A stretch of 64,000 bases of DNA. Source: Pirellulales bacterium (GTDB lineage Bacteria > Planctomycetota > Planctomycetia > Pirellulales > JAEUIK01). The stretch covers positions 186,001 to 250,000 of the forward strand of contig JAIBBZ010000001.1 of the NCBI GenBank assembly GCA_019694435.1. Reading direction: 5' to 3'. The position numbers were made by a program, and so were the translations under genes. Numbering within the stretch: the first letter of the stretch is position 1; every line of letters starts with the position of its first letter. A model generated the notes under the pieces. The model searched no databases, was not told the origin of the DNA, and worked only from the letters and a program-made list of their open reading frames with translations. Positions 1 through 64,000 of the stretch are shown here, piece by piece.

Positions 1-16
1 CGGGCGACGGCCACGC

Positions 17-397
17 TCACCACAGCAGCGCCAGCAGCCGCGGGCCGAAGATCAGCAGGCCCACTAGCACGGCCCCGACGGCGGCCATCAGCACGCCGCC
101 GCTCCCCACGTCGAGCGCCGCCTTGACGGCCGGGTGATATTCCTCGGTCACCGCCTTGGCCAGGTGCTCCAGCGCCGTGTTGAACATCTCGGCCACCAGC
201 ACTCCCGCAATGCACAACAGCAACACGCTCGCCTCGACCAGCGAGACCTGCAGCACCACGGCCGCCGCCACGACGGCCGCGGCAAAGAAATAGTGCACGA
301 AGAAACTGCTCTGCCCACGGAACGCCGTCTTCACCCCGCGAAACGCGTGGCCGAACTTGCGCCGCCAGTGTTCGCGGTCCGGGCCCTGGTCGCACAT
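17..397 (-). CDS. dgkA: Diacylglycerol kinase (DgkA family)
   Basis: Small integral-membrane kinase that phosphorylates diacylglycerol (or undecaprenol in some relatives) at the inner membrane. The 126-residue product has the usual DgkA length and three predicted membrane helices. The family signature EMFNTALE, with its catalytic glutamate, lies in the middle, followed by a KAALDVGSGG segment matching the conserved K-x-x-x-D-x-[GA]-[SA] region. The reading frame is open further upstream, but that would run into lptD. The ATG at 397 lies 13 bases after the lptD stop, so it is preferred. Same strand as lptD and probably co-transcribed with it. Family assignment is firm; the lipid substrate is not shown by the sequence. 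Confidence 0.9.
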   Translation of the reverse strand: MCDQGPDREHWRRKFGHAFRGVKTAFRGQSSFFVHYFFAAAVVAAAVVLQVSLVEASVLLLCIAGVLVAEMFNTALEHLAKAVTEEYHPAVKAALDVGSGGVLMAAVGAVLVGLLIFGPRLLALLW

Positions 398-410
398 ACC
401 GCTTTCCCGT

Positions 411-3400
411 TTACTCGAGCCCGTACAACCCGGCCATGGGAATTGCCGCCCCACCGGCGCCCAGGGTCCGCGTCCGCGGCAAGAATCGCGGCTCGATCGA
501 GATGTTGAAGCCGACGATGTCCTTGCTCGAGTTGTTCGTCACGCCGATGGTAAACAACAGCGACTCGCCGATCCGCGTCAGCCCCAGCATCTGCCCGTAG
601 TTGTTGTTCGTGATGTCGATAAAACTGCCCATGGTGGAAATCCACTTGGGGCTCATGTGGTAGCTGTACGTCGCGATGACCGCGTTGCTCGTGAACGGCC
701 CCTCGAAGTGCCGGAACTGCAGCGACAGGCCGCCGCGGGGCGGACGAATCAAGTGCCCGCCCACGGTGATGATCTTTTGCCCGTCGTCGAAGAAGTCGAA
801 CAGACCGCTGCTCAACATCGTCAACTGATCGCCGACGTGCCAGCGGAAGTCATAATCGGTCAGGCCCACCGCCTCGCCGAAATTGTCTCGATCCGGATTG
901 GCGTAGAACGTCGTGCCGGTATCGAGCACGATCCAATCGATGATCCGCCGCCGTCCGGGATAGCCGCGCTTGGTTTGCCAGCGCTGGTTCAGCCCCAGCC
1001 GCGCCGCGGCCAGGTCGTCGGCAATTTCGGACGACGGCGACGTGACGTTGCTCGCCAGCCCACTGCGCAACGCATAGAACCGCTCGTCGAATTGAATTGG
1101 CGTCACCCCGCCGAACGTGTTGATCCCGAAGCGGCTGCGGAAATGCTCGATATTGTCGTCGTCGACGGGCTCGTAGAGCGGCAACTGGTCCAGATCGGCC
1201 GACGATTCGGCCACGAACACGTCGGCGTCGAATGTCAGCTTGTGCGCGATGCCGTGCACGTTGAACAGGCCGCTCTCGGCATTCGGATAGACCTTCCAGA
1301 ACGGGATGCTCGCCCGCAGGCCGGTCTGGCCATACAGCCGATCGAGCGGGTTGCCGTTCAAATCCTCGCCCCAGTGGTCGAACGCGCCCAAGACATAGGG
1401 CGTCAGCCTGAACGGTCCGAACGGCAGCGGTAGATCCAGCTCGTGCTTGGTCGAGAAGCGCTCGCCCTGCGAAGGCACTTCCCACGGCAGGAACTGCCAC
1501 TGCGCCGCATCGGTCGGGTCCTTCGGCGTGCTGGCGACGCCCAGCTCCTGGTAGCCGCCAAACGTGTGCTCGAACCAGGTGACCCGGTCCGAGAACAGTT
1601 CCTGGCCCAACAGGAAATGATCGGCCCGCGCCTGGGTCGTCTGCGTGAAGAAGTCGTTGACCCGCCCATCGCCCGTGATGCTCCACGAGCTGTTTTCCTG
1701 CAGCCGCTTCAGCTCGATGCCGGTCGTATAGTCTTTCGAGTTGTCCCATTCGTTCTCGAAGAACGACTCCAGGAAGTTGCGGTCGCTGATCAGTCCCAAC
1801 TCGGCCGTCACCCGGTAGTTGTCGGGCAGGAACTGGCGATGCCGGAGAAAATTGCGATAGCGCGTCCGCGACTCGGGCACGAGTGCCTGCCGCCCCAGAC
1901 CCAGATTATCCAGACCGCTGTCGTGGAGCCCCCAAACATCGAACGTGCCCGCATAACTGCTGGGCACGCCGAACAACGAGTCGGCGCGGTTGTAGCGGAA
2001 CGAAGTCCCCCCCGCCAGGCCGCGCTTGCTGAGATAGTCGACCGAGAAATCCCACTTCGTGCCCTTAGGCCGATTGCGAATTCCCAGCACCTCGTAGGCG
2101 TCCAGGTCGACCAGCACCTGCGTGCCGAAGATCTGGTCGTTCTTCACGCTGAACCCGTCGACATACAGCGTCGGATCGGTCAGATCGGTGGCAAACGTCG
2201 GCCAGTAGAAGACCGGCACCGGCCCCAGGTAGACCAGGTTGTTCCGCGCCGTCGCCAGGCGATCGTGCGTGATGACCGGCTCGTTGGTTTGCGGATCGAT
2301 CGCCGGTCCACCCGTGTAGGGATCAATCACCGGCCGTTGATGATCTTCGAAGAACACCTGGCCCGACTGCAGTCGATAGCCTGGTTGCCCGATGCGGCTC
2401 GAGGTGATGAAGCCGTCCTGCGCGTAGAACTGGTCGCGGTTGACCTGTTGCAGCACGTTGGCCTTCAGCCGCAACAGCCCCAGATACTCCGGCACCGGCG
2501 TCAAGACTTCGGCCCCCAGCACCGTCCCGCGTTGGTTCGTGGCGTCGTAGTACATGCGCTCGGCATAGACGACCCGTTCCCCTTGCCGGAAGACGATGTT
2601 GCCTTCCATGTAGATCTCGAGCGGAGTGTTGCCCGATTGCGCCACTTGTCCCTGCAGGTCGGGCTGATCGAGACCGCGCGTCCAGATCACAATCCGGTCG
2701 GTCGTGATATCGACCGAGCCGAGTTCGTCGATTCCATCGATGATCAGGTTGATGCCCGAGTCGACCGTCACGATCCACTCGCTGCCATCGGCACTCGGGA
2801 AATAGCGCGCGTTGACCGGCACACTGCTGCTGCGCGGATAGGCCCGCAACCGGCGCGTGCCGGGCGGCAGCGGGTCGTTTTGCACAGCGCCGCCATCGAA
2901 CTGCGCGAATTGCGCCTGTTGCAGCGCGTCGCGCGCGTACGGATCGCGCTTGGCCATCGCGGCGTGCCACACCGCCGGCTTGGTTTTCGGCTCGGGCCCG
3001 GGGTTCGCGACGCGCACCTCGATCGGCGACACCGACGAAAAGCGCCCGAACCAGCTCCGCTCGACGATGCGCGTCGCCTGGCCGTCGACGTTCTGCTCGA
3101 TCTGCACGTCGCCTTCCAGGTAGACGATCGCCCGGCTCAGCTCGGGCGAATCGGGCGCTGCCTGTTCGACCCAGATCACCGCTTCTTGGCTGCGCGCGTA
3201 GGTTAGATCCTGCTGCACCAGGCAGTGCCCGCGCAGCAGCCACACGTCGTAGGCGCCTTGGCGCCAATGATTGGCCGTGTCGGCGCTCACCACGATCGGA
3301 CCGTCCAGACCTTCGGTCGTCAGCTCGATCTGAGCGCACGCGCGCGGCACGTGCGCGACCGACGACGTCAGCCACAGCATGGCGACGATCCACGCGCGCG

Positions 3401-3419
3401 CAGGCACGCGCCGACGCAC
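411..3419 (-). CDS. lptD: LPS-assembly protein LptD/OstA-like outer-membrane protein
   Basis: A 1002-residue protein with an N-terminal export signal (basic start, hydrophobic stretch, Ala-Gln cleavage-like site near residue 29). Next comes an OstA/LptA-like beta-jellyroll region with phrases such as YLEGDVQIEQN, then a long C-terminal part rich in alternating aromatic and polar residues typical of a beta barrel. LptD inserts lipopolysaccharide into the outer leaflet of the outer membrane. It is longer than proteobacterial LptD (about 780 residues), as is common in planctomycetes. The start is a GTG; a downstream ATG at 3380 would give a signal without the basic region, so the GTG is favoured, though no clear Shine-Dalgarno precedes it. 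Confidence 0.85.
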   Translation of the reverse strand: MRRRVPARAWIVAMLWLTSSVAHVPRACAQIELTTEGLDGPIVVSADTANHWRQGAYDVWLLRGHCLVQQDLTYARSQEAVIWVEQAAPDSPELSRAIVYLEGDVQIEQNVDGQATRIVERSWFGRFSSVSPIEVRVANPGPEPKTKPAVWHAAMAKRDPYARDALQQAQFAQFDGGAVQNDPLPPGTRRLRAYPRSSSVPVNARYFPSADGSEWIVTVDSGINLIIDGIDELGSVDITTDRIVIWTRGLDQPDLQGQVAQSGNTPLEIYMEGNIVFRQGERVVYAERMYYDATNQRGTVLGAEVLTPVPEYLGLLRLKANVLQQVNRDQFYAQDGFITSSRIGQPGYRLQSGQVFFEDHQRPVIDPYTGGPAIDPQTNEPVITHDRLATARNNLVYLGPVPVFYWPTFATDLTDPTLYVDGFSVKNDQIFGTQVLVDLDAYEVLGIRNRPKGTKWDFSVDYLSKRGLAGGTSFRYNRADSLFGVPSSYAGTFDVWGLHDSGLDNLGLGRQALVPESRTRYRNFLRHRQFLPDNYRVTAELGLISDRNFLESFFENEWDNSKDYTTGIELKRLQENSSWSITGDGRVNDFFTQTTQARADHFLLGQELFSDRVTWFEHTFGGYQELGVASTPKDPTDAAQWQFLPWEVPSQGERFSTKHELDLPLPFGPFRLTPYVLGAFDHWGEDLNGNPLDRLYGQTGLRASIPFWKVYPNAESGLFNVHGIAHKLTFDADVFVAESSADLDQLPLYEPVDDDNIEHFRSRFGINTFGGVTPIQFDERFYALRSGLASNVTSPSSEIADDLAAARLGLNQRWQTKRGYPGRRRIIDWIVLDTGTTFYANPDRDNFGEAVGLTDYDFRWHVGDQLTMLSSGLFDFFDDGQKIITVGGHLIRPPRGGLSLQFRHFEGPFTSNAVIATYSYHMSPKWISTMGSFIDITNNNYGQMLGLTRIGESLLFTIGVTNNSSKDIVGFNISIEPRFLPRTRTLGAGGAAIPMAGLYGLE

Positions 3420-3605
3420 TGAGCGTGTTGGATAAACGGTGAGCAGGACGGGCTTCCTTGCCCGCTCGCACGCGTTGAGGGAACCCTCGGCGAGCGGTCA
3501 CAACCTGAAATGCGCCAAATCGTTGGGACGTGGGATTTGGACGCGCGGATTCTAGTCACGCTCGATTCGGCCGGTCAAGGCGGCTTGAGCGCCGACCGGG
3601 TGTCG

Positions 3606-4862
3606 CTAAATGCTTGCGCCATCGCTCGTTGCGCGGGCCGTTTCGCCTGGGCGACTGCCCCGCCAGCCAACGCTCGCCAACAGGGCGATGCCGACCGTTA
3701 ACGGAGCCCGCATCCGCAGATCGCTCCAATAAACCGCATGCGTTGCCGCCAGTGCCAGCGCCAGGAGCAGCGTGCTGCGCCAGGGTTCGCTTGCCCATGC
3801 GCCGCGCAATAGCCAAAGCCCGTACAGCGCCGCAGCAAACTCGAACGCGTAGAACACGGCGATTGCCCAGCGCAACGCCCTGCGTGATAGCGACTCTGTG
3901 CTGCCGACACGATGCGGCAACGGGCTCCAGAACCGACCTAACCGGACCAGGCACGACCAGGCGAACATCGCCGGCTCGCGCTCGATGTGCTCGCGCGCCA
4001 TGCGATAGGCCCGTTCGTCGCTCGCCAGCTCTGCTTGCGTGGTCGCGCGGCGCAAGCGCGGAGTGACCTCGGCATTGAATCGGGCCGAATCCCAGACCTC
4101 GCCCCAGGGTGCCGTCCGCAGATGCGCATAGAACTCCGGGTTGTTCGCCAACAGCAGCGTAAAACCGCCGTGCGTTGTCCCCACGATAGGCCTACCCAGC
4201 GCTGCCCGATTGCGCGCGACCCAGGGACCGAGCACGATCGCCAGTCCCACGACACACGCGCCGGCGCGGACCCAAGCTGCGGGCGGCCTCACTGCAGCCG
4301 GCCTCAAGACGGCCGCCGCTCCCAGCGCCAAGATCTCCAACCCCGTCCAAGCCAGGAACGTCGGCCGCGCGAGCACGGCCAACCCCAGCGCTGCGCCCAG
4401 CGCGAGCGCGCCGATCGTCCCGCGGCGCTGTGCAAACGTGGCCACGACCAACACTAGCGCCGCGCAGAACGCCGCCAGCGTCTCGGTCATCACGACCGTC
4501 GATTGCCGCAACAAGATCGGATCGACCGCCACGAGCAGCATGGCCGCCGGCGCGAGCTCGCCGCGCCCCGCCGCCCGCGCGAGCAGCCCCGCCAAAATCA
4601 CTGTGCCTGCGCCCAGCACGAAGTGCAGGCCGGCGATGCCCCGATCGCCTGCGCCCAACACCGGCGCCAGCAGCAGCGGATACAGCGGCGGCCGGAACGC
4701 GGTCGGCCGCTCGCCGTTGCCCAGCACACCATGCTGACGCAGGTTCGCCGCCAAGGCGCGATACGCGTCGGGATCGGCCGCCAGTGTGCCAAATTCGACG
4801 ACCAGCACGCCCGCGCGCAGCACCAAGGCCAGGCACAGAATTCCCAGACACTTTCGAAGCAC
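3606..4862 (-). CDS. GT39/ArnT-type polytopic membrane glycosyltransferase
   Basis: About 418 residues with many hydrophobic helices. The first loop carries DPDAYRALAANLRQHG and then FRPPLYPLLL, the acidic motif and P-L-Y-P signature of the dolichyl-phosphate-mannose transferase (GT-C, PMT/ArnT-like) superfamily. Such enzymes move a sugar from a polyprenyl-phosphate donor to a protein or lipid on the outer face of the membrane; the acceptor here is unknown. The frame stays open to 5063, but that overlaps the divergent RND gene and the extra residues look non-coding. A GTG at 4862, with AGGA upstream and the first membrane helix immediately after it, is the more credible start. Confidence 0.75.
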   Translation of the reverse strand: MLRKCLGILCLALVLRAGVLVVEFGTLAADPDAYRALAANLRQHGVLGNGERPTAFRPPLYPLLLAPVLGAGDRGIAGLHFVLGAGTVILAGLLARAAGRGELAPAAMLLVAVDPILLRQSTVVMTETLAAFCAALVLVVATFAQRRGTIGALALGAALGLAVLARPTFLAWTGLEILALGAAAVLRPAAVRPPAAWVRAGACVVGLAIVLGPWVARNRAALGRPIVGTTHGGFTLLLANNPEFYAHLRTAPWGEVWDSARFNAEVTPRLRRATTQAELASDERAYRMAREHIEREPAMFAWSCLVRLGRFWSPLPHRVGSTESLSRRALRWAIAVFYAFEFAAALYGLWLLRGAWASEPWRSTLLLALALAATHAVYWSDLRMRAPLTVGIALLASVGWRGSRPGETARATSDGASI

Positions 4863-5042
4863 GTGCGCGGTGGTCCTGGCGGCTGAACGAGGCGGTCCGC
4901 CGCCTTCTGCGTCGTCGCTGTCGCAATTTCGGCGGACGCTAGGCGGTCTGCGGCTCGATTGTACAATGCCGACGAGCCGCGGCCGGCGTCGGGCTCCTTC
5001 TGCCGCGCCGGCAGCGGTTTCTCGGCGTAGAGGCGGTGTCTC

Positions 5043-7313
5043 TTGCAGCAACGTTCGGACCACTCGGACCTTTCACCGGCGGTGAAAGGTTTTGCCGCCC
5101 ACCTCGTCGCTTGGCGCAATGTCCTGCTCGGCATCGGCGTGATCATCGCCGTCCTGTCCGTCGAACCGGCCAGCCGCCTGCGCTTCGACCGCAGCATGGA
5201 GAACATGTTCGCCGAAGACGACCCGGTCCTGATTCCCTACCGTCGGGCCAAGGAGATCTTCTCCGACGACGAGATCGCGCTGGCCGCCTATCGCGATCCC
5301 GAGTTGATGACACCCGCCGGCATTACCCGCGTCGCCGAAGCTACCGAGCGGCTCAGCGCCGTTCCCGGCGTCGGTTCCGTGCTCAGCCTGAGCAACAGTC
5401 CCTTCGGCACCGACATCATCGATCAGTCGCAACCCCTGCACCAGTCGTTCGTCGAGCTGTTCGAGAACTACACCGTCAGCACCGACCGCCAGACGACAGC
5501 GCTGGTCTGCCTACTCAAACCCGAAGCCGACAGCAAGGTCTCGCGCGAAGAAACCGTCGACCAGCTCCGCGCCGTGATCGACGACTATCCCGGCGGCGTC
5601 GTGACCGGCGAGCCGGCGATGATCGTCGACGGGTTCCGTTATCTCGAAACCGACAGCGTCGTGCTCGGCAACACGGCGACCGTGCTGTTGGTGATCACGA
5701 TTCTGGTCAGCTTTCGCAGCTTCCGCTGGGTGATCGTGCCGCTGGCCACGGTTGTCTTCACGCTGCTGGCGACCAAGGCCCTGCTGGTCCTCGGCAATTT
5801 CCGCCTCACGATGGTCAGTTCCATGCTCTGGGCCATCATCTTCGTGATCGGCATCAGCGCCACGGTGCACGTCATCATCCGCTTTCGCGAAGAGCGCCAT
5901 GCCGGCCGCAGCCCGCGCGATTCGCTCTACTTCTGCGCGGCCACGTTGGCCTTGCCCATTCTCTGGACCTGCTTGACCGACGCGGCCGGCTTCGGTTCGC
6001 TGCTCTGGGCCAAGGTCGGACCGATCCGCGATTTCGGAGTGATGATGCTCTGCGGCTCGCTGATCGCCATCGTCAGCATGTGCATCATGATTCCGGGCCT
6101 GTCGATTCTCGGTTCGATCGACGCCGATCCGCGCCGCGCCTGGGGCGAGCGCGGGCTCGACTTTGGCCTCGGTACGATCATCCATTTCATTAACCGCTGG
6201 CCCAAGACGATCGGCGTTTTCGCGGCCCTGGTCGCCGGTACCGCCATCTACGGCTCGCGCTGGGTGCAGGTCGAAACGGATTTCACCAAGAATTTTCGCG
6301 CCAGCAGTCCGTTGGTGCGTTCCTACCAGTTCGTCGAACGCGAACTCGGCGGCGCCGGCGTTTGGGACATCTTCTTGCCGGCACCTGCCGAGCCCGACTG
6401 GAACTTCGTCGCCAAGGTCCGCCGCCTCGAAGAGCGGTTACGCACCGAGACGCAGGTGCCCGACGAGCAGGGTCTCGCCCAAGAAGGCCTGACCAAGGTG
6501 TTCAGCGTGGTCGATGCCATCGACGCTTTGAACCTGGGTTCCCTGGCCGACAACTTCTCGGTGCCCATGCTCATGGACCAGATGCGCGGCCAAATGCCGG
6601 CCATCATGAACGTGCTCTGGGGACAAGACCCCGGCCCCGGCGCCCAGCATTACCTGCGGATCATGCTCCGCGCCAAAGAGCGCCAGCCTTCGGCCCAGAA
6701 ACAACAGCTCATCGATGAGGTGCTGCGGATCAGCCGCGAGGAGTTCGGTTCCGAGGCACAGGTCACCGGGTTCTTCGTGCTGCTGACCCAACTGATCAAC
6801 AGCATTCTCCGCGACCAGTGGGTCACCTTTCTGATCGCCAGCTCGATGATCGGTGCGATGATGCTGTTCGCCTTCCGCAGCCTGCCCGTGGCGATGGTCG
6901 CCATGATTCCCAACAGCCTGCCGATCATGATCGTCAACGGGCTGATGGGCTGGCTGGGCGTCGACGTCAACATGGGCGCCGCGATGATCGCCGCCGTATC
7001 GATGGGCCTCTCGGTCGACTCCTCGGTGCACTACATCACCGAGTATCTCGATGCCCGCCGCTCAGGCTACGGCGTCAACGAAGCGCTCGCCATGGTCCAC
7101 CAGCGCGTCGGCCGTGCGGTCATTTTTTCGACCGTGGCCCTCGTCTCCGGCTTTAGCGCCCTGATGCTCAGCCAGTTTATCCCGTTGGTCTATTTCGGCG
7201 CCTTGATGGGACTGACCATGGTCGGCGGCTCCATCGGCAACCTCGTCGTCCTGCCCCTGTTGCTGAAACTCGTCGAACGCCTGTTCGGCATTCGCGGCGC
7301 GGCACCAGGGTGA
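5043..7313 (+). CDS. RND/MMPL-family membrane exporter
   Basis: A 756-residue protein built as two similar halves. Each half has one N-terminal helix (near residues 25-42 and 390-405), a large periplasmic domain, and a block of about five helices. This is the architecture of the MMPL/Patched/HpnN branch of the RND superfamily, which exports lipids or hydrophobic molecules using the proton gradient. HpnN relatives move hopanoids, but nothing here proves that substrate. The start is TTG at 5043 with GAGG upstream; the first recognisable helix follows after 24 residues. It is divergent from the GT39-type gene and converges on the DUF4159 gene. Confidence 0.82.
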   Translation: MQQRSDHSDLSPAVKGFAAHLVAWRNVLLGIGVIIAVLSVEPASRLRFDRSMENMFAEDDPVLIPYRRAKEIFSDDEIALAAYRDPELMTPAGITRVAEATERLSAVPGVGSVLSLSNSPFGTDIIDQSQPLHQSFVELFENYTVSTDRQTTALVCLLKPEADSKVSREETVDQLRAVIDDYPGGVVTGEPAMIVDGFRYLETDSVVLGNTATVLLVITILVSFRSFRWVIVPLATVVFTLLATKALLVLGNFRLTMVSSMLWAIIFVIGISATVHVIIRFREERHAGRSPRDSLYFCAATLALPILWTCLTDAAGFGSLLWAKVGPIRDFGVMMLCGSLIAIVSMCIMIPGLSILGSIDADPRRAWGERGLDFGLGTIIHFINRWPKTIGVFAALVAGTAIYGSRWVQVETDFTKNFRASSPLVRSYQFVERELGGAGVWDIFLPAPAEPDWNFVAKVRRLEERLRTETQVPDEQGLAQEGLTKVFSVVDAIDALNLGSLADNFSVPMLMDQMRGQMPAIMNVLWGQDPGPGAQHYLRIMLRAKERQPSAQKQQLIDEVLRISREEFGSEAQVTGFFVLLTQLINSILRDQWVTFLIASSMIGAMMLFAFRSLPVAMVAMIPNSLPIMIVNGLMGWLGVDVNMGAAMIAAVSMGLSVDSSVHYITEYLDARRSGYGVNEALAMVHQRVGRAVIFSTVALVSGFSALMLSQFIPLVYFGALMGLTMVGGSIGNLVVLPLLLKLVERLFGIRGAAPG

Positions 7314-7338
7314 ATGCACCCCTTCAAGGGCGCCCAGA

Positions 7339-7359
7339 ACGGTTGCCCAGAGCAACCGT
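7339..7359. terminator. Hairpin between convergent genes
   Basis: ACGGTTGC, a five-base loop, and GCAACCGT form a perfect 8-bp stem in the 63-base gap between the converging RND and DUF4159 genes. There is almost no T-tract, so it is a possible bidirectional end signal rather than a classical intrinsic terminator. Confidence 0.4.
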
Positions 7360-7376
7360 CTTGGCGCCGCCCGTGC

Positions 7377-9725
7377 TCACTGCTGCAGCGAGTACAGCAC
7401 CACGTTGATCCCGATCCGGGCAGCGTCTTCCGGCGTGTAACCGGCACATTCCACCGAGTTGTGCTTCTCCAGCGCGCAGCTCAGGTCGAACCGCGAAAAG
7501 ATCACCGCGTATCGTTCGCCCTGCCGTATGCCCTCCAAGTCGGGCTCGACGCTACGGGTCACTCCGCGCAGAGCGCCGTCGCCCGCCTGTGGCTCGCGCC
7601 GTTGTACCTGCTTCAGGTCGAAGCCGCCCAGTTCGTTCGTCAGCAACGGATTGCCGGCGGGTACCCGCTCCAGCGGCGTTTCTGGAAACGTGGCCTCCAT
7701 CTCGCGGCGAAACGCTCGGGTGAACTCTTCGCTGCCGCACACGCTGTCCGCCAACAGCGTTCCCCCACGCTCGACAAAGGCCCGTAGCTGCTGGCGCTCG
7801 GCCTCGCTGAATCGGAAGCTGTTCCGGCCATGCATGAACAACAGGTGAAAGTCGTAAATCCGCGGATCGGTCAAGGGAAACTCGTGCGGCGCCGAATCGA
7901 TGCGGATCTTCAGCTCCCGCGCCAGGGCCCGCCCCAGGTTCGACAGCGCCGTCGGGGCCACGTTCCAGCCGCCAGTGTGTTTCAACTTGCCGATGGCCAA
8001 CTTGCCGCGGGCCACGCGATCGTCGGCGCCCGGTTCGCGCACCGCGGCCAGCAACTCATCTTTCGATTTCAGTTCCCGGTTCGTCGCATAAGCGAGCACG
8101 TTGATGCCCAGCGCGTTGGCCGCCGCAACCTCGACGCGCACCGCCGGCGGCAGCTTCGTATCGCGCCCCGGCCGACTCAGTTCCCAGTAGCACGACAAAT
8201 CGGCCGGACAATAAATCACGCTCGTCCGGCAACCCACGTCGATGCCCCACAGGGGCCGCACGTATTTCGGATCGACCGGCTCCTCGGCCCGCCACACCGG
8301 GTGCTCCGGCGGCAACAGGTGCAATTGATGCTCCGGCTCCGGAAACAGGCGCTGCACCAGCGCGCGAAATCCCTGGTCGAACGCATCCCCCTCACAGCAG
8401 GCTTCGGCAAAAATGAACCCACCTTGGTTCACGTACTCGCGCAGCCGCGCGACCTCTTCGTCGCTAATGACCGGCGCTTCGCGGCCGTTGAAAAACAAGA
8501 CGGGCGCTTGCAGCAGGTCGACCGTCTTGGCCGTTCGCGCTTGGACCACCTGCCAGGTCATCTTTTGCCGCCATTTTTGTCCCGCGTAGTGCGTCAGGTT
8601 GGCGATGTCGTTGCGATGCCGGTTCCAGTCTCCCTCGGGCCCATGGGTCAACTTGCCCACGAGCACCGGCCAGCGCCCCTTCGACAGGAACAACAGCACG
8701 AACGACGTCGCGACGACCTCCGGCCCGTCCTGGTCGCCGCGCCAAAAGCCCGAAAGCTGGTCCTGCTCTTTGAGCATCTCGGCCACGCCTTCCCGGTACC
8801 AATCGTGATCGCCGATGAACCGTTGCGCGGTCAGCCGTCCGACGCGTTCGAGCGCGTACAGGTAATACAGCCTCCGGCCCCCGGCGCCGGGATTGATCTC
8901 GACCGAAAAGTTTCGTGCCAGCCAGCTCAGCCCCCGCTCGATCGAGTCGTTCACCTCCTGCTGCTGGCAACACAGGGCCCTCCCCCCCTCGACCCGCGCG
9001 TCGCCCTGTGCCAGGCGTCCGGTGCAGATGACCATCGAAGTGATTCCAGCACAGGTCATGCTGCCGGTTCCCGCCCCCCCGGCGATCGTATAGGCCCACG
9101 ACCCATCCCCGTTCTGACATTTGGACCAGTACTGTTGGGCCAGCCGCCAGGTCGTGTCGTTCGCAGCGACCCCCACTTCTTCCGCGGCATGGAGCGCCAA
9201 GAGGGCGAACTGTGAGTTGGAATTGTCACCCGGCCCTTGCGGATACGACCACGACCCGGCCGTGGGCCCGTTGCGAAACTGGTTCGACTCGAGCCATTGC
9301 ACGTTCCGCCGGATCAGCAGCAGATCCTTCTCCGGCTCCGCCTCGCAAAACGCCATGGTTTGCAGCGCCACGGCATAGGTGCCGTCGGTTTCGATCTTGC
9401 GCAACACCGACAGCGCCCGCTGCACGCGCGGATCGCTCGGCGGTAGTCCGCCGTTGAGCAGCGCCAACGTGCACAGCGCGGTGACCCCGCCCTCCTGCGA
9501 GGGCCAGTCTTTCCACGATCCGTCGCGCAGTTGTTCGCGCAATAAGTATTCCATGCCCCGGGCAATGGCCGCGCGTACCCGTTGCGGGTCGATGTCGGCC
9601 TGCGCCTGGGCCGTACGTACGGCCGAAACCGCCAGGGCCAACGCAATCGCTACAACTTGACAGCCCCTGCGGAACGTGTCCCGTCCGCGCGCGCACCGGC
9701 GGACGTCGCCCGCGGTCCTGCGCAT
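7377..9725 (-). CDS. Secreted prenyltransferase/squalene-oxidase-repeat protein with two DUF4159-like domains
   Basis: 782 residues from the ATG at 9725, which gives a signal peptide ending near AQA. The N-terminal half holds alpha/alpha-toroid repeats of the prenyltransferase/squalene-hopene cyclase kind (phrases such as GMEYLLREQLRDGSW and NGDGSWAYTIAGG). No DxDD cyclase motif is seen, so enzymatic cyclisation is unlikely. The C-terminal half carries two successive DUF4159-like, glutamine-amidotransferase-like modules: one around LREYVNQGGFIFAEACC, the second around LRAFVERGGTLLADSVCG. The gene is divergent from moxR across a 180-base gap. In planctomycetes such proteins accompany MoxR/DUF58/BatA genes, and a role with that complex in the periplasm is inferred from context. 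Confidence 0.8.
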   Translation of the reverse strand: MRRTAGDVRRCARGRDTFRRGCQVVAIALALAVSAVRTAQAQADIDPQRVRAAIARGMEYLLREQLRDGSWKDWPSQEGGVTALCTLALLNGGLPPSDPRVQRALSVLRKIETDGTYAVALQTMAFCEAEPEKDLLLIRRNVQWLESNQFRNGPTAGSWSYPQGPGDNSNSQFALLALHAAEEVGVAANDTTWRLAQQYWSKCQNGDGSWAYTIAGGAGTGSMTCAGITSMVICTGRLAQGDARVEGGRALCCQQQEVNDSIERGLSWLARNFSVEINPGAGGRRLYYLYALERVGRLTAQRFIGDHDWYREGVAEMLKEQDQLSGFWRGDQDGPEVVATSFVLLFLSKGRWPVLVGKLTHGPEGDWNRHRNDIANLTHYAGQKWRQKMTWQVVQARTAKTVDLLQAPVLFFNGREAPVISDEEVARLREYVNQGGFIFAEACCEGDAFDQGFRALVQRLFPEPEHQLHLLPPEHPVWRAEEPVDPKYVRPLWGIDVGCRTSVIYCPADLSCYWELSRPGRDTKLPPAVRVEVAAANALGINVLAYATNRELKSKDELLAAVREPGADDRVARGKLAIGKLKHTGGWNVAPTALSNLGRALARELKIRIDSAPHEFPLTDPRIYDFHLLFMHGRNSFRFSEAERQQLRAFVERGGTLLADSVCGSEEFTRAFRREMEATFPETPLERVPAGNPLLTNELGGFDLKQVQRREPQAGDGALRGVTRSVEPDLEGIRQGERYAVIFSRFDLSCALEKHNSVECAGYTPEDAARIGINVVLYSLQQ

Positions 9726-9904
9726 AAACACCCCATTCGCCTGCCGGTCCGCGAAGATTCGCTGTAACGCCGGCGGTGTGCGAATTGCTGGCACTTTCCT
9801 CGACCGATAGAATTTTGAGCGTGGCCCCGGGTCGAACGACCCTGCTGCACGCAACTCTTGTCATCCTATCGCTTTTCGCGTTGCCCGAGCAAGCAAGGAC
9901 CAGC

Positions 9905-10924
<1,020 letters not shown>

Positions 10925-10991
10925 AGCCGCTTCCGCCCGCGACCGACGCGCGGCCTCCGCGCGCTCGCGCCGCTCTGCGAGGCTCGCCGCT

Positions 10992-11888
10992 ATGCCCAGT
11001 GCCGAGAGCTATCTCAAGCCCGAGGTGATCCGCCAGATCGGCCGGCTCGATCTGCGGGCCCAGTTCATCGTCAAGGGTTTCATGCACGGGCTGCACGCCA
11101 GCCCGTTTCATGGCTTCTCGGTCGAATTCAGCGAGCACCGCAAATACACCCCCGGCGACGACCCGCACGACATCGACTGGCAGGTCTTTGCCCGCACCGA
11201 CAAGTACTACATCAAGAAATTCGAGGCCGAGACCAATATCACCGGCTACCTGGTGATGGATCTCAGCCGGTCGATGGGCTACACGTTTCGGCAGGAGCTG
11301 ACCAAGTTCGAGTACAGCATCTGTCTGGCCGCTGCGCTGGCCTACCTGATGGTCCACCAGCAAGACCCGGTCGGCCTGGTCACGTTCGACGAGAAGATTC
11401 GCGATTGCATCGCGCCGCATTCGCGGCGCACGCAGCTCTCGACCATTCTCTCGGTGCTCGCCCGGCTGCGGCCGACCGGCACGACCGACATTGCCCGCTG
11501 CCTGGGCCAACTGGCGGCGATGCTCAAACACCGCAGCCTGGTCATGCTGTTCAGCGACCTGCTCGCCGAGCCCGAACCCGTGCTCGCCGCGCTGCGCCGG
11601 CTGCGCCACGGCGGCCACGACGTGATCGTGTTCCACGTCCTCGACGAGGCCGAGGTCCAATTCCCCTTCGAGGGCCTCGTCGAGTTCGAGGAGCCCGAAT
11701 CGCAAGACCGTTTGCGGGTCGACGCCGCCGGCCTGCGGGCCGAATACCTCGAAGAGCTGGCCGCGTTTCGCCAGACCTATCGCGACGCCGCTTTCAAGTC
11801 GGGGATCGACTACGTACCGCTCGATACGAGCCAACCGTTCGACAAGGCGCTGACCGAGTATCTCATCAGCCGTCGGGCCAGGTGCTAG
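10992..11888 (+). CDS. DUF58-domain protein (VWA-like)
   Basis: 298 residues. The DUF58 signature HRKYTPGDDPHDIDWQ sits near residue 50, followed by the metal-ion-dependent adhesion motif DLSRSM (DxSxS) of a von Willebrand A fold. Cytoplasmic or membrane-associated partner of MoxR ATPases in many bacteria. No transmembrane segment is obvious. It starts 67 bases after moxR and ends 4 bases before the BatA-like gene, so co-transcription is almost certain. Confidence 0.9.
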   Translation: MPSAESYLKPEVIRQIGRLDLRAQFIVKGFMHGLHASPFHGFSVEFSEHRKYTPGDDPHDIDWQVFARTDKYYIKKFEAETNITGYLVMDLSRSMGYTFRQELTKFEYSICLAAALAYLMVHQQDPVGLVTFDEKIRDCIAPHSRRTQLSTILSVLARLRPTGTTDIARCLGQLAAMLKHRSLVMLFSDLLAEPEPVLAALRRLRHGGHDVIVFHVLDEAEVQFPFEGLVEFEEPESQDRLRVDAAGLRAEYLEELAAFRQTYRDAAFKSGIDYVPLDTSQPFDKALTEYLISRRARC

Positions 11889-11892
11889 CGCG

Positions 11893-14076
11893 ATGGAATT
11901 CGTCAATCCAGCGCTGTTGTGGGGCGCGGCCCTCGTGGCCGTCCCGATCGTGTTGCACCTGTTGTTGCGGCAAAAGCCCCGTTCGCTCGAGTTTCCCGCG
12001 CTGCGGCTCGTCGCGCGGCGTCGCGAAGCCAACCGCCGCAAGCTGCGCTGGCGCCACTGGCTGTTGTTGCTGTTGCGCTGTGCGGCGATCGCGTTGCTGG
12101 CGTTGGCCTTCGCCCGCCCCACGATCAAATCGTCCGGCGCGATCGCCAACCAGGCGCTGCCCGTCGCCGCGGCCTTGGTCTTCGACACTTCGCCGCGGAT
12201 GGAGTACCGCTTCCAGAATCAATCCCGCCTCGCCCAGGCGCAGGACATCGCGCACTGGCTGTTGGGCCAATTGCCGGCCGACAGCCAGGTGGGCGTGCTC
12301 GAATCGTCACTCGGGTCGGCCGTGTTCCAGGTCGATCTGGCCGCCGCCTTGGCCCGCGTCGATCGCCTGCAAACCACCTGGCAGCCGCAACCGCTGACGG
12401 CGCAGCTCGAAGCCGCCGTGCAACTGCTCGCCGGTAGCGAGCTGGACCGCAAAGAGCTCTACGTCTTCACCGACCTGGCCGCCGCGCAGTGGAATGCCCA
12501 GCCGGCGCCGCGACTGAAAGAACTGTTGTCCCGGCTGCCCGGCCTGGGCGTCTACCTGATCGATGTCGGCCAACCACAGCCGCGCAATCTCACGCTCGGC
12601 ACGCCCCAGTTAAATGCCTCGGTGCTCACGCCCGGCGCAACGCTCCACATCGACGCCCCCCTCGCCGCGCAAGGGCTCGGCGGCTCGCGCACCGTCGAGC
12701 TGTATCTCGCCTCGGGCGACGCGCCGCCCGAAAAGCGCCACCAGGCCATGGTCGAAGTGCCGGAAAACGGCAGTGCCGCGGCCGCGTTCAGCCTGGCCGG
12801 ATTGAGCGAAGGCCTGCACCAGGGCCATCTGCGCGTCTTGGGTGAGGATGGCATCGCCTGGGACGACATTCGCTATTTCACGGTCCAGGTGCGCCGTCCT
12901 TGGCCCGTGCGGATCGTCGCGGCCGCGCCCGAAGATCAGACGGCGCTGTTTCTCGCCGAGGCGCTCGCCCCCGCCCAGTTCCGCACTGATGGCCGCGCGC
13001 GCTTCGTCTGCGAAACGGTCGACTGGGAGGCGTTTCGTCCCGAACAGCTCACAGGCGACGCCGCCGTCTGCCTGGTCGATCCACCGCCGCTCCAGGCGCC
13101 CCTTTGGAATCAGCTCCAAAAGTACGTTGCTTCCGGAGGCGGACTGGCAATCTTTCTGGGGCCCGCGGCTACGCCGCTCGAAGCGTTCAACGCTGCCGCG
13201 CCTCAAGAGCTCTTGCCGGCGCCCCTGCGCCAACAGGCGCGTTGGCCCGACGGCGATCAATACCTCGCCCCGTCCAATCTGCAGCACCCTATTTTGGCGC
13301 GATTCCGCAATCTCGATCCCGGCCCGCCCTGGGATCTGTTCTCCGTTTACCGCCATTGGCAATTGGGCGAGCTGCACTCCGGCGCCTCGACCGTCATCAC
13401 CTATCGCGACGGCGAGCCCGCGCTCGTCGAGCGACCGATCGGGCAGGGCCGTACGCTGACGTTCACGACCTCGATCGCCTATCGACCGCGCGGCAAGGCC
13501 TGGAACCTGCTGCCCGAGTTGGATAGCTGGCCCTTCGTCGTGCTGACCAACGAGATGCTGCTATATCTGGTCGGCAATGCCGACGACCGCCTGCAATACG
13601 AACCCGGCCAGACCGCCTTGGTGCGCCCCGAGCGCGGCGAACGCATCACCAGCTATTTGCTCGTGTTGCCCGACGGCCAGCGCACCCGCCGCACGGCCGA
13701 TGCATCGCAAGCCTCGATCGCCATCGCCGAGACCGATGAGCCTGGCCAATACCGGCTCGAGTCGGGCGGCGCCGCCGACGGCTTTCGCCGCGGCTTCAGC
13801 GTCAACGTCCCGCCGGCGCAAAGCGACCTGGCCCGCGCCACGCCCGAGATGCTCAAGGCCCTGCTGGGCGACACCGAGTTTCGCGTGGCAGCCAACCGGA
13901 CCGAAATCAACCGCACCATCGCCGTCGGTCGCGTCGGCCGCGAGCTCTTCGGCTGGATCATCGTCGGGCTGGTCCTGGTGATGGCTTTGGAACATTGGCT
14001 GTCGAACCGCTTTTACCGCGAGCCGGCCGGCGCAGGCACCACGTCGACCGTGCCGGTGCCGGCTACCGCCTCTTAA
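11893..14076 (+). CDS. BatA-like membrane protein (aerotolerance regulator N-terminal domain)
   Basis: 727 residues. The first 80 residues have the BatA/aerotolerance-regulator N-terminal pattern: a helix near residues 8-26, the basic RQKPRSLEFPALR segment, then a second helix. Next comes a VWA-like domain whose MIDAS is altered (DTSPRM instead of DxSxS), a long extracytoplasmic region, and a last helix near residues 690-710. It probably presents a periplasmic domain working with the MoxR/DUF58 proteins. Only 4 bases separate it from DUF58, and 15 from the next gene. Confidence 0.85.
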   Translation: MEFVNPALLWGAALVAVPIVLHLLLRQKPRSLEFPALRLVARRREANRRKLRWRHWLLLLLRCAAIALLALAFARPTIKSSGAIANQALPVAAALVFDTSPRMEYRFQNQSRLAQAQDIAHWLLGQLPADSQVGVLESSLGSAVFQVDLAAALARVDRLQTTWQPQPLTAQLEAAVQLLAGSELDRKELYVFTDLAAAQWNAQPAPRLKELLSRLPGLGVYLIDVGQPQPRNLTLGTPQLNASVLTPGATLHIDAPLAAQGLGGSRTVELYLASGDAPPEKRHQAMVEVPENGSAAAAFSLAGLSEGLHQGHLRVLGEDGIAWDDIRYFTVQVRRPWPVRIVAAAPEDQTALFLAEALAPAQFRTDGRARFVCETVDWEAFRPEQLTGDAAVCLVDPPPLQAPLWNQLQKYVASGGGLAIFLGPAATPLEAFNAAAPQELLPAPLRQQARWPDGDQYLAPSNLQHPILARFRNLDPGPPWDLFSVYRHWQLGELHSGASTVITYRDGEPALVERPIGQGRTLTFTTSIAYRPRGKAWNLLPELDSWPFVVLTNEMLLYLVGNADDRLQYEPGQTALVRPERGERITSYLLVLPDGQRTRRTADASQASIAIAETDEPGQYRLESGGAADGFRRGFSVNVPPAQSDLARATPEMLKALLGDTEFRVAANRTEINRTIAVGRVGRELFGWIIVGLVLVMALEHWLSNRFYREPAGAGTTSTVPVPATAS

Positions 14077-14091
14077 AGGACCCCACGCGTC

Positions 14092-16335
14092 GTGCGCCTG
14101 TCGCTGTCACCCGTCGGCGGCTACTGGCTCGTAGCCCTCGTCGCCTGCGCCCTGGTGGTGCTGCTGTGGCGCGTGGCGCCGCGCGCGCAGACACCGTTTC
14201 GGCGCCGTGTGCTGACGGTGCTGCGTGTGATCACCGTGGCGCTGGTGCTGCTGGCCATGCTGCGGCCCACTCTGGTCCACACCACGACGCGCCGCCAGTC
14301 GGCCACGCTGCTCGTGCTGGCCGATTGCTCGCGCAGCATGAGCGTTGCCGACGGCTTGAACAACCAGTCGCGCTGGAACACGCTCCGCGCGACGCTCGAC
14401 GAATCGCTGCCCGCCTTGCGCGAGCTGGCGCAGGACCTGCAGGTCAAGCTGTTCGCGTTCGACGCCGAGGCCCGCGCCGTCGAGCTCGCCGACCAGCTCG
14501 ATCTACCCGCCGCGCCCATCGGCGATCAGACGGCCCTGGGCGCCGTGCTCGACGACTTGCTCCGCCGCGAGTCGGGCCAGCGCTTGGCCGGCGTGATCTT
14601 GCTCACCGACGGCGCGCAGCGCGCCTACGCACCCCGTGACACCGCGCCGCAGACCGTCGCCCGCCGGCTCGCCGACCTGGGCTACCCGTTGCACACTGTC
14701 GCCTTCGGCCAGGCCCGCGGCACCGGCCAGACGCGCGACGTGTCGCTCGCCGACCTGGCGGTCAATCCCACGGTGTTTGCCAAGAATCAGCTCGTGGTTG
14801 CCGCCGCCGCACGGCTCAGCGGCTTTGCCAACCAGGACGTGCCCTTCGAGCTGCTCTTTGAAACCGCGCCCGGCCAGATGACCCGCGTCGCCGACACGAG
14901 CCTGCGCGGTGACGACGCTGGCGATCCGGAGCCGGTCTCCCTGAGCTATGCGCCGCCGGTCCCGGGCGAATACAAGCTCACGCTCGCTGCGCCGCCCCAG
15001 CCCGGCGAACTGGTGACCACCAACAACACCCTGTCGACCTTTGTCACTGTCACCAAGGGTGGCCTCAACGTGCTCTATCTCGAAGGCGCCTTGCGTCCGG
15101 AACAGACGTTTCTGACGCGCTCGCTCGACGCCTCGGACGATATCAAGTGCGACTACCTGCGGCTCGATGCTCTCGAGCGCGATTCGCGCCCGCCCGACCT
15201 GGCCGAGCGGTTTCAACCGGGCCGCTACGACGTCTATCTGCTCGGTGACGTCGCCGCCGACATCTTCACTCCCGCCGAGTTGGCAAGCCTCGCCGCGGCG
15301 GTCCGCGGCGGCGCCGGACTGATCGCCATTGGCGGCCTGTACAGCTTTGGCGGCGGCGGTTGGGACAGCACCCCGCTGGCCGATTTGCTCCCCATCGAAA
15401 TCAGCCCGCTCGATCGCCAAAGTCCCGACGAACCGGTCCGTGCCGATCTGCATCTCACCTCACCCCCGCAAATGCTGCCCACGCAGATCGGCGAGCGCCA
15501 TTTCGTCATGCTGCTGACCGATGCCGCGCACAACCGCGCCGCCTGGCAGGCGCTACCTCCCTTGCGCGACGGTGCCAACCGCTTCCGCGGGCTGCAACCC
15601 CGCGCCGTGGTACTGGCCGAATCGGCACAAGGCGAGCCGCTCTTGGTGGCGCGCGACATCGGCGCTGGCCGCGTGCTGGCCTTCGCCGGCGATTCGACCT
15701 GGCGCTGGTGGATGGCGGGCCATGCCGACGAACACCGCCGCTTTTGGCGCCAGGTGATGCTCTGGCTGGCGCACAAAGAAGACGCTCACGACGCCGGTGC
15801 GTGGGTCCGGTTGGCGCAGCGCCGCTTCGCCCCCGGGCAACGCGTCGAGTTCACGGCCGGTTACAAGTCGGAGAGCGGCAACGCCGCTGCCGTGCAACTC
15901 GAGGCTCAGGTCGCACTGCCAGACGGCCGCAACCAGCCGGCGCGGCTCATCAAAGACTCGGCCACCTGGACCGGCAGCGTCGACGAGGCCCGCGCGCCGG
16001 GCGACTACACGCTGACCGTCACGGCGCACGATGCGGCCGGCAACGCGTTGGGCACCGCCAAAGCGCGGTTCCTCGTCTTCGAGCAAGACCTCGAGCTCGA
16101 CAATCCCGCGGCCGATCCGCAATTGCTTGCGAGCCTCTCGGCGATGACCGACGGCGACTCGGTGCCGCCCGAACAGTTTTCGAGTCTGCTGGCGCGGCTG
16201 CGCAACCAGCCGCTCGATCTCGAAGTCGCGACCCAATCGAAAGTCGAGCTCTGGGACAACGGTCCCCTGCTCATCTTGATCGTCGGCCTGTGGAGCCTCG
16301 ATTGGTTCTTGCGCAAGCGCTGGGGCCTGGTCTGA
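14092..16335 (+). CDS. VWA-domain membrane protein with glutamine-amidotransferase-like domain
   Basis: 747 residues, GTG start. Two N-terminal helices (residues about 10-25 and 40-57) precede a VWA domain with intact MIDAS motif LADCSRSMS. A middle region contains a class I glutamine-amidotransferase-like fold (segment RGGAGLIAIGGLYSFGGGG), here without an evident catalytic cysteine, so it is more likely structural. A C-terminal helix lies near residues 728-743. Last gene of the MoxR cluster; it likely forms a membrane complex with the BatA-like protein. Function is inferred from family and neighbours only. Confidence 0.82.
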   Translation: MRLSLSPVGGYWLVALVACALVVLLWRVAPRAQTPFRRRVLTVLRVITVALVLLAMLRPTLVHTTTRRQSATLLVLADCSRSMSVADGLNNQSRWNTLRATLDESLPALRELAQDLQVKLFAFDAEARAVELADQLDLPAAPIGDQTALGAVLDDLLRRESGQRLAGVILLTDGAQRAYAPRDTAPQTVARRLADLGYPLHTVAFGQARGTGQTRDVSLADLAVNPTVFAKNQLVVAAAARLSGFANQDVPFELLFETAPGQMTRVADTSLRGDDAGDPEPVSLSYAPPVPGEYKLTLAAPPQPGELVTTNNTLSTFVTVTKGGLNVLYLEGALRPEQTFLTRSLDASDDIKCDYLRLDALERDSRPPDLAERFQPGRYDVYLLGDVAADIFTPAELASLAAAVRGGAGLIAIGGLYSFGGGGWDSTPLADLLPIEISPLDRQSPDEPVRADLHLTSPPQMLPTQIGERHFVMLLTDAAHNRAAWQALPPLRDGANRFRGLQPRAVVLAESAQGEPLLVARDIGAGRVLAFAGDSTWRWWMAGHADEHRRFWRQVMLWLAHKEDAHDAGAWVRLAQRRFAPGQRVEFTAGYKSESGNAAAVQLEAQVALPDGRNQPARLIKDSATWTGSVDEARAPGDYTLTVTAHDAAGNALGTAKARFLVFEQDLELDNPAADPQLLASLSAMTDGDSVPPEQFSSLLARLRNQPLDLEVATQSKVELWDNGPLLILIVGLWSLDWFLRKRWGLV

Positions 16336-16349
16336 CGCGCGCCGTCGAC

Positions 16350-17084
16350 TTACAGGCGGTTGTTCCACGCTTCCTGGCTGTAACGCTCGGCGACCAGGCG
16401 CTCGGTCAGCTCCAGCGGCAATTCGCCCGGGAGCGGCTCGGCGCCCGACGCCTCGACGAGCGCCGCGCACAACTCGTCGCGCTGTGCCGGCAAATTGGTC
16501 AGAAACGCGCCGTGTGCCCGGCCGTCGCGATATGTTGGTTGCCGCGGCGGCATCCTTAGCCAGCGTTCGACGCTCGCGAGGTCGAACCCGTACAACAGCG
16601 TCCCGTGATAGAGCACGTGCGTGCGCCGCACGCGCAGGCTGTTGCCCGAGAATTTCCGTTCGTGCCAGGCGAGGTCGCTGGTGCCCCGGCGCGCGACCCC
16701 GGGCCAGCGCCGCGCGAGCGCCTCGACGAGCCGCCCGAGCACCAGGCGGTGGGCCTCGGCGACGGCCTGCACCTCGGGTCGCAGCGCGGTGCTCAGCACG
16801 ACCGCGTACATCAGGCATCCGCGCCCCGCGACGATCGCCGCCCCGCCGCTGGCGCGCCGCACGATCGGCGTGCCCGCCGCCAGGCAAGCCGCCTCGTCGA
16901 CCTCGTCGGCCACGCGCGACGATCGCCCGACGACCACCATCGGTGTCGCGGATTCCCACAGCCGCAGGTATTCGACCGGCGCCGGCGCTGCTTCGGCCGC
17001 CATCAGCAGTGCCTCATCGAGCGCCACATTGGCCGCCGGTCGTTCGAGCGTGCAGTCCATCCAGCGCATGCGCGATCTTGTCAT
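16350..17084 (-). CDS. Lipoate/octanoate protein ligase family protein
   Basis: About 244 residues of the biotin/lipoate A/B protein ligase fold. The core RRASGGAAIVAGRGCLMY aligns with the RR-x-SGG-x-V stretch of LplA. The histidine-aspartate pair that normally follows is replaced by AGRG, and a cysteine sits where LipM-type octanoyltransferases carry theirs. Attachment or transfer of octanoyl/lipoyl groups onto carrier proteins is therefore likely, but LplA versus LipM chemistry is open. Alternative ATGs are at 17069 and 17060; the one at 17084 follows GGAGG too closely, so the exact start is uncertain. Convergent with the VWA gene. Confidence 0.72.
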   Translation of the reverse strand: MTRSRMRWMDCTLERPAANVALDEALLMAAEAAPAPVEYLRLWESATPMVVVGRSSRVADEVDEAACLAAGTPIVRRASGGAAIVAGRGCLMYAVVLSTALRPEVQAVAEAHRLVLGRLVEALARRWPGVARRGTSDLAWHERKFSGNSLRVRRTHVLYHGTLLYGFDLASVERWLRMPPRQPTYRDGRAHGAFLTNLPAQRDELCAALVEASGAEPLPGELPLELTERLVAERYSQEAWNNRL

Positions 17085-17213
17085 CCTCCGGCACGGCCCT
17101 CGCGGGGGTTGACCCCTCGCCAAGCGTACCTAGACTTCACACAGTTGTCGCCCTGGAGCCTCGTGGTCCGCGGCTTTCTGGCCCGCGGAGTATTCCCTTG
17201 AGGAGATCACGTC

Positions 17214-17672
17214 ATGGCCGCCTCGAACGCAGAAGTCATCGCCGAGCTGAGTCGATCGTACGAGATGGAATTGGAGACCGTGGCCAACTACCTGGCCCAT
17301 AGCGTCAACCTCGACGGCGTTCGCGCCGAAGAGATCAAGAAGTCGCTGGCCGCCGACGTCGCCGGCGAATTGGGCCACGCACAGCAGATCGGTCAACGCA
17401 TCAAGCAGCTCGGCGGCCTGGTGCCCGGCTCGTTGTCGTTGAAGTTCGACCAGAAAATGCTGCAGCCGTCGGGCGACACGACCAACGTGGTCGACGTGAT
17501 CAAGGCCGTGATCGCCGCCGAGGAAGGCGCAGTCGCTCAGTACAAGAAGATCATCCGCGCCACCGAGGGCGAAGACTACGTCACTCAGGATCTCTGCATC
17601 CGGCTGCTCACCGACGAGGAAGCCCACCTGATTCAATTCCGTGGGTTCCTGAAGGAATATCAACAGAGCTAA
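17214..17672 (+). CDS. Ferritin-like/bacterioferritin-type protein
   Basis: 152 residues forming a four-helix bundle of the ferritin-like class. Glutamate/histidine patterns typical of a di-iron site are visible: ELETVANYL early, AGELGHAQQIG (E-x-x-H), EEGAVAQY, and TDEEAHL (E-x-x-H) near the end. It probably binds iron in the cytoplasm for storage or oxidative-stress protection. GAGGAGA lies seven bases before the ATG. It is a monocistron as far as can be seen. Bacterioferritin versus other ferritin-like subfamilies cannot be decided by eye. Confidence 0.82.
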   Translation: MAASNAEVIAELSRSYEMELETVANYLAHSVNLDGVRAEEIKKSLAADVAGELGHAQQIGQRIKQLGGLVPGSLSLKFDQKMLQPSGDTTNVVDVIKAVIAAEEGAVAQYKKIIRATEGEDYVTQDLCIRLLTDEEAHLIQFRGFLKEYQQS

Positions 17673-18004
17673 GCGGCCCCAACCCGCTGTACCGGGGGAC
17701 TGCCGCGGGCACCGTTGTGCTCGGCCCGCGCGCCCCCCCCGAACCGACCGGTCATTCCGGTCGTGTCGGCCGGCGACAGACGAAACTTCAACGAAAGCCA
17801 TCGACCGTAAGCCCTTACTCGACAATCACTTCTGACGCGATATTTGGGGCTGTTAAACTTTTCCGTTTGCAGCCCACCTTTTCGTTCGCCAGATTGTCGT
17901 AACGGGGTTTGTTGACCCCCTGCGGCGCTCCGCGCCCCCCAGCGGCCGGGTGCCAATGGCCGTTTTGCCACACCACGATTGAGCACACACTTCGGGTAGT
18001 CGTC
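17673..18004. other. Intergenic region upstream of the YTV-protein gene
   Basis: 332 bases without a credible gene. It includes a hairpin (GGGCTG at 17847-17852 pairing with CAGCCC at 17870-17875, with inner AAAC/GTTT pairing) followed by a short T-rich run. This may be a late terminator for the ferritin-like gene or part of the leader of the next one. No promoter was recognised with confidence. Confidence 0.4.
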
Positions 18005-19372
18005 ATGCGATTCACATGGGCAGCGTGCGCAGCGCTTTTCGGTCTGAACCTCGCGGCCTCGACGCCGGTTTCTGCGCAGGTCTACGAAACCTATCGCCTG
18101 GAATACGAAACGCTCTACGAAGAGCAAGCCGTGACGGCGTACCGCGTCGAGTACGAAACGGTCTACGAAGACCGCAAGGTGACGTCGTACCGCCCGGTCG
18201 TGGAAACCCAGATGCACGAGCGCCGCTATACGGTCGCGCGCCCCGTCGCAGAGACCGCCGAGCGTGAAGAGCGCTACTACGTGAGCCGCCCGGTCTGGGA
18301 AACGCAGATGCGCGACACCAGCTACGACGTCGTGCGTTACGTCGCCGAGACGTCCGAGCGCGAAGAACGCTACACCGTGTCCCGGCCGGTCGTCGAGACC
18401 GCCGAGCGCGAAGAGCGCTATATGGTTCGCCGCCCGGTAATGGAGACCGTCGAGCAGCAGCAGTCGTATACCGCGCTGATGCCCGTCACCAGCTACACCA
18501 CGCAGTATGTCGACCAAGGCGGCTGGCAGGCCCAGACCGTCTATCGTCCCGGCCCGGTGACCAATCGTCTGCAATGGGTCCCCGGCCAATGCGTCGTGAA
18601 TCCGGCAACCGGCCTTTCCGCATGGCAGTCCGGGACGCTCGCTTGGGTGCCCAACCAGCAGCCCGGCACCTATCAGACGAACTACGCCTGGCAACCCAAC
18701 GTTGTTGCGCAACAAGTTCCCGTGACCACGTATCAGCAGCAGGTCGTGACGCAAAAAGTGCCGGTCCAGGTCTGCCGCTATGTCGATGAAGAAGTCGTGC
18801 GCAAGGTGCCCGTCACCACGACCCGGATGGTCTGCGAAGAGCAGGTGCGCAAGATTCCGGTGACCACCTATCGCCCGGTGACCGAGCGCGTACAGCAGCA
18901 AACGCCGGTGCAGGTCTGCCGCTATGTGCAGGAAGAGCAGGTGCGCAAGATTCCGGTGACCACCTACCGCATGGTCGAGGAACAGCGCGTCGAGCAGATT
19001 CCGGTGCAGGTCTGCCGGCAGGTGGCCGTCGAGGAGACGCTTCGCGTGCCGCACGTCGTCGAAAAGCGCGTACCGGTTACGTACACCCGGCGTATCCCCC
19101 GCACGGTCGTCCGCAAGGTGCCGATCAATCCCTGCGATCCTTGCGGCGGCGACGCTCTGATCATGCCCGCGCCGGCGTCCGGCGGTTCGATCGCGCCGCA
19201 ATCGACCTACCGCGGCCCGACGCCGGCCGCGCCCGAGGGTTCGGCCGAGCCGTCCCCGCCGGCCAACGACACCAATCCTCCGGCTGCCGAGCCGGAGACG
19301 GACAAGCCCGAACTGCCCCCCGGTGAGCAGCCGGGTCCGATCAACGAGAACAAGACGTCGACCAGCGCCTAA
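18005..19372 (+). CDS. Secreted YTV-repeat protein (planctomycete-specific family)
   Basis: 455 residues from the ATG at 18005, which gives a clean signal peptide ending at SAQ. The mature part is a run of tyrosine/valine repeats. The first half is built on the theme R-Y-x-V-x-R-P-V-x-E-T, about every 23 residues. The second half repeats VPVQVCRYV with E-E-Q-V-R-K-I-P-V-T-T-Y-R, each unit holding one cysteine. The tail is Pro/Ala-rich and probably disordered. YTV proteins are abundant in planctomycetes and thought to belong to the cell envelope; their function is unknown. It is followed by a strong terminator, which fits a highly expressed single-gene unit. Confidence 0.88.
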   Translation: MRFTWAACAALFGLNLAASTPVSAQVYETYRLEYETLYEEQAVTAYRVEYETVYEDRKVTSYRPVVETQMHERRYTVARPVAETAEREERYYVSRPVWETQMRDTSYDVVRYVAETSEREERYTVSRPVVETAEREERYMVRRPVMETVEQQQSYTALMPVTSYTTQYVDQGGWQAQTVYRPGPVTNRLQWVPGQCVVNPATGLSAWQSGTLAWVPNQQPGTYQTNYAWQPNVVAQQVPVTTYQQQVVTQKVPVQVCRYVDEEVVRKVPVTTTRMVCEEQVRKIPVTTYRPVTERVQQQTPVQVCRYVQEEQVRKIPVTTYRMVEEQRVEQIPVQVCRQVAVEETLRVPHVVEKRVPVTYTRRIPRTVVRKVPINPCDPCGGDALIMPAPASGGSIAPQSTYRGPTPAAPEGSAEPSPPANDTNPPAAEPETDKPELPPGEQPGPINENKTSTSA

Positions 19373-19399
19373 CCGCGCCGCACGATTCGACCAGCGCCC

Positions 19400-19439
19400 G
19401 GGGCGCGAGCCGTTGGTTCGGCTCGCGCCCCGTTTCTTT
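19400..19439 (+). terminator. Intrinsic terminator of the YTV gene
   Basis: GGGGCGCGAGCCG, a TTGGTT loop and CGGCTCGCGCCCC form a perfect 13-bp stem 28 bases after the YTV stop codon, followed by GTTTCTTT. Classic Rho-independent layout. Confidence 0.88.
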
Positions 19440-19506
19440 GACGCGGCCTCGCTACAATCGCGAAGAGAGACCGCTTGATCGACTTCGCGATCCGCCTCGA
19501 CGTCCC

Positions 19507-20727
19507 ATGAACCAGCCCCTGCCCCATACCGAGCCGTCCGCGCTGGCTGGCAGGCGCGTTTTCCTGGCGGGCAAGCTGGCCGGCATGTCGAAGCGCGAGG
19601 CACAGGCCCAGGTCCGTCGTCACGGCGGCACGCCGGTCGAGCGCACGGCCTCGGGCATCGATCTCGTCGTGATTGGCGAGGCCGAGCTGCTCCCTTCACC
19701 CGGCGTTGCTCCCGACTGGCTCGACGATTCCCTGCGCGCCGCGGCCGACGAGGGTACGATCGAAATCATCACCGAGACGCAGCTCTGGCAGCGGCTCGGA
19801 CTGGTCGACGACGATCAGGACGTGCGCCGACTCTACACGCCGGCGATGCTGGCCAGCCTGTTGAACGTACCGGTCGGAGTGATCCGCCGCTGGCATCGGC
19901 GCGGGTTGATTCGCCCGGTTCGCGAAGTGCGCCGCTTGCCTTATTTCGACTTCTCCGAGGTCGCGACCGCCCGGCGACTCGCCGAGCTGTTGGCGGCCGA
20001 TGTTTCGCCGGCCGCCATCGAGGCTCAGCTCGCCGCGCTGCACCGCTGGCTGCCCGACGTCGAGCGCCCGCTGGCGCAGCTCTCGCTGATCGTCGAAGGC
20101 AAGCATCTGCTCGTTCGTCACGATGACGGCTTGATCGAGCCGGGCGGGCAGAAGCGATTGGATTTCGACGCCTCGGCCAGCGACCGGCCCGCGCAGGCTG
20201 CCGAGGAGGTGGCCAGCGTGCCGGTCGGTGTGTCGCCGGCGGCTGACCGTCAGCCGCTCACGGTGACCGAAATGCTCGACCTGGCTGCCGATTGCGAGGA
20301 CGAAGGCCGACTCACTCCGGCGGCCGAGTTCTATCGGTCGGCGCTCGCGGCCGGTGGGCCCGACGCCGAGACGTGCTTCCGGCTGGCCGAGGTGCTCTAC
20401 CGTAGCGGCGATCTCTCGGCGGCTCGCGAGCGTTACTTCATGGCCACCGAGCTCGACGCCGATTATGTCGAGGCCCGCGCCAATCTCGGCTGTGTGTTGC
20501 TCGAGACCGGCGACAAGGAGCTGGCCGTCGCCGCGTTTGAAGGGGCGCTGGCCTTCCACCCCGAGTATGCCGATGCCTGGTATTTGCTGGCCCGCACGCT
20601 CGACGAGTTGGGCCGGCGCGACGAAGCCTTGCCGCGTTGGCGCCGCTTCCTCGAATTGGCCGCCGGCGACAGCCCTTGGACTGCCGAGGCCCGCGGGCGC
20701 CTCGACGAATCGTTGCGACCGCAGTGA
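19507..20727 (+). CDS. BRCT-MerR-TPR fusion protein
   Basis: 406 residues with three recognisable parts. Residues about 10-95 form a BRCT domain (LAGRRVFLAGKLAGMS, then a GIDLVVIG strand). Residues about 115-190 look like a MerR-type winged helix-turn-helix (LYTPAMLASLLNVPVGVIRRW, then YFDFSEV). Residues about 255-400 hold tetratricopeptide repeats (AETCFRLAEVLYRSGDLSAARERYFMAT and similar). A DNA-binding or adaptor protein is likely. The upstream in-frame TTG at 19438 falls on the terminator, so the ATG at 19507 is chosen. No neighbour points to a target. Confidence 0.8.
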   Translation: MNQPLPHTEPSALAGRRVFLAGKLAGMSKREAQAQVRRHGGTPVERTASGIDLVVIGEAELLPSPGVAPDWLDDSLRAAADEGTIEIITETQLWQRLGLVDDDQDVRRLYTPAMLASLLNVPVGVIRRWHRRGLIRPVREVRRLPYFDFSEVATARRLAELLAADVSPAAIEAQLAALHRWLPDVERPLAQLSLIVEGKHLLVRHDDGLIEPGGQKRLDFDASASDRPAQAAEEVASVPVGVSPAADRQPLTVTEMLDLAADCEDEGRLTPAAEFYRSALAAGGPDAETCFRLAEVLYRSGDLSAARERYFMATELDADYVEARANLGCVLLETGDKELAVAAFEGALAFHPEYADAWYLLARTLDELGRRDEALPRWRRFLELAAGDSPWTAEARGRLDESLRPQ

Positions 20728-20763
20728 GCGCGGCGTATCGGCTGCGCGGTACGAGCGACGCCG

Positions 20764-21213
20764 TTACGCCGCGGCCCCGCCGCGCTCGAACGACAGGAAG
20801 TACTCTCCGCGCACCCACCGACACACGAAGTAGGCGAGCAGGCCGACGGGCCCCAGCATCAAGGTCAAGAATAAACACGGCACCACCACGAGGTGCGGAA
20901 CCCCAATCCGCCGCGCATCGCGCACTTCCCAGGTGCCGATGAACAGATCGAACACCAGGTAGTGCACCCAACCGGCCAGCAGCACCTCGCGGTCGGCGAA
21001 CAGTTTCGCGATCCCGTCGAGCGAGCCAAAATCGCCCTCGGCTCCGTTCAGATTGGTGGCAATCAGCACCAGGTACAGCGCTGCCAGCGCCAACGGCACC
21101 GCGCACGATCCCACGATCCAGTGCGTCACCTTCCAGCCCGGCGCCAGCGCCAACAGCAGCCAAATCGGCAACACACTCGAGTTGGCAATGCTGAACAGCG
21201 TATCGGTCGACAT
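20764..21213 (-). CDS. ABA4-like (DUF4281) membrane protein
   Basis: 149 residues with four predicted helices. The conserved ABA4-like sequence FADREVLLAGWVHYLVFDLFIGTWEVRDA is recognisable from about residue 80 (shared words GWVHYLxFDLFxGxW). The plant homologue ABA4 is needed for neoxanthin formation; bacterial members have no settled role, and carotenoid-related function is only an analogy. The start MSTDTLF at 21213 fits the usual N-terminus; the longer open frame is rejected. It lies in the same direction as the DUF1028 gene, 20 bases downstream of it, so co-transcription is likely. Confidence 0.78.
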   Translation of the reverse strand: MSTDTLFSIANSSVLPIWLLLALAPGWKVTHWIVGSCAVPLALAALYLVLIATNLNGAEGDFGSLDGIAKLFADREVLLAGWVHYLVFDLFIGTWEVRDARRIGVPHLVVVPCLFLTLMLGPVGLLAYFVCRWVRGEYFLSFERGGAAA

Positions 21214-21233
21214 GCGCACGGCTCCTGTTGTGG

Positions 21234-21974
21234 TTACGGCTGATTCACGTCGGGCTGCCAATCGCCCCGCGCTTCGTGTTCGAGCTTTGCATATTGCCGC
21301 ACCAGCTCGCGCACCGCGTCGTCGCTGCGATCGACGTGCAATTCGAGCCAGTAGCCTTCGTGCCCGCGCCGGCAAACGCGAATGCCCGCGGCAAGCCGGC
21401 CGCGATGATCGCCCCCCGCGCGGTCGCCCGCCCACAGGGCCGCGACCAGCCGATCGGCAAAACTGCCCGCGGTGCTCTCATAGCCCTGGGCGATCGCCGC
21501 GATCACCTCGCGTCCCGTGAGCGTATTCCCCTGGCAGGCGTAGTACCGACCCGTTTGACCGCCCCAATAGCGACTGTCGGCCGGCGCCTGGCTGGGCTGA
21601 TGCACCGCCGTGCGACCGGCCTGATCGATCATCGCCAGTTGCCGCTGCTCGGGCCGGTCGTCGCCGGCGAGCAACTGCTCGAGCACACCGGCCGGTGACT
21701 GCCCGGCGGCCAACAGATCGAGTGCCCGCGAGCGCCACTCCGGTACGTGATAGTGCTGCGTGCAGATCGCGCCCACGCCGGCCCTCACCTCGGGTACCAC
21801 GCGCCCGACGGCCGGGTACTTGCTCGCCACGGCCGCGCCCAGCAATCCCGCCTCGGGATCGGCAGCCACGATCGAAAAGGTGGCCGTCTTGTCGGCCGCC
21901 GGGTGCTGCCCGCGCACTGCGGAGCCTGGCCAGCAGACCCAGACGATCCAGACCAGCAACATTAGCCGGCGCAT
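21234..21974 (-). CDS. Secreted DUF1028 protein (Ntn-hydrolase-like)
   Basis: 246 residues with a signal peptide ending near VRG. The mature part shows the DUF1028 pattern: ATFSIVAADPEAGLLGAAVASKYPAVG at the start, then GQTGRYYACQGNTL. DUF1028 proteins are predicted N-terminal-nucleophile-fold hydrolases; substrate unknown. The ATG at 21974 was chosen because the frame upstream is open but lacks any export signal. It probably shares a transcript with the ABA4-like gene. Confidence 0.78.
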   Translation of the reverse strand: MRRLMLLVWIVWVCWPGSAVRGQHPAADKTATFSIVAADPEAGLLGAAVASKYPAVGRVVPEVRAGVGAICTQHYHVPEWRSRALDLLAAGQSPAGVLEQLLAGDDRPEQRQLAMIDQAGRTAVHQPSQAPADSRYWGGQTGRYYACQGNTLTGREVIAAIAQGYESTAGSFADRLVAALWAGDRAGGDHRGRLAAGIRVCRRGHEGYWLELHVDRSDDAVRELVRQYAKLEHEARGDWQPDVNQP

Positions 21975-22260
21975 CAGCGAGCCCCCGGGGGACCTGGAAA
22001 CCGCCCCAGCGTAGCCGCCTGGACCGTATCTCGCCACCGTGGCGGGTAGCGCACAGAGGATGTCGACGCCCGGCGCAAGTCCTCGACGCTTCGAGCTTTC
22101 CGGCCCGCCGCACGGCTCGCCGCGCGACCGATCAGCCTTGCAAAAATGCCCCGTTCTTCTACGCTGAGCGTTTATCGATCGCCTCCCCCGTCGGGGGCGT
22201 CTTTCGAGTTGCGCGCGGTCCGTACCAGCCAGTTTCGTCCAGCCGTTCAAGGCGCAACGC

Positions 22261-23586
22261 ATGGGCCGAGTGCTCTACGACTGGCAGATGAATCCGACGA
22301 CCTGGGCTTACCTGGCGTCGATGATCACCATCGCGGTCTATTTCAAGTTCAGCCGCTTGTGGAGCATCCGTAACTTCGACCTGGTTGGATTGCTCCTGTA
22401 TGCACCCGCCTTGCTGCTGATCGCCAAGGACGGTACCCCCGCCATCCTAGGTTACGCCTGGCTGTTCCTCGTCAGCGCGGGCTTCCTGGTGCGGATGCTC
22501 TGCGACCCGATGCTTGTCCGCCGGCCGCTGCTCGAGGCCAACCTGTCGCCCGGCGGCCTGGTTTTCATGGGCGCTTCGCTGCTGGTCTTCCTGTTCACCA
22601 ACGTCATCACGGCCGAAATCACCGATAGCGATCTGCGCGGCGCGCGCCGGCTCGACCAGATGCTCAGCCGCGTGGCCACGCCTGCCGATCAGACCGATCT
22701 GGTCGAACACGGTCCCGGCTATCCACTCTTGCACATCATCGGCAGCATGCCGAGCAAGGCCCTCGTCGAAATCGATCAGGCCGTGCCCGAGGATCAGCGC
22801 CGCGCCGTCATCCACACCTCGACCACCCGCACGATGGCGATCCTTTCGCATCTGGCCATCGTGTTCGGCATGGTGCTGATGGGCTCGCTGCATTTCCACA
22901 ACGTGCGTACGGGCGTCTCGGCCGCGGCCCTCTACCTGCTGCTGCCCTACACGGCCCACATGGTCGGCCGCGTCGATCATGTGCTGCCCGCCGCGCTCTT
23001 GGTCTGGGCCGCCGTCGCCTATCGCCGGCCGCTCATCGCCGGACTGCTGATGGGCCTGGCCGCAGGGGCCATTTACTATCCGATTTTTCTCTTGCCCTTG
23101 TGGATCAGCTTTTACTGGCAGCGCGGGTTGACGCGGTTCACTCTGGGCTTTGCCGTGACGCTGTCGCTGCTCATCGCCAGCCTGGCGCTGACGTCGATCG
23201 ATTTTGCGGCGTTTCTGGCGCAGGCCCGGCAGATGCTCGGCTGGACCTCGTTGTTACCCGAGGCGGCCGATGGCTTCTGGAGCGGTGGCCGCACCGATTT
23301 GCGCTTGCCGGTGTTTGCGGCGTTCCTCGCCATCGCCGGCAGCCTCGCCATGTGGCCGACGCAAAAGAACCTGGGCACCCTCCTCAGTTGTTCGGCCGCG
23401 ATCATGCTCGGCACCCAATTCTGGCAAGCCCATCATGGCGGCCTCTTTATCGCCTGGTACCTGCCGCTGTTGCTCCTGGCCGTGTTTCGGCCCAATCTGG
23501 AAGATCGCGTCGCGCTGAGCGTGCTGTCCGACGGCTGGTCGCCGCGCAGCCGCGCGCAGCGCAACACAGTGATCCGCGCCGCATAA
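22261..23586 (+). CDS. Polytopic inner-membrane protein, unknown function
   Basis: 441 residues with about ten predicted transmembrane helices. A soluble loop near residues 120-185 contains RGARRLDQMLSRVATP and GPGYPLLHIIGSMPSKAL. The layout (acidic first loop, long loop after helix four, helices to the C-terminus) is reminiscent of GT-C-like or lipid-handling membrane proteins, but no catalytic motif is clear. The following cardiolipin synthase gene starts 64 bases downstream on the same strand, so a link with membrane lipid metabolism is possible but only inferred. Confidence 0.7.
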   Translation: MGRVLYDWQMNPTTWAYLASMITIAVYFKFSRLWSIRNFDLVGLLLYAPALLLIAKDGTPAILGYAWLFLVSAGFLVRMLCDPMLVRRPLLEANLSPGGLVFMGASLLVFLFTNVITAEITDSDLRGARRLDQMLSRVATPADQTDLVEHGPGYPLLHIIGSMPSKALVEIDQAVPEDQRRAVIHTSTTRTMAILSHLAIVFGMVLMGSLHFHNVRTGVSAAALYLLLPYTAHMVGRVDHVLPAALLVWAAVAYRRPLIAGLLMGLAAGAIYYPIFLLPLWISFYWQRGLTRFTLGFAVTLSLLIASLALTSIDFAAFLAQARQMLGWTSLLPEAADGFWSGGRTDLRLPVFAAFLAIAGSLAMWPTQKNLGTLLSCSAAIMLGTQFWQAHHGGLFIAWYLPLLLLAVFRPNLEDRVALSVLSDGWSPRSRAQRNTVIRAA

Positions 23587-23650
23587 CCCCGGCGCGGTCC
23601 GCTGCCCCGCTTCGCATCGTTCGTCGCACCTCCTGCAGGCGCCGCTTCCC

Positions 23651-25069
<1,419 letters not shown>

Positions 25070-25229
25070 CGCACAATCCGCTCCGCCCGGCTCGAAGCCG
25101 GACAGCCCTCCCGCGGCTTGAAACTGGCCCGCAGACCAGCTTGTCGTCCCCCCTGGCCCGTGAAGACAATGGTTCCATGCTCCCCGGGGGGGCGACCGCA
25201 CGTAAAGGTTGACGAAAGCGTGGCGCCGG

Positions 25230-26264
25230 ATGACGCGTGAGCATCGAGCACTCCTGACCATCGCGCGGGTCGCACTATGGATCTTCGCTTGCTGCGCGCC
25301 GGCCGCATATGCCGTCGACGAGCCGCGGCCCGCGACCGGCTTCTTGCTCGAATGGGGCCAACGAGGTTCCGCCCTGGGAGAGTTCGATTTTCCCATTGGC
25401 ATTGCGATCAATTCGGCCGACGAGGTGTTCGTCACCGATTTCTACAACGCACGCGTGCAACAGTTCTCCGATCAGGGCGCGTTCATCGCGGCCTTCCCGG
25501 TGTCGCCTTTCCCCGGCGGAATCGCGCTGGATCGTGAAGGCAACGTCTTCGTTGCGCATGGGGGCATTCCCCCCTCGCGCTACGACCAGCCGAGGCAACG
25601 CGACAAGATCGCCGTCTACTCGCCGCAGGGCAAGCTGCTGCGCGAATGGGGAAAATTCGGCACGGGCGATGGCGAGTTCGACACGCCCGGCGGCATCGCG
25701 ATCGACAAGGACGGCCGCGCCTACGTCTGCGACCAGTGCAATCGCCGCGTGCAAGTCTTCGATACTCAGGGCAACTTCTTGACGAAGTGGGGCCAAAAGG
25801 GCTTCCAACCGGGCGAGTTCGGTGGCGACCCGCACCCGAAGGCGTTCTTTGCCGGCCCGACGTTTGTGGCCTTGGACGGTCAGGGCCATGTCTACACGAC
25901 CGAAGCCATTCTGTGTCGCGTGCAGCAATTCAGCTCGACGGGCAAGCCGCTGGGCCATTGGGGCAGCACCGACGCGAAACCCGGCGGGTTCGGCGACTAC
26001 TTCACGGCCTTCGAGCGACAGATCATGCGCGGTCCGACCGGCATCTGCTTCGACGCCACCGGCCGGGTTTGGGTCAACAGCATCGGCGGGCGCATCCAAC
26101 AGTTCTCCGCCACGGGCGACTACTTGCAGGGCTTCGGCCAGGAGGGAACCGAGGCCGGCGAATTCTACGCCCCGCACGGCCTCGCGATCGACAGCCACGG
26201 ACACTTGTACGTCGTCGACGCCTTCAACCACCGCATTCAAAAGTTCGACGTCAGTGGACCCTAA
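25230..26264 (+). CDS. Secreted NHL-repeat beta-propeller protein
   Basis: 344 residues from the ATG at 25230, with a signal peptide ending near AYA. The mature part holds six NHL-type blades, each with the pattern G-x-F-x-x-P-x-G-I-A-I-D-x-x-G-x-x-Y-V-x-D-x-x-N-x-R-V-Q-x-F (for instance DTPGGIAIDKDGRAYVCDQC and APHGLAIDSHGHLYVVDAFN). A six-bladed propeller usually acts as a binding scaffold. No enzymatic motif is visible. A TTG at 25209 in frame is possible but would lengthen the export signal needlessly. Confidence 0.82.
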   Translation: MTREHRALLTIARVALWIFACCAPAAYAVDEPRPATGFLLEWGQRGSALGEFDFPIGIAINSADEVFVTDFYNARVQQFSDQGAFIAAFPVSPFPGGIALDREGNVFVAHGGIPPSRYDQPRQRDKIAVYSPQGKLLREWGKFGTGDGEFDTPGGIAIDKDGRAYVCDQCNRRVQVFDTQGNFLTKWGQKGFQPGEFGGDPHPKAFFAGPTFVALDGQGHVYTTEAILCRVQQFSSTGKPLGHWGSTDAKPGGFGDYFTAFERQIMRGPTGICFDATGRVWVNSIGGRIQQFSATGDYLQGFGQEGTEAGEFYAPHGLAIDSHGHLYVVDAFNHRIQKFDVSGP

Positions 26265-26266
26265 CT

Positions 26267-26294
26267 GCCCGTTGAAGTAATCAACGGGCTGCTG
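26267..26294. repeat. 28-base palindromic repeat module
   Basis: GCCCGTTGA, a five-base loop and TCAACGGGC form a 9-bp stem two bases after the NHL stop codon. Read on the minus strand, the 28 bases match 25 of 28 positions of the left end of the structured element at 47671. The start CAGCAGCCCGTTGATT is identical in both. It is therefore a dispersed repeat that may also serve as a 3' hairpin for the NHL gene. Confidence 0.65.
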
Positions 26295-26364
26295 GTAGCA
26301 CCTGACCGTTCGGGACCCCTGCTCTCCTGCCTGTCGTTCGCTGCGCCACGGGGCCGACGAACCG

Positions 26365-27480
26365 CTATTCCTTGAGCGGCGTGACGTCCTCGATGTCTTG
26401 CGATTTCTGCTTGTCCAAGGGCAGACGGACCAAGTCTCTCAGTCCGGCGAAATCGATCTTCTTCAAGTCGACCTGGCGGACGCGGCGGTTGTGCTGGGTG
26501 TGGTATTGCATGACCAGGTTCTTGGTGTCGTAGCCCGTCGTCCAGATGGTCGCGCTGCGCATGCCTTTGGTATTGCCCGCACCTTCCCCTTCGGCCGCCC
26601 CCAAAGGGAGGTTGAAGTTGTCCAAGATGCGCAACAGTTCGTACATCGTCTCCGCACCGGTGTCGGTTGGGCGGGCCGATTTGGCGAACGCCACGGCGCG
26701 TACGAACCGCGACGGAGGAGTAAAGTCTCCCGGCAGCCCGATCATCCCGCTACCGCCGCCCAACGGCCTGAAATCCAACTCGTCGATCTGCTTGTCGGGC
26801 AGAGCGACCGGCGAAAGGTTCAGGTAGTTGCGCAGGTTGATCATGTGCCAGTCGTAGTTCGGCGCGTTCGTAATGACTCCCAACGGTGCGTCGTGCACTG
26901 TCGTCTTACCCTGGGTGAATTCGACGACGATCGCCTTGCCGCCTCTTTCCGTAACGATCAGGTGGATGGGCGGGGCGATGCCGATAGCGGGCTCGAGCAC
27001 CCCCACGACGGTCACCTCGGCCAGCGCCCGCCGGACTTCGGCGACCGTCGCGCAGGTGGTCAACAGATACTGGCACAGGTCCAGCGTCTCAATCGTCGTG
27101 GCGGCCTTCGATGGGTCGAGCTTCGCGTACTCGGCGAATCCCGGGTGATAGAAGACGTTGACCGCCAGTCCCTGCTCGTTCATGCCGTCGACGAGATGGT
27201 CCTTTTCGAGCACGTCCAGCCCGACCGCTCCGTACACCGTTTTCCAGACGCGGCCGACCAGCTTGTCTCCCAGGTGGCTCTGGTACTCGTGCCCGCGCGG
27301 AACGAGGACGAGCCGCGATTTCAGGTCGAACGTCCCCCACTCCAAGGTCCGGCCAAACACGACCGCGCCGTCCTTGGCGATCAGCGTGATGCCGGTGCAC
27401 GCGGTCACGTGTTGTGCCACCGCCACGATGGCCATGAGAGCAAGCACGATGGTCGCCGACGGTCTACGAAGCCGCATCAT
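26365..27480 (-). CDS. Secreted linear amide C-N hydrolase (choloylglycine hydrolase/penicillin V acylase family)
   Basis: 371 residues from the ATG at 27480, which has GGAGG seven bases upstream. A signal peptide ends just before Cys28 (VTACTGITLIAKDG), which would become the N-terminal nucleophile after cleavage. Family landmarks follow: GRTLEWG, MNEQGLAVNVFYHP, TNAPNYDWHMINLRNYLNL and a late RSATIWTTGYDTKN. These enzymes cleave bile-salt, penicillin or acyl-homoserine-lactone amides. The substrate here is unknown, and export suggests environmental amides. A decayed fragment of a second copy lies at 31.8-32.0 kb. Confidence 0.87.
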   Translation of the reverse strand: MMRLRRPSATIVLALMAIVAVAQHVTACTGITLIAKDGAVVFGRTLEWGTFDLKSRLVLVPRGHEYQSHLGDKLVGRVWKTVYGAVGLDVLEKDHLVDGMNEQGLAVNVFYHPGFAEYAKLDPSKAATTIETLDLCQYLLTTCATVAEVRRALAEVTVVGVLEPAIGIAPPIHLIVTERGGKAIVVEFTQGKTTVHDAPLGVITNAPNYDWHMINLRNYLNLSPVALPDKQIDELDFRPLGGGSGMIGLPGDFTPPSRFVRAVAFAKSARPTDTGAETMYELLRILDNFNLPLGAAEGEGAGNTKGMRSATIWTTGYDTKNLVMQYHTQHNRRVRQVDLKKIDFAGLRDLVRLPLDKQKSQDIEDVTPLKE

Positions 27481-27984
27481 GAAAGCACCTCCGCATTTCG
27501 TGAGAACACACAAGCCCACTTACGCGCAGGTATTCGGCGGCCCTGCGCAGCAGGAAACCGCCGTCCCCCCGTCAATTGCGGCAACCAGTTTACCCGTACG
27601 TTTGAACCGCACGACCATCAACGCGAGCCTGACCGTGACCGCCTCGTCCAATCTTCACCGGCGATCATTCCAACTTCATGCCAAATTCAAGCTCAGCGCC
27701 GATGCCTTGTAGGAACCTCAGCATCTGCCCGACGACGACCAAAGTAATCTTGCGCTCACGGCCGAACTCCCCCCCACCCCACGAAAACCACTGCCCCCTC
27801 AGACGCCCGCTTCGGCCAACCGCCAACCGCAACCACCGAAAACAAGGCCTGGCCATGCACTCGATCTAGGCGACCAAAGCGGTTTCCCTGCCTGGCGGTC
27901 GCGATTCCAGCAGGGTCCATCCTCGCCGAGCAACACCGCTTGTTGAGCGATTGCGTTGCACCACTGCGGCCCCGAAATCGAGAT
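27481..27984. other. Intergenic region between amidase and HEAT-protein genes
   Basis: 504 bases with no intact gene. It carries the upstream region of the amidase gene and, on the minus strand, a 30-codon stretch resembling the C-terminal end of an XRE-type antitoxin, listed separately. No terminator or promoter is certain. Confidence 0.45.
27668..27757 (-). pseudogene. Possible remnant of an XRE-family antitoxin C-terminus
   Basis: Reading toward lower coordinates, the frame ends with MLRFLQGIGAELEFGMKLE and a stop. The phrase LRxFLxxIGAELE resembles the end of XRE-family antitoxin/regulator domains (typically LRxxIEAMGGELE). No helix-turn-helix precedes it and no toxin gene adjoins. Similarity is short and judged by eye, so this is a weak call. 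Confidence 0.22.
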
Positions 27985-30900
27985 TTATTCGGCCCGGAGC
28001 AAACGCTGTGCCTGCTCGGAGACCTGCTCCGACGAAGATCTGGCCCACTTTTCGACTTGGGGTCGCAGGGCGTCGGGTAGCGCACGCAGCGGTGCGAGAA
28101 TTTGCAGTAGCGCCAATTGCGTGTTTGGGCTTTCGTCGCCGGCATGCCTGGCCACGAGCTCAACCACCGCCCTTGTTCCGGCGCGGTCGAACACCTCGAG
28201 GGCTTCGCTGCGGCGGTCGTCGACTTGCTGCTTCCATTGCTTTCTTGCCTGCTCGTCACCGGGACCCTGCCCTGGATCGGCCAGCTTTGCCAGCTCTTCG
28301 AGCGCGGCAGGGAAACCGCGTTCATCTCCGCGAAAAGCAAGTGCGGCCGCCAATCGCAGCCGATTGGACTTGCGGTTCGAGACTTCTGGAATCTCGCGAC
28401 CATACGCTTCGCGCAACACGTCGACGGCGTCCGGCGATTCGAGATTGCGCAGATACCTGATCGCGTCATGCCAGACGTCGGCGCTGGCCTGAGATTCGAG
28501 CAGGACACGGACAGCAGGCACGAAGTCCGCCCGACTGGTATGCGCCAGCGCGTAGATGGTATCGATATCGCCGCGGCGCACGCGGCGGTCGATGAAATCG
28601 AAGGCCGCGTCGTCGTAGCCGAGAATGGCAGTCAGGTATCCATGGACCTCTCGATAGCCGTCGAAGTCTCGGCGAGCTTCGAGGCGATCGATCGCGTCGG
28701 TCAAGATCTGCACGTTTCTTGCATCTTGAAGGTTGCCTAACAACGTCGCCAGCTGCTCGGCACGGTGGCCCGTTCCTGCAAGTTCCCGGCTGTGCTCGGA
28801 CTGGACAACCGTGGCACCGTCGATGTAAGCGTTCATCATCCCTTGCACCAGGCGCACGGATGCATCACTGCGAACGGTGGCCAAAGCGACGAGCGCTTGC
28901 CCGGCCACAGCGATCTGGGCAAAACGGCCAGGATCGTCGGCCGCCGATTCCTGTCGGGTGAGCATCGCTTCGATTTGACCAAGGCCTTCGTCGCGACGCA
29001 GCAGACACAGGGCGATTCCCGCCGCAGCTCGTACATTCGCGTCTTCATGCTCGAGCAGTCGCAGCGAGGGCGCGGCGACCCGCTGGTCATTCGCAAAGCC
29101 AAGCAGCCGGATCGCGGTCGCGAGCATGGCCGGCTCGCGCGCGCGATCGACGATTTCCAACAAGCGATCCGCGTACGGTTGCAGGAGATCGACCGGCGCT
29201 TCGTGCTCGACCGTTTGCCGACGCCAACGGCCCGGCGTGTTGAACAGGCCGTCATCGAGCGTCTCGACGAGCTGCGAGTCAATTTCCTGAAGCGCCGCTC
29301 GCCAACAACCGGGATCGTCGGCAGCCAGCAAGGTTTCCAGGGGAAACACCAGACCGCGGTCGTCCAACATGCCCCACAGGGTTCCCACGGGGGCGCTGGT
29401 TGTGTCCCCCCGGCTCAGGCCGATGGCCACCGTGCTGACTCTGTCGTCCCCAAACGGTCTGGGCAACGCGACGCCCCAGGTCGCGTCGACAAGGTAATCT
29501 ACGACTTTCACTTTGTCGCTTTTCGCGCCGGCAGAAAGCAGCCGGCCGGCGGGATCGAAAACAGCGACAGACGTCTCGAAGACGAACTCATTCATTCGGT
29601 CACGAGAAGCGAAATGAACGGCGGCGACGAGCCCTCCGTCGCGTTCCGTTTGCAGCGCGACATCCACCAGCCGCGTCTCGCCAGAAGCATCAGCAACCGC
29701 GCGCAACGGCACTGCGCCGGCGCCGACCACGGGTCGACACGCGGCCAAGCGGCGCAACTCGGCATCGGGCAGCTGCGACGTGTCTCCGAGACCGTCGATT
29801 ACAAATCGAGCTACCGCGCTCAACGCGCGCGAGCGGCCAAACGACGCCACGGCGGTGAACTGGTCATTCTCGTCGGCGAAAACGCCCTGGGCCGCCTGAA
29901 GCAGTCGATCGTCCGCATCCAGCAGCAGGACGCGCACGGTTTGTCCGGCGGTAACTCCCTTGCGCTCCGCCTTGCATCGTAGGATCAGATTCCGCTGCGC
30001 GTCCAACGTAAACGCGGCGGAGGCCGGGCCGATGGTCATCTGCCTGCCCAACCTGAACGTCAAGGTATTGACGGTCTGAGTTACAGTGTTGTCGCCTCTC
30101 GCATCTGCCTCGAATACCTCGCGGTAGGCCTGCACCTGTCGCTCGACATCGTCAGCCAGCGTCGACTTCCCGTCGATTCGCGCGACATTCACCGTACCGC
30201 GAACCTGTTCACCGGACGAAAACGAGGCCGCGACGGTTTTGAGCAGCCATTGTCGCCCAGCGACCAATTGGAAATCGTAGTGACACGCGAAGTAATCCTT
30301 CGATTCGACGTCGATGCCCAGCGGCACGAGCGAACCGGCTTCGCCGGCGACCGGCGTGTACCCTGCAAAGTCGATCTCAAAGCGTCGATCATCCCGATCG
30401 CAGACGAGCGTTTCGTGCAGCGGCACCAGCCGCTGCTTGTCGATGTAAAGCACCTCGTACGCCGGCCGGAGATCATGCAAGTAGCACCGTGAGCTGAAAC
30501 CGAGCATCACACCGCAACCGAGCCGCGCCGATCGCGGGTGCGAGCTAATCGTGGCGACGTGACAGGGCGTGCCGTTCCATTGGCCGTCGGCGATTTCGAC
30601 GCGGCAATCGTCGAGCATGCGCCCTAGCTCGAATAGCGGCAGATCGAACCGACAGCCCATGAGCGCATTGCGGCGGAGCCGAGTGTCAGCCTCCGGGTTC
30701 CGCGAATCGGCCAAGGCGGCGTGAACAAATGCCCGCGGATCATTGCGATGCGCTTGTCCAGTGCGGCCGTCGGGGAGCACGATCCGGCGCTCGCCGGATG
30801 GACTAGCTTCGAAGACCACCAGCCCGTCGCGCCTGAACACACACGTTTCGGTGACGTCGTCTCGCTCGACGTGAAACTCGTATTCGAGCGTGTCGAACGC

Positions 30901-31746
30901 CGCCGCGGGAGCGAGCCAGGCGGCGTTCTTCTCCAGCATCTGGCGCAGGATGCGCCGGCCTTCGTTCTGCCGACGCTCACCTTCCGAGTGCTTGGCAACG
31001 ACGCGATCGTCGTTGATCTGTACATCGCTCGTTCGGGCCACGAGCGTTACGCGGCCATCTTTGACAGACTCGGCAGACTCCAGCAGCCACGCCGCGTTGC
31101 CTTGCCAGGCGAAGTGCATTCGAAAAACGATGTCGCCGCGGTGGACGACGATCAATTGCGGCACCCATCGGTCGGCGCCCACTTCTCGCCAACTCAGAAA
31201 TTCGTATTGCGAGTCGTCATGGACTTCGCGGCGCGGCAAGAGCGTCTGCGAGTCCAGTTCGAGGCGCAGCTCGCTCGACGAATGACAGAAATATCCGTGC
31301 CATTCGCCGTCGATACCATGACCCACCTCCAAGTGAAACGGCGCGACGGCGGCTTTGGGCCGAACGGTCAGCTCCAAGTGCGGTTCGGCCCCTTGTGGCT
31401 GGCCGTCGACGCGCTCGACTTCGACATCAAACTGGTTCGGCGCTCGCAGAACTCTCGTGAGGCCGGTCAAGAGCGTGGCTCCTTGCCACATGCTGGCTCG
31501 ATGTTTCGAGCCGCCGGATACAAGCTCAACGATTCGATCATCGTTCCCAAGGTGGTAGACGTACCTTAAGGACTTCAGATCGCGCGAAGGCTGTTGGATC
31601 CACGGCCGGCACCGAGCCGCCAGGTTGTTGACTATCTCCTGACCGTCGAGACCGCCATCGGCAGGGCTGCCCAAGGCGAGCGCGGATTGCAGCATGATCA
31701 GCGACCAGCACACCGTCACGCCGCATCGCGAAAGATATCGAGCCAT
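27985..31746 (-). CDS. Large secreted HEAT-repeat protein, unknown function
   Basis: 1253 residues with an N-terminal signal (hydrophobic stretch, cleavage near ALA). Residues to about 550 are beta-rich with no known enzyme motif and contain paired phrases such as EFLSWREVGADRWVPQLIVVHRGD. Residues about 850-1253 hold HEAT-like alpha repeats (for example APSLRLLEHEDANVRAAAGIALCLL). GAGGAG stands seven bases before the ATG. It probably acts as a periplasmic or cell-surface binding scaffold. Fewer G and C at third positions than in neighbouring core genes suggests an accessory origin. The amidase gene lies downstream on the same strand but with a 504-base gap. Confidence 0.72.
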   Translation of the reverse strand: MARYLSRCGVTVCWSLIMLQSALALGSPADGGLDGQEIVNNLAARCRPWIQQPSRDLKSLRYVYHLGNDDRIVELVSGGSKHRASMWQGATLLTGLTRVLRAPNQFDVEVERVDGQPQGAEPHLELTVRPKAAVAPFHLEVGHGIDGEWHGYFCHSSSELRLELDSQTLLPRREVHDDSQYEFLSWREVGADRWVPQLIVVHRGDIVFRMHFAWQGNAAWLLESAESVKDGRVTLVARTSDVQINDDRVVAKHSEGERRQNEGRRILRQMLEKNAAWLAPAAAFDTLEYEFHVERDDVTETCVFRRDGLVVFEASPSGERRIVLPDGRTGQAHRNDPRAFVHAALADSRNPEADTRLRRNALMGCRFDLPLFELGRMLDDCRVEIADGQWNGTPCHVATISSHPRSARLGCGVMLGFSSRCYLHDLRPAYEVLYIDKQRLVPLHETLVCDRDDRRFEIDFAGYTPVAGEAGSLVPLGIDVESKDYFACHYDFQLVAGRQWLLKTVAASFSSGEQVRGTVNVARIDGKSTLADDVERQVQAYREVFEADARGDNTVTQTVNTLTFRLGRQMTIGPASAAFTLDAQRNLILRCKAERKGVTAGQTVRVLLLDADDRLLQAAQGVFADENDQFTAVASFGRSRALSAVARFVIDGLGDTSQLPDAELRRLAACRPVVGAGAVPLRAVADASGETRLVDVALQTERDGGLVAAVHFASRDRMNEFVFETSVAVFDPAGRLLSAGAKSDKVKVVDYLVDATWGVALPRPFGDDRVSTVAIGLSRGDTTSAPVGTLWGMLDDRGLVFPLETLLAADDPGCWRAALQEIDSQLVETLDDGLFNTPGRWRRQTVEHEAPVDLLQPYADRLLEIVDRAREPAMLATAIRLLGFANDQRVAAPSLRLLEHEDANVRAAAGIALCLLRRDEGLGQIEAMLTRQESAADDPGRFAQIAVAGQALVALATVRSDASVRLVQGMMNAYIDGATVVQSEHSRELAGTGHRAEQLATLLGNLQDARNVQILTDAIDRLEARRDFDGYREVHGYLTAILGYDDAAFDFIDRRVRRGDIDTIYALAHTSRADFVPAVRVLLESQASADVWHDAIRYLRNLESPDAVDVLREAYGREIPEVSNRKSNRLRLAAALAFRGDERGFPAALEELAKLADPGQGPGDEQARKQWKQQVDDRRSEALEVFDRAGTRAVVELVARHAGDESPNTQLALLQILAPLRALPDALRPQVEKWARSSSEQVSEQAQRLLRAE

Positions 31747-32060
31747 CGCTGCACTCCTCGATGAGCCACTGTGAGGCGTCGCCAGAGATGCTGAGTATAT
31801 AGCCTGACCGCCAGATATCCCTAGACGTTCTTACCGCTGATGGATAATGCGCCAGTCGTAGTTCGGTGCGCGGGTGATGCCCCCGCGGCGCGCCGGGCAT
31901 CCACGTCTCTCGCTGCGAGATTGCGGCAGGGGGTTCGCCAACGCGCGCGTGCTGCACAGCAATCCCGTCGAAGTCGAGCCGACCTCTGCAAGACAGGACC
32001 GGTTCCGACGTAGGCCTGATCGATATCGATCGTTGGCGCAGACGCGGTAACTCGTGAAGC
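31747..32060. other. Intergenic region holding an amidase relic
   Basis: 314 bases between the HEAT-protein gene and the PPOX gene. No intact gene. The middle part is a decayed piece of a linear amide hydrolase gene, described separately. The part nearest 31747 would carry the HEAT gene promoter; no clear -35/-10 was found. Confidence 0.5.
31838..31990 (-). pseudogene. Relic of a second linear amide C-N hydrolase gene
   Basis: Minus-strand translation ends GITRAPNYDWRIIHQR and stops. The intact hydrolase at 26.4-27.5 kb has GVITNAPNYDWHMINLR at its conserved core. The DNA also matches: a 16-base identical run GCCAGTCGTAGTTCGG, and 31 of 40 positions by hand alignment of 31842-31881 with 26841-26880. 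Upstream, a DFDGIAVQHA phrase in another frame loosely matches EFTQGKTTVHDA, implying a frameshift or insertion. The rest of the gene is missing. Confidence 0.5.
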
Positions 32061-32657
32061 TCACGCTTCGCCAAGCCGCGCCTTCAGTTCCCTGATCTGT
32101 TGTTGCAGGCGCGTAATTTCCGCCTGGACCTTCGACTCAGGCAGGCGTCGGTGGATGTGTTGAGGACAGTTGGCGTCCCAGGCCTGGATCGCGAAGACGA
32201 TGGCCCTCTCGACGCGTGCCGGGTATCCCTTGTCTGTGAGCCGCTGGAGCAACCGTGGGTCGTCTTCGACCACGCGTGCCTTGCCCCAAACCTTGATACG
32301 CTGCTGACCCTCGTAATCCATCAGGAACAAGAACGCCTTCGGATTGTCCCGCAGGTTCCCGAGCGTGATGTATTGGCGGTTCCCGCCGAAGTCGGCAAAC
32401 GCCAAGGTCTGCTCATCGACAACTCGCAGCAAGCCTGGCGGTCCCCCACGGTACTGGATATAGGGCTGGCCCTCGGCGTTCGCTGTCCCCAGATAGAACA
32501 TGTCGAGTCGCGCCAGGAAGGCGTCGAGTTCCGGCGTGACCCTGGTCTGCCAGCCGCCCCGCTGTTCCATCTTGCCGTAAGCAACTCGCGAGCCCTTTTC
32601 CTGCTGGATCGCCTTGACGATCGGCGTGAAGGCGACGTCGCTTGAATAACGTGTCAT
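32061..32657 (-). CDS. PPOX-fold (pyridoxamine 5'-phosphate oxidase-like) flavin/F420-type protein
   Basis: 198 residues. Central split-barrel signature: LDAFLARLDMFYLGTANAEGQPYIQYRGG, then FADFGGNRQYITLGNLRDNPKAFLFLMDYEGQQRIKVWGKARVV. This is characteristic of the PPOX-class family, which binds FMN or F420. The C-terminus ends in a short coiled coil (ITRLQQQIRELKARLGEA). The ATG at 32657 has GGAGAA upstream; the longer frame is unsupported. Last of five evenly spaced genes; it probably reduces or senses a small redox-active molecule together with the AhpD-like and DsrE-like partners. Confidence 0.82.
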   Translation of the reverse strand: MTRYSSDVAFTPIVKAIQQEKGSRVAYGKMEQRGGWQTRVTPELDAFLARLDMFYLGTANAEGQPYIQYRGGPPGLLRVVDEQTLAFADFGGNRQYITLGNLRDNPKAFLFLMDYEGQQRIKVWGKARVVEDDPRLLQRLTDKGYPARVERAIVFAIQAWDANCPQHIHRRLPESKVQAEITRLQQQIRELKARLGEA

Positions 32658-32731
32658 GGCGTTCTCCGGTTGAAGTGTTCCGCCCCCGGGCGCGGCTTGC
32701 CCGAGGGCGGCGATCATGACGGTCGTCGATC

Positions 32732-33742
<1,011 letters not shown>

Positions 33743-33800
33743 CTTGATTTCTCCGTGTTTCTCCCGGCCAGGCCGAGCCATGATTGCGTTCGGTTCAGGG

Positions 33801-34175
33801 TCAGAAAGTCAGCACGCTGTAGCCGTCGCCCACGAGTTGCGCAACGCTCGGCAGCCCGGTCGTGCCGGGCACCTGGTTGTCCGTGATCAGGTCGAAGCCG
33901 TGCTTCACCGCGTCGTCGCGGGCACCGAACACGTCGGCGCACCCGCAAGAGACACCCGCGATACGATCCTTGACCGCCTGGTAGAGCCCGTGGCCGGCGT
34001 GCTCCGGGTTCAGCAGTTGGGCAGGCCATCGCGTGCCCGCTCCTTGGAAATAGATGCGGACTTCTTCGTTCCGCTGCTTGAAGTCATAGGCCGCAGCCAA
34101 GGCGTTGAACAAACGCCCCAGTGCCTCCTGGGAGCCAGCCTGAGGGTCCGACAGGACAACGATGGCAGTCTTCAT
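33801..34175 (-). CDS. DsrE/F-like small sulfur-relay-type protein
   Basis: 124 residues. It starts [30 protein letters not shown], continues [17 protein letters not shown] and ends [23 protein letters not shown], the pattern of the DsrE/DsrF-like family. The pair C78/C80 ([11 protein letters not shown]) sits at the position of the reactive cysteine. Family members transfer sulfane sulfur or act in redox responses. AGGAAAG lies a few bases upstream of the ATG. Third gene of the operon, 61 bases after the DUF1348 gene. Confidence 0.82.
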
Positions 34176-34236
34176 GGTTCTTTCCTGATCAACGGTTTTG
34201 CAGCGATTGGCGGCGAAACGCTCGCCGAACCTCGAA

Positions 34237-34707
34237 TCAAACGAGACTCAGAACTGCGGGCAGGTCGGCCGGCCGTGGTTTGCCGAGTGGCCAATGGAAT
34301 TTCCGATCTCCGTCATTGATCGCGAGGTCGTTGATGCTCGCCTCACGGCGACGCATGAGACCGTCGGCATCGAATTCCCAGAGTTCGTTGCCGTAAGCTC
34401 GCCACCACTGCCCCGACGAATCGTGGTATTCGTACTGGAAGCGGACCGCGATCCGGTGCTCGCCAAATACCCACAGGTCCTTCATTAGGCGATAGTCGAG
34501 TTCCTTCGCCCACTTGCGGGCGAGGAACGCTTGAATCTGCTCGCGGCCCTCCAGGAATTCACTCCGGTTCCGCCAGATCGCATCCTCGCTGTACGCGAGC
34601 GACACGCGGTAGGGGTCGCAAGAGTTCCACGCATCTTCGGCTGCGCGGACTTTGGCGATCGCCGTGTCGCGGTCGAACGGAGGCGTTAGTGACTTCGAGC
34701 TTGCCAT
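34237..34707 (-). CDS. DUF1348 protein (NTF2-like fold)
   Basis: 156 residues. The sequence [23 protein letters not shown], then [22 protein letters not shown] and [19 protein letters not shown] is a clear DUF1348 match. These are SnoaL/NTF2-like alpha+beta barrels with a pocket that usually binds a small molecule. Function unknown. GGAG stands eight bases before the ATG. Second gene of the operon, 66 bases downstream of the AhpD-like gene. Confidence 0.82.
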
Positions 34708-34773
34708 GACATTGCTCCGGGCGAGTTGCTTGAAAAAGATCCGGGCCGGCGCAGGTGCCGGCCCGGGCGTGAC

Positions 34774-35361
34774 TCAAGCGGTACCGCCGCAGTCGGTCGC
34801 GCAGGCCGCAGGCTCTTGCGCCGTCAGCGGCGCCGCCGCAGGGAAGTCGATATCGGTTTCGACGAGATTGTTGAAGAAGTTCGTCAGCACATTCAGCGCG
34901 ACGTGCCCGACGATCTCGGCAACCGCGTCGTCACCGAAGCCCGCGCTGCGGAAAGTCTCCAGATCGGCGTCCGACACGCGTCCGCGCGACTGGAGGATCG
35001 ATCGGGCAAAGCGAGCGACCGCACGGCCGGCGCCATCGACGCCGTCGGCACGACGGGCGGCTTCGATAGCGTCCGGAGTTAGCCCGACCAGCTTGCCAAT
35101 CGTGGAGTGAGCGGCAAGGCAGTACTCGCATCCATTCGCTTCGGCGACCGCCAGCGCGATGATCTCCCGTTGCTGGGCGTTGAGTCCTTTCCCGGTGCCC
35201 AGGGCACTCGAGAAATCGAGGTAGCCGCGAAGCGCGGCGGCCGAGTTGCCCAAGGCCCTCAGCAGGTTGGGGACTCGGCCGAGCTTCGATTTCACGGCCG
35301 CAAACAGTTCTGCTTGCTGGGGGTTGGCTCGTTCGGGGTCGATTTGCGTGAGGCGCGGCAT
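34774..35361 (-). CDS. Carboxymuconolactone decarboxylase/AhpD-like protein
   Basis: 195 residues. The CMD/AhpD core is ALAVAEANGCEYCLAAHSTIGK: two cysteines (CEYC) followed by histidine, the redox-active triad of AhpD-type peroxidase-related proteins. The C-terminus has extra cysteines (AACATDCGG). It probably reduces peroxides or other electrophiles, recycled by thiols. AAGGAG lies eight bases before the ATG. First gene of the operon, facing the sigma-54 activator. A -24-like element lies about 75 bases upstream. Confidence 0.85.
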   Translation of the reverse strand: MPRLTQIDPERANPQQAELFAAVKSKLGRVPNLLRALGNSAAALRGYLDFSSALGTGKGLNAQQREIIALAVAEANGCEYCLAAHSTIGKLVGLTPDAIEAARRADGVDGAGRAVARFARSILQSRGRVSDADLETFRSAGFGDDAVAEIVGHVALNVLTNFFNNLVETDIDFPAAAPLTAQEPAACATDCGGTA

Positions 35362-35427
35362 GATCGAGTCTCCTTCAGCTTCTGAGGTGGACGGTTTCGG
35401 CGAGTTACTACTCGTCGATCAGCGGTA

Positions 35428-35445
35428 AAACACATTTCGTGCCAA
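35428..35445 (-). promoter_or_regulatory. Candidate sigma-54 promoter of the five-gene operon
   Basis: On the minus strand, TTGGCACG (perfect -24 element) is followed after four bases by GTGTT, which keeps the G but has T instead of C at the -12 GC pair. The predicted start site is near 35420, about 60 bases before the AhpD-like ATG. Its place between the operon and a sigma-54 activator gene strengthens the call; the imperfect -12 weakens it. Confidence 0.5.
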
Positions 35446-35510
35446 TCCAATGCAAATTCCGCAAAGCATTAATCCAAAGGCACTTACCAAAAGCACACAC
35501 AACTCAACCC

Positions 35511-35567
35511 ATCAACGACATTTCGTTGAATTACGACTTTTCGTTGAGTCACTGCGAAAAATCGTTA
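35511..35567. promoter_or_regulatory. Three spaced dyads, candidate activator-binding (UAS) array
   Basis: Three inverted repeats share the design half-site, four bases, TCGTTGA. Dyad 1 is perfect (TCAACGA at 35512-35518, TCGTTGA at 35523-35529). Dyad 2 has ATTACGA/TCGTTGA (35530-35547) and dyad 3 CTGCGA/TCGTTA (about 35552-35567). Centres are about 18 and 21 bases apart. They lie roughly 100-140 bases upstream of the predicted operon start and just before the activator gene. Confidence 0.62.
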
Positions 35568-35578
35568 TTCTGGCTTGA

Positions 35579-37183
35579 ATGACGAAACTGACCGAAAGCA
35601 CGCCGCTCTTCGACGACCCCAAGCGACTCTTGTTGGATCTGGCCCAACAGCGCGAGCTCACCTCGTTGCTGGACCTGTTGGTTTCGCGGATCGCCGGTTC
35701 GGACGCAGTCGCCCTCACCCGGCTTTGGCTCGTGCGGCCTGGCGAAGGCTGCGAGACGTGCCCCATGCGGAATGAATGCCCCGACCAATCGCAGTGCTTG
35801 CACTTGGTCGCGAGCAGCGGACGCTCGACGGTTACCCCGGAACTCGACTATTCGCGGCTCGACGGCCGCTTCCGACGATTCCCAATCGGCGTGCGCAAGG
35901 TCGGACGCATCGCGACGACGGGCGAGGCGATCGAAGCCCCCGACATGGCCGAACTCCCCGCCTGGGTCGCCGAACCCGAATGGGTTCGTGCCGAAGGGAT
36001 TCTCGGTTTCGCGGGGCAGCCGCTGAGCCATCGCGGAAAAGTGCTCGGCGTGCTCGCCGTCTTCAGCAGGGTGCGGATCGGCAACGAGTGCCTCGATTGG
36101 CTGCGGATGATCGCGGACCATGCGGCCGCCGCCATCGCTCACGCCCACGCTTGGGACGAGGTGCAGCGACTACGTGCGCGGCTCGAGGAAGAGAACGAAT
36201 ACCTTCAGCAGGAGTTCGCCGCGGAGCAAGGCTTCGGCGAGATGCTCGGCGTGAGCCCCGCTTTGCGCAACGTTAATCACCAGATCAACCTGGTCGCTCC
36301 AACGGGCTCGACGGTTTTGATTCTCGGCGAGAGCGGTGCCGGCAAGGAGCTTGTCGCGCGCGAGCTCCATCGACGCAGCGACCGGGCAGACCGGCCACTC
36401 ATCAAGGTGAATTGCGCGGCGATCCCCCGCGAACTGTTCGAGAGCGAGTTCTTTGGGCACGTACAAGGGGCCTTTACGGGCGCACTCCGCGACCGCCTCG
36501 GACGCTTTGAACTGGCGGATGGGGGCACCCTGTTCCTCGACGAGGTCGGCGAGGTGCCGCTCGATCTCCAGAGCAAGTTGCTACGCGTCCTCCAAGAGGG
36601 AGAGATCGAACGCATCGGCGAAGAGCGGACGCGCAAGGTCGACGTACGCGTCATCGCCGCGACGAATCGAGATCTTCGCCATGAGGCCCGCGAACGACGG
36701 TTCCGCGAAGACCTCTACTATCGGCTGAGCGTCTTCCCGATCGAGCTTCCGCCGCTCCGGGAGCGCCGCGACGATATCGCGATCCTGGCCGAGCACTTTC
36801 TCAGTCAAGCTGCCAAACGCTTGGGGATTGCCCCGCACCGCCTCACCCAGGCCGTTGCGCGACAACTCGAGCGGTACGACTGGCCCGGCAATGTCCGCGA
36901 ACTTCAGCACGTACTCGAACGCGCCGTGATTCTTTCCCGCGGCGGCCCTCTGAGAATCGACTTGGACGACGCGTCCCAAGCGGCACCTCGCCCTTCGACG
37001 CACGGCCACGAGGAAATTCTGACCGACGCCGCGGTGCGTGAGTTCGAACGAGCCAACTTGCGGCGCGCCCTGGAAGCCTGCGGCGGCAAGATCCACGGCC
37101 CGGGCGGCGCCGCGGAGCTCCTCGGCATCAAGGCGACAACACTCAGCTCGAGACTGCAAGCAATCGGTCTCAAGGGCAAGTGA
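35579..37183 (+). CDS. NorR-like sigma-54-dependent activator with GAF and Cys-cluster sensor
   Basis: 534 residues. The N-terminal GAF-type sensor (about 25-190) contains four cysteines, C58, C61, C67 and C73 (CETCPMRNEC then C), which could bind a metal or Fe-S cluster. A short coiled linker leads to the AAA+ domain: Walker A GESGAGKE at 250-257, sigma-54 contact loop GAFTGA near 298, Walker B LFLDEVGE near 318. A Fis-type helix-turn-helix closes the protein (about 490-530). All motifs needed for sigma-54 activation are intact. It is divergent from the five-gene operon and likely both activates it and responds to a redox or electrophile signal. Confidence 0.9.
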   Translation: MTKLTESTPLFDDPKRLLLDLAQQRELTSLLDLLVSRIAGSDAVALTRLWLVRPGEGCETCPMRNECPDQSQCLHLVASSGRSTVTPELDYSRLDGRFRRFPIGVRKVGRIATTGEAIEAPDMAELPAWVAEPEWVRAEGILGFAGQPLSHRGKVLGVLAVFSRVRIGNECLDWLRMIADHAAAAIAHAHAWDEVQRLRARLEEENEYLQQEFAAEQGFGEMLGVSPALRNVNHQINLVAPTGSTVLILGESGAGKELVARELHRRSDRADRPLIKVNCAAIPRELFESEFFGHVQGAFTGALRDRLGRFELADGGTLFLDEVGEVPLDLQSKLLRVLQEGEIERIGEERTRKVDVRVIAATNRDLRHEARERRFREDLYYRLSVFPIELPPLRERRDDIAILAEHFLSQAAKRLGIAPHRLTQAVARQLERYDWPGNVRELQHVLERAVILSRGGPLRIDLDDASQAAPRPSTHGHEEILTDAAVREFERANLRRALEACGGKIHGPGGAAELLGIKATTLSSRLQAIGLKGK

Positions 37184-38271
37184 AAGCCGCAGTAGGAACC
37201 TGCGTTTCCAGGCCCGCGCGGCCGAACTCGCCCGCACGCCATGCAGCCGCCGCCCGCACTCGCGCCAGGCACCGCAAACATGGCGCATCGGAACACCGCC
37301 CACCTGCACAGGCTCCAGCGCCTCAAGGGACTGCCAATCGCCGTCGACACGCCCTGCCCTCAAGCTCCGTCCATGCGATCCAAGCGGATTCCCAGACACC
37401 TGAAGTTGAACCAGGACGGCTCGACGTGAGCGCATAACGAAGAAAAAGTCAGCGGATGGTACGAAGCCAACCGCATCTAAGCAGGATGCGAGTTGTCGCC
37501 GCGGATCGGCGAAGACTCGGACCGAGCGGTGGAGACCAACACCTTGCCGCTGAACCGCCTGCAAAGTCAGCCGGCTATTAGGCGATTGGTAGACCACTTT
37601 GCCTCTTACTTTAGGACAGCGACCAATGCCGCGGCTGCGCTGAGGCACGAGGCAATCGCCGATATTACCGCGAGCATCCACAGCCTCGATTCTCGAACGC
37701 TGCGCTCAGCGTCTAGAACTCGTCGCTGAAGTTCGAAATCTGGTGCCCGCCTGGCGCGGCCGCTCGTGCTCGCGGTGCGTTCATCGCCTGAAATATCGAC
37801 GCCAAGCCTGAGCGCTCACTGCTCCAGCTCACTGCCTTGCGGCATGAGTATTCGTGTCACTCCCTGTTTCGCGCACTGGGACATAGGAAGTTCCGCATTT
37901 CATACGCCGCAAAAAATGCGGCCTAACTCGCCGGCGGCTGGTTGTAGATCACATCCTAGACGTCACTTGTCTCAATGTCAGGCGGTTCTCCGTGCGCTAG
38001 TCCCTTATGCTTGTTGCACAGGCGGACTCTAGCCCGTCGGCGTGGCTTATCGATGTACTCGCATCGAAGTGAGTAAAGAGGGCGCATCCTGTGCGCAAGC
38101 AGCGCACTTCCATCTACTACGGCACGACGCGCCGACGAAAGCGGCAAGCTCCCCTATCGCCGCTGTTGAACTACGCTGCGGGAGCGATCGTCAGCACTTT
38201 TCCGGACGGTGTCAGACCGGCGTCGCCTAACCACTCAAGCGCCGGCGCGCGTTTACAGCGATTCAAAGGAA
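37184..38271. other. 1.1-kb gene-poor region with decayed sequence
   Basis: No intact gene. Composition is less GC-rich than in the flanking core genes. It contains, on the minus strand, a small membrane-protein pseudogene (37606-37884), and two GTTAGGC heptamers at 37921-37927 and 38224-38230. Short open frames on both strands show no family resemblance. The Nramp-like gene ends at its right edge. Confidence 0.5.
37606..37884 (-). pseudogene. Small membrane protein gene interrupted by one TGA
   Basis: A 93-codon frame from ATG 37884 to TAA 37606 is broken only at codon 23 by TGA (37816-37818), in the context SELEQ-stop-ALRLGVDISG, where tryptophan (TGG) would fit well. After the stop the frame continues as a convincing protein: a basic/charged helix (FELQRRVLDAERSVRE) and a C-terminal transmembrane helix (WMLAVISAIASCLSAAAALV). 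No alternative start codon lies between the stop and the membrane helix. A recent nonsense mutation or a sequencing error are the two simplest readings. Confidence 0.5.
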
Positions 38272-39780
38272 TCACTTCGCCACCAGCTCATACACCACCC
38301 AGGCCGCGAAGCCGCCGTAGAACAGTATGCCCCAGGCGAGCCACAGGGCGCGCCACCACGGCGTTCGCAGGTCGGCGGGCAGCCGGCGGCGGTTCAGATA
38401 CAAGAGCGTCGCGCAATACAAGAACATCACCGCGCCGTTCAGACCTGAACTGAGTTTGAACATCGCAAACGCGCTCAGTTTCTCCTCGCCCACGAGCAGG
38501 ATCAGCGCGCCCATGGCGATCGTGCCCCACAGGAATAGGTAATACAGCCGGCTCTCGCTCCAGCGCGGCTGATCTTCGAGCCAGTTCACCTTGACGATGT
38601 CGGTCGAAATCCGGCTGGTCAGGTCGAGCACGCCAAACTCGGTGGTCAGCAAGGTCGCCAGGCCCATCAGCAAGAAGGCGAACTTCGGAATGCCGCCCCA
38701 CTGCGCGTCGACCGCCTGCGCCTCGGCCCAGACGAAAGCCAGATCGTCCTTGAACGCCGGCAGGCCCGGCTTCAGCGTCCCGTCCGGCTCGTAGAAAATG
38801 CTGTATGCCAGCAGCGTCAAGAGCGTCAGGCAGACAATGCACGTGACGAAGAAGCTCAAAAAGTGCTCGATGCACGTGGCCCTCCACCACTGGCGCCAAC
38901 GGGCCAGATTCTCGGGCGTGTGCGGAAAGTGATAACCGAATTCGGCGACCGGCTCCTCGCGCCCGGTGATGGGACTGGTGATGCGGCCGATATACCGGCC
39001 CATCCCGTAGCCCTTGTCCTTGATGTAGTTGCTCTGGCCGAGGTTCAACGTGCCGCCCGCGCCGGCAAAGGCGAGCGCCCCCAAGAGCAGCCCCGGATGA
39101 ATCTGCTCGTCGAACGGCGGCAGTTGCCCGACGCTCGTCAGTCCTGCGAGCATCGCGCCGACCGCGTCGGCGCGGACCATCGCCGCCGCCAGGATCACGA
39201 CGATCACCATGATCAACGAGACGAGGACCAACTGGATCTTCTCGACCGTCTCGTAGACGACCGGCCCGGCCGTCAGCACGAGCCCGCACAAGACCAGCCC
39301 CCCGATCGACAACCAGGTGAGCGCCGCTCCGCCCGGGGTGCCGGCCGTCTCGGGCCAGATCAGCCAGCAGACGATACTCGCTCCGCCCTTGGCCCAGGCC
39401 GGGATCATCCACGGCACGACGTTCAGAAACAAAAACGCCCCGGCCCAATGCCGGCTCTGCCGGCAAAACCCCGTGATCGCGCTTTCGCCCGTGGCCAGCG
39501 TCCAGCGCTCGATCTCGAGATTGACGAAGTACTGCGTGGTCACGCCCAGCACGCAGGCCCAGAAGAAAATGAACCCAGTCTTGTAGGTGATGTACGGCCA
39601 GAGAATCAGTTCGCCGCTGCCCAGCGCCAATCCGGCGAGCATCACGCTCGGCCCGATCATCGCCTTCAAGGGCACCGGGTCGGGCAGATCGCGCCAGCGC
39701 AAGGGGGGCAACTGCCCGCGCGGGATCACCGAGTCGGGTACCGTCTCGCCGGGATCAACGTCCGCTTCGCGCTCGATCAT
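38272..39780 (-). CDS. Nramp-family-like transporter lacking canonical metal motifs
   Basis: 502 residues with about eleven helices. The order and loop pattern resemble Nramp/MntH transporters. The first helix reads GPSVMLAGLALGSGE where canonical Nramp has DPGN, and the helix-six region reads AGAGGTLN instead of the M-P-H motif. Such variants are common in planctomycetes, and their substrate (metal or not) is unknown. The soluble insertion near residues 270-310 (YIGRITSPITGREEPVAEFGYHFPHTPENLARWRQW) is larger than usual. The ATG at 39780 is preferred over the longer open frame. Confidence 0.75.
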   Translation of the reverse strand: MIEREADVDPGETVPDSVIPRGQLPPLRWRDLPDPVPLKAMIGPSVMLAGLALGSGELILWPYITYKTGFIFFWACVLGVTTQYFVNLEIERWTLATGESAITGFCRQSRHWAGAFLFLNVVPWMIPAWAKGGASIVCWLIWPETAGTPGGAALTWLSIGGLVLCGLVLTAGPVVYETVEKIQLVLVSLIMVIVVILAAAMVRADAVGAMLAGLTSVGQLPPFDEQIHPGLLLGALAFAGAGGTLNLGQSNYIKDKGYGMGRYIGRITSPITGREEPVAEFGYHFPHTPENLARWRQWWRATCIEHFLSFFVTCIVCLTLLTLLAYSIFYEPDGTLKPGLPAFKDDLAFVWAEAQAVDAQWGGIPKFAFLLMGLATLLTTEFGVLDLTSRISTDIVKVNWLEDQPRWSESRLYYLFLWGTIAMGALILLVGEEKLSAFAMFKLSSGLNGAVMFLYCATLLYLNRRRLPADLRTPWWRALWLAWGILFYGGFAAWVVYELVAK

Positions 39781-39943
39781 CGGCCGCCTCTCCGCTGCTG
39801 CGGGCCGGCCGTTGGCGGCCGTACCCGGAAAAGGCCGCCAGTCTAACAACGCGCCGCGCGCTTGTCGCCGCCGCGCCGGTGCTAGGGTCGCCGGCGTACA
39901 GGGCTGGCTTCAGCCAGGCCAGTTCGCGCGCGACTGCATCGGT

Positions 39944-42205
39944 TTAGGCGTCGCCCGGCAACGGCTCCTCGGCGGCGGCGGGCGCCTTACCATAGCGGAT
40001 CTCACCCTTCTTCAGCTTGGTGCGCCATTTCTGCGCCGCCTGCTGCCTGCTCTTGGGCGACTGCTCGGGCTGGTAGTACATCGTCGCTCCGGTAATCTGG
40101 CCCAGATTCCAGATCGCCAACCGTCGCACGCACAAGTCGTCGCTTTCGAGCGCGTCGATCAGTTGTGCATCGGCGCCGGCCGTAAGCTGCTCGTTCGAAA
40201 ATCCCCACAGCAGCCGATACGACTGCTTGCCGGCCGCGCCGAACTGCCGGGCAAACGCCTCGGCCACGCGCTGCGTATCGGCAGGACTGCGGCAGGTGGC
40301 CGCGATCAACGACATCGCCAGCCCGTCCCAGAACGACTTGGCATCCTTGTCGGCGAGCAACCGCAGCGCCGCATCGAACTCGCTGATCTGGCACAAGCAA
40401 CGCGCCGCCAGCGCGCGAACTTCGATTTGCGGTCGGTCGGCCGCCTCTTTGAGGGCCAACACGATGTTGCTCTCGGCCACCAATTGCTCGCCGATCTCTT
40501 TCGCCGCCCGGCGATCAATCAGCGCCGAAGTCTCGCTCGAAATCCAAGTGGGCAGGCCCGTTGCCACGGGGCCCGACGGCAACGACGGCGTGACGATCAG
40601 CTTTGGCCCGACGAATTTCTGCGGCGCCTCGTTGCTGCCGGGCGTGGCCATTTCGACCTGGCCCGACACCGCATAGACACCGATCACGTCGAGCGGCCGC
40701 ACCTGCTCCGGATCGTCGCCCGGATTGTGAAACAGACCCAGATCGAGCGCTGCCACGCTCTCGTCGTTCGCCAACGTCAACAGCGCCTCGTGCTCGGCCA
40801 GCGTGATCCGCAGCCGCGAACCGGCATGCCCCGCGGCGAGAATCTTGACCTGTCCGTATTTCAACTGGATGCCAGGCACGCCCTCGGCGTCGGGCCCCGT
40901 GAGCGTGCAGTCGGTCGGCCCGACCAGTTCCAACAACACCCCGCTTTGCAGTTGCACGACTGGGCGAAAGACCGGCAATACGAGCAATTGCTCGTCGCTG
41001 CGAATCTCGTCGCCCGACGCCAGCCGCTGCCATCCCGGCGCGGCGCGGTCGAATCGCAGCAATACGGCTTCTTCCTTCATCAACCGCGCCACGCTCACCG
41101 GCGCCGCCGCGGGCCGCGCGCTGGGCTGCGGTTCGCCTTCGGCAGGCGTCTCGTCGGGCAGTTCGACCGGTGCGCCGGCGGGTGAAGCCGGGGCAGGCAC
41201 CTCCGCGGGCGGCGTCTCGGTCGGCAATGGCGGCTCGCCAGGAACGGTGTTCGCCGGCAACGGTGCGGCATCCGACCCATCGGTATTCGGCGCGGAGGGA
41301 GCGGCCGTGCCAGATTCGCCGGCGGGCTCGCTGCCCGTGGTGTCGCTGCCCGCTGCATCACTGGACGGCGCCGCGTCGCCCGCCGTTGTGCTGCCGGCAT
41401 CGGTCGCGCTCTCGGTCGAGCTGGAGGTCTCGGCCGCTTCAGACTTTGTTTGCGCGGAGGTGGCAGGCTTGTCTTTGGCTAGATCCTGCTTGTCCGGCCC
41501 CTCGGCGACCGTTAGCCCGCCGAGCAGGTCCGACAAAGATTGACCCGCCACGGCGAAATACAGCGCGCCGACGAGCGCCCCCAACAACACCGTTGCGGCC
41601 ACGAGCGGCCACCATTGCGACTGCCGCTCTTCGCGCAAATACTCGGGCACCTCGCGTTGCCGCCGCTGGGGCGTCGACAGCAGCGGCGCCGGCTCGGTTG
41701 TCGGCGGGGCAGCCTCTTCGTCGACCGCGACGATGGCCGGCGTTTCGCCGCGAGCGGCCGGCACGCTTTCGAGCGCCCCGGCCGCGACAGCCTCGGCTTG
41801 GTGAGCCTCGGGGGTCGTGACTCGTTCGACCAGCTCGTAGATTTGCTGCCGCATGCCGGGTTCAACTTCGGCCTGTTCGCGTAGCACCAAGGCCAGGATT
41901 TGATGACTGCCGGCCACCTCGGCCAGATGTACGTCGGATTCGAGGCAGGCCCGTTCGAAGTCGGCCACCTTGGCTGCCGACATCATGTTGTCGAGATACT
42001 CGGCCACGTTGTTGGCGTCGCCGGCCAGACCGCGCTCGCTGACTTTCGGCGCCCCGATCCGCAACCGTCGCACCACGTCGCGCACTCGGTGCAGGATCGA
42101 CGCCGCCTGTTCGTTCTGGTCGAGCTTCTCGCGAATCGCGGCCGCATCGGCCGGCTCGAGCATTTCGTCCATATAGGCCAACAGCGTGCGCAAAGTCAGG
42201 CGCAT
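39944..42205 (-). CDS. Membrane-anchored anti-sigma-like protein with FecR-like region
   Basis: About 753 residues. The N-terminus (LTLRTLLAYMDEMLEPADAAAIREKL) resembles zinc-free anti-sigma domains common in planctomycetes. One transmembrane helix lies near residues 205-225. Next is a long Ala/Thr/Ser/Pro-rich disordered linker (to about 375), a beta-rich segment like FecR near 390-520, and alpha-helical repeats to the end (about 560-740). No sigma factor gene adjoins. A role in envelope sensing is inferred from architecture only. The ATG at 42214 is an alternative. Confidence 0.65.
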   Translation of the reverse strand: MRLTLRTLLAYMDEMLEPADAAAIREKLDQNEQAASILHRVRDVVRRLRIGAPKVSERGLAGDANNVAEYLDNMMSAAKVADFERACLESDVHLAEVAGSHQILALVLREQAEVEPGMRQQIYELVERVTTPEAHQAEAVAAGALESVPAARGETPAIVAVDEEAAPPTTEPAPLLSTPQRRQREVPEYLREERQSQWWPLVAATVLLGALVGALYFAVAGQSLSDLLGGLTVAEGPDKQDLAKDKPATSAQTKSEAAETSSSTESATDAGSTTAGDAAPSSDAAGSDTTGSEPAGESGTAAPSAPNTDGSDAAPLPANTVPGEPPLPTETPPAEVPAPASPAGAPVELPDETPAEGEPQPSARPAAAPVSVARLMKEEAVLLRFDRAAPGWQRLASGDEIRSDEQLLVLPVFRPVVQLQSGVLLELVGPTDCTLTGPDAEGVPGIQLKYGQVKILAAGHAGSRLRITLAEHEALLTLANDESVAALDLGLFHNPGDDPEQVRPLDVIGVYAVSGQVEMATPGSNEAPQKFVGPKLIVTPSLPSGPVATGLPTWISSETSALIDRRAAKEIGEQLVAESNIVLALKEAADRPQIEVRALAARCLCQISEFDAALRLLADKDAKSFWDGLAMSLIAATCRSPADTQRVAEAFARQFGAAGKQSYRLLWGFSNEQLTAGADAQLIDALESDDLCVRRLAIWNLGQITGATMYYQPEQSPKSRQQAAQKWRTKLKKGEIRYGKAPAAAEEPLPGDA

Positions 42206-42383
42206 GGTTCGCAATCGCTTTTGGGCAAAGAGGGCCAGCCGGAGGGCTTTCGCTTCCCCCTTTGGGAAGCCGGCCGCCGCTGCGGAATCTCTACCCCTAT
42301 TAGTGGCGCGCGGTGGCTTGCGCCGTAGAAGTTTTCCTCGCCCGGCGCGTGGCGTGCCCGCTAAGCGGCGAACGTCGAACGAC

Positions 42384-42710
42384 TTAACGTTCGGTGGGCG
42401 AACCTGTCGCAGCCTCCGAGCCGACAGACTGGGGCCGTTGCGGCAAGCCGATCAGGGCCAGCATCGATGCCAGCAGCACCAGCATCGCCACCAGGCCCGG
42501 GTGCAAGTTCGGCTGATAGAACTCGACCGGCGGCTTCCAGGCTTCGATCGGCTCCCAGCCCTGCTCGGTGCGGCGCCATTCGACGCGCTCGACGGACTGC
42601 TTGCCGGCTTGCGCACGGCGCGGCTCGACCGAGCTGGGTACCTCGCTGGCGATCCAGCCCCCCAGGGTCAGCAGAAACAGCAGCCAGCCAATGGAACGCA
42701 CGCACGGCAC
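42384..42710 (-). CDS. Small two-helix membrane protein, unknown
   Basis: About 108 residues from a GTG at 42710 (another GTG at 42701). One hydrophobic helix near the N-terminus (SIGWLLFLLTLGGWIASEV), a polar loop with RVEWRRTEQGWEPIEAW, and a second helix near the C-terminus (LVAMLVLLASMLALIGL). No known family recognised. The frame is open to 42968, but the extra residues look like non-coding translation. It may be part of one transcript with the anti-sigma-like gene downstream. Confidence 0.5.
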   Translation of the reverse strand: MPCVRSIGWLLFLLTLGGWIASEVPSSVEPRRAQAGKQSVERVEWRRTEQGWEPIEAWKPPVEFYQPNLHPGLVAMLVLLASMLALIGLPQRPQSVGSEAATGSPTER

Positions 42711-43133
42711 CCGCGAGAGGAGACGGCGATCGTGCACTCGCCGCGTGCCCAATTCGACAAGTCGGGGAACAATCCCCGGGGCACGGCACGTCGCGCCGTG
42801 ATCATGCGAAACGCAAACCCAAGGCCTGTTCCTTAGCGGCGCCCGCGTCTTGCGGCGCAACTTGAAGTGGCCCAGCGGCCTACGAAGGAAAGGGGCGCCC
42901 GGTCGCGGAGTTGCCCATGTTGCTTTTCGTCTACAAGGCGGCCGTCGGACGTCGCCGGACGTCAACACGCAGGTCTTCCGTCAGGATTACACGCGTCACA
43001 ATTGCCCACGGAAATAGCTGAAATAGCGCGTGGCATTCGTTTGCCGACGTTCCGGGGCTGGCCTAGGGTTTCTTTGCCCGGCGGCCCACGCGCGGTGCCC
43101 GGCAACCGGTGCTTTTTTTGCGGAGAATCCGCC
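42711..43133. other. Intergenic region upstream of the HDOD gene
   Basis: 423 bases. A 34-codon plus-strand frame beginning with ATG 42918 after a GGAG is visible, but nothing in it resembles a known protein. The region likely contains divergent promoters for the small membrane protein and the HDOD gene; none is certain. Confidence 0.35.
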
Positions 43134-44060
43134 ATGAGTCAGGCAACCCCGACGCCTCCCCGCAGTATCGACCATTTGATCGCCGACGGCGGCCTACCGG
43201 CCTTGCCGCAAAGCGCGATCCAGATCTTGTCGCTGTCGCAGAACCCCGCCAACGGCCCTGCCGAATATGCCCTGCCGATCGAGGCCGACGCCGGCCTGGC
43301 GAGCCAGGTGCTGCGGTTCGTGAATTCGTCCTACTTCGGTTTTTCGCGCGAGATCGCCAGCGTCAAGCTCGCCATCTCGCTCGTCGGCGTGCGGACGATG
43401 AAGAACTTCGTCCTCTGGAGCGCCGTGTTCAGCCTGATGCCGAATCCCAAGTGCGGCCCGTTCGACCTGAAGCTCCTCTGGCAGGACTCGTTCCGCCGTG
43501 GGCTGCTGGCCCGAGCCGTTGCCCGGCTGCTCAAGTGCGAACAGCCCGAGGAGTGCTTCGCCGCCGGCCTGCTGCAGGACATGGCGATCCCACTGCTGGC
43601 CCGCGAATTTCCGGCTGAGTATGCCGGCTTGCTGAACTCCCGCCAGGGCGGCCAGTTGCGGCTCTCGGCCTTGGAGCGTGAGAATTTCGGCTGGACGCAT
43701 GCCGAAGTCGCCGGCCGCATCGCCCAGCGTTGGAACCTGCCCGAGTCGCTGACGAATCTGCTCCGCCAGCACCTTTCGCTCGACGCATTGCTCGCCCAGC
43801 CCGAGGCTCCGCGCGGCGCGGCCGCGGTGGCGCTTAGCGCCTTGCTGCCTCCGGCGATTGACGAGCAATGGCACGAATGGCCGGCCTTCGAGATCGGATA
43901 TCGCCGGCTCTGCCCGACCGGCCCCAGCGCCGCGGCGCTGCTGGCACAGGTCGACGCCGAGTTTGCCGAGTTCGCGCCGATTCTCAAACTCCCGATGCCC
44001 GCGCAGACTCTCGCGCAGCGCATCGCCTCCGTCAGTCCGACCCCCGCGACGGTCGCCTGA
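43134..44060 (+). CDS. HDOD-domain protein
   Basis: 308 residues. HDOD signature: LPALPQSAIQILSLSQNPANG, then DAGLASQVLRFVNSSYFGF and KLAISLVGVRTMKNFVLWSAV. HDOD domains are catalytically inactive relatives of HD phosphohydrolases that act in signalling. GGAGA with a seven-base gap precedes the ATG. No adjacent chemotaxis or cyclic-di-GMP gene. A stem-loop follows at about 44124. Confidence 0.85.
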   Translation: MSQATPTPPRSIDHLIADGGLPALPQSAIQILSLSQNPANGPAEYALPIEADAGLASQVLRFVNSSYFGFSREIASVKLAISLVGVRTMKNFVLWSAVFSLMPNPKCGPFDLKLLWQDSFRRGLLARAVARLLKCEQPEECFAAGLLQDMAIPLLAREFPAEYAGLLNSRQGGQLRLSALERENFGWTHAEVAGRIAQRWNLPESLTNLLRQHLSLDALLAQPEAPRGAAAVALSALLPPAIDEQWHEWPAFEIGYRRLCPTGPSAAALLAQVDAEFAEFAPILKLPMPAQTLAQRIASVSPTPATVA

Positions 44061-44123
44061 ACGGCCGGCGCGGCAATCTAGCGGCCGGTCGATGCTGCGA
44101 ATGCCCGCTGCTGCGCGGCGTTT

Positions 44124-44153
44124 GCTTGGCAAATTGGAACTGTTTTGCCAAGC
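44124..44153 (+). terminator. Stem-loop after the HDOD gene
   Basis: GCTTGGCAAA pairs perfectly with TTTGCCAAGC across a ten-base loop, 64 bases after the HDOD stop. It is followed only by TTAG, so termination is plausible but not classic. Confidence 0.45.
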
Positions 44154-44343
44154 TTAGTGCCGACAGCACCACGATTTAGCACAAGTTTGTCGGGCACCGA
44201 TCTGGAATCGAGCAGCCACGGGCGAATAGAATACTAGTGGAGTAGGTGCCAAGCCCGCTGGATCGAGGCTTCCTCTCTTCACTCCCCGGATTGGCGGACG
44301 ATCCGCGACCCGGGCGCGATAGCAGCGCGGGAGTTTGGACGCG

Positions 44344-44856
44344 GTGGCCAGCAACGATCGCATCCGCACGGCACGCACGATTCGCGCGGCCGAGGGCTAC
44401 CTGGAGCTGAACCTGCCCCAGTACGCTCTCGAAACGCTCGATCGTTTGCCGCGCGGCCACATGCCCAGCCGTGCTTTGTATCTCAAGGGCGAGGCTCTAC
44501 GCAGCCTGCAGCGCTTCGACGCGGCCATCGAGCCCTTGCTTCAGGCAGCCGAGTTGGACCCCGAAGATGTTCGCGTCTGGCTGGCCTTGGGGTGGTGCTA
44601 CAAGCGCACCTCTCGGCTCGATCAGGCCATCGACGCCCTCGAACACGCCTTGGCGGCCGACTCCAGCGAGGCGGTCGTTCCCTACAACCTGGCCTGCTAC
44701 TGGAGCCTGGCCGGCAACAAGCAGCGGGCGCTCGAATACCTCTCGACGGCCCTGGCCCTGAACGGCGACTTCCGCGATCTGGTAGGCGAAGAGTCCGACT
44801 TCGATACGCTGCGCGACGACCCCGACTTTCAAGCGCTCGTCAGCGTCATCGTCTGA
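44344..44856 (+). CDS. Tetratricopeptide-repeat protein
   Basis: About 170 residues, GTG start with GGGAG ten bases upstream (a TTG at 44335 is too close to it). Four to five TPR units, for instance LYLKGEALRSLQRFDAAIEPLLQAAELDPEDVRVWLALGWCYKRTSRLDQ. Cytoplasmic, no signal peptide. Likely an adaptor; partner unknown. It is followed by a perfect 15-bp terminator stem. Confidence 0.75.
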   Translation: MASNDRIRTARTIRAAEGYLELNLPQYALETLDRLPRGHMPSRALYLKGEALRSLQRFDAAIEPLLQAAELDPEDVRVWLALGWCYKRTSRLDQAIDALEHALAADSSEAVVPYNLACYWSLAGNKQRALEYLSTALALNGDFRDLVGEESDFDTLRDDPDFQALVSVIV

Positions 44857-44951
44857 GTCATCGTCATCCTGGCCATGCTGACGCCGCTCGGCGAGCACGG
44901 TCGGCATGAACGCCCCGAGCCAGGCGGCCCCCGGACACACGCATCAACACC

Positions 44952-44990
44952 AACGGCTCAGGATGCTGGCATCCTGAGCCGTTTTCGTTT
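44952..44990 (+). terminator. Strong intrinsic terminator
   Basis: AACGGCTCAGGATGC and GCATCCTGAGCCGTT form a perfect 15-bp stem, and the run continues TTTTCGTTT on the plus strand. It ends the TPR gene transcript. It also lies downstream of the converging BBP7 gene and could serve it less well. Confidence 0.88.
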
Positions 44991-45046
44991 CAAGCGTCGG
45001 GCACCTGCTGCGCCGCGATATGGCCCGCGGTGCGGGGCGAGCCGCT

Positions 45047-46369
45047 CTAGTAGTTGAACATCATCCCGAAGAACGCCCCGTGCAGGAACAATCCACCGTT
45101 GGTGTTCACGTCGAGGATTTCGTCGGTGAAGTGCACGTTGCCTTCGATCTGGTCGTCGGCCAGGCCGATGCCGCTGATGCCCAATACGCGGTAGCCCCCG
45201 AACACCGAGCACCAAGGCGTCAGGGCATAGTTCAACCCGGCGTCCAATTCACCTAGCACGGCCACTTGCCCGTCGGTGCTCTTCAGGTCGAGCGCCGTGA
45301 GCCCGTCGCCGCGATAGATGAGCGTGTGCTGCTCGACGACGTTGCCGAGGATGCCGACTTTCGGCGACAGGAACACGCCCAGACGCTCGGTCGCCGCCCA
45401 CAAGGCCCGCGCCCCCACCTGGCCGCCGAACAGGTCGTTTTGAGCACCGAAGTTCATCCAGGCCTCGTCGAGACCGCCGTTGCCGCCAAACGTACCGCCC
45501 GGCCGTAGCGAGCCGTAGCGGAGCGTCTCGTCGAAATGGAAGTAGCGAAAACCACCCAGCAGCCCCAGGGCCAGCCGGTTTTGGCCGCCCGGGGCGGTGA
45601 CCCAGTACAGGCCGTTCGCTTCCGCGTTGTAGATGTCCGAGTCACGATGCAGCCGCTGAGCCTGGGCGCCGTCGAACCAGAAATCCAGCGTGTTGCCGCC
45701 GAGCATCAGGTTCGGACCGCCGCTGGGGTTATCCAGGCCGATCGTCGTGTTGAGGAACTGGCCCGGCAGAATCGTGTCGATGCAGCTCTCGCCGCTGTCG
45801 ACCGCCCAGAAGGTGCCTTCGACGGCGCCGTTACCGCAGCAGCCGACGCGACGGCCCAACGTCACCTGGCCGCCCCAGTTGTCGCCGAACAATGCCGGAT
45901 CGTCCGAGCGCATGATGCACACGCCCGGCGTGGTCGACTCGAAGTTGAAATGGAACGGATCGGACTGGGCGCGGAACAACACCAGGCCCGCCGCGCCGCC
46001 ATACCAGGGCGACCGGCAATCGGTCGGGCAGCAGCCCGTGTTGCATGCGCCGCTCGCGCAACCCGTTTGCGCCGGCATGGCTGTCGGGGTGTCTTGCCCC
46101 GTCGCCATCGGATCTTGATAGGCCAGTGGAAGCGCCGGAACGCCGGCGGCCGGGTTATAACCGGCAGCGCTGTAGTTCGGCGCGGCCATCACCGGCGACG
46201 CGGTCGGCATCGCGCCCGAGTAAGCGTTATACGGGTAGTAGCCCGCGCTGACCGGCGCGGCCGGGACATAGGCGGGGACGGGCAAGAGCGACGGTCCTTG
46301 GGCAAGTACCGTCGAGACGCCGCTCGCCAAACCGAGCGCAAGCGCCAACCTGAAACAGGTGGTCTTCAT
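45047..46369 (-). CDS. BBP7-type outer-membrane beta-barrel protein
   Basis: 440 residues from ATG 46369, signal peptide ending VLAQ. A Pro/Tyr/Ala-rich linker and a cysteine-rich patch (CASGACNTGCCPTDC, about residues 103-117) precede the barrel, which begins WYGGAAGLVLFRA and ends in the aromatic FFGMMFNY typical of BamA-inserted proteins. Matches the planctomycete BBP7 family. Surface exposure is likely, function unknown. The cysteine patch may cross-link it to other envelope proteins. Confidence 0.85.
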   Translation of the reverse strand: MKTTCFRLALALGLASGVSTVLAQGPSLLPVPAYVPAAPVSAGYYPYNAYSGAMPTASPVMAAPNYSAAGYNPAAGVPALPLAYQDPMATGQDTPTAMPAQTGCASGACNTGCCPTDCRSPWYGGAAGLVLFRAQSDPFHFNFESTTPGVCIMRSDDPALFGDNWGGQVTLGRRVGCCGNGAVEGTFWAVDSGESCIDTILPGQFLNTTIGLDNPSGGPNLMLGGNTLDFWFDGAQAQRLHRDSDIYNAEANGLYWVTAPGGQNRLALGLLGGFRYFHFDETLRYGSLRPGGTFGGNGGLDEAWMNFGAQNDLFGGQVGARALWAATERLGVFLSPKVGILGNVVEQHTLIYRGDGLTALDLKSTDGQVAVLGELDAGLNYALTPWCSVFGGYRVLGISGIGLADDQIEGNVHFTDEILDVNTNGGLFLHGAFFGMMFNY

Positions 46370-46669
46370 CGATGTGCACTTTCCGTTGTGCCAGCGCCAG
46401 GCCAGGTGCTCCGCCACTTGGTCCCGACGTGCTCCTTAACGCAGCCACGAATCCCCGTGTGCCGCGGCACCCAACAGGGCGATCCCTGCCCCGCAACTTC
46501 GGGTGCACATCCAAGAGCATCGGGAAGCGAACAGGATGAACTGCGCCGGATTCGGCCCCCGCGTCGAGGAGAATGCCGCGGTGCGCTCGGCACGACCGCT
46601 ACTGGGGGCAAGAATTGCCCAGAAAGCACAACCGCCACGCCGGCAAAGGATGGTCGCAGAAGGCAGGCA

Positions 46670-47536
46670 TCAGCCCGCCTTCGAGGTCGTCCACGCTAGC
46701 ACCTGGGCCTCGGAGCCGCCCGCAGCGTGCTGCTGGTCGGGCATGGCCCCCAGCCGGGTCAACACCTCTCGGGCCAGTTGGCGATAGTCCTCGGCGCCGT
46801 GCGAGCTGGGGGCATAGCTCAAGATCGATTGCCCGAAGCTCGGCGCCTCGGCCAGCCGAATGTTGCGGCGGATCCGCGTCTGATAGGCCTGCGCATGGTC
46901 CCAGGGCGTGCGCCGGCCGCGCGATTGGCCAAAGAACTGTTCGACGTCGCGGCTGACCTCGGCCGCCAGCCGCGTACCCGATTCGTACATGCACAAGATC
47001 ACGCCGTTGAGCCGCAAGCTCGGATTCAATCGCTGCGACACCAGGTCAATCGTTTCCAGCAACTTGCTCAACCCGTGCAGCGCGAGGAAGTGCGGCTGCA
47101 AGGGAATGAACACCTCGTCGACCGCGGCCAGCGCGTTGAGCGTGAGAATCCCCAGCGACGGGGGGCAATCGACCAGCACAAAATCGAACCGGTCTTCGAC
47201 GCGGCGCAACTGCTCGCGCAAGATCACCTCGCGCCCGACCACGCCGGCCAGCTCGACCTCGACAGCCGCCAGGTCGATGTGCGCGCCGGCCACCCAGAGA
47301 TTGTCGCTCACGCTCCGGGTCACCGCCTCGAGCGTCGTCTGCCCGACGAACACGTCGTACATCGAGAGATCGTTGCGCTCGGGGCTTTGCCCCAGGTGCA
47401 ACGAGGCGTGCGATTGCGGATCGAGATCGATGAGGCAAATCCGCTGGCCGGTCTCGGCCAGCGCGGCGCTCAAATTGACCGCGGTCGTAGTTTTACCCAC
47501 GCCGCCTTTTTGATTCAAAATCGCGATCTTTCGCAT
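46670..47536 (-). CDS. Orphan ParA-family ATPase
   Basis: 288 residues with deviant Walker A KGGVGKTT at residues 10-17 (ILNQKGGVGKTTTAVNLSAAL), switch I region DLDPQSHASL, and Walker B FVLVDCPPSLGILT. ParA/Soj ATPases position DNA or protein complexes on the nucleoid. No parB or parS-like site is seen nearby, so the partner is unknown. The ATG at 47536 has AGGGA upstream; the longer frame is rejected. Divergent from nagB across a region that holds the structured repeat element. Confidence 0.87.
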   Translation of the reverse strand: MRKIAILNQKGGVGKTTTAVNLSAALAETGQRICLIDLDPQSHASLHLGQSPERNDLSMYDVFVGQTTLEAVTRSVSDNLWVAGAHIDLAAVEVELAGVVGREVILREQLRRVEDRFDFVLVDCPPSLGILTLNALAAVDEVFIPLQPHFLALHGLSKLLETIDLVSQRLNPSLRLNGVILCMYESGTRLAAEVSRDVEQFFGQSRGRRTPWDHAQAYQTRIRRNIRLAEAPSFGQSILSYAPSSHGAEDYRQLAREVLTRLGAMPDQQHAAGGSEAQVLAWTTSKAG

Positions 47537-47940
47537 CGGAATTCCCTTCCCGAGGCGCGAATTCTCCACCGGCGCCTTTCGTTCGGCACGCGAGTATAGG
47601 CCTGCAGTTGCCGCCGAAGCCAGACGAGTCTTCCGCGGCCCGCGGCGCGATAAATTCACCGCAAGACCCCCAGCAGCCCGTTGATTTTTTCAGCGGGCTG
47701 TGTGACCGCAAGGATGCGGTCTCAAAATGGCGACGTAAGTCGTTATTTTGCAAGCCGTGCGGAGCTTCGCTCCGCACTTGGCGAGGTTGAAATAGGCCAC
47801 GAAGACCTATTTCAACGGGCAGCCAGCCCCCCTGAAATTTACAGCCGCTTGGGCTACAGTCGGTATGCGCCGCCTGCCGCCTGACAGCACTGCCAGCGGG
47901 GGTCGCCGAACGCCTGAGATGGCCGGAGCGAAGTGCAGCG
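47537..47940. other. Divergent intergenic region parA/nagB
   Basis: 404 bases. Most of the right half is the structured repeat element. The remainder must carry the parA and nagB promoters; no convincing -35/-10 pair was identified. The nagB ribosome site is a GGAG about 12 bases upstream of the ATG. Confidence 0.5.
47671..47824 (+). repeat. Structured 154-base repeat element with inverted ends and five hairpins
   Basis: The ends are inverted: GCCCGTTGA (47676-47684) and TCAACGGGC (47812-47820). Inside lie five hairpins: 47674-47700; 47704-47721 (GACCGCA/TGCGGTC); 47724-47749 (11 bp with two G.U pairs); 47757-47777 (GTGCGGAGC/GCTCCGCAC); 47786-47816 (11 bp). The G.U pairs in hairpins 1 and 3 pair only in plus-strand RNA. 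The end sits 117 bases before nagB. The first 28 bases recur at 26267. It is either a MITE-like repeat, an RNA leader of nagB, or both. Confidence 0.7.
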
Positions 47941-48744
47941 ATGCGGGTAATTGTCGAACGCGACCTGGAAACCGTCTCGCGGCGCGCGGCTCAATTCGTC
48001 GCCGAGCTCGTCCGCCGCACGCCGACCTGCGTCCTCGGCCTGGCGACGGGGAGCACGCCGATCGGTCTGTACCGCGAGCTGATCCGCCTGCATCGCGAGG
48101 AAGGGCTCGACTTCTCTCGCGTCGTCACCTTCAACCTGGACGAGTACGTCGGCCTGGGGCCGAACCATCCCCAGAGCTATCGCTACTTCATGCAGTTGAA
48201 TTTCTTCGATCACATCAACATCGACGTCCGCAACACCCACGTACCCGACGGCCGCGCCCTCGACTTTTCCACCTACTGCGAGCAATACGAGCGGCTGATC
48301 AAGGACGAAGGCGGTATCGATCTCCAGGTGCTGGGCATCGGCGGCGACGGCCACATCGCCTTCAACGAGCCCGGCTCGTCGCTGGGCAGCCGGACCCGGC
48401 TCAAGACCCTGACCGAAGAGACGATCCGCGACAACGCAAGGTTCTTCGGTTCCTACGACGCCGTGCCCCGGATGGCCATCACGATGGGCGTGGGCACCAT
48501 TCTCGAAAGCCGGCAATGCCTCCTGTTGGCCGCCGGCGAGGCCAAGGCCCGCGCCATCCGCGATTGCATCGAGGGCCCCGTCACGGCGCAAGTCACCGCC
48601 TCGGCCCTGCAACTGCACCGCGACGTGATCGCGGTCGTCGACGAAGACGCGGGCCGGCTGCTCGAGCGGCGCGAGTACTATCGCCAGGTCGAACGGGCCC
48701 AGGCTCAGCTCAAGCCCGGCCTGCTGCAAGCAAAGCAGTCGTAA
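47941..48744 (+). CDS. nagB: Glucosamine-6-phosphate deaminase
   Basis: 267 residues, the usual NagB length. Converts glucosamine-6-phosphate to fructose-6-phosphate and ammonia. Key residues are visible: TFNLDEYVGL (catalytic Asp), GIGGDGHIAFNEPGSS (Asp, His and Glu of the active site), and early GLATGSTPIGLYREL (phosphate loop). No allosteric partner gene nearby. The structured repeat lies in its upstream region. Confidence 0.93.
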   Translation: MRVIVERDLETVSRRAAQFVAELVRRTPTCVLGLATGSTPIGLYRELIRLHREEGLDFSRVVTFNLDEYVGLGPNHPQSYRYFMQLNFFDHINIDVRNTHVPDGRALDFSTYCEQYERLIKDEGGIDLQVLGIGGDGHIAFNEPGSSLGSRTRLKTLTEETIRDNARFFGSYDAVPRMAITMGVGTILESRQCLLLAAGEAKARAIRDCIEGPVTAQVTASALQLHRDVIAVVDEDAGRLLERREYYRQVERAQAQLKPGLLQAKQS

Positions 48745-48886
48745 CCACGCTGCCTGCGTTGCCCGCGCCGCGTTGCCTTCGCTGCAACCGGCAAACTCAT
48801 GCCCGCCGCGGCGCGGGGCCGATACTGGTCGATATCCAGCCCCCGCTGCGCGCGGGGATCGTCTTGCCAGCAACAGGGACGTTGCC

Positions 48887-50407
48887 ATGCTCGTGATCAT
48901 CAGCGATCTGCATTTGACCGACGGCACGAGCGGCGCCACGATCTCGCCGGGCGCCTTTCATATCTTTGCCGAGCGGCTGGTCGACCTGGCGGTCAACGCG
49001 TCGTGGCGTTCCGACGGCAGCTATAAGCCGATCGATCGCATCGACATCGTGCTGCTGGGCGACGTGCTCGACTTGATCCGCTCGGCACGTTGGGCTCAGC
49101 ACAACGAGCTGCGTCCCTGGAGCCATCCACAACGGCCCGAGTTCCTCGATCTCATCACCCGGATCACCAACGACGTGCTGCGTCACAACGACGACGCGTT
49201 CGGCGTGCTGCGCTCCTTGGCCCTGCAGGGCGACATTTCGCTGCCGCCGGCCGATCGCCAGGGCCGCCCGGTGGCCGCGGCCGAGGGTTTGCCCGTCGCC
49301 GTGCGGATCTGGTACATGGTCGGCAATCACGACTGGTTCCTGCACCTGGCCGGACCCAGCTACGATCTCATGCGCCAATCGATCGTGCGGCACCTGGGCC
49401 TGGCCAATCGTGCCGATCACCCCTTCCCGCACGATGCCGCCGAGAACGACGAGCTGTCCGACGTGTTTCGCCGCCATCGCGTCTACGCCCGGCATGGCGA
49501 CATGTACGACCCGTTCAATTTCGAAGGCGACCGCGATGCCAGCAGCCTGGGCGACGCGATCGTTGTCGAGCTGCTGAGCCGGTTCGCCACGGCCGTCGAA
49601 AGCGAGATGGCCGCCGATCTGCCCACGGCCACGCTGCTCGGCCTGCGCGAGCTCGACAACATTCGCCCCTTGCTGTTGATTCCCGTCTGGATCGACGGCC
49701 TGTTGGAGCGCACCTGCCCGGTCCCGGCGCAGCGCCGGCACGTGAAACAGATCTGGGACAAGCTGGCCGATCGGTTCCTCGATCTGCCCTTTGTCCGGCA
49801 GCGCGACACCTGGAACCCGGCCGACCTGGTTGACGGCCTGCAGAGCGCCCTGAAATTCAGCCGCCGCGTGTCGGTCGGCTGGGCCAGCTCGATCATCACC
49901 TGGCTCAACGAGCTGCGCGTCCCTAGCGAGGGCACGTTCTTCCGCTATGCGCTGGCCGAGCAGGAATTCCGCAACCGCCGCGCCAAGCACATCGTCTACG
50001 GCCACACACACACCGCCGAATCGGTTCCGCTCGACGCCAGCTATGCCGACGGCTACGCTCTGCAGCAGGTGTATTTCAATTCCGGCACCTGGCGGCGGGT
50101 CTATCGCCAAGCGCAATTCGCGCCCAACGAACACGAGTTCGTCGCCAGCGACGTGATGACCTACATCGCGTTCTTCCAGGCGGACGAACGCGGCGGACGG
50201 CCGTTCGAGTCGTGGTCCGGAAATCTGGGGCTCGCGCCGTCCGACGAACCTTTGCTGCGTCTCGACCCGGCTCCCATCCGCCATGCCCCCGGACAACCGC
50301 TTTCGGCCTCAGCCCTGCACGGCCGAGCCCCCCACTTCAACCTGGCACCTGCTGACGCCCCGGCCGGGATCATCCCCACCCGTCGGGTCGGACGAGTTTC
50401 GTCGTAG
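48887..50407 (+). CDS. Calcineurin-like metallophosphoesterase
   Basis: 506 residues. Metal-ligand motifs in order: IISDLHLTD (D-x-H) at the start, LLGDVLDLI (GD), MVGNHDWF (GNHD) and VYGHTHTAES (GHTH). Much longer than small phosphodiesterases, with an inserted helical region about residues 210-340. The ATG at 48887 puts the first motif at residue 4, so the longer frame is rejected. The next gene overlaps or abuts it. Substrate unknown. Confidence 0.87.
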   Translation: MLVIISDLHLTDGTSGATISPGAFHIFAERLVDLAVNASWRSDGSYKPIDRIDIVLLGDVLDLIRSARWAQHNELRPWSHPQRPEFLDLITRITNDVLRHNDDAFGVLRSLALQGDISLPPADRQGRPVAAAEGLPVAVRIWYMVGNHDWFLHLAGPSYDLMRQSIVRHLGLANRADHPFPHDAAENDELSDVFRRHRVYARHGDMYDPFNFEGDRDASSLGDAIVVELLSRFATAVESEMAADLPTATLLGLRELDNIRPLLLIPVWIDGLLERTCPVPAQRRHVKQIWDKLADRFLDLPFVRQRDTWNPADLVDGLQSALKFSRRVSVGWASSIITWLNELRVPSEGTFFRYALAEQEFRNRRAKHIVYGHTHTAESVPLDASYADGYALQQVYFNSGTWRRVYRQAQFAPNEHEFVASDVMTYIAFFQADERGGRPFESWSGNLGLAPSDEPLLRLDPAPIRHAPGQPLSASALHGRAPHFNLAPADAPAGIIPTRRVGRVSS

Positions 50408-50429
50408 GCTCCGCGCGGCGGGCAGCCGG

Positions 50430-51446
50430 TTGCGCGCCGGCGGCGTCGGCGCGATCTACCTCGTTCACGGCACCTTCGTCGGCACCGATGCTTTCGGCCT
50501 GCTGGCCACGCTGGCCCTCGCGGCGCCCCCCTTGGCCGCGCAGTTGCAGCCGCTCGGCAAGCGCTGGTTCGACGACCTGCTCGACGAGGCCGGCAACTAC
50601 ACGCCCAACTTCGCCGACCGCCTGGCCGATGCCTTCCACACCGACGACGGCGCCGACGTGCCCGTGCGGATGTTTCACTGGTCGAGCGCCAACAATCACC
50701 TGGGCCGCGCCCATGCCGCGGTCCAATTGCTCGACACCTTGCTCGCCGCGCCGCTCCCCTCGGGCCGACGGGTCATGCTTTGGGGTCACAGCCACGCCGG
50801 CAACGTCTTTGCCTTGCTGACCCATCTGTTGGGCAGCGACGCCGCGACGCGCGAGCGGTTCTTCGCCGCGGTGCGGCCGCATCTCGAAGAGTTGTACCTG
50901 CCCGCCGACGTTGCCGCGTGGCAGCGCGTCGAGCAGTGCCTGGCCGCCGGTGCCACGCCGCTGGCGCACACTCCGCTCGATCTGGTCACCTTTGGAACGC
51001 CGCGACGCTACGGCTGGGAAACGCGCGGCTACGCGCGGCTGCTACATTTCAGCAATCACCGCCCGCAGCCGAATCGTCGCGCCGATCAGGCCCCTTATCC
51101 GATCTCGCCCGACGCCCTGTTGGCCGGTCGCGGCGGCGACTACATCGAGCAGCTCGGCATCGCCGGCACCGATCTGCCGCCGGGCCCCTTTAGCTACGTC
51201 AAGGCAGCCGCCTGCCGTGCGCTGGCCGAGCTGATCGAGCCCGAGGTCGGCGTGCTCGACCTCTTGGGCCGCGTTGCGAGAACGACCCGCGTGCACGACG
51301 ACGGCCTCAACCTGCTGGTCGACTACGGCGATCCGGCCGGCACGATCGCCGATCACTTCGCCGGCCACGCCATCTACACCCGCAGCGAAGCGCTCACCTT
51401 CCACCTCGAACAACTCGCCGAGCACTGGTTCCCACCGAGCGACTGA
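50430..51446 (+). CDS. Alpha/beta-hydrolase-fold protein paired with the phosphoesterase
   Basis: About 338 residues from a TTG at 50430. IYLVHGTFVG supplies the oxyanion region, and the nucleophile elbow GHSHAGN contains the serine. A late HFAGHAIYT may hold the histidine. An ATG at 50283 would overlap the previous gene by 124 bases; the extra residues show no conservation pattern, so the TTG is preferred though its ribosome site is weak. It could be an esterase or a lipase-like partner; the tight pairing with the phosphoesterase suggests a joint substrate. Confidence 0.65.
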   Translation: MRAGGVGAIYLVHGTFVGTDAFGLLATLALAAPPLAAQLQPLGKRWFDDLLDEAGNYTPNFADRLADAFHTDDGADVPVRMFHWSSANNHLGRAHAAVQLLDTLLAAPLPSGRRVMLWGHSHAGNVFALLTHLLGSDAATRERFFAAVRPHLEELYLPADVAAWQRVEQCLAAGATPLAHTPLDLVTFGTPRRYGWETRGYARLLHFSNHRPQPNRRADQAPYPISPDALLAGRGGDYIEQLGIAGTDLPPGPFSYVKAAACRALAELIEPEVGVLDLLGRVARTTRVHDDGLNLLVDYGDPAGTIADHFAGHAIYTRSEALTFHLEQLAEHWFPPSD

Positions 51447-51587
51447 CGGCCACCGAGCCTTGCGGCCTTCCAGCGGCCGAACATCGTGCGAAACAGCAAT
51501 CGCTCGGATCGGCCGCGACGCCGTCAGCGGCTTGCCCGACCAACTTGAGCGCGTTACTGATTTCGCTGTGCGATTTGGCTGTTGCTG

Positions 51588-52841
51588 TCAGGTATCAAAC
51601 TGAAAGGCACTTTCGTACGAAGCGTCCGTCAGGTCACCCCTTGCATGTACCACGGTCGGGGACCAGTCACGGGAGAAGCCCACCGCGATCGCTCCTTCCG
51701 TGTACTCTGGCAACCTACCATGCGACAGCAATTCAACTTGCTTCCAAATCTCGGCGGCTAGTGAGTGAGGCACTGGCGGCACGACGATTACCAGCTTTTC
51801 CGGTTCGCACATCGAAAAGACTTTCTCAACTTCTTTTGCCAGGCCCGGCGATTTCTGGGGGGCTCCCATGATCAGGACGACCAATCTCGCCTCAACGAGT
51901 ATTTCATCAACTGCTTCCTCCCAGTGCTCCGCATCGAGCCACAACCGCAGACCCCCTAAGGGTGGCAACACCTCTGCTGGCCTGCGGACGGCAATGACCG
52001 GACCGTGCCCCGAGAAGATGGCCGCAAGGACTTCTTCAAAGGTCCGCGATTCCGGCATCGTTAGCACACCGTACCACGGTCTGCTTGGTTCGACGTTCTT
52101 GATGCGCATTTGATCGTCTGCAAAAGCCCTCAGCAGAATTACCGGCGCCTTGAGCTGGCTCATTCGAATTGCACTGCGTGGGACAGCTCTCAATCTCCTG
52201 CTAAATCGCTCCATTAGTACGGCCAGGCCACCCAGCAGGCATACGGCTGCAATCCACACTTGACCAAGGTCGCCACGCATAACTTGGTTCAAAAGGCTCA
52301 ATCCTGCGAATGCAGGAATTAGAATCACGCCCCATACCACATATCCCAAGAATGGAAGCACGATGTTAAAAGCGCCGTAATTGCTACTGGCAATGTATCG
52401 GCGCCAATTCCCAGCAACGGGAGAACTCTCGACCTTGGAAAGTCGAATCACGCGCCGATCAGCCGTCATCGAAGCCAATTGCTTTGCCTGGCGGGCTTGC
52501 TCGGCCTCGTCGGTCAGAAGCATCACCAGTCCGATGCCCAAAAAAGCTACAGAAATCAGCGTCAACAGCGTCAGCAGCGGCGCCATCCAGCGCAGTTCGT
52601 GCCACAAAGACTGCACTGGATCTCTTCCAAATACGATTAACGTGACGGCACTGGCCGCACTTACTAGACCAATCAAGATGGCGACAGCACCGTGCCAACG
52701 TGGCGTTGGTAGCACGTACCGCGCGCCGCAATTGGAACACAAGCGGACGTTGTAATTCAGCTCACCTGCCTGGATGGTAAATGCAGCAGAGCCGCATTCT
52801 GGACAAACTCGGCCGACAAGAAGAACATGAAGGTCGGTCAT
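51588..52841 (-). CDS. Zinc-ribbon membrane protein with C-terminal TIR-like domain
   Basis: 417 residues from ATG 52841. The zinc ribbon uses C13, C16, C35 and C38 (CPECG ... CSNCG). Four helices lie near residues 50-70, 85-108, 155-180 and 190-207. The C-terminal domain (about 225-417) runs APVILLRAFADD, then GPVIAVRRPAEVLPPLGGLRLWL, then ARLVVLIMGAPQKSPGLAKEVE. This strand-helix order resembles TIR-like domains found C-terminal to membrane segments in actinobacteria and planctomycetes. Role unknown; signalling or defence is possible. Composition is AT-richer than in the neighbours, suggesting acquisition by transfer. Confidence 0.6.
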   Translation of the reverse strand: MTDLHVLLVGRVCPECGSAAFTIQAGELNYNVRLCSNCGARYVLPTPRWHGAVAILIGLVSAASAVTLIVFGRDPVQSLWHELRWMAPLLTLLTLISVAFLGIGLVMLLTDEAEQARQAKQLASMTADRRVIRLSKVESSPVAGNWRRYIASSNYGAFNIVLPFLGYVVWGVILIPAFAGLSLLNQVMRGDLGQVWIAAVCLLGGLAVLMERFSRRLRAVPRSAIRMSQLKAPVILLRAFADDQMRIKNVEPSRPWYGVLTMPESRTFEEVLAAIFSGHGPVIAVRRPAEVLPPLGGLRLWLDAEHWEEAVDEILVEARLVVLIMGAPQKSPGLAKEVEKVFSMCEPEKLVIVVPPVPHSLAAEIWKQVELLSHGRLPEYTEGAIAVGFSRDWSPTVVHARGDLTDASYESAFQFDT

Positions 52842-53294
52842 GGCACCTAACCTTTCTCGGGTTCCGACACTGGGCCAGAACTGCTCCACAGGAAATCCCG
52901 CCGCGATTGAGAACCACCACGTTCAACGTGATCATTCGCCGGCAACATCCGCGGTTCTGCGAGGGGTAATGGCGAGTTCGTAGTGCCGATCCCAACAGCC
53001 GCGTGAGTATACTGCTGACTGTTTCGACCTGCCACTCATGCGTGTAACGCACGTGCAGAAACCATTCAGCAACCGGGCCAAGCCTGCTCTGTAGACAACC
53101 AGCCTTGCGACGCCTCGCTCGTAGCAAGTTCGCAGATGGTAGTCGCTGTTTTTCGAGAGATGCGGAGAATCGGCCTCAGTCAGCACGAACTGATGCGATC
53201 AGAACCAGGCGCTTTTTACAAATCAATTCTGACCAGGCTTCTGTTCTGACTAAACACAGAGACATCTCATTCGACTTCGGCCGTGACGGGCAGA
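52842..53294. other. Intergenic region within the AT-richer insertion
   Basis: 453 bases without a gene. On the minus strand about 53082-52998 there is a stretch resembling a degenerate tRNA-Val, treated under rejected items. No repeat or insertion-sequence end recognised. Confidence 0.4.
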
Positions 53295-53750
53295 ATGCAA
53301 TATTCCCTGAGAACATTAGCCTTGATTGTTGGCGGCATTGCTTTGTTCTTGAGATACCTGATTTCGAAGGAGGGTCCGAGGGACGCGGCAACATTCCTCG
53401 GTATCGCAATTCCGTTTTACGTCATCGCCTGCGCCTTGGCGTTTTGGATTCGTCGGCCCGTGGTTTGTGCAGCTCTTTGGCTAATCCTGCGAATTGTCGC
53501 TACGCTTCCGTTTGTCGTAGCTGGTTCGATGGTCGGTGGGGATGAAGGGTTTGTAATCTTTGCGTGGAATTTTCTGTTCGACGTTCCTCTCATGCCGCTG
53601 CATGATCTGCTGCGGTGGCTTGCAATGCAGCTTGGCGCCGACATCGACGAGGAGCTGTATTTTGTGGTCGGGATTTGTTGGTATCTGGCTGGTGGATATT
53701 TCGTTGCCCGGTTTGCTCGCAAAGACCGAGTTGAGTATCGAGACAGATAA
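53295..53750 (+). CDS. Small four-helix membrane protein, unknown
   Basis: 151 residues from ATG 53295 (GTG at 53283 is possible). N-terminus MQYSLRTLALIVGGIALFLRYL is a type frequent in planctomycete membrane proteins. Further helices lie around residues 35-52, 57-80 and 118-142; FNWNFLFDVPLMPLHD-like acidic/aromatic loop before the last. No known family. Its composition matches the zinc-ribbon gene, so the two may have arrived together, though they converge rather than form an operon. Confidence 0.6.
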   Translation: MQYSLRTLALIVGGIALFLRYLISKEGPRDAATFLGIAIPFYVIACALAFWIRRPVVCAALWLILRIVATLPFVVAGSMVGGDEGFVIFAWNFLFDVPLMPLHDLLRWLAMQLGADIDEELYFVVGICWYLAGGYFVARFARKDRVEYRDR

Positions 53751-54039
53751 CGGGTAACGTCTTATCTTCGTGCCCGTTACTCGTCTCCCTGTTGCGAACG
53801 GAAACCGGGGTCAGAACTGTTTATCGTTCCCCCCGCCCTTGCTTCGCCCGCCCGGGTGACTGGCTGTTCGCCGCGCGGGACTCGTGCTCCGGGATGCTGG
53901 TCGCCCCGGAACCCACCGCAAACCTGCATAGCGGCTGTGTTCTGTCCTCCCCCGCCTCACCGCCCTCGCTCGATTTGGCCCGCCGCATCGGCTAGCGGTA
54001 CACTGGCCAAAGCCACCTCCTCTTACGGAGCCTGCGATC

Positions 54040-56280
54040 ATGGCCCGAACCGTCTTTCGCGCGTGTCACTTGTGCGAGGCCGCGTGCGGCCTGGCGATCG
54101 AGGTCGAAGCCGACCGCATCGTCGCGGTCCGCGGCGATCAGGACGATCCGTTCTCGCAGGGCTACCTCTGCCCCAAGGGCGCCTCGATCGCCGGCATTCA
54201 CGACGATCCGGACCGCCTGCGCACGCCGATGCGCCGCACGGCCGACGGCCGCTTCGAGCCGATCTCCTGGGGCGAGGCCTTCGAGCTGGTCGGCAGCCGG
54301 TTCAACGCCATTCGCCAAGCGCACGGCGCCGACGCGCTGGCGCTCTATGCCGGCAATCCGCTGGCCCACAACCACGGTCTCCTCGCCCTGCGCAACAGCC
54401 TGATTCGCGCCCTGGGCACGCGCAACGTGTCCGGCGCCAGCTCGCAAGACACCGCGCCGCGGTTCGCCACGTCGTACTATCTCTACGGCGCGTCGCTCGT
54501 GGTGCCGGTGCCCGATATCGATCGCACCGACTACTTCCTCTGCATCGGGGCCAATCCCCGGGCCTCGAACGGCAGCTTCATGACGGCGCCCGACGTGCGC
54601 CGCCGGCTCAAGGCGCTGCGCGATCGCGGGGGCAAGCTCGTGGTCGTCGATCCGCGCCGCACCGAGACGGCCCGCGAGGCCGACGAACACGTCGCCATCC
54701 TGCCCGGCGGCGACGCCGCGTTTCTGCTGGCGATGATCCACGTGCTGCTGGTCGAAGGCCGCGTCGACCGCGCCGCCATCGCCCAACAGGCGACCGGCTG
54801 GCACACGGTCGAAGAGCGCATTCGGTACTTCGCGCCCGAGCGCGTCGCGCCCCACGTCGGTCTCGATGCCGGGACGATCCGCCGGCTGGCCCGGGAATTT
54901 GCCGCCGCGCCGACCAGCGTCGCCTACTCGCGCGTCGGCGTCTGCAACAACCGTTACGGCACCGTGGCCACGTATGCCACCGATCTGTTGAACCTCGCGG
55001 CCGGCCGCTTGGGCGCCGTCGGCGGTTGGATGTTTCCCCGACCGCCCTTCGACAACGCGCCGCTGTTGAAACTCACCGGCGACGGCCATGCCCGTTGGCA
55101 CAGCCGCGTGCGGCATCTGCCCGAGACGCTCGGCGAGCTGCCGGCCTCGACGCTGGCCGAGGAAATCGAAACGCCCGGGCCAGGCCAGGTCAGGGCGCTG
55201 CTCACCGTGGCGGGCAATCCCGTGCTGTCGACGCCCAACAGCCGCCGGCTCGACGCGGCGCTCGGCCGTCTCGAGTTCATGGCCAGCGTCGACATCTACA
55301 TCAACGAGACCACGCGCCATGCCGACGTGATTCTGCCGCCGGCCTGGGGGCTCTGCGAAGAGCACATGGACGTGATCTTCAGCATGGTCGCCGTGCGGCA
55401 GGTCGTGCGGACCTCGCCGGCCGTCGTGCCGGTGCCCGACGGCCAGTTGAACGACTGGCAAATCGTGCTCGAGCTCATCTATCGACTGGGCGGCGGGCCC
55501 ACGGGCATCGCGGCGATCGACCGTTGCTATCGTCTCGCCCATCGCCTGGGCCTCGATCGCTGGCGGCCCGAGCCGACGCTCGATCTGCTGCTGCGCATTG
55601 GCCCTCATGGCGATCGCTTTCTGCCGTGGTCGCAGGGTCTCAATCTCAAGAAGCTCCGCCGCGCCGAACACGGGCTCGACCTGGGGCCGCTCAAGCCGGG
55701 TGTGGCGCATCGCATCCTGCACCACGACAAGACGATGCACGTCGACGCGCCGCCGCTGTTGGCCGCCGTCGATCGCCTGGCCCAGGAACTGCGCGAGCCG
55801 CCCGCCGGCGACGAGCTGCTGATGATCGGCCGGCGCGATTTGCGCTCGAACAATTCCTGGATGCACAACGTGCCGGAGCTGGTTAGCGGCCGCGAGCGGT
55901 GCGTGCTGTTGGTGCATCCCGACGATGCCCGCGAGCGTAATCTGCGCGACGGCGATCTGGCCGTGTTGGAAAACCACGTCCACCGCGGCGAGGTCCGCGT
56001 CAAGCTTTCCGACGACATGCGGCCCGGCGTCATCTGCCTGCCGCACGGCTGGGGCCATGCCCCGGCGGCCGAGTGGCAACGGGTCGCCGGCCAGCACCCG
56101 GGCGTCTCGTTCAACGATTGGGCCGACGACCAGGACGTCGAAAGCGTCGTCGGCGAGTCGATCCTGAACGGCGTGCGCATCCGGCTCTCGGCGGCGCTCC
56201 CGGTTTCGGCCGAGCCGCTGCACAAAACGCGCCCCGCGGTCACGAACCTGACGGACAAGCTGTTCGCCGCCACGCGCTAA
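54040..56280 (+). CDS. Molybdopterin-dependent oxidoreductase (formate dehydrogenase/nitrate reductase superfamily)
   Basis: 746 residues. N-terminal 4Fe-4S site CHLCEAACG ... CPKG (C-x2-C-x3-C ... C). The molybdopterin core follows: PISWGEAFELVGSRFNAI, YAGNPLAHNHGLLAL, LLTVAGNPVLSTPN, ETTRHADVILPPAWG. C-terminal dinucleotide-binding fold with MHNVPELV. Where formate dehydrogenases have cysteine or selenocysteine, the equivalent region reads GASSQD, so serine or a non-protein ligand may bind Mo. No twin-arginine signal, so it is cytoplasmic. No electron-transfer subunit lies beside it. Confidence 0.87.
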   Translation: MARTVFRACHLCEAACGLAIEVEADRIVAVRGDQDDPFSQGYLCPKGASIAGIHDDPDRLRTPMRRTADGRFEPISWGEAFELVGSRFNAIRQAHGADALALYAGNPLAHNHGLLALRNSLIRALGTRNVSGASSQDTAPRFATSYYLYGASLVVPVPDIDRTDYFLCIGANPRASNGSFMTAPDVRRRLKALRDRGGKLVVVDPRRTETAREADEHVAILPGGDAAFLLAMIHVLLVEGRVDRAAIAQQATGWHTVEERIRYFAPERVAPHVGLDAGTIRRLAREFAAAPTSVAYSRVGVCNNRYGTVATYATDLLNLAAGRLGAVGGWMFPRPPFDNAPLLKLTGDGHARWHSRVRHLPETLGELPASTLAEEIETPGPGQVRALLTVAGNPVLSTPNSRRLDAALGRLEFMASVDIYINETTRHADVILPPAWGLCEEHMDVIFSMVAVRQVVRTSPAVVPVPDGQLNDWQIVLELIYRLGGGPTGIAAIDRCYRLAHRLGLDRWRPEPTLDLLLRIGPHGDRFLPWSQGLNLKKLRRAEHGLDLGPLKPGVAHRILHHDKTMHVDAPPLLAAVDRLAQELREPPAGDELLMIGRRDLRSNNSWMHNVPELVSGRERCVLLVHPDDARERNLRDGDLAVLENHVHRGEVRVKLSDDMRPGVICLPHGWGHAPAAEWQRVAGQHPGVSFNDWADDQDVESVVGESILNGVRIRLSAALPVSAEPLHKTRPAVTNLTDKLFAATR

Positions 56281-56361
56281 ACCGGTCGCAGTGGTTGTCG
56301 CCCTTGGCGAGGCGCAGCTTCGCCGGGGAACATGCAAGTCGAGCCGAGGCGCCGGCCTCGC

Positions 56362-57291
56362 TCAATGCATCTCTGCAGCGCAACTGCCGATGCCCGGCCG
56401 GTAGTAGTTGAACTGCACGTTGGGATGCTCGCCCAACAACGACATCGGTACTGCCGTGTCGACGATCTTGCGCGAGATCATCCACGCCGTGAGCCGCTGG
56501 CCGAACGGGTTGTCGTGCGTGCCGGCGTGCCAGATGCTCACCTTTTCGGCCCGCCACGTCTCGGCCGGGCCCACGGTGATCGCCTGCCGCGGCACCAGCG
56601 CCACGTTGCCGCCGCCGCTGGTGCGGGCATTCTGCACCAGGGTCAGCGGATGCAAATCGACAACCCGCGTCCCGAGCTGGCGATACTCGGCCGCCGGCGG
56701 GGGCGCGTCTTTCCAGGCCCCGCTGCGTGGCAGGGGGTCGTTGAACGCCCAGTGCTTCACCTCGCCTTGGCCGCCCTGCATCACCGCACAGCGCGCCTGC
56801 TTCCAACTCTCGACGTACGGCCGCACGTCGGCCTTGGGAAAGTGAATGTTCGCCTCGGGCATCCGCAGCTCGGGCCGGATCCGGTCGAAGCACAGCTCGC
56901 GATCGGCCCGGGCAAACGACAACGGGTGCGACTCGGGCGCGTCGCGGCCATCGAGAAACCACTCGTCCATGCCCCAGAAATGCGCATGCCGCAGGTTGAT
57001 CTCCAGGTCGTTCACCAGCCGCGCCACGAGCGGCAACTGTTCGGTCGGCCCGATCGGCCCGCAGATTCCGACCGGGTCCGACTCGGTCGCCCGGCGCCAT
57101 GCGTTGACATACTCGAGCGCCTCGGCCAGGTAGAAATCCTCCAGCGAGTCGTACAGCACGACGCGAAATCCATCGCGCGACAAGCCGGGAAAATCCTCGG
57201 CCTCGAGCCGCGCGGCGTCGGCCAGGATCTCGTCGTCCAGGGTCGTATAGTCCCACCAGTCGGGCGCAATCGAACTCAAGCGTCGGGCCAT
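56362..57291 (-). CDS. Divergent NagB-like (glucosamine-6-phosphate isomerase fold) protein
   Basis: 309 residues from ATG 57291, with AAGGAG seven bases upstream. [14 protein letters not shown] matches the NagB aspartate region. The active-site loop, GGDGHIAFNEP in the true NagB of this window, reads [14 protein letters not shown] here. The aspartate is replaced, the histidine is shifted and glutamate is aspartate. The C-terminus [22 protein letters not shown] is conserved in related planctomycete proteins. A changed substrate or lost deaminase activity is likely. Divergent from the class III aminotransferase-fold gene. Confidence 0.7.
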
Positions 57292-57479
57292 GGAGTGCTC
57301 CTTGGGTGTGCCCGCGTTTGTACCAAGCCGCCCGGTGCCGTTCAAAGCCGGGCATTTTTCTCGTCGGCGAGGCGTCTGTGCGGCCGGTCGACGCCGATGC
57401 GTTTTGCCAGTCTGCGCGTGGGGCGACTAGAATTCTGCCTCACGCCCTTTGCCACCCCCCAGGCCACCGCCACCGCCCC

Positions 57480-58862
57480 ATGCCCCAACCGCGCCGCGAT
57501 CTCTCGCACGCCAAGAGCGAAGGCGATACGAACGTCTCGCCGCGCCGTCGTGCCTGGCAGCAGGAGCACCTCGGCCCCGAGACGCAGGAGCTGTTGGCGG
57601 AAGATGCACGCTGGTTCTTGCACCAGTCGCTCTCGACGCCGTGCCTCAACGCGATCCGCAAGGCCGAGGGCATCTGGATCGAGGACGTCGAGGGCCGCCG
57701 TTATATGGATTTCCACGGCAACTACGTCCACCAGGTCGGGTTCGGCAATCCCGAGGTGATCGCCGCCATCAAGGCGCAGCTCGACGAGCTGCCGTTTTGC
57801 ACGCGCCGCTACACGAACGACGTCGCCGTCGAGCTGGCCCGGACGCTGGCCGAGCTGGCCCCCGGCGATTTGAATAAGGTCCTGTTCTGCCCCGGCGGCA
57901 CGAGCGCCATCGGCATGGCGCTCAAGCTGGCCCGCGTGGCGACCGGGCGCTACAAGACGATTTCGATGTGGGACTCGTTCCACGGCGCATCGCTCGACGC
58001 CATCAGCGTCGGGGGCGAAGAGGTGTTTCGCGGCGACATCGGGCCGCTGCTGCCGGGCACCGAACATGTCCCGCCGCCGGACAGCTATCGCTGTCTTTGG
58101 GACTGCCATCAGCGCGGCGGCTGCGATTTGAAGTGCGCGGCGCTGGTCGAGTACATGCTCGAAAAGGAAGGCGACGTCGCGGCCGTGGTGGCCGAGCCGG
58201 TCCGCAGCACGCCGTACATCCCCCGGCCCGAGTATTGGCAGCGGATCCGCGCGGCCTGCGATCGGCACGGCGCGCTGTTGATCTTCGACGAGATTCCGCA
58301 CGCGCTGGGCCGCACCGGCCGGATGTTCACCTGCGAGCACTTCGGCGTCGTCCCCGACGTGCTGGTAATCGGCAAGGGCCTCGGCGGCGGCGTGCTCCCC
58401 TTGGCCGCGATCGTGGCGCGCGAGGGGCTCGACGTCGCCGGCGACCGCGCGCTGGGCCATTACACCCACGAAAAAAATCCCGTGTGCTGCGCCGCGGCGC
58501 TGGCCACGATCCGCTATCTCCAGCAGCACGACCTGGTGGCGCGCACCGCGCGGCTCGGCGAATGGGCGCTGGCGCGGCTGCGGGCCATGCAGGCGCGTCA
58601 TCCGCTGATCGGCGACGTCCGCGGGCTCGGCTTGCTGCTGGGCATCGAACTGGTCCGCGATCGCACGACGCGCGAGCGCGCCAGCGACGAAGCCGATTCG
58701 ATTATGTACCGTGCCTTGTCGCGCGGCCTGAGCTTCAAGCTCACCATGGGCAACATACTCACGCTCTGCCCGCCGTTGGTGATCAGCGAGGCCGAGTTGG
58801 CCCAGGCCTGCGACATCCTCGAGGCCTGCATCGCCGACGAAACGGCAGCCCGCGGCGGCTGA
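57480..58862 (+). CDS. Class III aminotransferase-fold PLP enzyme, PbfA-like
   Basis: 460 residues from ATG 57480. PLP-fold landmarks: FCPGGTSAIGMALKLAR, WDSFHGASLDAISVGG, FDEIPHALGRTG and the PLP-binding lysine in VIGKGLGGG, with GHYTHEKNPVC nearby. The opening HLGPETQELLAEDARWFLHQSLSTPC and MDFHGNYVHQVG resemble (R)-1-hydroxy-2-aminoethylphosphonate ammonia-lyase (PbfA) sequences known to me. No phosphonate genes adjoin, so an aminotransferase of another kind is the alternative. Confidence 0.75.
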   Translation: MPQPRRDLSHAKSEGDTNVSPRRRAWQQEHLGPETQELLAEDARWFLHQSLSTPCLNAIRKAEGIWIEDVEGRRYMDFHGNYVHQVGFGNPEVIAAIKAQLDELPFCTRRYTNDVAVELARTLAELAPGDLNKVLFCPGGTSAIGMALKLARVATGRYKTISMWDSFHGASLDAISVGGEEVFRGDIGPLLPGTEHVPPPDSYRCLWDCHQRGGCDLKCAALVEYMLEKEGDVAAVVAEPVRSTPYIPRPEYWQRIRAACDRHGALLIFDEIPHALGRTGRMFTCEHFGVVPDVLVIGKGLGGGVLPLAAIVAREGLDVAGDRALGHYTHEKNPVCCAAALATIRYLQQHDLVARTARLGEWALARLRAMQARHPLIGDVRGLGLLLGIELVRDRTTRERASDEADSIMYRALSRGLSFKLTMGNILTLCPPLVISEAELAQACDILEACIADETAARGG

Positions 58863-58899
58863 ATCCCCGACCAACGAATGCACGATGCTGACGCGTTCT

Positions 58900-60153
58900 T
58901 CACCGCACGCGAAACACGCGTTTCGCGTCGATCAGCGCGTCGACAAACGTGTCGACCTCAGCCAGCGTGTTGTAGAGATAGAAGCTGGCCCGGCTGCTGG
59001 CACTGACGCCCAGCCGCTTGTGCAGGGGCATCGTGCAATGATGCCCGGCGCGAATGGCGACGCCCCGCCGATCGAGTAGTTGGGCCACGTCGTGGGCGTG
59101 CACGCCATCGACGACAAAGCTGACGATGCCGGCCTTGAACTGCGGCGCTGGCCCCAGAATTCGTACGCCGCCCACCTCGGCCAGCCGCGCATGCGCGTGC
59201 TCGACCAGCCGCCGCTCGTGTTCGTGAATCGCGCCCAGCCCCACGCGCTGTAGGTAATCGATCGCCGCGCTCATCCCGATGGCCGGGACGATCGGCGGAG
59301 TGCCGGCCTCGAACTTCGCCGGCAGATCGGCCGGCTCGAAGCCGTCGAGCCGAACGCGACGGATCATGCTGCCGCCGCCCAGGAATGGCGGCATCCGCTC
59401 GAGCAGCGTGCGCCGTCCCCAGAGGATGCCCACGCCCGTGGGCGCCAGCATCTTGTGACCGCTGAACGCCACGAAGTCGGCGTCCCAGGCCTGCACGTCG
59501 GTCACGTCGTGCGGCACACCCTGCGCCGCATCGACCAGCACCACCGCCCCCGCGGCGTGCGCGCGATCGACGATTTCCCGGATCGGGTTGATCGTGCCCA
59601 ACACGTTCGACACGGCCGTCACGGCGACTACTTTCGTCCGCTCGCTGAGCAGCGTGTCGAGCAGGTCGAGCCGCAGCCGGCCGTCGTCGGTGATCGGAAT
59701 ATACCGCAGCACGGCGCCCGAGCGCGCGGCCAACTGCTGCCAGGGCACCAGGTTGGCGTGGTGCTCCATCTCTGTCAGCAACACTTCGTCGCCGGCGCGA
59801 ATCGCCAGCTCGCCGTAGCTCCGCGCGACGAGGTTGATTCCCTCGGTCGTGCCGTGCGTGAAGATGACTTCTTCGCGGTGCGGCGCGTTGAGAAAGGCGC
59901 GAACCTTTTCCCGCGCCTCTTCATACAGATCGGTGCTCTGATCGCTCAGCCAGTGGATACCGCGATGAACGTTGGCATATTTCGACTCGTAGACGTCGAC
60001 CAGCGACTGGATCACCTGCCGCGGTCGCTGCGTGGTCGCGGCGTTGTCGAGGTAGCACAACGGCACGCCGTCGTGCAGGCGCGTGGCCAGGATCGGAAAA
60101 TCGCCCCGCAGCTGTTCCGGGTCGAGCGTCGAAATCGCGTCCACTGCGTGCAT
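58900..60153 (-). CDS. sufS: Cysteine desulfurase SufS
   Basis: 417 residues. Takes sulfur from cysteine for Fe-S cluster assembly using PLP. Seen: YLDNAATTQRPR at the start, EMEHHANLVPW, PLP lysine in AFSGHKMLAP, and the catalytic cysteine in RAGHHCTMPLHKRLG near the C-terminus. Group II (SufS) by length and by the HHC context. A GTG nine bases upstream of the ATG is a possible alternative. sufU follows upstream on the same strand, 26 bases apart, so they form one operon. Confidence 0.92.
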   Translation of the reverse strand: MHAVDAISTLDPEQLRGDFPILATRLHDGVPLCYLDNAATTQRPRQVIQSLVDVYESKYANVHRGIHWLSDQSTDLYEEAREKVRAFLNAPHREEVIFTHGTTEGINLVARSYGELAIRAGDEVLLTEMEHHANLVPWQQLAARSGAVLRYIPITDDGRLRLDLLDTLLSERTKVVAVTAVSNVLGTINPIREIVDRAHAAGAVVLVDAAQGVPHDVTDVQAWDADFVAFSGHKMLAPTGVGILWGRRTLLERMPPFLGGGSMIRRVRLDGFEPADLPAKFEAGTPPIVPAIGMSAAIDYLQRVGLGAIHEHERRLVEHAHARLAEVGGVRILGPAPQFKAGIVSFVVDGVHAHDVAQLLDRRGVAIRAGHHCTMPLHKRLGVSASSRASFYLYNTLAEVDTFVDALIDAKRVFRVR

Positions 60154-60179
60154 GGTCTTCACTCGGGGCACCGTCGTCG

Positions 60180-60602
60180 TCAGCCGGGGCCGTCGCTGCC
60201 GCGGGAATCGTCTGGCCGTACGTCGTCCAGCGACCCGAATACCGCCGCCTGCATCACCCGCCACGACAGTAGGCAGCACTTCTGTCGATTCGGGGTGAGC
60301 CGCGCGCCGAACAGCTCGAGCATGTCCTGCGCCGAAAACTTGCGCACCTCGTCGAGCGACTTGCCTTCGAGCTTTTCGACCAGCATCGAGGCCGAAGCCT
60401 GGCTGATGCAGCAGCCGTCCCCGTCGAACCAGGCCTCGGCGATCCGGCCCTCGGGCGAGACGCGCAGCTCGATCCGCACGACATCGCCGCACAGCGGGTT
60501 ATCGTCCTCGTGCGCGTGCGTCACGCCGGGACACTTGCCCCGGTGATAGGGGTCTTCGTAATGATCGAGCACGTGCTCTTGATAGATTTCGGCTTCGTCC
60601 AC
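60180..60602 (-). CDS. sufU: SufU-type Fe-S assembly scaffold/sulfur acceptor
   Basis: 140 residues, GTG start. The three cysteine positions of the IscU/SufU fold are present: DDNPLCGD, GDGCCISQAS and NRQKCCLLSW. SufU accepts sulfur from SufS, typically with zinc. The first gene of the sufU-sufS pair; no sufBCD in the window. Confidence 0.9.
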   Translation of the reverse strand: MDEAEIYQEHVLDHYEDPYHRGKCPGVTHAHEDDNPLCGDVVRIELRVSPEGRIAEAWFDGDGCCISQASASMLVEKLEGKSLDEVRKFSAQDMLELFGARLTPNRQKCCLLSWRVMQAAVFGSLDDVRPDDSRGSDGPG

Positions 60603-60873
60603 GGCAACACTCGCTGCGGCACGGGGTCAAACGCCCCGGGCCCTTGCGCGCCTACTCGGTCTCGGTGAGACCGGCCCCCAAAAAATGGGTGCTCTTTCGC
60701 ACATCCTGAGTCACCCCATGCTATGCCACGGGCCGCCCTGCGGACAGGGGCCAGGCTCTGGCCCGAGCGCCAGCCGGCCGGTCTCCCCCGACCCGCTCAA
60801 CGCAAGCAGCCCCCGGCCCGTCGAGCCGGAGGCTGCATGAGAGTACACGACCTGGCGAGATCGCGCCGCCGCC

Positions 60874-62322
60874 TTACTTCGGCAGTCGTCCCGTGGCAAT
60901 CTTGGGGAATTCGCCCGTACAGGCCTTCATGAACTCGACCAGGTCCTTTTTGTCCTGATCGGTCAGATCGAGCTTCTTGATCCGTGAACTGAGGTGCGGA
61001 TTTGCCAACCCGCCCTTGACGTACCAATCGACGACTTCTTCCAGCGTCGCGTGGCTGCCGTCGTGCATGTAGGGCGCCGACAGGGCCACGTTGCGCACCG
61101 TCGGCGTCTTGAACGCGCCCTTGTCGGCCTCGTCCTTGGTCACTTCGTAGCGTCCCAAGTCGGGCTTCTCGGCGTCCATACCCACGCCCAGATTGTAATA
61201 CTTCTCGTCGGTCAGGTTCGGGCCGACGTGGCAGGCGCTGCAATTGCCCTTCTCGCTGAAATAGATGTCGCGGCCGCGCTTCGCGCTGTCCGACATCGGG
61301 TGGGCTTCGGCCGCGGCCTTGGCCTTTTCATACTCGGCATACAAGTCCGGGTCGTTCTCCTTCAGGTCGTCGAGGTCGGCATCGGCGAACTTGCGCAGCT
61401 CTTCGCCGTAGTCGTACGGCGACGGACCCGACACGATCATCCGCTCGAAGGCGGCGATGGCCTTGCCGACCGCTTCGATGCTGACTTCGCCGAAGATCGT
61501 CTCGAACTGCAGCTTGTAACCCTCGATGCCCGCCAGCGTCTTGACGCACTGCTCGTGGGTGTTGGCCATCTCGATCGGGTTGGCGATCGGGCCGACAGCC
61601 TGCGCTTCGAGCGAATCGGCGCGGCCGTCCCAGAATTGCAGCGTGCTCAAGATGCGGTTGTAGCTCACCGGCGAGTTGCGGCCGCCTTGCTGACCGTTGA
61701 CGCCGATGCCGAACTGCGTGTGCTTGGCAAAACCCTCGGCCGGGTCGTGGCAACTGGCACAACTGATTGTGTTATCGCTCGACAGCCGGGTATCGAAATA
61801 CAACTGGCGTCCCAGCTCGATGATCGCACGCGAGGTGTGCGGCATCTGCAATTGCGCCGCGCCGACCGACAGACCCAAAGGCAACACAAAGTTGGGCCGC
61901 ACGTGATGCTGCGGGTCGTCGAGCCAGGCCTGGATCTGCTCGATCGTCAACGCGCCCTCGCCAGGAATCCCTGCCAGCAGCGCGTCGCTCGGCAGTTCGA
62001 ACGTCTCCGGTACCGGTGCCGCGGCGACGAGCGTTTCAGCCGAGCTGTCGCCGTCGGTCGTGCCGGACGTCGATTCCGTGCTCGCGCTCGGTGGCGCCGG
62101 GGCCGCCTCCGTGGTCGTCTCGACCGGAGCCGCTTCGGTCGTACTGGGGGCCACCTCGGCAGCCGGCGTCGCCGCGGGTGCCGGTGTTGTCTCCGCGGCC
62201 GGGGTCGATTCCGCCGTGGGGGCCGTATCGGTCGGCGGCGGATTCTGCGGCTTGCAGCCGACCAAGGCCAACGCACCGCCGAGCACCAGGCTCAGCATTC
62301 CCCGATATTGCCAGTTACGCAT
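60874..62322 (-). CDS. Di-haem cytochrome c peroxidase (MauG/CcpA family) lipoprotein
   Basis: 482 residues. A lipoprotein signal ends LALVGC (lipobox). A Thr/Pro/Ala-rich linker of about 90 residues follows, then two c-type haem sites, CASCH near residue 190 and CSACH near residue 360, with a methionine-rich region YMHDGSHATLEEVVDWY. Reduces hydrogen peroxide in the periplasm or oxidises a protein partner (MauG-like). GGGAG six bases upstream supports the ATG at 62322 over 62337. Monocistronic. Confidence 0.9.
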   Translation of the reverse strand: MRNWQYRGMLSLVLGGALALVGCKPQNPPPTDTAPTAESTPAAETTPAPAATPAAEVAPSTTEAAPVETTTEAAPAPPSASTESTSGTTDGDSSAETLVAAAPVPETFELPSDALLAGIPGEGALTIEQIQAWLDDPQHHVRPNFVLPLGLSVGAAQLQMPHTSRAIIELGRQLYFDTRLSSDNTISCASCHDPAEGFAKHTQFGIGVNGQQGGRNSPVSYNRILSTLQFWDGRADSLEAQAVGPIANPIEMANTHEQCVKTLAGIEGYKLQFETIFGEVSIEAVGKAIAAFERMIVSGPSPYDYGEELRKFADADLDDLKENDPDLYAEYEKAKAAAEAHPMSDSAKRGRDIYFSEKGNCSACHVGPNLTDEKYYNLGVGMDAEKPDLGRYEVTKDEADKGAFKTPTVRNVALSAPYMHDGSHATLEEVVDWYVKGGLANPHLSSRIKKLDLTDQDKKDLVEFMKACTGEFPKIATGRLPK

Positions 62323-62438
62323 TGCGATCTCCCTCATCGTGGATTCGTGGCGAAGTTCAAGGTGTTCAAAAAATAAACGCCCGCACCGCGTTTCGCTACC
62401 CGTCGGTACCGAGCCCTTTTGATGAATTCAACCGACTT

Positions 62439-63026
62439 CTACGCCGCCAGGTCGCGGGCAATCGCCGCGCGGGTCTCCTCGCCCAACACGGCCTGGGCCA
62501 CGTAGTGCGGATGATCGATCACCAGCCGCAACACCGTGCCCGACGTCGCGATCAAGCGCTGGGCTGCATCCGTGAGCGGAAAATGTACGAACTGCACGCT
62601 GCTCACCTTGTGCTCGTCGATCTGGCCCGCGTCGAACTCGCCCGCGATGCGCGGCAGCTCGCCGACGACCAGCCAGATGTGCCGATCAATCCCCACGAGT
62701 TTCGGCAGCTCGATCTGCCGCTCGTCCTCCGTCGGGTACTCGAACATGAACGTCACGCTCAGGCTGTCGGCCCGCGTGATCAGGGGGTTGTACGCGTGCA
62801 GCTCGTCCTCGATCGCTTCGAGGTTGCCGAACGTCCCCTCGGCCCGGAGCATTTCGTGCACCTGATAGCGCATGATCTCGCGGTTCTCGATATGCGCCGA
62901 GCAGTTGCTGCCGATCAGCACCCGCCGTGGACGCTTCTCGACCATGATCTTGCGACGGTAATCGGGGCGAATCGCTTCGTACTCGTCGCGCGAGAGGATG
63001 TCGTCGAACGTGAGTAATTCAGCCAT
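62439..63026 (-). CDS. DUF3501 protein
   Basis: 195 residues. The sequence TFDDILSRDEYEAIRPDYRRKIM, KRPRRVLIGSNCSAHIENREIMRYQVHEML and YNPLITRADSLSVTFMFEYP is typical of DUF3501, a family found next to CCG-domain Fe-S proteins. Here it follows one by 26 bases (its ATG at 63026; a TTG at 63050 abuts the previous stop). Function unknown, likely with that partner. Confidence 0.85.
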   Translation of the reverse strand: MAELLTFDDILSRDEYEAIRPDYRRKIMVEKRPRRVLIGSNCSAHIENREIMRYQVHEMLRAEGTFGNLEAIEDELHAYNPLITRADSLSVTFMFEYPTEDERQIELPKLVGIDRHIWLVVGELPRIAGEFDAGQIDEHKVSSVQFVHFPLTDAAQRLIATSGTVLRLVIDHPHYVAQAVLGEETRAAIARDLAA

Positions 63027-63052
63027 CGTCAAATCTCGTAGTTTGCCCAAGC

Positions 63053-64000
63053 CTATCCGAGCGTCGACCCGGACGCATCATTTCCACCCGCCGGCGGCGA
63101 CAATTTTTCCTCGGTCGGACGGTCTGCGATCCGCCCGGCAAATCCGTCGGCCCGATAGGCCCGCGCCAAGACCTGCACCGGGTGCCACGGCTTGCGCCCC
63201 GTGGCCTGCTCGAACTGCACGGCGGCCAACGGGCAGTCGCTCGCCCAGACCTCGGCCTCGACCTCGCGCATCTCGTCGAACGCCTTGCGGCCATTCTGCA
63301 TGGCCAAGGTGAAATATTCGGTTTTCATGGCCCACGTGCCGTCGTGGCCGCTGCATTGATCGACCGGCTTGACCTTCACGCCCGGAATGCGCCGCATCAA
63401 TTGCATCGCCGGGTAGCCGATCGCCTGACGCTTCAAATGGCAAGGAATGTGATAGGCAATCGAACCCGCCGGACGGCTGGCAAATCGCTCGTCGAACTGC
63501 CCCGCCTTGCGCCGCGCGAACAAGAATTCGCACACGTCCATCGTCGCCGCCGCCACGGCTCGGGCACGCGGGGCTAGGTTGGCGTCGTAGCGTTCGTCCA
63601 GCAGCGTGGGATACTCGCTCTTGAGCATCAGGCTGCACGTCGGGTTGATCGCCACGACGGCATATCCCCGCTCGACGAACGGCGCGAGAATCTCGACGTT
63701 GCGCCGCGCCTGGCGCTGTGCCGACGGGATATCGCCGCCGTCGAGCGCCGGCATGCCGCAACAGGCCAAGGCCGGCACCGCCACGCGGCAATCGTTTCGC
63801 TCGAGCACCTCGACCGCGTCCTGCCCGATCTGCGGGTTGTTCCAGTTCACAAAACAGGTGAAGAACAGGACCACTTTCTGCGTGCCCGTCGCGCTTTCGC
63901 GCCGGCCGTCGGTGCGGCGCTCGAACCACTGTTCGAACGTCGGGCTGACAAAGTCGGGCAACAGCTTGTCGCGATGCACGCCCAGCGTCTTCTCCATCGC
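63053..64000 (-). CDS. CCG-domain Fe-S oxidoreductase (GlpC/HdrB-like), cut by the window edge
   Basis: The C-terminal 315 residues or so are inside the window; the start lies beyond 64000. Two CCG-type cysteine motifs are visible: ALACCGMPALDGGD and DQCSGHDGTWAMK, plus PTCSLMLKSEYP. Matches the GlpC/heterodisulfide-reductase subunit class that binds unusual Fe-S clusters. In known genomes it is joined by DUF3501, as here, and often by rubrerythrin, which is outside the window if present. Confidence 0.82.
   Translation of the reverse strand, partial: AMEKTLGVHRDKLLPDFVSPTFEQWFERRTDGRRESATGTQKVVLFFTCFVNWNNPQIGQDAVEVLERNDCRVAVPALACCGMPALDGGDIPSAQRQARRNVEILAPFVERGYAVVAINPTCSLMLKSEYPTLLDERYDANLAPRARAVAAATMDVCEFLFARRKAGQFDERFASRPAGSIAYHIPCHLKRQAIGYPAMQLMRRIPGVKVKPVDQCSGHDGTWAMKTEYFTLAMQNGRKAFDEMREVEAEVWASDCPLAAVQFEQATGRKPWHPVQVLARAYRADGFAGRIADRPTEEKLSPPAGGNDASGSTLG

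Follow-up and report, generated by a model that had tools for sequence, protein, structure and literature searches.

The structured repeat upstream of nagB in the 64,000-nucleotide stretch of Pirellulales DNA analysed here (the window) is a MITE, a non-autonomous DNA transposon. In the reading that we prefer, with a probability of roughly 0.8, the element would be moved in trans by an IS1182-like transposase, its five-hairpin fold is selected in those copies that multiply, and the folded plus strand would aid this multiplication.

The unit in the window and its parts are listed in Table 1. Its boundaries moved by 1-3 bases relative to the earlier placement at 47671-47824, and the match of covariance model R1 in the window's own genome (G000:C1:233670-233826) includes both target duplications. 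Aligned copies have a common outline, consisting of a tetranucleotide, CAGCCCGTTGA, five hairpins, TCAACGGGCTG and the tetranucleotide again. The element ends read CAGYCYGTTGA, the terminal repeats measure approximately 11-16 bp, and no coding gene is present in the element. The inverted ends described in the earlier note are indeed there, as 12-nt arms at 47673-47684 and 47812-47823. Hairpin 4 is the best conserved sequence (consensus GAGCCG...CUUGGCGAGG), and hairpin 5 of the window copy carries a private C.A mismatch.

Table 1. Coordinates of the element and related features. Positions are those of the window, except for the cores in the last row, which are given by locus.
Feature	Position	Strand	Remarks
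Left target-site duplication CCAG	47670-47673	+	Identical to 47823-47826; left and right tetranucleotides agree in most copies
Mobile element (MITE), 149 nt	47674-47822	+	R1 match; 8 large copies in genome
Hairpin 1	47673-47701	+	47673-47684 pairs with 47690-47701; holds left terminal repeat CAGCCCGTTGA
Hairpin 2	47704-47721	+	47704-47710 pairs with 47715-47721; loop AGGA; fold and covariation
Hairpin 3	47723-47750	+	47723-47734 pairs with 47739-47750; loop GUAA; two G.U pairs; fold and covariation
Hairpin 4	47754-47782	+	47754-47765 pairs with 47769-47782; 2-nt bulge; fold and covariation
Hairpin 5	47786-47816	+	47786-47798 pairs with 47804-47816; 3' arm extends into right terminal repeat
Right terminal inverted repeat	47812-47822	-	Minus-strand reading CTGCCCGTTGA; resembles ends of partner insertion sequences
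Right target-site duplication CCAG	47823-47826	+	Same basis as left copy
Mini copy	26261-26295	-	Single hairpin from two terminal repeats; same window; G000:C1:212261-212295
Cores lacking terminal repeats	L087 1520-1630; L089 1502-1615; L090 1530-1641; L280 ~1505-1625

A search for copies, as the earlier note had proposed, returned nine BLAST matches in the window's genome, namely the 8 large copies and the mini copy. By DNA search, copies were found in 9 of the 40 genomes of the relatives set, and by covariance model R1 in 43 of 197 genomes of the order and in 8 of 392 genomes across the phylum. The distribution is patchy, with one to about 200 copies per genome; genome G097 contains approximately 202 left ends and G014 at least 14 elements. 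In the G058 draft many contigs break within the element (e.g. C15, C94 and C97 at 125-138), as a repeat that recently reached high copy number would cause. Other genera of the order contain related MITEs that share this outline, whereas their ends are of the CAGxCTGTGGA type and CTTTTTCCACGGGCAGCTAG (L088, L091, L093, L094 and L095, at about 1500-1630); in L093 and L094 the right part is repeated in tandem, head-to-tail. Distant variants from other lineages of the phylum (L260, L266 and L270 (G374); L262 (G419)) have similar ends, a hairpin loop xGGAT and a different interior. One copy of the element core is located on an IMG/VR contig classed as viral (L259, 11180-11206). Neither the MITE family nor the end and core sequences of the element were found in the literature searched.

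The five hairpins were confirmed by folding. For 47671-47824 the plus-strand minimum free energy was -83.5 kcal/mol, compared to -48.9 +/- 3.7 in dinucleotide shuffles (z = -9.3; 0 of 200 as good), and the minus strand folds less well (-76.6). As the earlier note had stated, the wobble pairs of hairpins 1 (U.G) and 3 (G.U) form in plus-strand RNA only. Among per-genome consensus pairs G.U was observed 47 times and A.C 14 times, G.U leading in 13 genomes and A.C in 2 (p = 0.007); hence, the plus strand is the strand that folds. Covariance analysis of 25 copies gave a score of 0.206 for the five-hairpin fold, compared to 0.115 in shuffles, so that covariation exceeds that of shuffles, as in a structured RNA. 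In these copies 91.8% of pair cells were paired, and 18 pairs (75 cells) had changed on both sides, compared to 10.6 and 21.2 in shuffles; shifting the partners by 1-3 columns abolished covariation. Pairs altered on both sides numbered three in helix 1 (96% paired), three in hairpin 2, where the register shifts in some genomes, six in hairpin 4 (helices 5 and 6 of the covariation analysis) and four in hairpin 5. Pairing of the two ends with each other, from which two alternative folds had been proposed, can be drawn on paper but does not covary (0.108 compared to 0.105 in shuffles, 25 copies); the ends are alike because they are transposase sites. Rfam gave no match at the gathering score, amino-sugar riboswitch/ribozyme included, and nothing convincing at E <= 10.

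To locate where selection acts on the fold, private changes were compared with those shared between copies. In G097 (70 full copies) 24.5% of private changes keep pairing, close to the 26.4% that the observed spectrum of changes would give by chance, and they hit paired and unpaired sites alike (53 over 111 paired, 15 over 38 unpaired). Changes found in at least 3 copies, which have passed through a copy that multiplied, kept pairing in 6 of 6 cases and otherwise lay in loops (p = 0.002 and 0.001). When six genomes were pooled and each change was judged against the actual partner base, private changes broke pairing in 76 cases, kept it in 43 and were unpaired in 69, compared to 3, 15 and 27 for shared changes (p = 6e-6). 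Pairing was thus kept by 15 of 18 shared changes against 26% expected (p = 7e-7). In this result G097 carries most weight, subfamilies link some of the shared changes, and a single compensatory pair enters the count twice. Without G097, the contrast in the other genomes, scored against the consensus partner base, was weak (p = 0.23). In G064 private changes mostly keep pairing (12 keep, 2 break), which may reflect that these changes were shared further back in time, or that a degree of selection continues in inserted copies. Overall, selection appears to preserve the fold in multiplying copies while inserted copies drift. The simplest interpretation is that the fold serves the making of copies rather than the adjacent host gene.

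Stems might also be kept by a mutational process alone (template-switch correction of palindromes), or by the needs of a DNA cruciform, without any RNA. That hairpins 1 and 5 are made of terminal repeats would fit, as would the targeting of stem-loops by IS1272, a member of the IS1182 family (PMC5678879). We nevertheless regard this explanation as doubtful: correction should affect all copies, yet the pairing of private changes is at chance; hairpins 2-4 covary although they are unlike the terminal repeats; and a DNA palindrome provides no reason for the excess of G.T over A.C (47 versus 14).

A core comprising hairpins 2-5, without the terminal repeats and hairpin 1, is present as a single copy in four species of genus g35 (Table 1). 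It sits within a large tRNA cluster between tRNA-Asp and its neighbour, antisense to the tRNAs, and is vertically inherited. Its stems differ by compensatory changes; hairpin 4 is near-identical in three species and has lost its top in the fourth. At the threshold used, other genera lacked the core, as did at least two more genomes of g35. A combined alignment including the tRNA-cluster copies was left out of the model, hairpin 3 being misregistered. The core may be a retained, useful RNA. Its narrow range leads us to favour, tentatively, a derivation from the transposon over the core being the source of the transposon's interior. The core, found at one place in four species with compensatory stem changes and, in three, an almost unchanged hairpin 4, would also recommend an independent, trans-acting host small RNA that a transposon happens to carry. 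We consider such an RNA unlikely, however, because at the threshold used the core is confined to g35 and lacking from at least two more genomes there, one of the four species has lost the top of hairpin 4, and copies elsewhere drift after insertion.

The mode of insertion is evident from the flanks of approximately 100 full copies. Left and right tetranucleotides matched as CTAG/CTAG (36), TTAG/TTAG (23), ATAG/ATAG (7) and TTAA/TTAA (2), with 8 C/T mismatches (Fisher p = 3e-10). An occupied target is found in G058 (L119), where the element interrupts another repeat in the order GGGAGAGGG-CTAG-element-CTAG-GGTGAGGG, and about a dozen empty sites of the same genome read GGGAGAGGG-TTAG-GGTGAGGG with a single tetranucleotide. 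Such a matched 4-bp duplication indicates a DDE enzyme rather than an IS200/IS605 or RAYT element. On a 1.77-Mb contig the orientation of copies was random (27:30; runs z = -0.4), without replication-strand bias. A single-stranded DNA transposon resembling IS200/IS605 or REP/RAYT, in which a tyrosine transposase would recognise the hairpins of one DNA strand, is therefore very unlikely: the hairpins at both ends, the plus-strand polarity of the fold, the YTAG beside the left hairpin and the REP-like mini copies would suit it, but the exact left/right match differs from insertion 3' of a fixed tetranucleotide, the orientation is random, and the enzyme encoded by those insertion sequences whose ends are similar is of the DDE type. 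Neither a lack of target duplication nor single-strand, replication-oriented insertion, which define the IS200/IS605 and REP-RAYT elements, was found. In the window's own genome one copy (L005 1626-1900) stops within hairpin 5; next come a GGGGACAGGTCC motif and an apparent REP-associated (Y1) transposase gene, its identity read by eye only. This RAYT-like gene had prompted us to consider a RAYT/IS200 mechanism, which the matched duplications and random orientation speak against. G058 also contains an unrelated paired repeat, GGGAGAGGG-NNN-GGGTGAGGG, with about 40 matches (e.g. C133:5253-5273).

The YTAG target often coincides with the TAG stop codon that closes a long frame, namely on 35 of 124 sides compared to 13% of control sites. 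In G097 (e.g. L108, L097 and L144) the duplicated YTAG often serves as the stop codon of the neighbouring gene. The duplication restores the stop codon, leaving the neighbouring gene intact after insertion, and this may be why such insertions are tolerated.

An IS1182-like transposase likely moves the element in trans, because an intact insertion sequence of this kind, with similar ends and CTAG flanks, was identified in a copy-rich related genome. This 1.55-kb partner in G014 (L295 1205-2751) contains a 510-codon frame, has CTAG on both sides and ends in CAGCCTGTTGAATTAT and CCGCCCGTTGAATTAT. Of the models listed, its protein matched IS1182 best (E = 9e-58) and is also IS5-like; it scores 196 bits, below the curated NCBIfam IS1182 cut-off of 270, and hence the transposase is termed IS1182-like only. 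A degraded partner of 1.08 kb with similar ends and CTAG is present in G005 (L193 1959-3035), and in G097 a third has its right end at 4506 of L191, its gene being interrupted by another insertion sequence. The element thus has what characterises a MITE: it is short and gene-free, with terminal inverted repeats, a target duplication and ends like those of an autonomous element (L295, L193, L191). A search of the window's own genome yielded no matching transposase at E <= 1e-15, which means that its partner has been lost, is absent from the draft assembly or is another one. Other candidates were rejected: the IS1182 gene adjoining copy L098 of G097 has different ends and is merely a neighbour, the ends of the transposase region in G008:C196 do not match, and for IS701 nothing exceeded the family cut-off.

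The earlier note had suggested a MITE-like element adopted as an RNA leader; the MITE is supported, the leader is not. Homologues of nagB were present in 19 of the 20 relatives searched (the window's genome included), and none of the loci fetched from other genomes carried the element upstream of nagB. In G005, G006, G008 and G017 there is an apparent divergent parA start in the same gap and no element. The copy in the window is an insertion peculiar to this lineage, in the gap separating parA from nagB, and probably does not control nagB. In G097, copies showed no bias with respect to gene direction ((+,-) 19, (-,-) 12, (+,+) 11, (-,+) 10). This indifference was one half of what had been named as reducing the element to a DNA repeat only; the other half, a lack of covariation, is contradicted by the covarying fold. 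A cis-regulatory nagB leader (attenuator or glucosamine-6-phosphate sensor) adopted from the repeat is the least probable explanation, for although nagB follows 114 nt downstream of the element, in the orientation of the element, and the plus strand folds strongly, the gap is one between divergent genes, the orthologues of relatives lack the element even where the divergent parA is kept, Rfam yields no convincing match, copies elsewhere ignore gene direction and the two-fold switch does not covary.

Among known bacterial MITEs, which include Correia/NEMIS, ERIC/IRU/RU-1 and RUP, the ends of the last matching an IS (PMC2229807), the element finds its closest parallels in size (<200 bp), terminal repeats, target duplication, stable RNA fold and the absence of genes. 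It differs from them in its sequence family, its YTAG target and its five separate hairpins in place of an end-to-end stem, and in that its fold was shown to be kept in multiplying copies. QMITE1 and QMITE2 of Coxiella have folded transcripts and are a shown source of small RNAs (PMC5896051); they are likewise MITEs with a fold, but have other sequences, another host and other duplications (7-11 nt in QMITE2), and in their case expression was shown. ISPse1, a captured IS1182 member, has 16-bp ends and a 4-bp duplication (PMC3281130). Both lengths agree with the element, and the IS1182 family is the likely transposase source, although the element is gene-free and its partner falls below the curated cut-off of that family. 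IS1272 replaces stem-loops and leaves no duplication (PMC5678879), unlike the element with its 4 bp. GTAG REPs and their RAYT transposases, reported from Planctomycetes too, are dispersed palindromes with a conserved tetranucleotide (PMC3733652); these two features are in common, but the duplication beside the element is a genuine, matched one of 4 bp, and its partner is of the DDE type.

Taken together, we propose that the element, a patchy, multicopy sequence between 4-bp duplications with ends and a target preference like those of an IS1182-like insertion sequence, would have its ends cut and joined by such a transposase acting in trans. The five-hairpin fold of plus polarity appears to be selected in copies that yield further copies and to decay once inserted. 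The plus strand in its folded form, most probably as RNA transcribed from the element, would promote multiplication; it might, for instance, engage the transposase or help source copies to stay tolerable or active. We reason that RNA may play this role in propagation, single-stranded DNA being less likely.

MITEs are usually thought to require only their ends. A DNA transposon that needs its own structured interior RNA (or folded single strand) together with a DDE transposase, and whose core one lineage has kept as an RNA gene fixed within a tRNA cluster, is a tentative and rather improbable extension of these results. The nagB leader is removed as a false lead. Since the interior fold is apparently selected in multiplying copies and neutral after insertion, its part in transposition becomes directly testable, and the approximately 200 similar copies in one genome provide a natural series.
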